Source: Patescibacteria group bacterium (GTDB lineage: Bacteria > Patescibacteriota > Minisyncoccia > Phycocordibacterales > UBA918). From it: 33,340 bases of DNA. A program made the translations under genes and the position numbers. Under the pieces are notes generated by a model that was not told the origin of the DNA, did not search any database, and was given only the letters and a program-made list of their open reading frames with translations. Numbering within the stretch: the first letter of the stretch is position 1; every line of letters begins with the position of its first letter. This document shows positions 1 to 33,340 of the stretch, piece by piece. The stretch covers positions 1-33,340 of the forward strand of contig WFTF01000001.1 in assembly GCA_015485575.1 (NCBI GenBank). The letters run 5' to 3'.

Positions 1-94
1 AAGAGCGACTGAATAAAATAAATAGTGAAACGACCAATCCAATAGCCGCAACTACGGCAAGAATGGTGCGAAACGAATGAAAGATAAGGGGCAT
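1..94 (-). CDS. N-terminal fragment of a membrane-anchored protein (MPLIFHSFRTILAVVAAIGLVVSLFILFSRS...), truncated by window edge
   Basis: Open minus frame from ATG (cat at 92-94) to the window start; hydrophobic N-terminal segment. Confidence 0.55.
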   Translation of the reverse strand, partial: MPLIFHSFRTILAVVAAIGLVVSLFILFSRS

Positions 95-287
95 AAAAAC
101 TTACAAGAACATTACATTACGCTATGTGCTAAACAGCATACTGACAATGCGCTACAACGTTCACAACATATACACGGCGCATATCATTATAGTACACTCT
201 CATGTATGATATCATATACACGGTACAAATGTGACCCTCATCAATGATGCAAAACGGGATACACGCTGTATCGCAGAGATCACTATC

Positions 288-812
288 ATGAATACCACAA
301 GCACCTTTCAAAAATACCCGACAGCCCTCACGCAACTCCGCCATTCTGACGGGGTGTGGAGCATGCTTGTATCCTCCATATACCTTTTGCTCGGTGTCGG
401 ATTTGCATTTATAACACTGTACACACTCTTGCGAACAATCAGCTTCATAGATATGCAGCTGCCACCCATCACCTTCTTGATTTCAGGTGCTTTTGTGGTC
501 TCACAAGGAGTTCCGGCGTACGGTTTTCTCTACATGAAAAAGTGGATCACTTCCATCGCGGTGCTTATGATACTGATTGACGTGCTTGTGTTTGTATTCC
601 TCTACAGTCTTTCGTACGGTGATTTGGCGCTGTCCGTACTTACGCAAGTGTTCATACTCGCTCCCGCTGTTACTTTCTTTGTGCTCACCCGCAATCATTT
701 GACAGGGTCGTACGTGCAGCCACTGCCAATTGCGCTGTACGCAATAAGTGCAGCACTGACCGTCACACTTGGGCTGTCAAACGTTGTATTACAAAACAAT
801 TTCATAGGTTAA
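288..812 (+). CDS. hypothetical multi-pass membrane protein
   Basis: ORF 231-812 with several hydrophobic segments; the internal ATG at 288 (MNTTST...) is the likelier start than GTG 231. Confidence 0.65.
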   Translation: MNTTSTFQKYPTALTQLRHSDGVWSMLVSSIYLLLGVGFAFITLYTLLRTISFIDMQLPPITFLISGAFVVSQGVPAYGFLYMKKWITSIAVLMILIDVLVFVFLYSLSYGDLALSVLTQVFILAPAVTFFVLTRNHLTGSYVQPLPIALYAISAALTVTLGLSNVVLQNNFIG

Positions 813-817
813 ATATC

Positions 818-1339
818 ATGTTCTTAACGCACAAAAAATTTATCGCAAGCATTCTCATGAGCGCCATGCTCTTTTTTGCCCCGCCGAAACCGGCGGAAGC
901 GGTTTTCATACCGGTACTGGCAAATGCACTGAATGTCGTAACCGTTCTTGCAGACCTTATCATCTTGTGCGCAATACAATCAGCAAACGGAGTGGGATTT
1001 TGTGGGGGCTCTTCGGGAGGAGGCGCATCTGCATGTGGCAGCATACCCCCACCAAACTCAACCTGCACCAACTTCCCGCTGGACGATAACTCGCTTGTTT
1101 TAAACCCAGAAGTGGTGCGCGAGGGGGATGACTTTGATATCAGCTGGAACACCGGACAAAACTTCCCCGCCAATTGTACCCTCACAGGACCGAACATAGA
1201 GGTTACCCTCTCCTCCATAGATGACCTCACCGGTACCGTCACCACCACCGCAACAGGGCCACATGTCTACACGCTTGCCTGCGGCACGGAGTCCATCACA
1301 AAAGCACTGAAGATACTGCCAACAATAACCGAATCATAA
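818..1339 (+). CDS. hypothetical secreted protein with signal peptide and Cys/Gly-rich region
   Basis: N-terminal hydrophobic signal (MFLTHKKFIASILMSAMLFFAPPKPAEA); Ig-like/secreted composition. Confidence 0.65.
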   Translation: MFLTHKKFIASILMSAMLFFAPPKPAEAVFIPVLANALNVVTVLADLIILCAIQSANGVGFCGGSSGGGASACGSIPPPNSTCTNFPLDDNSLVLNPEVVREGDDFDISWNTGQNFPANCTLTGPNIEVTLSSIDDLTGTVTTTATGPHVYTLACGTESITKALKILPTITES

Positions 1340-1378
1340 ACCGTTGTGTCGGTTTGTGAATAAATCACCCTAGCTACC

Positions 1379-1618
1379 ATGAGTAAAAAAATGTACCATA
1401 GTCACAACATGCAAAAATATACGATGCCTATTGCGGTAACCATATTGTTCTTTTCTCTGGTCATAAGTGCCTTTATCCTCTACGGACTGCAGCAGGTGCA
1501 GGCAGTGTTCCAAAAAGGTGTCGCACAAGGAAAAGATGTCCGCCTTGCCGAGTTAAATGCATGTCCTATTCCTTCCGAAGATCAACCAAACTTCAGTGGC
1601 TGTAACTCGGTTTTGTAA
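1379..1618 (+). CDS. small single-TM hypothetical protein
   Basis: 79-aa ORF with one clear TM segment; same strand as its neighbours. Confidence 0.5.
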   Translation: MSKKMYHSHNMQKYTMPIAVTILFFSLVISAFILYGLQQVQAVFQKGVAQGKDVRLAELNACPIPSEDQPNFSGCNSVL

Positions 1619-1714
1619 CCCGTCCTTCCTAAAACAAGGATGTGCCCCGCACCATATCGCTAAACCCGTCATAGTGCGGTGTCCGGTTGTGACACATACG
1701 AAACACCCGACACC

Positions 1715-1743
1715 TTGAAAGACGCAAAAGGGCGTGTTATATT
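1715..1743 (+). promoter_or_regulatory. sigma70-like promoter for infC-rpmI-rplT (TTGAAA-N17-TATATT)
   Basis: -35 TTGAAA 1715-1720 and -10 TATATT 1738-1743 with 17-bp spacer. Confidence 0.65.
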
Positions 1744-1863
1744 TTGCACTACCAATTGTAGTGTATTGGTGAGGTGTTGGTTAGGGTAACACCTCTGCAA
1801 CATGCACTCTCCCCGTAGTGCACGTGTCGCTTGGCACGCTTTATTCAATAAGCGCAATCATAC

Positions 1864-2535
1864 TTGAAACAACAAAAAAGACGTTACCATTCAAAAGACC
1901 GTACCCGCATCAATGATGCGATTACCGCACGCGAACTGCGTGTGGTGGGTCCCAATGGTGAAAACCTTGGTGTGCTCTCACTTGCAGACGCACGCAAGGC
2001 CGCTGAAGAGGCGAAACTTGACCTTATTGAAATATCCCCCAAAGCAAAACCTCCCGTTGCCAAAATCATGGACTACGGGCAGTACCGCTATGAAACAAAA
2101 CGCAAAGCAAGCGAAATAAAGGCGAAGTCGCACGTTACCGAAACCAAAAGTGTACAGGTAAAAATCGGCACCAGCGAACACGACCAGCAGCTGAAAGCAA
2201 AGCGTGCAGCCGGATGGCTCCACGAGGGACACCGAGTAAAGGTAGACCTCTTTCTATGGGGGCGCTACAAATATATGGAGCCTGCATTCTTAAAAGAACG
2301 ATTGGAACGCTTCTTGAAAATCATTCCCGCTGAGTATAAATTGGCGGATGAAATCAAAAAAAGTCCAAAGGGCTTCACCTGTATCATTGAGCGGGTGGGC
2401 AAGAGCGTCAAAGGACCGAAAATAATCCAAGACGAGCAGCCATCCGTGAAAAGAGAGAAAGCAACCAAGAAAAAAGACGTAGCAAAATCAAAGAAAAAAT
2501 CACTGGACGAGCTACTGGAGACGGGCATGGTATAG
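1864..2535 (+). CDS. infC: translation initiation factor IF-3 (TTG start, Lys-rich C-terminal extension)
   Basis: RINDAITARELRVVGPNGENLGVLSLADA...DLIEISPKAKPPVAKIMDYGQYRYE motif; upstream of L35/L20. Confidence 0.95.
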   Translation: MKQQKRRYHSKDRTRINDAITARELRVVGPNGENLGVLSLADARKAAEEAKLDLIEISPKAKPPVAKIMDYGQYRYETKRKASEIKAKSHVTETKSVQVKIGTSEHDQQLKAKRAAGWLHEGHRVKVDLFLWGRYKYMEPAFLKERLERFLKIIPAEYKLADEIKKSPKGFTCIIERVGKSVKGPKIIQDEQPSVKREKATKKKDVAKSKKKSLDELLETGMV

Positions 2536-2606
2536 AGGTGGACTTTTGTTGAGAAATAGGTTATATTTTGCTGACTTTTTGCCTTATAAAAGCGAAGAAA
2601 ATTATC

Positions 2607-2798
2607 ATGAAAACAAACAAATCATACACAAAGCGCCTGAAGGTGACGAAAAACGGCAAGATCATCGCACGCAAGCCCGGTCAGAACCACTTTAATGCAA
2701 AACAGAGCGGACAGCAGCGACTTGCTCGAAAGCGCACCCAGAACCTCTCACTGTCAAAACGGGTGACACGACGCTTTTTGCCGAAAACGGGTGCATAA
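2607..2798 (+). CDS. rpmI: 50S ribosomal protein L35
   Basis: MKTNKSYTKRLKVTKNGKIIARKPGQNHFNAKQS...; start revised from ORF-track 2568 to ATG 2607. Confidence 0.9.
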   Translation: MKTNKSYTKRLKVTKNGKIIARKPGQNHFNAKQSGQQRLARKRTQNLSLSKRVTRRFLPKTGA

Positions 2799-2846
2799 CG
2801 TATACCGATGATACATTCATTCATTACAAAACTCTAATAACGAACT

Positions 2847-3191
2847 ATGGCACGAGTAAAAGGAGGAATCATGGCGAACAAACGCCGCAAATACATTCTG
2901 CAACAAGCAAAGGGATACCGTTTTGCGCGCTCCAAGAAGGTCGCAGCGGCACGCGAAGCGATTTACCACGCACAGCTGCACGCCTTTGATCACCGAAAAG
3001 ACAAGAAGGGAGACTTCCGCCGCTTGTGGATTGTGCGCATCAACGCGGCACTACGCCCCTTTGACATGAAGTACAGTCGCTTTATTAAGGCACTCGCGGA
3101 AAAAAACATAAAACTTGACCGAAAGGTTCTCGCAGATCTTGCCATGAACCGTCCCGATGACTTTAAACGAGTTGTAGAAGCGGTGAAATAA
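2847..3191 (+). CDS. rplT: 50S ribosomal protein L20
   Basis: MARVKGGIMANKRRKYILQQAKGYRFARSKK...; follows rpmI. Confidence 0.96.
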   Translation: MARVKGGIMANKRRKYILQQAKGYRFARSKKVAAAREAIYHAQLHAFDHRKDKKGDFRRLWIVRINAALRPFDMKYSRFIKALAEKNIKLDRKVLADLAMNRPDDFKRVVEAVK

Positions 3192-3212
3192 CCACCAAGG
3201 TGTACAAAATAT

Positions 3213-3249
3213 AAAAACAATCGATTGCTTTTGGCAATCAATTGTTTTT
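3213..3249. terminator. bidirectional intrinsic terminator between convergent rplT and MBL gene
   Basis: aaaaacaatcgattgc-ttttg-gcaatcaattgttttt, one mismatch. Confidence 0.75.
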
Positions 3250-3279
3250 CTTCGTTGCCTAATTGTGTGCACAGAGACA

Positions 3280-4644
3280 CTAGAAGTCTATCTCTATTTC
3301 TTGGTTTTCGCTTGGAGCTATGGCGGGAGCTCCCAGGTAATCCCGCAGGCGTTGTACCAAAAACAGCGAGGATCGTTCTTCTCCCATGGTGACGAAAATC
3401 TGCTTCGCTTTATCACCGCCTTGTGCCACAAAATCCACCAGCTGATCACGATCCGCATGTCCCGAGTAGCCGCGTATGCGCGCTATCTTTGCGCGTACTT
3501 TCACATACTCTCCATCTATCTGCACCTTCTTTGCGCCATCATGCAGCACCCTGCCCAGGCTCCCCACCGCTTGATAGCCAACCAAAAGCAATGTGGTTGC
3601 AGGGTCGTCCAGGTAGTTCTTTTCATGTCGGCGAATACGCCCTCCATGACTCATACCACTTCCCGCAATGATTACTTTTGCACCCTTATGCGCTTGGATC
3701 TCGTGAGAGTCCTTTACCGTGCGGGTAAATGATAGACCTTCAAAATCAAAAATATCATCCCCCGCTTTAATCTGCTCCTGTACGTCGGTTTTCAGATACT
3801 GCGGGTATTTACGATACATTTCCGTTACCGCAATAGCCAAAGGGGAATCCAGAAAAACGGGCAGGGCTTCAATCTGCCCCGATTCCACCAGGTTGTTAAT
3901 CTCCAAAAGCATTGCCTGTGTGCGTTCCAGTGAAAAAGCGGGGATGATGAGTGTGCCGCTCTTATGCTGTGTTTCCAATATGTACTGCGTAAGCAGCTGT
4001 GTGCGTTCCTCTACCTCTTCATGTACCCGATCCCCGTAGACACTTTCCATAAGCAGGTAGTCATAGTCTGTCGGTATAACAGGTGGATTCAAGAGCGGTT
4101 GTGGAACATTTCCAATGTCTCCGGTGAACACTATTTTTTTACCATTGCGCTCCAGATGAACCATGCCGGATCCGAGTATATGTCCCGCGTCTGTAAAATA
4201 GGCGCGTATGTCTTTGAGAGCTATGTCCTGCTGGCAGGAAACTACTTTCCACTGTGACAGTGCTTGATCTATATCGCGCTCACCATACAACACCTCTGTA
4301 CCGTAGCGCTCTTTCTCGTACCGCATCACCTTCAGCGCATCGCGGAGCATAATATTCGCAAAATCTCGCGTGGGTTCTGTGGAATAAATCACCCCGGTAA
4401 ATCCATCCTTCACCAGCTTTGGAATACGTCCGATATGATCGGCATGGGCATGGGTAACCAACAGCACATCCACATCAGCCGGATTGTAAGCAAAGGGTTC
4501 GGCATTGACTTGCTGTGCAAACCGATCCCCCTGCACCAGTCCGCAGTCAATCAATATAGCTTGATCTCCACAGTCAAGCATAAAGTTTGCTCCGGTCACA
4601 TTTCCCACTCCCCCGTAAAATCCAAGTGTTGTTGCCATACCCAT
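3280..4644 (-). CDS. MBL-fold/beta-CASP RNA-processing metallo-hydrolase
   Basis: HAHADH motif, TDAGHILGSG, FTGDIG, SGMSHGGRI, GYSGHAD motifs typical of the beta-CASP family. Confidence 0.92.
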   Translation of the reverse strand: MGMATTLGFYGGVGNVTGANFMLDCGDQAILIDCGLVQGDRFAQQVNAEPFAYNPADVDVLLVTHAHADHIGRIPKLVKDGFTGVIYSTEPTRDFANIMLRDALKVMRYEKERYGTEVLYGERDIDQALSQWKVVSCQQDIALKDIRAYFTDAGHILGSGMVHLERNGKKIVFTGDIGNVPQPLLNPPVIPTDYDYLLMESVYGDRVHEEVEERTQLLTQYILETQHKSGTLIIPAFSLERTQAMLLEINNLVESGQIEALPVFLDSPLAIAVTEMYRKYPQYLKTDVQEQIKAGDDIFDFEGLSFTRTVKDSHEIQAHKGAKVIIAGSGMSHGGRIRRHEKNYLDDPATTLLLVGYQAVGSLGRVLHDGAKKVQIDGEYVKVRAKIARIRGYSGHADRDQLVDFVAQGGDKAKQIFVTMGEERSSLFLVQRLRDYLGAPAIAPSENQEIEIDF

Positions 4645-4660
4645 ATCTTGATTATCTCCT

Positions 4661-5053
4661 TCAGAGTCTACGCAGTGCGCGTCCCACTATGTACCCGAAC
4701 ACCGCACCAGTAACACCCATGGCAAGATCGGTGGCGGTATCCACCGCATAATCCTCTTCTATGGGTATACCAATTGCCAACTCAAACACTTCCCACAGAA
4801 GTCCTACGGTAAGCACTAAGAGTACAACGGAGAATAGTCGCAAGTAGCGATCCGGTACCAAAAAACGTATATCATTGAGGGTATACAGCCCCAACGCCAC
4901 TACTATACCTCCCAAAATATGCATGGGAATATCAAACCACGTATACTTCCAATATAAAAATAGTTTCAATGCAATAATGTGCACCACCGCAAGCAACGTA
5001 AAAGAGATAAAAAAGAAAATGGTCGGCAATTTAAGCATGATGATGTATATCAT
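4661..5053 (-). CDS. hypothetical integral membrane protein (DUF2238/VanZ-like topology)
   Basis: 4 hydrophobic segments; the ORF track's start at 5119 would place a 39-nt palindrome inside the CDS, so MIYIIMLKL (5053) or MLKL (5038) is preferred. Confidence 0.65.
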   Translation of the reverse strand: MIYIIMLKLPTIFFFISFTLLAVVHIIALKLFLYWKYTWFDIPMHILGGIVVALGLYTLNDIRFLVPDRYLRLFSVVLLVLTVGLLWEVFELAIGIPIEEDYAVDTATDLAMGVTGAVFGYIVGRALRRL

Positions 5054-5074
5054 ACCATGTGTCAGTGTTGTATG

Positions 5075-5113
5075 CCGACGAAAAAAACTCGCATAGCGAG
5101 TTTTTTTCGTCGG
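5075..5113. terminator. perfect 17-bp palindrome with A/T tracts, terminator-like
   Basis: ccgacgaaaaaaactcg-catag-cgagtttttttcgtcgg. Confidence 0.6.
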
Positions 5114-5297
5114 AATCACAACCGTATGCTCCTGGAAAAATCCAGGTGGGCATCCTTACTGACTTGATTGTTCGAAATCTCTTGCAAGTTCTCGGCACAA
5201 GCCACGTCTACAGACAGCCCTTGCTATATATTTAGTCGGAACATACGTTACAGTGATTCCATCTTTGAGTATAGCATCAAGACTGTTGTGTGAAAAA

Positions 5298-5337
5298 GGA
5301 TAAACTCACCCGCTCATCGGGGCAGGTGAGTTTATCC
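5298..5337 (-). terminator. stem-loop downstream of ndk
   Basis: 13-bp perfect stem ggataaactcacc / ggtgagtttatcc. Confidence 0.6.
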
Positions 5338-5352
5338 AACACAGTGACAGCG

Positions 5353-5958
5353 CTATTCGTTCGTACCATCCAGGTTTACGTCGTACATAATGCGCTCTTG
5401 TGCGGTCACATAACACATCACCTCCTCATCTTTAAACCAGAGCTCGATTTCTCGCTCCGCTTCAGACACCTCATCAGAACAGTGAACCAGGTTACGTACC
5501 GCCCTATCCTCTACAGCAGCATGTGAGTAGGAGTCCACCGTATAGTCACCTCGTACGGTACCCACATCCGACGTTGCCGGCTCGGTTGAACCAACCAGTT
5601 TTTTAATAACCGCAACCGCCTGGTTCCCCTCCCAGACCATTGCTACCACCGGTGCCGACATCATAAACTTCGCATTTGCGCGAATGATATCCTTACCGTA
5701 CTCAATGGGCTCCTTTTCCACCGCCTTCCCCTGCGCTTTGAGGTCTTCCACAATACGATTGCCTTTTGCCAGGAACCATTCATCATCTTTGTTGTAGTGC
5801 TCAAACAGACGTTTTTCGTCCGCGTTAAACATTTTCATGGCACTGCACTTGAGTCCCGTTGCCTCAAAACGTTTGATGAGGTCACCCATAAGTCCCCGCT
5901 GTACCGCGTCGGGTTTCAGCATCACAAAAGTACGCTCTTGGTGTGGTTGTCGTTCCAT
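5353..5958 (-). CDS. ndk: nucleoside diphosphate kinase (extended form)
   Basis: ERTFVMLKPDAVQRGLMGDLIKRFE; NLVHCSDEVSEAEREI catalytic His region. Confidence 0.93.
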   Translation of the reverse strand: MERQPHQERTFVMLKPDAVQRGLMGDLIKRFEATGLKCSAMKMFNADEKRLFEHYNKDDEWFLAKGNRIVEDLKAQGKAVEKEPIEYGKDIIRANAKFMMSAPVVAMVWEGNQAVAVIKKLVGSTEPATSDVGTVRGDYTVDSYSHAAVEDRAVRNLVHCSDEVSEAEREIELWFKDEEVMCYVTAQERIMYDVNLDGTNE

Positions 5959-6024
5959 ACTATCTCTATTTTTAGCTGTAAATTATGGGCAGAGTATACC
6001 GCAGTCGCAACTTTATGCAAGTAT

Positions 6025-6804
6025 CTATTTCCGGCTTTGGGTTAGTTTCTCAGGACCGTTTTCGGTAATAAGCACTGTGTGTTCCATATGTGCGGCAAGT
6101 GACCCGTCTTCGGTTACCGCAGTGTAGCCATCTCGCAAAACCATAACCTCTTTGCTTCCAAGGGTAATCATCGGTTCAATGGCAAATACCATACCGGGCT
6201 CTATTTTCGCTCCTCTGTTTGCAGTGGCAACGTTTGGTATCTGTGGCTCCTCATGCAGATCATATCCCACTCCATGACCACAAAACGATTCAATAATCCC
6301 ATACTGCTTTGGAACCACCTTTTCAATTGCTCTTCCTATGTCTCCTACATAGTTGCCCGCCTGTGCCGCCTTCACACCTGCCTCCAGTGCCTTTTGAGTA
6401 ACCTGCAAAAGTTGACGCGCCTCGGGTGAACCCTCTCCCGCAATCACCGTTCGCGCCGAATCCACCACCATCCTATGGTGAGCAATCACCACGTCCAGCG
6501 ACACCACATCACCCTCTTGAAATGTGATCGGATCTTCGTTAGGAATACCATGCACCACTACGTCATTAACCGATACACAACTTGCCGCCGGATAGGGACG
6601 GGGAGCAAAACTCGCGTGGTACCCGAGTGTCATCGGTTCCACACCGTAGCACTCAATAAGCTCCATTGCCCTATCGTCCACATCCAAAGATGTATTGCCC
6701 GGCTGTACCACAGTCTCAAGTTCATCTAAAATGTCGGCAAGTATCTTACCCCCCTCCCGCAAATGTGCTATGTCTTCTTCTGTTTTAATGGTTATATGTG
6801 CCAT
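6025..6804 (-). CDS. map: type I methionine aminopeptidase
   Basis: DVVSLDVVIAHHRMVVDSART, FCGHGVGYDLHEEPQIPN, GMVFAIEPM motifs. Confidence 0.96.
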   Translation of the reverse strand: MAHITIKTEEDIAHLREGGKILADILDELETVVQPGNTSLDVDDRAMELIECYGVEPMTLGYHASFAPRPYPAASCVSVNDVVVHGIPNEDPITFQEGDVVSLDVVIAHHRMVVDSARTVIAGEGSPEARQLLQVTQKALEAGVKAAQAGNYVGDIGRAIEKVVPKQYGIIESFCGHGVGYDLHEEPQIPNVATANRGAKIEPGMVFAIEPMITLGSKEVMVLRDGYTAVTEDGSLAAHMEHTVLITENGPEKLTQSRK

Positions 6805-6816
6805 GTTGTGCTGTAC

Positions 6817-7425
6817 TTACTGCGTTATTCCCAACGAGCGAATAATATACCGGGTAATCTCTTCAATACTGTGGGTCCCATCAATATGTATAAAATTCAC
6901 ATCATCGCGCATCTTATATGCTTCAATAATCGGTAGTGTGTTCTGTCTGTATAAGCGTAAACGTTCGTCAATTAGTTGCGGAGTATCGTCACTGCGCTTA
7001 CGTCCTGCCATACGCACTCGTACCACCTCCTCGGGCACATCCAGGTATACTACCGACAACCCTTCACGCTTATAAAACTCCATAAGGTCATCAATAAACT
7101 TCACCTGCACCAAATTGCGCGGGAACCCGTCCATGGTCAGATGCGTCTGGGGTGTCAGGTTGCGAATCAAAAACTTCACCACAAATGCTTTAGTTAAAAA
7201 GTTGGGTACCATTTTCCCCTCGGCCAGCAGCTCCTTCACTCGTTGAGCGGTATATCCACCTTCTTGTGCCAACCGACGAAACGCCTTGCCCGTTTCAATG
7301 TTAGTCACCGGCTGCTGTGAATGCTCCCGAAGGTACTCACTGATCCTCTGTACCTGCGTACCCTTACCACTCCCCTGCGGACCGATAAAAATAATTGTTT
7401 GCGGTTTCATAACTCGTACACTCAT
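6817..7425 (-). CDS. adk: adenylate kinase family nucleoside monophosphate kinase
   Basis: IFIGPQGSGKGTQVQRI Walker A; MDGFPRNLVQ motif. Confidence 0.85.
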   Translation of the reverse strand: MSVRVMKPQTIIFIGPQGSGKGTQVQRISEYLREHSQQPVTNIETGKAFRRLAQEGGYTAQRVKELLAEGKMVPNFLTKAFVVKFLIRNLTPQTHLTMDGFPRNLVQVKFIDDLMEFYKREGLSVVYLDVPEEVVRVRMAGRKRSDDTPQLIDERLRLYRQNTLPIIEAYKMRDDVNFIHIDGTHSIEEITRYIIRSLGITQ

Positions 7426-8036
7426 TCACTGTCTAAGTGGGTTTGAATAATTGCGGTCACCTCATCAATGGAGAGCGTACCGTCAATATCCACCACCTTC
7501 CCCGCTCTCCGGAACACATCCAGAGACTTTATGGTATAGGTAGAAAACTCTTCCAAACGCTTCTCCACCGCTTTCTCCTGATCGACCACATCGCGATTGC
7601 GAACAGCACTTCGCTCTCTCACTACAGTGTCGGGAATGTCCAGATGAAACACGATATACGGACGATCCGTCCAATCGTGAATTTCATGGAAGATTTCCGC
7701 TTCATCGGGCTTGCGAGCAACCGCTTCAAAGATCAGTAAATCACTCCCATGTCGGTGCAACAGTGCATGCATCATCCAATAGGATGCAAGCCAATTCGGT
7801 GCCAGCAACCCCGATTCATACGCCTGCTTCATGCGTCGCCCCAGCGGTGTATCAAGCTCTGCCAATTCACGCACCTTATTGCCAATGGAAAAAACAGTGC
7901 CTCCGTAACGCTTGAGAATACGCTCGGATTGAGTACCCTTGCCGCAGGTCACTTTACCCATCAGTACTACACTTTCATAGTGCGTTTTTGCTTCCATGCA
8001 CGCTAAGCGTATCAAGTTTTTGAACTTCTGCAACAT
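7422..8036 (-). CDS. second, divergent adenylate-kinase-family protein
   Basis: VVLMGKVTCGKGTQSERILKRYGG P-loop; overlaps adk start by ATGA. Confidence 0.8.
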   Translation of the reverse strand: MLQKFKNLIRLACMEAKTHYESVVLMGKVTCGKGTQSERILKRYGGTVFSIGNKVRELAELDTPLGRRMKQAYESGLLAPNWLASYWMMHALLHRHGSDLLIFEAVARKPDEAEIFHEIHDWTDRPYIVFHLDIPDTVVRERSAVRNRDVVDQEKAVEKRLEEFSTYTIKSLDVFRRAGKVVDIDGTLSIDEVTAIIQTHLDSE

Positions 8037-8064
8037 CAGTCATGCATGGTATTCTTAACAACGT

Positions 8065-8697
8065 ATGAAAAAGAAACACATTATTACCATTTCCGGCAAG
8101 CCCGGAAGCGGCAAATCTTCCACTGCAGACAAAGTGGCTGAGTTGCTTGGCTATACCCGATATTCATCGGGTGATATTGTGCGAAAATATGTCCGCGAGC
8201 ATGGAATGACTTTAGATGAATTTAATCGCAAAGCGGCGGTAGATCACTCTCTTGACGAAGCGATTGATGAAGAATTACGTAAGCTACGTAACGAAAAGGA
8301 TATAGTGATTGATTCTCGTCTGGGATTCTACTGGATTCCCGAATCCTTTAAGGTGTATTTGGATTTGGATATAGAAGTGGCAACCGCCCGTATATATAAA
8401 GACAGCATCAGCAATAAAGGACGCGGAGTAGGGGTGGGACATGCGACATCCATTGTAGAAGCTGCACGCCAAGTCCAAAGCCGACTACGTGCGGAAACAC
8501 GCAGGTTTAAAAGTATCTATGGCGTAGACCCCTACCAGAGCGATCATTTTGATCTGGTTATCAACACATCGCGACACAGTCCACAAACAGTTGCACTTAC
8601 TGTTTTTGACAATTACAAGAAGTGGCTTAGAAGCGACGAGTGGCAGCAAGTATATAGTGAGGTCCCTATCGGCTACTCCTTTGATACAAAGTACTAA
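8065..8697 (+). CDS. (d)CMP kinase-like P-loop kinase
   Basis: IITISGKPGSGKSSTADKVAELLGYTRYSSGDIVRKYVREHGMTLDEFNR; archaeal-style CMP kinase pattern. Confidence 0.8.
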   Translation: MKKKHIITISGKPGSGKSSTADKVAELLGYTRYSSGDIVRKYVREHGMTLDEFNRKAAVDHSLDEAIDEELRKLRNEKDIVIDSRLGFYWIPESFKVYLDLDIEVATARIYKDSISNKGRGVGVGHATSIVEAARQVQSRLRAETRRFKSIYGVDPYQSDHFDLVINTSRHSPQTVALTVFDNYKKWLRSDEWQQVYSEVPIGYSFDTKY

Positions 8698-8883
8698 GAG
8701 ATGGAATATACCTGCAAAACGCACTTGCTCACACACAAGGGGGAATCCTTATATTGATGAGAGGCATGACACCCGTCACACCTTTCTTTCGAAAGAAAGA
8801 TTGGGGAGTATTCTTGCAACCAACATAATATGCCACAGTGCCACACCGGGCACTGCAACTGTCACAGTTCACTAACACAAAAA

Positions 8884-8910
8884 CGAAAAGACCCGATACG
8901 GGCCTTTTCG
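8884..8910. terminator. intrinsic terminator downstream of secY
   Basis: cgaaaagacccg-ata-cgggccttttcg stem-loop between convergent genes. Confidence 0.7.
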
Positions 8911-8947
8911 TGCTTCGCAAAAGTTGCAGTGACTACTTCATACACCT

Positions 8948-10225
8948 CTAGTACTCACGAAGTGACACCTGCGCGTCAATGCGGCGAATAAGATCGAGTA
9001 CCACGTTCACCACAATGAGCAATGCCGTACCACCGATTGCAAGTGAGGCAATACCGGTAAATACAGTCATTCCAACAGGAAATACGGCTACAAAGCCGAG
9101 GAATGCCGCCCCTACCAGAGTCAAACGTGTGATGACATTTGCCAAGTACTGCGAAGTGTGACCTCCCGGGCGAATGCCGGGAATAAAGGCACCACTTCGC
9201 TGCAAGTTTTTTGCAATCTGATCCGGATCAAAAGTGACCGCCGTATAGAAGAAGGTAAACAACACCACTAAGATAAAGTAGGATGCGCCATAGATTACTT
9301 GATTTGCGGTTATCTGACTCACATAGGACAGCGCAGTTGGCACCCATGTCAGTGAGGGAAAGGCGGAGAGGATATTGAGTATCATCTGCGGAAACAGCAA
9401 AATGGACAGTGCAAAGATGATAGGAATCACTCCCGCTTGGTTCAATCTAAGCGGCAGATACGAAGTGCTTCCGCCGTAGGTTTTCGTACCGCGACTTTGC
9501 TTCGCATAGGTTATGGGCACCGGACGTTCCGCTTCGGTCATAACCACCACCGCATAGATAATAGCCAACGCGATGAAGATAAATCCGATGTACAGTGGTA
9601 GCTGAGAAGGATCGGAAAACGCAAACAATAATTGACTGATAGTTTGAGGAATGGTTGCCACAATACCGGCAAAAATAATGATGGATACACCGTTTCCGAT
9701 ACCAAACTCAGTAACCAGCTCCCCAATCCACATCAGCAACATTGAACCGCTCACCACAAGGGTGACATTTACCGCAAATTCAAAGGGAGACAGTCCGGCA
9801 ATCACCCCCTGACTTTGCAAGAGAGTCAAGAAACCAAAGCCCTGCAAAATAGCAAGTGGCAACGTCAGCATGCGCCCATACTGCTGGAACTTCGCCCGTC
9901 CGGTTTCCCCTTCCTCAGAATACAATGCTTTTATCTTAGGAGACATAACCGTCAAAAGCTGCATAATGATGGATGCGGTAATGTACGGTCCTACACCAAG
10001 CATCACCAGCGACAAATTGGCAAGCCCTCCTCCTGAGAAAATGTTCAGTAACCCAAGAAATTGGTTGTTCTCAAAAAATTGCGCAAGGACCGCCTGATCC
10101 ACTCCGGGAATGGGAATTGCTGCAAGTGCTCGAAAAAGTACCAGTGCGCCCAACACAAACAAAATCCTGTTGCGAATTGCAGCGTCGGTAAAGGCAATTT
10201 TGAGTTTGTGAATAAAAGTCTGCAT
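8948..10225 (-). CDS. secY: protein translocase subunit SecY
   Basis: FENNQFLGLLNIFSGGGLANLS...GVGPYITASIIMQLL...GIGNGVSIIIFAGI motifs. Confidence 0.97.
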   Translation of the reverse strand: MQTFIHKLKIAFTDAAIRNRILFVLGALVLFRALAAIPIPGVDQAVLAQFFENNQFLGLLNIFSGGGLANLSLVMLGVGPYITASIIMQLLTVMSPKIKALYSEEGETGRAKFQQYGRMLTLPLAILQGFGFLTLLQSQGVIAGLSPFEFAVNVTLVVSGSMLLMWIGELVTEFGIGNGVSIIIFAGIVATIPQTISQLLFAFSDPSQLPLYIGFIFIALAIIYAVVVMTEAERPVPITYAKQSRGTKTYGGSTSYLPLRLNQAGVIPIIFALSILLFPQMILNILSAFPSLTWVPTALSYVSQITANQVIYGASYFILVVLFTFFYTAVTFDPDQIAKNLQRSGAFIPGIRPGGHTSQYLANVITRLTLVGAAFLGFVAVFPVGMTVFTGIASLAIGGTALLIVVNVVLDLIRRIDAQVSLREY

Positions 10226-10271
10226 ATAGTTTCAGTTTACCTAGTAGTACGAACAGTGTGATTGTAGCACA

Positions 10272-10295
10272 CAAAGCGCAGGTGCCTGCGCTTTG
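10272..10295 (-). other. perfect hairpin between rplO and secY, next to a possible extended -10 (TGC-TACAAT)
   Basis: caaagcgcag-gtgc-ctgcgctttg; minus strand then reads tgtgcTACAAT. Confidence 0.45.
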
Positions 10296-10305
10296 CCACA
10301 TTTGT

Positions 10306-10755
10306 TTATGCCACTGTTCCGCCCGCCTTTTCAATCTTCTCTTTGGCAGACTGTGACACCTGGCATTCGGTCACCGTCAACTTCTTGCTGAGGTCTCCGT
10401 TGCCAAGAATTTTCACAGCTGGAGCCTTCTTACGTCGCGTAGCAACAACACCCGATGCAACCAGTGTTTTTGGATTCACCTCCGCGCCCGAATCAAAGGC
10501 CGCCTCCAATGTAGCGACATTCACCACCACCGGTCGTACCTTGTCGGCATTTACCGTCTTCGCGCGGTTCACACCATGCCCGCGCAACTTTGGTAATTTC
10601 TTAATCATATCGCGCATTTCCGGACGCATACTGTTTCCGGCGCGTGCTTTCTGACCCTTATGTCCGCGACCGGAGGTCTTGCCCCGCTTACCGCCACGTC
10701 CCACACGCTTTGCGCTCTTGCGAGGTATAGTGGGTTGAAGTTCATGTAATTGCAT
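10306..10755 (-). CDS. rplO: 50S ribosomal protein L15
   Basis: MQLHELQPTIPRKSAKRVGRGGKRGKTSGRGHKGQKAR. Confidence 0.96.
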   Translation of the reverse strand: MQLHELQPTIPRKSAKRVGRGGKRGKTSGRGHKGQKARAGNSMRPEMRDMIKKLPKLRGHGVNRAKTVNADKVRPVVVNVATLEAAFDSGAEVNPKTLVASGVVATRRKKAPAVKILGNGDLSKKLTVTECQVSQSAKEKIEKAGGTVA

Positions 10756-10764
10756 AGTCCTGCA

Positions 10765-11475
10765 TTATCCTTTTAGTTGCTTAAGCGCCTCTATCGCCGC
10801 CCTTGCATTGTTAAGTTTGTTTTTAGATCGAGAAAAAATCTTCGCGGTTACATCTTTTACTCCCGCAAGTTCCAGTACCGTACGCACTGATGAACCTGCA
10901 ACAAGTCCGCGCCCGGGTGCGGGCATAATCATCACCTCACTTGAGGCATACTTGGTGTGTACGTCGTGAGGGATGTGGCTATCCTTGTTCATCGGTACCA
11001 CAATAAGATTTTTCTTTGCGTTGCGTGCCGCTTTCTCTATGGCAAGCTGGGTGTCTGCTGCTTTTCCGACACCGACACCAACACGTCCTTTCTTGTCCCC
11101 AATAACCATTGAGACGGAAAAAGAGAATCGTCGTCCCCCCGCCATAACTCGAGTTACGCGGCGGATACTGACAATCTTCTGCTCAAACTCCTGTCGCGGA
11201 CGTTCATTGCGTCCACCACGTCGAGATCGGCGCGGGTTACGTCTGTTATTGTTGCGAGCACCGCCGCGCCTGATGCCGGATCCGCGCGCCGGACGATCTG
11301 TCTGTGCGCGTCGTTCTTGTGCGTCAGTAGCCGGTGCATCGGTTGAAGTCTCTGGAGAGGTTGTCTCTTCAGTAGCTTCAGGAACTGTTGTGTCGTCGGC
11401 TGAAGCAGATGTTGCCTCTTGCGTAGATACCTCAGTCTCATCTGTTGTAGCTTCCTGCTTTTTTTCTTCTGACAT
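10765..11475 (-). CDS. rpsE: 30S ribosomal protein S5 with long N-terminal extension
   Basis: RRVTRVMAGGRRFSFSVSMVIGDKKGRVGVGVGKA core; acidic then RG-rich extension. Confidence 0.95.
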   Translation of the reverse strand: MSEEKKQEATTDETEVSTQEATSASADDTTVPEATEETTSPETSTDAPATDAQERRAQTDRPARGSGIRRGGARNNNRRNPRRSRRGGRNERPRQEFEQKIVSIRRVTRVMAGGRRFSFSVSMVIGDKKGRVGVGVGKAADTQLAIEKAARNAKKNLIVVPMNKDSHIPHDVHTKYASSEVMIMPAPGRGLVAGSSVRTVLELAGVKDVTAKIFSRSKNKLNNARAAIEALKQLKG

Positions 11476-11499
11476 AAATTACTTAGTTTATACTAAATT

Positions 11500-11850
11500 T
11501 TAGATGGCAAGTCCCGCTTCACGTGCCCCGTCTGCAACTGCAGCGATCACACCCTGGTACTTAAACCCACCTCGGTCAAACACCGCACGTTCAATACCCG
11601 CCTTTTTGGCAAGCTCAGCGATGGTTTTACCTACCACCTTCGCACGTTCAGTCGGATTTGCACCACTGACTTTACGAGAGTCCGCTGCAGCGAGTGTTTT
11701 ACCCGTTGCGTCATCAATCAACTGTGCATATACGAAGCGATTGCTGCGAAATACGGAAAGTCGCGGCTTTTCTGCGGTCCCTGAGACACGTGCGCGTATG
11801 CGGTTATGACGACGCATGCGTGTATATGTTTTTTGTTGTGTTTTGTTCAT
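11500..11850 (-). CDS. rplR: 50S ribosomal protein L18
   Basis: RMRRHNRIRARVSGTAEKPRLSVFRSNRFVYAQLIDD. Confidence 0.95.
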   Translation of the reverse strand: MNKTQQKTYTRMRRHNRIRARVSGTAEKPRLSVFRSNRFVYAQLIDDATGKTLAAADSRKVSGANPTERAKVVGKTIAELAKKAGIERAVFDRGGFKYQGVIAAVADGAREAGLAI

Positions 11851-11916
11851 GATAAGTGTTCACTTGGTTTAATGACTAAAAATTGTTTCGGGGTAGAAGA
11901 AATAATTTTTACGTTA

Positions 11917-12462
11917 TTAAACCGCCTTTTTACCTTGTTTGCGTATGATGTACTCCCCTTGGTAGCGAATGCCTTTCCCTTTATACGGCTCCGGCTTCTT
12001 TACCTTGCGCACATTTGCCGCGAATTGTCCGACCGCATGTTTATCAATACCGGCAATGGTAATGACATTTTTCTCAACACTTGCACTTAATCCTTCCGGT
12101 ACTTCAAGTACCACCGGGTGTGAAAAACCGACGTTCAGTGTGAGTGTCTGCCCCTGTGCTTCAGCACGGTATCCCACCCCTTCGATTTCAAGCTTCTTCT
12201 CAAAACCATCGGTCACTCCGGCAATCAAGTTGCGAGTGAGTGCTGCGTAGGTACCCCATAGTGCGCGTGCTTCTTTTGAATCATTTGCCGGTGCAAGTGT
12301 GATGGTGTTATCCGCGATAGTTACCGTCACGTCATCACGCATAGCTTGTGTCAGTGTCCCTTTCGGACCTTTCACCGTCAGTGTGCCATCCGCAAATGTT
12401 GCTTCCACACCGCTGGGGATGATCACTGGCTGTTTTCCTAATCGACTCATACGTATTACCAA
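11917..12462 (-). CDS. rplF: 50S ribosomal protein L6
   Basis: MSRLGKQPVIIPSGVEATFADGTLTVKGPKGTL. Confidence 0.96.
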   Translation of the reverse strand: MVIRMSRLGKQPVIIPSGVEATFADGTLTVKGPKGTLTQAMRDDVTVTIADNTITLAPANDSKEARALWGTYAALTRNLIAGVTDGFEKKLEIEGVGYRAEAQGQTLTLNVGFSHPVVLEVPEGLSASVEKNVITIAGIDKHAVGQFAANVRKVKKPEPYKGKGIRYQGEYIIRKQGKKAV

Positions 12463-12851
12463 ATCATAAAGAGTTGCTCACCACCAACATTTGCCTTTCG
12501 TGCTTCCTCACCGGTGAGAATGCCCGCAGGTGTTGAAAGGATGATGCGCCCTTTACCAAACTTTACCGGATAAATCTCTGTTGCCTTTGCATACAGACGT
12601 CGACCTGGTTTTGACACGCGCTTCACGTCAGCGATACGATGACGTCCGTGTTCGTCATACCGTAGTTCCACCTCAAGTGTGGTGCGCGCTCCGTCTCCTT
12701 TTTTCTCTGCTGAAGCGATAAACCCCTCCTGTACGAGCTTGTCCGCAATCGCATGCTTGAGCTTTGAGTACGGAAGTGATACGCTCCGGCGTTTTGCCAT
12801 TCCCGCATTCTTCAACTGAATGATGAAATCTCCTACTGTATCGCCTACCAT
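12456..12851 (-). CDS. rpsH: 30S ribosomal protein S8
   Basis: DTVGDFIIQLKNAGMAKRRSVSLPYSKLKHAIADKL...RIILSTPAGILTGEEARKANVGGEQLFMIW. Confidence 0.95.
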   Translation of the reverse strand: MVGDTVGDFIIQLKNAGMAKRRSVSLPYSKLKHAIADKLVQEGFIASAEKKGDGARTTLEVELRYDEHGRHRIADVKRVSKPGRRLYAKATEIYPVKFGKGRIILSTPAGILTGEEARKANVGGEQLFMIW

Positions 12852-13030
12852 GATGATTTTTTAATACCTGGTATATGTCCTTCGTTCGCCGCCTCACGGA
12901 AGCAGATGCGACAAAGGTCAAAGTCACGCATATATCCACGCTTGCGACCGCATTGGTTGCAACGTCGAACCACACGAGACTTGAACTTCGGTGCGCGAAG
13001 CGCCCGAATGATTATTGACTTTCGTGCCAC
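12845..13030 (-). CDS. rpsN: 30S ribosomal protein S14, zinc-binding type
   Basis: CNQCGRKRGYMRDFDLCRICFREAANEGHIPGIKKSSW. Confidence 0.95.
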   Translation of the reverse strand: MARKSIIIRALRAPKFKSRVVRRCNQCGRKRGYMRDFDLCRICFREAANEGHIPGIKKSSW

Positions 13031-13344
13031 AATTGTTTTGATTGTTAATGTGGAGCTGTCTCACCGCGAATCGGTGACCTATCTCCCTTATAATCCCCCG
13101 GCATTCCGTTTCGTTTTACGTACTCAAAAACAAAACAGAGTACTGGGTTTTGCATATACCTTGTGCATAGCACAAAACACGCCTTCTGTTGCAAACCCTG
13201 AGACTCTTGTTGAGAGTATCTCGTAGTCTGTGTACAACAGCGCGGTCCTCTTTCACTTTTATTCGGGTAACAGTACCCGTAATCGTGAGAGATGCGTATA
13301 TAGCTTCGCGCAGTACTATACCAAACCTAAAATAAAATACAACC

Positions 13345-13372
13345 CAACCGGGTCATTACATGACCCGGGTTG
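13345..13372. repeat. palindrome P1 (GGTCAT..ATGACC family)
   Basis: caaccgggtcat-tac-atgacccgggttg. Confidence 0.75.
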
Positions 13373-13410
13373 CTCTATACACTCAATGTATAAACATCCC
13401 CCCATAGTTA

Positions 13411-13422
13411 GATATATCGAAA
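13411..13422 (+). repeat. GATATATCGAAA site 1
   Basis: exact 12-mer shared with four other sites. Confidence 0.7.
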
Positions 13423-13492
13423 CATTTATTCAACCCCTACTCCTACAACCAATCTCCTTTCAGACGCACAAAACGAGATAACAAAATAGTGC

Positions 13493-13504
13493 GATATATC
13501 GAAA
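13493..13504 (+). repeat. GATATATCGAAA site 2
   Basis: exact; flanking aaatagtgc identical to site 4. Confidence 0.7.
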
Positions 13505-13534
13505 CATGGTGACAAACTGTACACCCCACATCAT

Positions 13535-13577
13535 AATCAACAAACCTAGGTCATTGAATGACCTAGGTTTGTTGATT
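13535..13577. repeat. palindrome P2, 21-bp perfect arms
   Basis: aatcaacaaacctaggtcatt-g-aatgacctaggtttgttgatt. Confidence 0.85.
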
Positions 13578-13592
13578 GTGCTTTGTTCTTGC

Positions 13593-13613
13593 GAAGTGAC
13601 GTTAGGTCACTTC
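13593..13613. repeat. small hairpin preceding element A1
   Basis: gaagtgac-gttag-gtcacttc. Confidence 0.6.
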
Positions 13614-13615
13614 TC

Positions 13616-13697
13616 ACGCTCCGCCTTTTGCCGTTGCCGGACAAGACGCAGGTCTTGTCCTAGAAACAAGACTAGACGTCTTGTTTCTGCAACGGCA
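13616..13697. repeat. 82-bp direct repeat copy A1 (two-arm hairpin element)
   Basis: Read as identical to 13798-13879; outer stem tgccgttgc/gcaacggca enclosing two hairpins. Confidence 0.9.
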
Positions 13698-13756
13698 CCC
13701 ACTAGTTTCTAAGTGACATTTCTTCTCCGAAGAAATGCACACTAAGAACTATCGGG

Positions 13757-13809
13757 CCCGGCTCGCGGTTCGCAGCCCTAGGAAAGGGCTGCTCACAACG
13801 CTCCGCCTT
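13757..13809. repeat. 53-bp core repeat, island I copy
   Basis: cccggctcgcggttcgcagccctaggaaagggctgctcacaacgctccgcctt; 51/53 identical to 19259-19311. Confidence 0.85.
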
Positions 13810-13879
13810 TTGCCGTTGCCGGACAAGACGCAGGTCTTGTCCTAGAAACAAGACTAGACGTCTTGTTTCTGCAACGGCA
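13798..13879. repeat. 82-bp direct repeat copy A2, overlapping the 3' end of rplE
   Basis: Read as identical to A1; contains the rplE TAG stop (13854-13856). Confidence 0.9.
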
Positions 13880-14426
13880 AACCAATATATCGTAATAGTG
13901 CCTCAGCTTCGGACGCAGTCTTTGCGGTAGTAACAATCGTTATCGCAAGACCAAACACATCTTTCAGTTCTTCATCTGCTGTCTCCGGGAACACAGTATG
14001 CTCTTTCACACCAATGGTAATATTCCCCATCTCATCAATAGCGGTTACTTTAATACCTCTGAAATCGCGCGTCTGTGGGAGTGCAATGTGTATGAGTTTA
14101 TCTAGAAACGTAAGCATACGTGCTCCGCGTAGTGTCACCTGATAGCCCACAATATCTCCCTCACGGAGCTTAAACTGAGCAATGGACTTCTTTGCCGGCT
14201 TTGGGGATGCCTTTTGTCCGGTAATGCGCGCCAAGCGATCCTGAATAAGTGCAATTTTTTGCCTGTCATCAATCTTACCGATACCGGTTGAGACAACCAC
14301 CTTTTCAATCTTCGGTGCCTGCATGGGATTGGTGTATGAAAACGTATCTTTCAACGCCTCATACGTCCCCGCAAGCTTGGTTTTCATATCTTGTGTCGCC
14401 ATGTTAGATTGCCTTACCTGAAGCAC
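13854..14426 (-). CDS. rplE: 50S ribosomal protein L5
   Basis: NPMQAPKIEKVVVSTGIGKI...KLREGDIVGYQVTLRGARMLTFLDKLIHIALPQTRDFRGI. Confidence 0.96.
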   Translation of the reverse strand: MLQVRQSNMATQDMKTKLAGTYEALKDTFSYTNPMQAPKIEKVVVSTGIGKIDDRQKIALIQDRLARITGQKASPKPAKKSIAQFKLREGDIVGYQVTLRGARMLTFLDKLIHIALPQTRDFRGIKVTAIDEMGNITIGVKEHTVFPETADEELKDVFGLAITIVTTAKTASEAEALLRYIGLPLQKQDV

Positions 14427-14736
14427 GTGAAATCCGTGTCTTCTTTATCTGATCACCGTCTTTTTCGACCTTATACCCCACACGTACCGGCTTGTTTCCC
14501 TCAAGGAGAGAAACATTTGATACATGAATGGGCATGCTCTTTTCAATAATTTGCCCCTGTGATCGCGTACGTCGGTTCTTCTGATGGCGGGTCACCACAT
14601 TGATGCCGTCAATGAGTACCTGATCCTTTTTTGGAAACGTTTCCAAAACAGTTCCGGTTTTTCCTTTGTCCTTTCCGGCGATCACAATGACAGAGTCTCC
14701 TTTTTTGATTTTCATAATACTGTACGTGTTAGACAA
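14404..14736 (-). CDS. rplX: 50S ribosomal protein L24
   Basis: MKIKKGDSVIVIAGKDKGKTGTVLETFPKKDQVLIDGINVVTRHQK; real start may be the internal ATG (MKIKKGD). Confidence 0.95.
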   Translation of the reverse strand: MSNTYSIMKIKKGDSVIVIAGKDKGKTGTVLETFPKKDQVLIDGINVVTRHQKNRRTRSQGQIIEKSMPIHVSNVSLLEGNKPVRVGYKVEKDGDQIKKTRISRASGKAI

Positions 14737-15100
14737 CCTCAGGTGCTAATGAAACAATCTTCTGGAAACCGGCTTCCGCAAGTTCTCGCGGAATGGGACC
14801 GAACACACGGTTAGCACGCGGTTCTTTCTTTTCCTTATCAACAAGCACAACCGCATTGTCGTCAAATGAGACATACGATCCGTCCTTGCGTCGGTATGCT
14901 TTCTTTTGACGTACTACCACGCCACACACCACATCTTTCTTCTTTACCCCTTTGCGCGGTTCTGCAGTCTGCACGGATAGAATCACCAGCTCACCCAGTT
15001 GCGCATAGCGCTTCTTTGATCCGCCCAGTACCTTAAATACGCGACCTATTTTACCTCCTGAGTTGTCGGTAATCTTTACAATTGTTTGTGGTTGAATCAT
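14729..15100 (-). CDS. rplN: 50S ribosomal protein L14
   Basis: MIQPQTIVKITDNSGGKIGRVFKVLGG...RVFGPIPRELAEAGFQKIVSLAPEVV. Confidence 0.96.
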   Translation of the reverse strand: MIQPQTIVKITDNSGGKIGRVFKVLGGSKKRYAQLGELVILSVQTAEPRKGVKKKDVVCGVVVRQKKAYRRKDGSYVSFDDNAVVLVDKEKKEPRANRVFGPIPRELAEAGFQKIVSLAPEVV

Positions 15101-15104
15101 ACGC

Positions 15105-15392
15105 TTATGCTTTTACCAACTCAAAGTACTTTCGCTTTGAGATGGGACGTGTCTCTTTAATTTCGACCTTGTCTCCTACCTTTGCAGTGTTACCCGCATC
15201 GTGTACGAGATACTTCTTGGTGCGACGTTGATACTTTTTGTACTTTGGGTGCTTCACGTACCGTTCCACCGCCACCGTACAGGTATCCGTCATTTTCGTG
15301 GCAACAACAGTGCCGCGCAGTACGCGACCTCCCGTTGTGCGACGCTCTGTGTTCACCGATACTTCGGTTGTTGTTTTCTTTTTACCAAACAT
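15105..15392 (-). CDS. rpsQ: 30S ribosomal protein S17
   Basis: LRGTVVATKMTDTCTVAVERYVKHPKYKKYQRRTKKYLVHDAGN...KVEIKETRPISKRKYFELVKA. Confidence 0.95.
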   Translation of the reverse strand: MFGKKKTTTEVSVNTERRTTGGRVLRGTVVATKMTDTCTVAVERYVKHPKYKKYQRRTKKYLVHDAGNTAKVGDKVEIKETRPISKRKYFELVKA

Positions 15393-15397
15393 ACAAG

Positions 15398-15610
15398 TTA
15401 TGCGCTTTTGTTAGCTTCTTTTCGCTTTCGTGCGTTCAGTTCAGTCAGGCAACGTGCAATTTCCTTCTTTGCGGTACGCACTTTACCAACGTCCGCGCTG
15501 CCCGCGCCGGCTGTGCCAAAGCGTGCCGTACGAAGTGCTTCGCGGTTTTCTTGTACCAGTTTGACCAACTCCGCGTCGCTCTTCTTCTGAATTTCTTTGT
15601 AATCACTCAT
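15398..15610 (-). CDS. rpmC: 50S ribosomal protein L29
   Basis: SDAELVKLVQENREALRTARFGTAGAG...ARCLTELNARK. Confidence 0.88.
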   Translation of the reverse strand: MSDYKEIQKKSDAELVKLVQENREALRTARFGTAGAGSADVGKVRTAKKEIARCLTELNARKRKEANKSA

Positions 15611-15621
15611 AGTCGCTTTGC

Positions 15622-16056
15622 TTACACACGAGTCTCTTCACGCTTGACGAACTTCGCTTTCAGTGGAAGTTTGCAAGCTGCCTTACGAAGTGCTTCTCGT
15701 GCCACTTCTTCAGAGACGCCGTCAATTTCGAATAAAATACGACCTGGGCGCACTTCAAACATGAAGTATTCTGGGTCACCCTTACCCTTTCCCATGCCTA
15801 CCTCGGCAGGCTTCTTGGTTACCGGTCTGTCGGGAAAAATACGAATCCAAATTTTACCGGTCTTACCAAGCGTGCGTGAAATCACGCGTCGTGCAGCCTC
15901 AATCTGGTTGCTACGTACGCGTCCGTTGGTGGTCGCCTTCAGACCGTATGCTCCAAATGCAACCGTAACCCCTCGCGTTTCCGGACGCATGAGTTTTTGC
16001 GGACTCTTGCGCAGCACTTGCCACTTGCGGTGTTTTACTTTCTTAGGAAATAACAT
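15622..16056 (-). CDS. rplP: 50S ribosomal protein L16
   Basis: [13 protein letters not shown]...[42 protein letters not shown]. Confidence 0.96.
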
Positions 16057-16061
16057 AGGCC

Positions 16062-16772
16062 CTATACTCGGTTACTGCGACGTGCTCGCTTTCCTTCAGA
16101 TGTTTCACCCTTTCGGTCTTCAAACACATCACCTCGATAAATCCAAACTTTGATTCCAATCACTCCATAGGGGAGATTTGCACGCTCACGCGCAAAGTCA
16201 ATGTCTGCACGAAGTGTCTGGAGCGGGATACGACCTTTCTTCTGCTCCTCACGGCGTGCCATGTCAGCCCCGCCCAGTCGTCCGGAGACACTGATGCGAA
16301 CCCCCTGCACGTCTCGGTTTGCCATACATTTCTCAACGGTCTGCTTGAGCACTCGCCGAAACGGCATGCGCTTCTCCAGACCCTCGGCAACCATCTGTGC
16401 TACAATGGTAGCACTGGTCTCAACCGAACGCACTTCCTCAATATCAATCTTGATTTCCGGTTTCTCGGACAATTTGAGTGTGCGCAGCAATTGATCAACA
16501 TCCTTGCGAAGTTGTGTGGCTCCTTCACCACTGCGACCGATCACCAAACCGGGTCGCGCGGTTTTGATGAGAATGCGCAACGCTTTCTCATCTCGCTCTA
16601 TTTCCACTGCGGCAACAGACATGCCCTTGAGCTTCTTTGCGAGCAATTTGCGGATAGCCGCGTCAGTGCGGAGATACTCGCGATACTTTTTCGGGTCTGC
16701 CGCAAACCAGCGACTCTTCCAGTCTCGGTTGATCCCCAGTCGCTGTACGTATGGATGTGCTATGTGTGTCAT
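16062..16772 (-). CDS. rpsC: 30S ribosomal protein S3
   Basis: [24 protein letters not shown]...[38 protein letters not shown]. Confidence 0.96.
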
Positions 16773-16784
16773 AGTATGTTTCCG

Positions 16785-17108
16785 TTACTTCACGCCGAGT
16801 TCAACGGCAATGTGACTGTTGCGCTTGTTAATGCGTGATGCACTTCCCCGTGCACGAGCGCGAAAACGCTTGAGTGTCGCCGCTTGGTCGACCGTTACTG
16901 TTTTAATAAATAGTTTGTCTGCATCCATGCCTTTCTGCACCGCGTTTGCGCGTGCAGAAGCAATGAGCTTTGCAAACGGTCCTGCTGCGCGCTTGTCCAC
17001 AAAGCGGAGCATATACAGCGCATCGGACACTTTTTTCCCTCGAACCAGATCTGCGATAAGGCGCACCTTACGTGGAGACTGTCGGTAGTTTTTCAAAACT
17101 GCTTTCAT
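16785..17108 (-). CDS. rplV: 50S ribosomal protein L22
   Basis: MKAVLKNYRQSPRKVRLIADLVRGKKVSDALYMLRF. Confidence 0.95.
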   Translation of the reverse strand: MKAVLKNYRQSPRKVRLIADLVRGKKVSDALYMLRFVDKRAAGPFAKLIASARANAVQKGMDADKLFIKTVTVDQAATLKRFRARARGSASRINKRNSHIAVELGVK

Positions 17109-17122
17109 AATCGTACGTTAGG

Positions 17123-17452
17123 TTATGCCGAAGCTTTGGCAGCGCGAGCTGCTGCAATCTCCGCTTCTTTTTTCTTCTGGTCAAGTTCCTTCTGCATCTT
17201 ACCTCCATGTCGGTAAAACTTCTTTGTTGGTGAAAATTCACCAAGGCGATGACCGACCATATCTTCGGTAACGAGTACCTCAATATGATCCTTCCCGTTA
17301 TGGACACCAAAGGTGAAGCCGACCATTTCCGGTGAAATCATCGATGCACGAGCCCATGTTCTGATTACTCCTGTTTCCTGCGGCTTTTTGCCGGCAATTT
17401 TTTTCAGAAGTTTCTCATCAACATACGGTCCTTTATATAGTGATCGTGACAT
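17123..17452 (-). CDS. rpsS: 30S ribosomal protein S19 with short Ala/Lys C-terminal tail
   Basis: [19 protein letters not shown]...[45 protein letters not shown]. Confidence 0.96.
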
Positions 17453-17483
17453 GTATGTATATCTTAACGAAGATCAGCGACAA

Positions 17484-17505
17484 GAAAAAACCGATAAACG
17501 GTTTT
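17484..17505 (-). terminator. terminator-like hairpin in the rpsS 5' leader (attenuator candidate)
   Basis: Minus strand taaaaccg-tttat-cggttttttctt, about 32 nt upstream of the rpsS ATG. Confidence 0.6.
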
Positions 17506-17822
17506 AGCCGCATAGTTTAATAATTATTCTGCCCCCGATGCAGCTCACACGTATGTGTGACCATCGGTTCGTGTAACGGTATGTTGTTTGAGATTGCCCT
17601 GCCAGGGGCGAATCACGAACAGAGCCAAAGTTTGAGCACAGTAACGGTTGAATGAAACTGCTTCGCATCGTCGTCTTTAAAAATAAGGCTGCATTTCCTT
17701 TTCTGCTCGTCACTGAATGTATATTCAGTTCCTCTCATTAAAAGAAATTCGCTCTTATTTTTAAAAACTTTTGATTGCGATCAAACTTCGCCCCTGTTCT
17801 TGAACGAGGTTAGAACGGGGCA

Positions 17823-17851
17823 ATAATACGGGAAAGAGGAAGATAAGTCAA
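17823..17851 (-). promoter_or_regulatory. sigma70-like promoter for the rpsS unit (TTGACT-N17-TATTAT)
   Basis: -35 rc at 17846-17851, -10 rc at 17823-17828, spacer 17. Confidence 0.7.
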
Positions 17852-17921
17852 CAGGTCACCCCTTGCGTTTTACTTTAAAAAGGGTACAACAAAATAAGAC
17901 CAGTAACCATAGGTGGTGGTC

Positions 17922-18137
17922 ATGGTAGACCCAAAGTACTTCTTTTCACAAGAAGAACGCGCAAAAATCATAGCTGAGTCACGTTTGCCAAATGGCGACT
18001 TCAGCTACCAGCGTTTTTTGGAGCTGTTGGAAGCGGCACGCACCGCAAAAATGGGAGGGACTGATGCAACAACTAATGCGCCTGCTGCGCGCACTCTTCA
18101 ACAAAACAGAGGAAGTGATGAACGGGGTGCAAAATGA
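17922..18137 (+). CDS. small hypothetical protein (MVDPKYFFSQEERAKIIAESRLPNGDFSYQRFLELLEAAR...)
   Basis: ATG 17922 preceded by aggtggtggt; divergent from the rpsS promoter; overlaps next ORF. Confidence 0.5.
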   Translation: MVDPKYFFSQEERAKIIAESRLPNGDFSYQRFLELLEAARTAKMGGTDATTNAPAARTLQQNRGSDERGAK

Positions 18138-18267
18138 CATCGGCACTCTGCCCCCGTCACACACCCCGCCGTCCAACGCCGACCGGGCAACCGACGAAGT
18201 CGCACGCCACGTTGCAGGCAAAGAAGCTATCGTTCGTGCCGCACAACTGGCAGGTACCGGCCACTGA
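18064..18267 (+). CDS. small hypothetical protein (MQQLMRLLRALFNKTEEVMNGVQNDIG...)
   Basis: ATG 18064 after gggaggg SD-like sequence; followed directly by an intrinsic terminator. Confidence 0.5.
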   Translation: MQQLMRLLRALFNKTEEVMNGVQNDIGTLPPSHTPPSNADRATDEVARHVAGKEAIVRAAQLAGTGH

Positions 18268-18272
18268 AACAT

Positions 18273-18303
18273 ACCGAGGGCGCAGCAGCATCCTCGGTTT
18301 TTT
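18273..18303 (+). terminator. intrinsic terminator
   Basis: accgagg-gcgcagcagcat-cctcggttttttcg. Confidence 0.75.
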
Positions 18304-18390
18304 CGTTTCTGTAATAAAGTGATTTTGTATACCACTGTTCTCCCACTTACAAATCTGATGGCTATTTGATATGGTACATATACCATCTGT

Positions 18391-18711
18391 ATGGCAAAAC
18401 CCCGCGGCAATGAACACACTACTCTGACCGAAACCGCACAAGAGGTGGTTCGGGTGCTTGCGCGTATGCCCGGGGTGAAAATGATTGCCCCGGGTGAAAT
18501 AAAAACAAACAGCAAAAAAGGGTCGGGAAACCGTTTTGTCACCGCTGTATATACCACCGCCGGCATGGAACTTTTGATCTCGGGACAAAGTGTGCAAAAG
18601 GTGGCGGTACACACCACCACAGACCCGCACGAGCTGTTTTTACAGCTGCAGACACACAAAAAACTAAAGCATTTCCATTTCAAAACCCGTGAGCGCAAAC
18701 CGGGGATATAA
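18391..18711 (+). CDS. hypothetical basic protein, 106 aa
   Basis: Coherent ORF MAKPRGNEHTTLTETAQEVVRVLARMPGVKMIAPGEIKTNSKKGSGNRFVTAVYTTAG...; promoter-like AT-rich upstream. Confidence 0.6.
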   Translation: MAKPRGNEHTTLTETAQEVVRVLARMPGVKMIAPGEIKTNSKKGSGNRFVTAVYTTAGMELLISGQSVQKVAVHTTTDPHELFLQLQTHKKLKHFHFKTRERKPGI

Positions 18712-18787
18712 AAAGCACCACCGAGCAGTCTCATTTCTCGTCATCACTCTTGAAAAAATCTGCGCAGACAACACAGAACATTGTTGC

Positions 18788-18799
18788 GATATATCGAAA
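18788..18799 (+). repeat. GATATATCGAAA site 3
   Basis: exact 12-mer. Confidence 0.7.
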
Positions 18800-18912
18800 T
18801 ATGCATAAAAATAGCATTGTGTACCGTGGTGTGCATATACACAATGCAAGTGTATACACTGTCGCTACGCCAAGTGTGTAGGACTTTCTGCAACAGAACT
18901 GGTAAATAGTGC

Positions 18913-18924
18913 GATATATCGAAA
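18913..18924 (+). repeat. GATATATCGAAA site 4
   Basis: exact; aaatagtgcgatatatcgaaa shared with site 2. Confidence 0.7.
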
Positions 18925-18981
18925 TAAAAACCCCGCATCATCAACACACGGTAGAAGCAGTCTTCGTGTATACCGTATGTC

Positions 18982-18993
18982 GATATATCGAAA
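18982..18993 (+). repeat. GATATATCGAAA site 5
   Basis: exact 12-mer. Confidence 0.7.
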
Positions 18994-19072
18994 TACATAA
19001 ATCACTGTACGCAATGTGTATACGATATCCTCCTATGCCATGGTTTGGGGTATGTGTGAACATACCAAACTA

Positions 19073-19103
19073 GCAACCTAGGTCATTCAATGACCTGGGT
19101 TGC
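19073..19103. repeat. palindrome P3 (same family as P1/P2)
   Basis: gcaacctaggtcatt-c-aatgacctgggttgc, one mismatch. Confidence 0.8.
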
Positions 19104-19153
19104 AAACATCCCGCCTCCTTCGTTTGTTATTCTTTCCCCCATCAGTCTGCCTG

Positions 19154-19262
19154 GGCAAAAGGTCGCCTGTGACGCAGGGCAGCTGCTGGTACCTTTTTCG
19201 TCACAGGTTACTAACTACAACTGTTCGCTCCGCTCCAGTTCTAGTAAGTACCTGCGACCCCG
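19154..19262. repeat. element B1, degenerate two-arm hairpin element
   Basis: First 25 bp (ggcaaaaggtcgcctgtgacgcagg) identical to 19312-19336; cctgtgac/gtcacagg stem with 26-nt loop. Confidence 0.6.
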
Positions 19263-19311
19263 GCTCGCGGTTCGCAGCCCCAGGGAAGGGCTGCTCACAA
19301 CGCTCCGCCTT
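19259..19311. repeat. 53-bp core repeat, island II copy
   Basis: 51/53 identical to 13757-13809. Confidence 0.85.
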
Positions 19312-19400
19312 GGCAAAAGGTCGCCTGTGACGCAGGTCACAGGCTAAAAGTAAAAAGGTTCACGCTGCCGCATGAACCTTTTTACTTTTACCTTTTGCCA
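19311..19400. repeat. element B2, 90-bp two-arm hairpin element overlapping the 3' end of rplB
   Basis: Outer stem tggcaaaaggt/accttttgcca; arm 1 gcctgtgac-gcag-gtcacaggc; arm 2 18-bp perfect stem; includes the rplB TAA. Confidence 0.85.
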
Positions 19401-20251
19401 CCCATCAGGGGGCCGGGTTTTCGCCTTGAAACGATAAACTTGTTTGAGTATTTCTTTGGTGAGCGGGTCTTCTGTCCCTTTCCGGTTGGGCGACCCTGCT
19501 TGGTGCGTGATCGCTTGTGACCGCGAGGAGCACGTCCTTCACCACCACCATGTGGGTGATCTACCGCGTTGCGTGCAGTACCACGGGTCTTTGGTCGCAA
19601 GCCCATGTGTCGTGCACGTCCCGCCTTACCGATACTGACCAGACGATGCTCTTCGTTGGAGACCGTTCCCACGGTCGCCCAGCAACTGGAAAGTACCTTT
19701 CGTATTTCCGTGGAAGGCATCTTGAGCGTTGTGTAGCCCGCGTCATGCGCAACCACCTCCGCGGCAATTCCCGCAGCGCGTGCAATACGTGCGCCACCGT
19801 TGGGTTTCATCTCCACCGCATACACAAAGGTTCCCACGGGAATCTTCGCAAGCGGCAGACGATTACCTTTGCGTGGCTTTGCTGTTTCCGACACGATAAA
19901 CGTGTCACCTTCTTTCATCTCCTGTGGCACCAAAATGTATCGGCGCGCACCATCGGCATAGAGCACCAACGCGATAAAGCCGGAGCGATACGGGTCGTAC
20001 TCTATGGTTTCAATCTTTGCGGGTATATCTTTCTTGTCAAACTTGAAGTCTATATCGCGATACTTTCGCTTATTTCCCGCACCTCGGTACCAGTTGGTAA
20101 TGCGCCCTGCGCTGTTGCGTCCACCGGTTGCCTTCTTACCTTTGGTCAGTGCTTTATGTGGCTTGCTCTGTGTTGAGGTAAGGTATTTCTTATACTCAAT
20201 AACAGACGCATCACGTCGCCCCGGTGAAGTTGGATTATATTTCTTTACCAT
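19388..20251 (-). CDS. rplB: 50S ribosomal protein L2
   Basis: KYNPTSPGRRDASV...GRITNWYRGAGNKRKYRDIDFKF...HPHGGGEGRAPRGHKRSRTKQGRPTGKGQKTRSPKKYSNKFIVSRRK. Confidence 0.97.
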   Translation of the reverse strand: MVKKYNPTSPGRRDASVIEYKKYLTSTQSKPHKALTKGKKATGGRNSAGRITNWYRGAGNKRKYRDIDFKFDKKDIPAKIETIEYDPYRSGFIALVLYADGARRYILVPQEMKEGDTFIVSETAKPRKGNRLPLAKIPVGTFVYAVEMKPNGGARIARAAGIAAEVVAHDAGYTTLKMPSTEIRKVLSSCWATVGTVSNEEHRLVSIGKAGRARHMGLRPKTRGTARNAVDHPHGGGEGRAPRGHKRSRTKQGRPTGKGQKTRSPKKYSNKFIVSRRKPGPLMGGKR

Positions 20252-20269
20252 ATGCTATCAACTGCAAGG

Positions 20270-20650
20270 TTATACCAGGCTGATTGAGTCACCGTCTTTG
20301 AGATAGACGTATGCCTTTTTCATACCCTTTTCTGTTAAACGACGACCTTTTGCCCGCGACATGTACCGTCGTGGAGTTTTGTTCACGATGTTTACTTTCA
20401 CCGGCGTCACATTGAAGAATGCCCGCACCGCATCACGCACGTCATACTTGGTGGCATCGCGGCGAACAATAAATGTGTAGACATTTTTTTCGCCCAATCC
20501 CACCGCCTTTTCGGTAATACGTGGCTGGATGAGTACCGAGGCAAGGTCGCGGTCGGTCGGTAGCGCGTTGTTTACCGACGGCTTTGCGGACTTTTCCCGC
20601 ACCACGTCCTGTTCTTCGGTTTTTGATTCTTTTCGACTAAAGAGTGCCAT
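20270..20650 (-). CDS. rplW: 50S ribosomal protein L23
   Basis: LIQPRITEKAVGLGEKNVYTFIVRRDATKYDVRDAVRAFFNVTPVKVNIVN. Confidence 0.95.
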   Translation of the reverse strand: MALFSRKESKTEEQDVVREKSAKPSVNNALPTDRDLASVLIQPRITEKAVGLGEKNVYTFIVRRDATKYDVRDAVRAFFNVTPVKVNIVNKTPRRYMSRAKGRRLTEKGMKKAYVYLKDGDSISLV

Positions 20651-20668
20651 ATGTGTATTGTTAATTGA

Positions 20669-21352
20669 CTATGCCGTTGTCTGCATACCGGTGCGTGACA
20701 CAAGCGTTTGCAGTGCATCGTTCGGATTGGCAATGACAACGTATTTGTAGGTCAACAGATCAAGGGTATTGATATCCTTTACCTGTGAGACTTCTATGTT
20801 TCCGAAGTTTCGGAAACTCTTTTCCGTATTCTCGTCTCGCTGCGTTAAGACGATCAGCGCAGCATTTTTTCGCTTGGTTGCAAGCTCCTCTACGCCACTT
20901 CCTTTTGCAAGTGCGCACAGTGATGCCTTTGCCTCTGCGGTCTTTGGTGCGTCGAAGGTAAACGAGTCAACGAAAATAATTTCTCCATCTGCAAATTTCT
21001 TTGCAAGTGTGGATGCCAGCGCCTTTGCGCGTACTTTTTTGTTGATCTTTTTTGCGTAGCTTTTTTCACTACGTGGTCCAAAGGTCACACCACCACCGGT
21101 CCAGATCGGTGAACGTCGTGAACCGTGCCGTGCACGACCGGTTCCCTTCTGTCGCCATGGCTTTTTACCGCCACCGCGCACCTCACTGCGGTCTTTGGTG
21201 TGTGCAGTGCCCGCACGTGCATTGCTCTGCATTGACACGACCACCTCATGTACGAGGTTTGGATTCCACGCGGTGCCAAACAGTGCCTCCGGAAGAGTCA
21301 CGCTGCCGCTTTCTTTCCCGTCTTGGGAGTATACTTTTGTATCCATATGCAA
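20669..21352 (-). CDS. rplD: 50S ribosomal protein L4
   Basis: GTAHTKDRSEVRGGGKKPWRQKGTGRARHGSRRSPIWTGGGVTFGP. Confidence 0.96.
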   Translation of the reverse strand: MHMDTKVYSQDGKESGSVTLPEALFGTAWNPNLVHEVVVSMQSNARAGTAHTKDRSEVRGGGKKPWRQKGTGRARHGSRRSPIWTGGGVTFGPRSEKSYAKKINKKVRAKALASTLAKKFADGEIIFVDSFTFDAPKTAEAKASLCALAKGSGVEELATKRKNAALIVLTQRDENTEKSFRNFGNIEVSQVKDINTLDLLTYKYVVIANPNDALQTLVSRTGMQTTA

Positions 21353-21356
21353 GCTA

Positions 21357-21977
21357 TTACACGTTTCGTACTGCTACTAATGTGCCTTTTCGACCCGGTA
21401 CCGCACCTGAAACGAGGAGTACGTTTTCCTCCGCGTTCACCTGCAGCACCTGCAAGTTCTTAACCGTCTTCTGATCGGAACCCATACGTCCCGCCATGCG
21501 TGTTCCTTTGAAGACGCGTGCCGGTCCGGTTGCACCGATAGATCCCGGTGCGCGTGCGGTGTGCTTTTGCCCATGTGATGCTTTGTTTCCGGCGAAGTTG
21601 TATCGTTTTACCACCCCTTGGAAACCCTTCCCTTTGGACAGTGCGGTCACTGCAACTTTGTCTCCCGCATCAAATACTGATGCATCAACGGTCTGCCCCT
21701 TCTCCAACCCCTCAACGGAGTCATCGTAGTTTATCCGAGTGCGAAACTCTTTTACATACTTGAAGGAAGCACCTGCATGTCCCTTTTGCGCCTTGCCGGA
21801 ACGGTGCTCTTTTTGCGCAACTGATGCAACCTGCACCGCCTCGTACCCATCTTTCTCCACTGTTTTCACCTGTGTGATAGTTGCCGGAGAAACACGAAGA
21901 ATGGTCGCCGCCTTGCAGGTACCGTCGTCGGCAAACACCTGGGTCATGCCTTCTTTCGTTCCTAAAATAAACTTCAT
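21357..21977 (-). CDS. rplC: 50S ribosomal protein L3
   Basis: MKFILGTKEGMTQVFADDG...GKGFQGVVKRYNFAGNKASHGQKHTARAPGSIGATGPARVFKGTRMAGRMG. Confidence 0.96.
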   Translation of the reverse strand: MKFILGTKEGMTQVFADDGTCKAATILRVSPATITQVKTVEKDGYEAVQVASVAQKEHRSGKAQKGHAGASFKYVKEFRTRINYDDSVEGLEKGQTVDASVFDAGDKVAVTALSKGKGFQGVVKRYNFAGNKASHGQKHTARAPGSIGATGPARVFKGTRMAGRMGSDQKTVKNLQVLQVNAEENVLLVSGAVPGRKGTLVAVRNV

Positions 21978-22189
21978 CTATTTTTGAACTAACTGATAAC
22001 AATCGCTTTATCAGACCTCAAAACGTGAAACTGCGCCACATGATGTCGGCACAGACAGAAGTCCGCCCACAACATGTGACGCAGTTTCTGCCCATTGGTT
22101 CTCAAAGCGGCATACCGCTTATCACCGAACGTAGGTCTTACACTCACCGTACACCACACACGCGGTGCTGATGAATCAAAGCTCACGCT

Positions 22190-22217
22190 AGTATACGTAT
22201 TTGTGACACTTTTGCAA
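22190..22217 (-). promoter_or_regulatory. promoter-like TTGCAA-N16-TATACT upstream of rplC
   Basis: -35 at 22212-22217, -10 rc at 22190-22195. Confidence 0.6.
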
Positions 22218-22270
22218 GCGCTGGTGTATATCAGGCGCGATACATCACCACAGAACGTCACCCTCATAAG

Positions 22271-22295
22271 AAAAAGTCCCCCAGAGGGACTTTTT
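22271..22295. terminator. intrinsic terminator downstream of rpsJ
   Basis: aaaaagtccc-ccaga-gggacttttt. Confidence 0.8.
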
Positions 22296-22325
22296 CTTTG
22301 ACAACATACCTGCGTCGGTGTGACA

Positions 22326-22679
22326 CTACATCATCTTCACGTCAATGTTCACCCCCGACGGCAAAGAGAGATTGGTAAGCGCCTCCACCACCTTTGCACT
22401 CGGATTCATGATGTCGATAACACGCTTATGCAAACGCATCTCGTATTGTTCTCGCGCATCCTTGTGCACGAATGATGAACGGTTGACCGTGTACTTTTTG
22501 ATCTCCGTTGGAAGTGGAATGGGACCGACCACCTTTGCGTCAAAACGCAGCGCGGTGTCAATAATCTGCTTCACGGACTGATCAAGGATTTTGTGCTCGT
22601 AGGCACGTACGCGTATCCGCAGTTTTTGGATTTCTCCAGCAGACGCTTTCTTCGTCTCTTTTTTTGATTCTGTTGCCAT
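22326..22679 (-). CDS. rpsJ: 30S ribosomal protein S10
   Basis: KLRIRVRAYEHKILDQSVKQIIDTALRFDAKVVGPIPLPTEIKKYTVNRSSFVHKDAREQYEMRLHKR. Confidence 0.97.
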   Translation of the reverse strand: MATESKKETKKASAGEIQKLRIRVRAYEHKILDQSVKQIIDTALRFDAKVVGPIPLPTEIKKYTVNRSSFVHKDAREQYEMRLHKRVIDIMNPSAKVVEALTNLSLPSGVNIDVKMM

Positions 22680-22708
22680 AGTTTGCCTTGAGTTTAATGC
22701 ACGTGTGC

Positions 22709-23899
22709 CTACGCAATAATCTTTGTTACCACACCGGCACCGACAGTCTTACCACCTTCGCGAATCGCAAAGTTTGTCTGCTCTTCAAGTGCAACAGGTG
22801 CAACAAGTTTTACCTTAAAGGTAGCGGTGTCACCCGGCATCACCATCTCGACTCCTTCCGCAAGGGTTATATCACCGGTAACATCCGTAGTACGGATGTA
22901 GAACTGTGGCTTGTAGCCGGAGAAGAATGGTTTGTGTCGTCCACCTTCTTCCTTTGAAAGGACGTATACTTCAGCTTCAAACTCAGTGTGCGGGGTTACC
23001 GAACCCTTTGCCGCAAGCACCTGACCTCGGTGTACGTCTTCCTTCTTGGTTCCGCGAAGCAAGATACCGGCATTGTCTCCCGCTTGTGCTGAATCAAGAG
23101 ACTTGTTGAACATTTCCACACCGGTAACGGTTGTAGAAGTGGTCTCCTTGATACCGACAATTTCAACTTCTTCACCTACTTTAATCTGCCCACGTTCCAC
23201 ACGACCAGTTACCACCGTACCGCGTCCCTCAATTGAGAAAATATCCTCAACCGGCATAAGGAATGGCTTATCAAGATCACGCTCAGGAAGCGGGAAGTAT
23301 TCATCCATGGCGTTCACCAATTCAAGAATCTTCTTGCCCCACTCTCCTGCAGGGTCCTCAAGAGCCTTCAATGCGGAACCTTGTATGACCGGAGCGTTTT
23401 CTCCGTCAAATCCGTTTTCGGTAAGCATCTCTCGTAGCTCCTCTTCCACAAGCATGAGCATTTCCTCATCGTCCACCATGTCACACTTGTTCATGAAGAC
23501 GATCATTTTTGGAACACCAACCTGCTTTGCAAGCAGTACGTGCTCTCGAGTCTGAGGCATGGCACCGTCGGTTGCGGCAACCACAAGCACCGCACCGTCC
23601 ATCTGTGCCGCACCGGTAATCATGTTCTTGATGTAGTCGGCGTGACCCGGCGCATCAATGTGTGCGTAGTGCCGGTTTGGCGTCTCGTACTCTGAGTGAG
23701 AAAGAGAAATGGTAATACCGCGCGCCTTTTCTTCCGGCGCCTTGTCAATATCTTCTACTGCCTTTAGGTTTGCTTGATAACCATCGCCGGCTTGTGCCAG
23801 CACGTTAAGAATCGCAGCCGTCAACGTCGTCTTACCGTGGTCCACGTGACCAATGGTACCTACGTTGATGTGCGGCTTTGAACGATCAAATTCTGCCAT
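22709..23899 (-). CDS. tuf: elongation factor Tu
   Basis: [27 protein letters not shown]...[39 protein letters not shown]. Confidence 0.98.
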
Positions 23900-24098
23900 A
23901 ATTTGTTAGGTTTACTGTTATTAAATAATACCGCACACGGCCGCTTCTTACTTTTGTATAAAAATAAAAAGCATCTCTTGAGTGCAAACGTAGAGCCGCG
24001 AGAACAAAGTCGCGCTACGCTTTGCTTCACTCAAGACTAAGTGTAAAGGAGCAAAATATGTATGCCCCACTACGACTTACAGCCATAGCGGTGCGGCT

Positions 24099-24126
24099 AT
24101 ACTACCAGAGTGAGTAGTTTTTGCAA
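24099..24126 (-). promoter_or_regulatory. promoter-like TTGCAA-N16-TAGTAT upstream of tuf
   Basis: -35 at 24121-24126, -10 rc at 24099-24104. Confidence 0.6.
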
Positions 24127-24207
24127 GCACATGGATGCGTCTTTGAGCTACGCAGTCCCTCCGCATGCCTTCTTCCACATTTTGCACCGATACGGCAGGC
24201 GGTCTCA

Positions 24208-24630
24208 CTAGAGTGACTCAAACAACCTGTCCAACTCTGCTTGTGTATCTTCTATTTTTTGTTGTAACTCCTCGGGAATGAGAGTATCGTCTCCATACGC
24301 ATCCGCTTCCGCGTAGAGCCGGTTCAACTCCTCTTCTACCTTAAAGTACTCCTGCGTTATCTCCTGGGTGCGTTGCGAGACCTGTTGTGCCCTCTCAGGA
24401 AGAATTGACGGATCGCGCTTCTGATCCAAAGTGGCCTCTGACCCACTTGCAGTGACAGCGTCTATTTGATTTTCCACCACTTCGATTGCTATTTCAGTCG
24501 CCATCTTCTCTAACAGACCCGATCCGAACATCATATAGTAAGTAGTACCCGCAGCAACCAATATTGCGGTGATGATTTGTGTAACGAAAAATATTGCGTA
24601 TGTGAGGTGTATTTTTTTAGAACTATCCAT
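24208..24630 (-). CDS. hypothetical TM protein with coiled-coil/Gln-Glu-rich C-terminus
   Basis: One TM segment then Glu/Gln-rich heptad-like region. Confidence 0.6.
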   Translation of the reverse strand: MDSSKKIHLTYAIFFVTQIITAILVAAGTTYYMMFGSGLLEKMATEIAIEVVENQIDAVTASGSEATLDQKRDPSILPERAQQVSQRTQEITQEYFKVEEELNRLYAEADAYGDDTLIPEELQQKIEDTQAELDRLFESL

Positions 24631-24656
24631 GATGTACTTATATTAATTTAAACTTA

Positions 24657-25178
24657 CTATTTACATACGGCATTACAGTATGTGGTCACATTTTTACGAG
24701 CAATCGCCCTTAAAGTCCACTCACCGATAGAGGTATCGGTTGACTTAACCTCGCAACCTCCCCCGTAGTTATACCTCCAACCACCACGCTTCTTGATGTC
24801 GTTTTTCGTCAGCGCACAAGTGGAATAGCCGGAAACAGTCACCAGACTCGGGTCACCTCCACCTGCAGTATCAGCTCCTATAATAACAAAGCCACCACTT
24901 GTCAATTTAGGTACCGGAGCACAATTCTGTCCCGCTTCATCACAGTACTCCGTAGACCATACCTGATTGGTTGCCCGAAGATTCGCTGCGGTAATATCCC
25001 CCGCTTTCGTTTGATTGTCCGGTCCCACATTCAAAGGAGTTGGGGTATTGGTTGACTCCGACGGTCCACCAGACGGTACCGACCATGCCGCAAAGAGCAG
25101 GTTTGTTGCCACCAGTAGAGAGAAGAGTGCTGCAAAAGCAGCGGTTATGGTAATTGGTTGTGTCCATTTCATACGCAT
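24657..25178 (-). CDS. secreted hypothetical protein, CPR-style exported/pilin-like
   Basis: N-terminal TM; TPLNVGPDNQTKAGDITAANLRATNQVWS; Cys-rich C-terminus. Confidence 0.6.
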   Translation of the reverse strand: MRMKWTQPITITAAFAALFSLLVATNLLFAAWSVPSGGPSESTNTPTPLNVGPDNQTKAGDITAANLRATNQVWSTEYCDEAGQNCAPVPKLTSGGFVIIGADTAGGGDPSLVTVSGYSTCALTKNDIKKRGGWRYNYGGGCEVKSTDTSIGEWTLRAIARKNVTTYCNAVCK

Positions 25179-25225
25179 TGTCTTATTATGATTGTTAACT
25201 TATATATAACTGTACACATCACCCG

Positions 25226-26176
25226 CTATGTTTCAAAAACGCTCGGAATGGTCTTCACCTCCACACTATCCACCTCCAACTCAAGTCCTCCTCCCGCAGG
25301 TGTACAGTATAACGTAAATATATTGACGTTGTACGAAAGCGGATCCGAGACAAACGGATTATCCGTCCAACTGCCTCCGGCATTGCTGGCTACCCGACAA
25401 TCCTGCGCGGTGTTGGGGTCACTCAGTGTCCAGCTGATAGTGATAGCGTCCCCCTTCCTTGCCACTTGCGCCGAAGTACTTATGACACCATCTATCACCC
25501 GCTCCTTGCATACCGGATCCAGATTGGTGCAGGATTCATTGCCTGTGCAGGTGGTTGCCAGTGCCGGCTGTTCATCACCCCACATATCTATATATATCGT
25601 ACCCAGGTAGTCTGAGGTACAAACATTGCCGGGATTTGGATTCGGAGGGCTAAAGTAAGTTGGAGAGAAGTTCACCCAACCGACCACATCCGCACCCCAC
25701 GCATATGCATCTGCTGCAAGGTATCCATATTGATTGAATGTAAGACCGTATGAAACCCCATCGGCCGCAATACCGGAAAGTGAGATCCATCCATCCCACC
25801 CATCTCCATATGCCAGCGCCCGCACCCAGCCACTAAAACCCCAGCCGGTGTAGTCACCGGACACCGCCGCGTTACCTCCGGAGTCAGGGAAACCGCTGAG
25901 ACCTCCAAACTGAATCCAGCCGACATTGGGGCTCCATGCGTATCCCGATAATGTTTTATCGGGATTAATCACTACCTTGTAGTTTGAAATGCCACAATCA
26001 CCGGCATTGTTAGAACAATTCATGGAAATCCAACCCACATTGGGGCTCCAGGCATAGCCCTGTAGCTCTACCGTGGAAAATGCTTGAAGCGTGCCATACC
26101 CCCACCAAAAAACCAGTGCCACAAAAAACACACCAAAAAGAGCTGTGAGAGATCTTCTAAGTAGATATGTATACAT
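25226..26176 (-). CDS. secreted protein with GYAWSPNVGWI repeats
   Basis: Signal/TM N-terminus; GYAWSPNVGWISMNC and GYAWSPNVGWIQFGG. Confidence 0.75.
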   Translation of the reverse strand: MYTYLLRRSLTALFGVFFVALVFWWGYGTLQAFSTVELQGYAWSPNVGWISMNCSNNAGDCGISNYKVVINPDKTLSGYAWSPNVGWIQFGGLSGFPDSGGNAAVSGDYTGWGFSGWVRALAYGDGWDGWISLSGIAADGVSYGLTFNQYGYLAADAYAWGADVVGWVNFSPTYFSPPNPNPGNVCTSDYLGTIYIDMWGDEQPALATTCTGNESCTNLDPVCKERVIDGVISTSAQVARKGDAITISWTLSDPNTAQDCRVASNAGGSWTDNPFVSDPLSYNVNIFTLYCTPAGGGLELEVDSVEVKTIPSVFET

Positions 26177-26286
26177 AAGAACTGTACTTCAGTATATAAG
26201 GGTTCCTCCCTCACACAAACCGTTTATACACAGTGGAGTGTAAAAGCACCCATGGTGATAAACAAGGATCGCAGGTCATCAAAATA

Positions 26287-26314
26287 CACGCAACCCGCGA
26301 AAGCGGGTTGCGTG
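26287..26314. terminator. stem-loop terminator downstream of fusA
   Basis: cacgcaacccgc-gaaa-gcgggttgcgtg with flanking A/T tracts. Confidence 0.7.
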
Positions 26315-26376
26315 CATTTTTTATGGTGACTGAACTATGTTTAGTTCTATCTTATCTACACAACGCAGGTTACGTT

Positions 26377-28551
26377 TTAAGCATTATCTTCATCACTTTT
26401 GACTCCACGGGCTTTTTTGATTTCCTCGGCAACGTTTGGAGGTACCACCTCGTAGTGGTCAAACTCCATGGTCATACTTGCGCGCCCTTGAGTCATGGAA
26501 CGCAATGTGTTGGTATAGCCGAACATCTCCGATAGCGGTACTTTTGCTTTAATAATAGTCTTGCCTCCTATTTCTTCAGTACCTTCCACCTGTCCGCGCT
26601 TTGAAGAAATGTTACCATTGATATCACCCATGTACTCCTCGGGAGTGCGAACCTCAACTTTCATAATCGGCTCAAGAATAACCGCGTTTGCTTTCTGTGC
26701 CGCCTCCTTAAAAGCGTTGATACCCGCGAGCTTAAAGGCGATTTCGCTGGAGTCAACCTCGTGGAAGGAGCCGTCAAACAGCTCTACCGACACATCTTCC
26801 ATTTTGTAGCCGGCAACCTGTCCGCGTGCCATTGCTTCCTTAACCCCCTTCATAACCGCAGGAATATACTCCTGTGGAATGGCACCACCTTTGATAGAGT
26901 TGATAAACTCAAAGTGATCTTCTCGAATGACGTTCTTTGCTGGTTCTTCACCTTCGGCAAGCATTTCAAGAGGCTTGATGCGAATTTTCACGTGACCATA
27001 CTGTCCACGTCCACCTGACTGCTTGACATACTTATGTTCCGCCTCCGCTTCCTTCTGAATGGTCTCTCGATATGCTACCTGTGGCTGACCTATGTTCGCC
27101 TCCACACCAAACTCACGCTTCATGCGGTCTACAATAATATCCAGGTGCAGCTCACCCATACCGGCAATAATCGTCTCAAGCGTTTCCTCGTCGGTGGACA
27201 CCTTGAAGGTTGGATCTTCATCTGACAGACGCTTGAGTGCGGTGCTCATCTTTTCCTGGTCTTGCTTGGTCTTCGGCTCCACACGCACCGCCACCACCGG
27301 CTCGGGGAAGGTGATGGTTTCAAGCAGAATAGGATTATCAATGTCACACAACGTGTGTGAAGTTTTCACTTCCTTAATACCCACCGCTGCGGCAATCTCA
27401 CCTGCGTACACCTCTTCCACCTCTTCTCGCTTATCCGCCATCAACCGTACGATGCGTCCGATACGTTCCTTCTTACCAGTTGAAGAGTTTAGTATGTAGG
27501 TACCGCTTTTGACGGTTCCCGAGTACACGCGGAAGAACGCCAGCTGCCCGACAAACTTATCGTCCTGCAACTTGAACACCAGTGACGCCATCGGCTCATC
27601 GTCTGACGGTTTTCGTTCCAGCACCACCGATTCATCGCGCGGATCGGTTCCCTGTACCGGTGGCAGGTCAAGTGGTGACGGGAGGTAGTCAACCACAGCG
27701 TCCAGCACCAGCTGTACACCGATATTCTGCAGTGCCGTACCGGTCATAACCGGAAAGATCTCGTTTGCAATCACCGCCTTGCGCAACGTTGCCTTCAGTT
27801 GCTCAATACTTGGCTCTTCCCCGCCAAGATAGGCTTCCATGAGCTCGTCATCATGTTCCACCACGCGCTCAATGAGCTCTGCTCGACGTTTTTCCGCTTC
27901 TTCTTTAAACTCATCGGGGATCTCAGCCTCTTTTACATCCATTCCCATCTCACCTTCAAAGGTGTATGACTTCATGGTAATCAAATCTATCACCCCGCGC
28001 ATGTTGCTTTCCGCTCCCATGGGGATCTGGATGCGGCACGCCTTCTTGGACAAACGATCCTCAATAGACTGCACCGAAGCATCAAAGTCTGCACCGAGCT
28101 TGTCCATTTTGTTAATAAAGCAGATGCGTGGCACGTTTGCCTCGTCTGCATAACCCCAGTTGGTCTCGGTCTGCGGCTCTACGCCGGCAGCACCGTCAAA
28201 CACCACCACCGCGCCATCAAGCACGCGCATGGAGCGCTTCACTTCTGCGGTAAAGTCAATGTGTCCGGGAGTGTCAATGATGTTAAAGGTGAATTGCTTG
28301 TCTTTGTTCTTGCGATCGGTTTCAAGGGTCTTCGCCCAGTTACAAGAAATAGCCGCGGCGGTAATGGTAATACCGCGCTCTCGCTCCTGCTCCATCCAGT
28401 CGGTGACAGTTTCCCCGTCATGCACCTCGCCAATCTTGTGGCTCATACCCGTATAAAACAGGATACGCTCAGATGTTGTGGTTTTACCGGCATCAACGTG
28501 TGCAACAATTCCGAAGTTGCGCAATCGATCCAGTGGAAATGCTCGTGCCAT
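26377..28551 (-). CDS. fusA: elongation factor G
   Basis: [23 protein letters not shown]...[41 protein letters not shown]. Confidence 0.98.
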
Positions 28552-28979
28552 AATAAATTGCTGTATTTTCTAATGGTTTAATAAATGACATCTACACATA
28601 GATTATGTGTGTATATATGTGTGATGCTATTTGTCCTCCCTAGCGTATACTACGAAACTGCGTGATACAGTCCCTTCTTTTCTCCAAAAAGAAAAGCGCC
28701 TCACTAGGCAAATCGCGCATACTATACCCTACCCGTATCCATTTGTCACCTGTTTTTTTGTGTGTGTAACGACACTGTGAAAGAAATGACTCGCTTTGCC
28801 GTATACATAATCCAAGCAATCGTTCTTCCGCTCTCTCAATACAAGATACTGGCTGCAACACACCGAAGCGCGGCGTATGTGCACGAGACAGTATGTTACC
28901 TATACACCGGCCACTGCAAGTAATCCGCCCCTGCACTAGTTGTGATATCAATATCCGTGATTTTCATGTACAAACACTT

Positions 28980-29720
28980 ATGAAAAGTTTTTTTATACAA
29001 ACGCAGTTGTTGCAAACGAACCGTTTCCCTGTACTGAAAAAATCTGCACCCAAAATTGTCGCACTTATCTTTTGGATTGCAATCATAACCGTCTTTCACC
29101 ACTACCGTATAGAGAACAACCTCTCCTATCGAGATATGCTCTGGCAGGGACTATACTTCTTTACCGACACCATGTATGGACCCCTGGTGTACATGGCACT
29201 GTATGCGATACGTCCCATACTACTCTTTCCCGCAACCTTACTAACTGCACTATCGGGAGCTCTATTTGGGTTTTGGTGGGGAGTATTCTATACCGTATTG
29301 GGAGAGAATATATCGGCAAACCTCGCCTACTGGATTGGGCGCTTTTTTGGCACCGGTATACGCTTGGAAGATACGATTATCGGCAACTGGGTGGAAGCAT
29401 TGCGTAAAAATACCTTTGCTGCAGTGCTCTTACTACGCCTGTTTTACGCCCCATTTGATCTGACCAACTACGCTTCAGGTATGCTGCATGTGCGCTGGAG
29501 TCAATATACACTGGCAACACTCATTGGCATTATGCCGGGCCTCATCACTTTTGTCGCTCTGGGTGCTGCGATAGATATGGATACTTTACAAACGAGAGGA
29601 CTTTCCCTTGCTGTCTTTGATTCTAAGTTACTTATCTTATCAGCTGTCATCTTTGTGTCGTCTCTCACACTGTCAAAACTGCTGCATCGCTGGAATGAAA
29701 AGCGACGAGCAGGTTTGTAG
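28980..29720 (+). CDS. TVP38/TMEM64 (SNARE-associated/DedA-like) membrane protein
   Basis: GALFGFWWGVFYTVLGENISANLAYWIGRFFGTG motif; start revised to ATG 28980. Confidence 0.75.
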   Translation: MKSFFIQTQLLQTNRFPVLKKSAPKIVALIFWIAIITVFHHYRIENNLSYRDMLWQGLYFFTDTMYGPLVYMALYAIRPILLFPATLLTALSGALFGFWWGVFYTVLGENISANLAYWIGRFFGTGIRLEDTIIGNWVEALRKNTFAAVLLLRLFYAPFDLTNYASGMLHVRWSQYTLATLIGIMPGLITFVALGAAIDMDTLQTRGLSLAVFDSKLLILSAVIFVSSLTLSKLLHRWNEKRRAGL

Positions 29721-29858
29721 TGAACACTTCTCTCCCTTTTGCATAGACGGCACATACTACAGTCCCACCAGGTGCTCTATTTGTAGGTATGTACTTTTTA
29801 TGCAATTGCGATAGAGTACTGCCGGAACTTATAAACGCTCTTTGAAAGGATAAGTGGT

Positions 29859-30866
29859 ATGGCAAAAAAGGCAAAACCACAGATACTGCATCCCGGTGGG
29901 ATCGCACTGGTATCCACACCCAGTTTGGAGTACATGGCGAAGACCGCCTACAAAGAACTGCAACGCTGTGCAAAGAAAAGGTATCTGGACTTTCACGTGG
30001 TGAAGTACCAAAAGTTTTCACGGGAGGAAATACTTCCGCAAATCCAAAAAAATGTACGCCTGCGCAGTGTCTACCTGTTTTATGATTTCAACGGAGACAC
30101 CTGCCACGACGCCTTTGTGTTGCAGCTGACCGTCAGTGCGTTACAGGATGCCGGTGCACAGAGCATCACACTCATGATGCCCTATATGCCCTTTTTGAGG
30201 CAAGACCGCAAAGACCGCTCACGCGTCCCTATTTCTGCACGTGACTTCATCCACGGCTATGAGCGCTACGAAAAAGTGGAGCGTACCATTACCGTGGATA
30301 TGCACGCCGACCAGACACAGGGGGTTTTTGACAAAAGGTCAGACCACCTGCCCGGGCACGTGATTTTCGTACCGTGGATCAAGCAGCACTTTGGAAACTG
30401 TTTGGAGCAAGTGGTTATCGTCGGACCGGATGCGGGAAGTGAAAAGCGTGTCAAGGGTATTGCCAAACGTGTCGGCTGTGAACGAGCCTTCTTCACCAAG
30501 GAACGCAACGGCAGCTCCATTGAGGTGCAAGAGCATCATGGCGCTTCGGTGAAGGATAAGATATGCGTCCTCAACGACGACATTATTGATTCCGGCAATA
30601 CCATCATCAAAGCTGCCGATGCCCTGATGCAGCTGGGAGCACAGAAGGTGTATATTACCGGTACCCACGCGGTGTTTGGCAAAGGTATCTACAAGCGCCT
30701 TGCGCAAGTAGGATATCCGGTTGTGGTCACCGACTCGCTGCATGTAAAAGCAAAGCCCTACATTAACGTACTGCCTTTGGGACGTCTGATGGGACATGCC
30801 ATTTTGCAGAACGTCATTGAAAATGGCAGTGTCAGCACCATCATTGAAAACGGGTTGCCAAAGTAG
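29859..30866 (+). CDS. prs: ribose-phosphate pyrophosphokinase-like phosphoribosyltransferase
   Basis: MPYMPFLRQDRKDRSRVPISARDF, VDMHADQTQGVFD, VIVGPDAGSEKRVKGIAKRVG, VLNDDIIDSGNTI. Confidence 0.88.
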   Translation: MAKKAKPQILHPGGIALVSTPSLEYMAKTAYKELQRCAKKRYLDFHVVKYQKFSREEILPQIQKNVRLRSVYLFYDFNGDTCHDAFVLQLTVSALQDAGAQSITLMMPYMPFLRQDRKDRSRVPISARDFIHGYERYEKVERTITVDMHADQTQGVFDKRSDHLPGHVIFVPWIKQHFGNCLEQVVIVGPDAGSEKRVKGIAKRVGCERAFFTKERNGSSIEVQEHHGASVKDKICVLNDDIIDSGNTIIKAADALMQLGAQKVYITGTHAVFGKGIYKRLAQVGYPVVVTDSLHVKAKPYINVLPLGRLMGHAILQNVIENGSVSTIIENGLPK

Positions 30867-30886
30867 TAGCTCCCGCTTGCCTAACA

Positions 30887-30916
30887 CCGCCGCCCCCTGC
30901 GGGGCGGCGGTTTTTT
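30887..30916 (+). terminator. intrinsic terminator
   Basis: ccgccgcccc-ctgc-ggggcggcggttttttc. Confidence 0.9.
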
Positions 30917-30967
30917 CTTTAGTAATATGATACACAGACTTCACTCCGAACCACTTTACCATCCTCT

Positions 30968-30994
30968 AAAAAACCGCCACACTGTGACGGTTTT
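30968..30994 (-). terminator. intrinsic terminator of minus-strand hypothetical gene
   Basis: aaaaccgccaca-c-tgtgacggtttt, one mismatch; T-run on the minus strand. Confidence 0.65.
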
Positions 30995-30995
30995 A

Positions 30996-31478
30996 CTATG
31001 TCGGAGTACCCGGACTCGGCATCCACTGACACAAATCCTCAATAACCCGATAAGATTGGCGAATAGAGTACAGCGCCTGAAGCCACACGTCTGCATCTTG
31101 CAGATAACCGGTATACGAGCGTAGTACAGATACATCCGAAAAAGGAAGTGTTGCCTCAAAGCGATACCCCTCCGTTGCCAAGGAGCGTATCTGTTGTGCT
31201 GTCACGATTGCACTTTGCACCACGTCAAGTACCTCCTTGCTCGCCCGAATACACGTGTCCACGTCCTCCCGAGACCAGTACCGGAAACGTTGCTCATACG
31301 CATCCATACGCCAGGTGAGCAACGACATGGTACGTGCATACTCACCACGCAGTTCCTGCAAACGAGTCTGTGTTTCAGATGCAAACCGCTCCTGTTTTTG
31401 AGATAAGAGCACCGTGATCGACGCCAAAATCAGTAATAAATACACAGTTACAACCAGTAAGGTCCGCACGGTTTTCAT
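30996..31478 (-). CDS. hypothetical protein with N-terminal TM anchor
   Basis: MKTVRTLLVVTVYLLLILASITVLLSQKQE; followed by terminator. Confidence 0.65.
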   Translation of the reverse strand: MKTVRTLLVVTVYLLLILASITVLLSQKQERFASETQTRLQELRGEYARTMSLLTWRMDAYEQRFRYWSREDVDTCIRASKEVLDVVQSAIVTAQQIRSLATEGYRFEATLPFSDVSVLRSYTGYLQDADVWLQALYSIRQSYRVIEDLCQWMPSPGTPT

Positions 31479-31623
31479 TGCTTCCTCCCACGCTATTCCA
31501 CTCCCACTTTACCGCAATGATACATTTTGTCTAGAACTACCTGGTGTGCCGATAAATACAACTTGATATCACCTATGCAATGGAGTAAGACACAGATATG
31601 GAAAACTATGGCATAATCAACTT

Positions 31624-32343
31624 ATGCAGCAAGTACCGCTTTTATCACTCTTTATCGCTCTGCTTGCGGGAACAGGTTTCGCCTTAAGTGCACTGCTGAC
31701 AAGTAGCACCACGGTAGACATGTACCTGTCTCCCACACAAGCGCGCGTCACCACCGGTGACACACTGACGGTTTCGGTCATGCTCTCTTCCACCATTCCG
31801 GTAAATGTATTTCAAGGAGACATTCGCTTCAATCCGGAGGTGCTCACCGTGCAAAAGATTGACTACAACACTTCCATTGCCGATCTCTGGGCGGAAAAAC
31901 CATGGTACAGCAACGGCGCAGGGACACTCAACTTCATCGGGGGCACCACCCAACAGGGTGGCTTTACCGGAAAGGGTACGTTAGTCACCATCACCTTCCG
32001 GGCGCGCGCTGCGGGCAATGGAAACATTGTGTTTGAGAACGCCCGCGTGCTGCAACATGACGGCATCGGCAGTGACACCAATGTCCGCACTCCGCTTGAC
32101 AATTTATTTGTGGTCACCAACGCCATTGAGGAACAAAACATAAAACTGATTAAGCAAAATCAGGTCAGCGACATTGCCATTGTAAAACAGTATGCCGCAA
32201 CTGATCTAAATAAAGACGGCAGGCAAACTATGGCGGACATCAGTATTTTCATGGTGGCACTGGCAAAACAGGATTTACGCGCGGACTTTAACAACGATCA
32301 AAAGGTTTCCATGGCTGACTTGAGTATTCTCATGGGTGCGTAG
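31624..32343 (+). CDS. secreted cohesin-domain protein with C-terminal dockerin-like Ca-binding repeats
   Basis: VDMYLSPTQARVTTGDTLTVSVML...NVFQGDIRFNPEVLTV cohesin pattern; DLNKDGRQTMADISIFM and DFNNDQKVSMADLSILM dockerin repeats. Confidence 0.8.
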   Translation: MQQVPLLSLFIALLAGTGFALSALLTSSTTVDMYLSPTQARVTTGDTLTVSVMLSSTIPVNVFQGDIRFNPEVLTVQKIDYNTSIADLWAEKPWYSNGAGTLNFIGGTTQQGGFTGKGTLVTITFRARAAGNGNIVFENARVLQHDGIGSDTNVRTPLDNLFVVTNAIEEQNIKLIKQNQVSDIAIVKQYAATDLNKDGRQTMADISIFMVALAKQDLRADFNNDQKVSMADLSILMGA

Positions 32344-32353
32344 CACACCGGAG

Positions 32354-32821
32354 CTACTGTGCGGTGATGGCGCTCATAATGTCGGTGATGGTACCCTCGC
32401 CAGATAAATCAATACCGGTGCGTGTCGCCACATTATTCAAAAGTGTCTGTATGCCATCACGGGTAATCGCTTTTGCCGCACTGTGAATCAGTTGTGTGTC
32501 GTCCAGCTTGTGTACCAGGCGACCCTCTTCTATGGTGTAGTAGCCAATGCTTGCCTGCACACCCTCAAAATCCGTTTCCACCAGTCCGGGAAATACCGCT
32601 AGAAACATATACGGTTCATACCCATCCGTTGGTCTGCCGTCTTTTTTATCAACCGCCTCTTCAAGTGTGTAGCGAAAGACATCCACCACATCGGGTCGCA
32701 GCGAAACAGTCCGCTCTTCTTGTTTTTTGGTTTGCTGCAGCAGTGCCAAACCGCCAGAAAATACAAACACGGCATTAAACACAATCACCGCCGTTGTTGC
32801 AATAAGTATCTGTTTTAACAT
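32354..32821 (-). CDS. hypothetical membrane-anchored protein
   Basis: MLKQILIATTAVIVFNAVFVFSGGLALLQ; start revised to ATG at 32821. Confidence 0.6.
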   Translation of the reverse strand: MLKQILIATTAVIVFNAVFVFSGGLALLQQTKKQEERTVSLRPDVVDVFRYTLEEAVDKKDGRPTDGYEPYMFLAVFPGLVETDFEGVQASIGYYTIEEGRLVHKLDDTQLIHSAAKAITRDGIQTLLNNVATRTGIDLSGEGTITDIMSAITAQ

Positions 32822-32881
32822 ACGTCGCACATAGTATAGCACCCCACACAAAACATGTCGTTTCGGTATATAATGAAATAT

Positions 32882-33340
32882 ATGAAATGGGGTATCGTTG
32901 CACTGCTTTTTCTGTTGCCACTTACGACATTTGCGCAAAACTTCAGTGCAGGATTTGTTCAAGGATTGTGGTACACACCGGATTCGTTCTTTGTCGGTGA
33001 CACAGTACGCATCTATGCCGCCATTCGCAACAACACCGGCAGCGACTTAAGCGCCACGGTCACCTTTTACGACAACCAAGAGCGTATCGGCAGTGCCACA
33101 ATTTCCGCACTTGACGGAAGGATTATAGAGGGGTGGGTTGACTGGGTGCCCCGCTACGGAGAACATACCATCACCGCAAAAATCACCCGTTTGGAGCTAT
33201 ATGAAATTGGCAAAGAGGCACAAGAAGTGGACACATCTGATATAGTAGCGAAAGACCTACTCTTCGTTGACTATGACACTGATGCAGACGGCGTGGGAAA
33301 CAGAGAAGATGTGGACGATGACGGAGATGGTATTAGTGAC
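32882..33340 (+). CDS. secreted protein with thrombospondin type 3-like Ca-binding repeats, truncated at window end
   Basis: MKWGIVALLFLLPLTTFAQNFSAGFVQGLWYTPDSFFVGDTVRIYA...DYDTDADGVGNREDVDDDGDGISD; open to window edge. Confidence 0.8.
   Translation, partial: MKWGIVALLFLLPLTTFAQNFSAGFVQGLWYTPDSFFVGDTVRIYAAIRNNTGSDLSATVTFYDNQERIGSATISALDGRIIEGWVDWVPRYGEHTITAKITRLELYEIGKEAQEVDTSDIVAKDLLFVDYDTDADGVGNREDVDDDGDGISD

What the first reader, a model, noticed from the sequence alone, without database searches (positions are those of the whole stretch)
19311..19400. Unrelated sequence with the same two-arm architecture at the rplB stop codon
B2 has an 11-bp outer stem (tggcaaaaggt/accttttgcca), arm 1 gcctgtgac-gcag-gtcacaggc and arm 2 with an 18-bp perfect stem and 10-nt loop. 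Arm sequences differ from A1/A2, but arm 1 keeps the GAC-GCAG-GTC tip and the geometry is the same. The rplB TAA sits at the base of arm 2 and the outer stem encodes the final GGKR. Conserved shape with changed sequence suggests selection on structure.
Basis: partly seen in the sequence, partly recalled or inferred. Interest (0 to 1): 0.7.

Follow-up and report, generated by a model that had tools for sequence, protein, structure and literature searches.

The report
Structured mobile repeat at gene ends
The hairpins at the end of the rplB gene are the left part of a small repeat, about 200 bases long, that has spread to the ends of tRNA, tmRNA and ribosomal-protein genes in Patescibacteria, and each copy carries a short stretch complementary to its own host gene; neither the repeat nor the way it moves has been described, as far as I could find.

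Summary
On the rplB sense strand (-), 19311-19400 folds into an 11-bp outer stem holding two hairpins (z -11.8). It is not unrelated to A1/A2. B2 and A2 are the left ends of two members of one repeat family that share an adjacent 109-nt two-hairpin core (19201-19309; 13699-13807).

The core shows overwhelming covariation (24 of 30 pairs with double changes) on the sense strand. A covariance model finds it in 45/49 genomes of the family and 118/297 of the order. I read 192 copies. They sit at the 3' ends of tRNAs (at least 85), tmRNA, ftsZ, rplB, rpsI, rplL, rplE and clpP. Each copy has the stretch X' next to the core, complementary to its own gene's end, and often a direct repeat of that gene end on the other side. 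72% of copies have a perfect hairpin like arm 1, with loop CTGC in 78/139.

The nearest relative of a core usually lies at another gene in another species, with X' replaced. So this is a mobile structured element with a target-matched segment, not a fixed rplB riboswitch. X:X' pairing persists while the outer repeat decays. The enzyme is unknown: RT and IS110 do not fit, and HUH/RAYT is only weakly associated. No Rfam family or paper matched.

The parts
19390..19400 (-). X: 5' arm of the outer stem = last codons of rplB (GGC AAA AGG) plus the first base of the stop
   Evidence: rplB = 19388-20251(-), Pfam L2
19346..19389 (-). arm 2: A-tract/U-tract hairpin with the form of an intrinsic terminator; contains the rest of the rplB stop
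   Evidence: empty rplB sites end in the same kind of long symmetric terminator
19323..19344 (-). arm 1: 9-bp hairpin, loop CTGC
   Evidence: arm-1-like hairpin in 139/192 family copies, loop CTGC in 78
19311..19321 (-). X': 3' arm of the outer stem, complementary to the rplB 3' end; the target-matched segment
19201..19309 (-). conserved core: hairpin P1/P2 (19262-19309) and hairpin P3/P4 (19201-19261)
   Evidence: covariance model R1, 118 bits, E 9.9e-24; covariation
19188..19200 (-). X2: decayed direct repeat of the rplB 3' end (CGAAAAAGGTACC) flanking the core
19146..19187 (-). B1: rearranged second copy of the arm 1/X' segment
   Evidence: D10; weak fold, z -2.2
13809..13881 (-). A2 left domain at the rplE 3' end (X 13871-13881, arm 2 13844-13870, arm 1 13821-13842, X' 13809-13819)
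13699..13807 (-). A2 conserved core P1-P4
   Evidence: R1 100.6 bits, E 8.3e-20
13616..13697 (-). A1: exact tandem duplicate of the A2 left domain and the first bases of the core
   Evidence: D1, 82 nt, 100% identical

Best explanation
B2 is the left end of a small non-autonomous mobile element inserted at the 3' end of rplB. The element has three parts, read on the gene's sense strand. (1) A palindromic left domain: the gene's end (X), often a terminator hairpin (arm 2), a CTGC-loop hairpin (arm 1), and X', 9-16 nt complementary to X. (2) A conserved 90-115 nt core of two hairpins. (3) A direct repeat of the gene end (X2). The gene stays intact because its end is duplicated. SHOWN: shared core, covariation, many copies at gene ends, target-matched X' that differs between nearly identical cores, empty rplB sites in relatives, X:X' pairing kept while X2 decays. 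INFERRED: the core, as single-stranded RNA or ssDNA, is what the mobilising enzyme recognises. At each move the new target's end is copied, directly and inverted, most simply by a 3' end of the target strand folding back on itself and priming synthesis. X:X' is then held either by selection on the hairpin or by palindrome-correcting template switching. The enzyme is not identified. A HUH (Y1/RAYT-like) nickase is my first guess, with low confidence (about 0.25).
For: Core covariation: 94.7% of cells paired, 24/30 pairs changed on both sides, score 0.578 vs 0.200 shuffled and at most 0.12 slid (alignment not fitted to a model); 95 distinct copies: 0.536 vs 0.158. Strand: G-U 131 vs A-C 30, G-A 93 vs C-T 13. 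Copies: 10 in the own genome at E<1e-3, 45/49 family genomes, up to 27, 118/297 order genomes. Gene ends: 85 tRNA, 14 ftsZ, 8 rplB, 8 rpsI, 4 rplE, 4 rplL, clpP; tmRNA. Mobility: nearest core is in another genome and not at a shared named site for 153/182, same genome 16, same site 13. Target match: own X:X' score 17.2 vs 11.1 with swapped X', 91/185 beat all 30 swaps (6 expected); in 35 pairs of cores at least 86% identical, own 17.8 vs cross 12.1; two cores 98% identical in one genome have different X' and arm 1. Direct repeats of 19-30 nt start 1-2 nt after the core. Empty rplB sites. X' follows X, not X2, at 122 of 125 differing positions.
Against: No autonomous member and no linked enzyme gene was found. 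HUH/RAYT-like genes occur in 26/49 genomes and go with more copies (median 13.5 vs 6, p 0.025) but this is uncorrected for phylogeny and genome size, and no core lies within about 3 kb of the 20 fetched RAYT-like genes. Copy-rich genomes G002 and G040 have no detected Y1. Only two within-genome pairs of cores are above 90% identical, so recent activity is rare. No strain-level occupied/empty pair was seen. The fold-back step rests on reading a few copies, and the junctions are not unique solutions. In several tRNA copies the left terminator differs from the one after X2, so arm 2 is not simply a copied native terminator.
Confidence: 0.7

Rival explanations
1. RNA- or ssDNA-guided insertion: X' is a guide inside the element that pairs with the unoccupied target across the insertion point, and an unknown nuclease/recombinase uses the core as scaffold. 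Guides diversify and only matching insertions are seen.
For: X' ends within 0-2 nt of the core in 126/128 copies with a strong stem, and spans the point where the direct repeat begins, with 2-4 nt on the upstream side. The core is a compact folded scaffold on one strand. The element ends within a base or two of the repeated target.
Against: Closely related cores carry unrelated X' and arm 1, so the guide would have to be renewed at every move. The known RNA-guided recombinase family IS110 is in only 6/49 genomes.
Confidence: 0.25
2. Not a mobile element now but a dispersed 3'-UTR/terminator structure: copies are old, are kept because X:X' closes a large terminator-like domain that ends or protects transcripts of highly expressed genes, and spread by recombination or gene transfer.
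For: Hosts are highly expressed genes (tRNA, tmRNA, ribosomal proteins, ftsZ). X:X' pairing is kept although X2 decays (30 vs 125 mismatches in 669 positions). rplB copies in G000 and G015 differ in both X and X' and still pair.
Against: Most rplB loci of relatives lack it and use an ordinary terminator. Nearest cores lie at different genes in different species. Direct repeats flank the copies. Palindrome-correcting template switching can keep hairpins perfect without selection (PMC8794818).
Confidence: 0.15
3. Retroelement: a structured RNA reverse-transcribed at nicked gene ends, like class C group II introns or a SINE.
For: Direct repeats of variable length, a fixed 3' end, a structured core on one strand, insertion next to terminators.
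Against: Reverse transcriptase is absent from G000 and from most copy-rich genomes and does not correlate with copy number (p 0.54). The core matches no Rfam family.
Confidence: 0.07
4. Site-specific integrative element using the cell's single tyrosine recombinase (Xer), with tRNA 3' ends as attachment sites.
For: tRNA/tmRNA 3' ends are classic attachment sites; the direct repeat restores the gene; a tyrosine recombinase is present in 47/49 genomes.
Against: Targets share no core site (tRNA T-loop, tRNA acceptor end, ftsZ, rplB, clpP), the copies are only about 150-215 bp, and an inverted copy of the target next to a folded core is not an attachment-site layout.
Confidence: 0.08

Closest known systems
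REP/BIME repeats with RAYT (REP-associated tyrosine transposase)
   Same: multi-copy, intergenic, single-strand hairpins near gene 3' ends; RAYT-like HUH genes exist in about half of the host genomes
   Different: REPs are 20-40 bp with GTAG/CGTC tags (PMC3733652); here a ~110-nt core plus a target-matched stem and a direct repeat of the host gene; no core near the RAYT-like genes looked at
Class C group II introns
   Same: structured RNA, insertion next to terminators (own knowledge)
   Different: no Rfam match to intron domains, no RT in most copy-rich genomes, host gene end duplicated
IS200/IS605 ends (TnpA, guide/cleavage-site pairing)
   Same: hairpins at the ends, a short element segment pairing with the target junction (own knowledge)
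   Different: IS200/605 guides are a few fixed bases and make no target duplication; here 9-16 nt, different in every copy, with a duplicated target
Integron attC sites
   Same: folded single-strand site whose shape is conserved and sequence is not (own knowledge)
   Different: no RYYYAAC/GTTRRRY core boxes seen in the copies read, no cassette ORFs, targets are gene ends
IS110 bridge RNA / TIGR guide RNAs
   Same: a structured scaffold carrying short target-matching segments (PMC12045711)
   Different: single contiguous X' rather than split guides; IS110 in 6/49 genomes only

Membership tests
REP/RAYT system | RAYT-like HUH gene in the genome | tested here: inconclusive
   26/49 genomes; association with copy number p 0.025, uncorrected
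REP/RAYT system | repeat flanks the RAYT gene | tested here: not met
   no core in 20 fetched RAYT-like loci, about 3 kb each side where the contig allowed
Group II intron | reverse transcriptase available | tested here: not met
   no RT in G000; 14/49 genomes, no correlation
Group II intron | intron RNA domains | tested here: not met
   no Rfam match at E<=1 in the window region apart from chance miRNA hairpins; no core match at gathering threshold in 8 further loci
IS110/bridge RNA | IS110 DEDD recombinase in the host | tested here: not met
   6/49 genomes, absent from G000
IS110/bridge RNA | split guides in internal loops | tested here: not met
   target match is one contiguous segment outside the core hairpins
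tRNA-site integrative element | direct repeat of the tRNA 3' end restores the gene | tested here: met
   about 19-22 nt repeats at tRNA genes, e.g. L083, L099, L105
tRNA-site integrative element | own integrase gene | tested here: not met
   gene end to repeated gene end spans only about 150-215 bp
IS200/IS605-type end | strand-specific imperfect hairpins recognised as ssDNA by Y1 transposase | not testable with these tools
   sense-strand bias is shown; binding needs experiment
Integron attC | conserved R/L core boxes and cassette arrays | tested here: inconclusive
   by reading the copies no such boxes or cassette ORFs were seen; no computed scan was run

The most novel reading that the evidence does not exclude
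A mobile element that rewrites its own targeting segment at each insertion: a conserved folded core plus a 9-16 nt inverted copy of whichever gene end it enters, moved by an enzyme not yet known, either by fold-back self-primed copying or by an RNA/ssDNA-guided integration in which X' is a renewable guide.
Probability: 0.35. Interest if true: 0.9.

Novelty: categorically new. Interest (0 to 1): 0.75.

Why it matters
It is an abundant (about 10 copies per genome in the family), order-wide structured repeat in a bacterial group with tiny genomes where few mobile elements are described, and it sits on essential genes. A target-complementary segment that differs between nearly identical cores is not, to my knowledge, a property of any known small mobile repeat, and its origin can be tested directly with the sequences listed here. 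If X' proves to be a guide or a self-templated copy, it would add a new way of choosing an insertion site.

Tried and rejected
Rfam with permissive E-values: only chance miRNA hairpins; no Rfam family for the core in 8 further loci. tRNA genes in the window: none. IMG/VR viral contigs with three core patterns: no match; the patterns are strict, so distant viral copies could be missed. RT and IS110 as the mobiliser: rejected on distribution. Tyrosine recombinase: nearly universal, so uninformative. RAYT next to cores: not found. Looking for a longer, autonomous copy with X far upstream within 1.5 kb: none convincing, only tandem copies. Reading arm 2 as part of the mobile unit: given up, because empty rplB sites carry the same kind of terminator and several copies (clpP, ftsZ) lack it. 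Papers: nothing describing such a repeat in Patescibacteria; the library lacks most subscription journals. TIGR-Tas was considered and dropped: dual-spacer arrays, not single-copy elements.

Full report
WHAT WAS CHECKED. The finding describes a two-arm fold at 19311-19400. It is there. On the - strand, the sense strand of rplB (19388-20251, L2 by Pfam), the 90 nt fold at -59.5 kcal/mol against -22 +/- 3.2 for shuffles, z -11.8. Outer stem 11 bp, arm 1 9 bp with loop CTGC, arm 2 20 bp with a 4-nt loop; the stop codon TAA starts in the last base of the outer stem. A2 at the end of rplE (13809-13881) has the same layout, z -7.2.

B2 AND A2 ARE RELATED. A direct repeat 88% identical over 67 nt (13743-13809 against 19245-19311) lies directly downstream (gene-wise) of each two-arm domain. 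A whole-genome search with the rplE copy showed related blocks in 22 of 99 genomes, the own one included. Reading those loci gave a repeated layout: gene end, hairpin(s), a short segment X' complementary to the gene end, a conserved core starting GGCGGAGCG, and a second copy of the gene end.

THE CORE IS A CONSERVED STRUCTURE. Fifteen cores aligned with MAFFT give two hairpins, P1/P2 and P3/P4. On that alignment, not fitted to any model, 94.7% of cells pair, 24 of 30 pairs change on both sides, and the covariation score is 0.578 against 0.200 for shuffles and at most 0.12 for slid structures. With 95 distinct copies the score is 0.536 against 0.158 (that alignment is fitted to the model). Non-Watson-Crick cells are strongly one-sided: G-U 131 against A-C 30, and G-A 93 against C-T 13, so the sense strand is the functional single strand, as RNA or as ssDNA. 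No Rfam family matches.

HOW COMMON AND WHERE. The covariance model R1 finds 10 copies in the own genome at E<1e-3, copies in 45 of 49 genomes of the family, up to 27 per genome, in 118 of 297 genomes of the order at E<=1e-6 and in 25 of 387 of a class-wide sample. Named records with an exact core pattern are Nomurabacteria, Kaiserbacteria and other Parcubacteria/Patescibacteria MAGs. Of 192 distinct copies read, 85 follow a tRNA gene, 14 ftsZ, 8 rplB, 8 rpsI, 4 rplE, 4 rplL, with clpP and tmRNA among the rest. No exact pattern match was found in viral contigs.

TARGET-MATCHED SEGMENT. X' ends 0-2 nt before the core in 126 of 128 copies with a strong stem, median stem 12 nt. Own X:X' score averages 17.2 against 11.1 when X' is taken from another copy; 91 of 185 copies beat all 30 swaps, where 6 are expected. 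The repeat of the gene end begins 1-2 nt after the core and 2-4 nt inside X. In 35 pairs of cores at least 86% identical, X' fits its own gene (17.8) and not the partner's (12.1); in G010 two cores 98% identical sit at different targets with different X' and different arm 1. Arm-1-like hairpins of at least 8 bp occur in 139 of 192 copies, with loop CTGC in 78, against 4 of 105 in a control position.

MOBILITY. For 153 of 182 cores the closest relative is in another genome and not at a shared named site; 16 are in the same genome and 13 at the same named site (copies without a named gene count as 'other', and at least one such pair, the two clpP copies L225 and L262, is really the same site). 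Direct repeats of 19-30 nt are perfect or nearly so in the best-preserved copies. At rplB, about 8 of 29 readable relatives carry the element or a remnant; the others have the stop codon followed by an ordinary long symmetric terminator. This also shows that arm 2 has the form of the terminator that normally follows rplB.

PAIRING IS KEPT. In 64 copies with both a strong X:X' stem and a recognisable X2, X differs from X2 at 125 of 669 positions but from X' at only 30; where X and X2 differ, X' follows X 122 times and X2 once. The copies were chosen for a good X:X' stem, so the size of the effect is inflated, but not its direction. Selection on the hairpin, or template switching that corrects quasi-palindromes and can create and maintain RNA hairpins (PMC8794818, found), would both explain it; these data do not separate them.

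MECHANISM. Shown: a structured core, gene-end targets, a target-matched inverted segment, a direct repeat, replacement of the matched segment between related cores. Inferred: the core is the part recognised by the mobilising machinery; X' arises from the target at insertion. A fold-back of the target strand's 3' end that primes synthesis would give the order T - T' - core - T seen in copies such as L094, L041, L262, L095 and L247, and would explain why X' runs 2-4 nt past the repeat. A pre-set guide is the main rival. The enzyme is open: RT is missing from most copy-rich genomes, IS110 is in 6 of 49 genomes, a tyrosine recombinase is in nearly all, RAYT-like HUH proteins are in 26 of 49 with a weak association (p 0.025, not corrected for phylogeny) and are not next to cores.

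NOVELTY. None of the families considered meets its defining features here, and no paper found describes the repeat; the library is incomplete. In the widest sense it is a small non-autonomous repeat, which is a known kind; I rate it categorically new because of the per-copy target-matched segment, knowing that the enzyme, once found, could place it nearer to a known class.

Noticed in passing
window 13543-13569, 19075-19101 and contigs C6, C9, C11, C15, C35, C47, C61, C78 of the own genome: A 27-bp near-perfect palindrome (AACCTAGGTCATT.AATGACCTAGGTT) recurs across the genome, in both insertion-bearing gaps of this window.
   Followed up: no
window 13402-13504 and 18779-18993: The palindromic motif GATATATCGAAA occurs repeatedly in the same two gaps and on other contigs; looks like an operator or another repeat.
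   Followed up: no
window 17913-18711 (+): ORFs on the strand opposite to the ribosomal operon lie between rplB and rpsS; one (18391-18711) matches DUF2103.
   Followed up: no
L020, L005, and the first unit of L081: A second, different folded block (AGGTTGCCTGC...AAAATAG-CGACAACCT) stands where the core is expected; perhaps a sister family.
   Followed up: no
L095 and L247: The element sits at the 3' end of tmRNA, a classic integration site.
   Followed up: partly
G034, G025, G035 and others (L155-L174): Many genomes of the genus hold a RAYT-like HUH protein, often in single copy; the five tested score below the NCBIfam cut-off for REP-associated transposase. What it acts on is unknown.
   Followed up: partly
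window 17673-17768: A 46-nt inverted repeat (72%) lies just outside the rpsS gene, in the rplB-rpsS gap.
   Followed up: no
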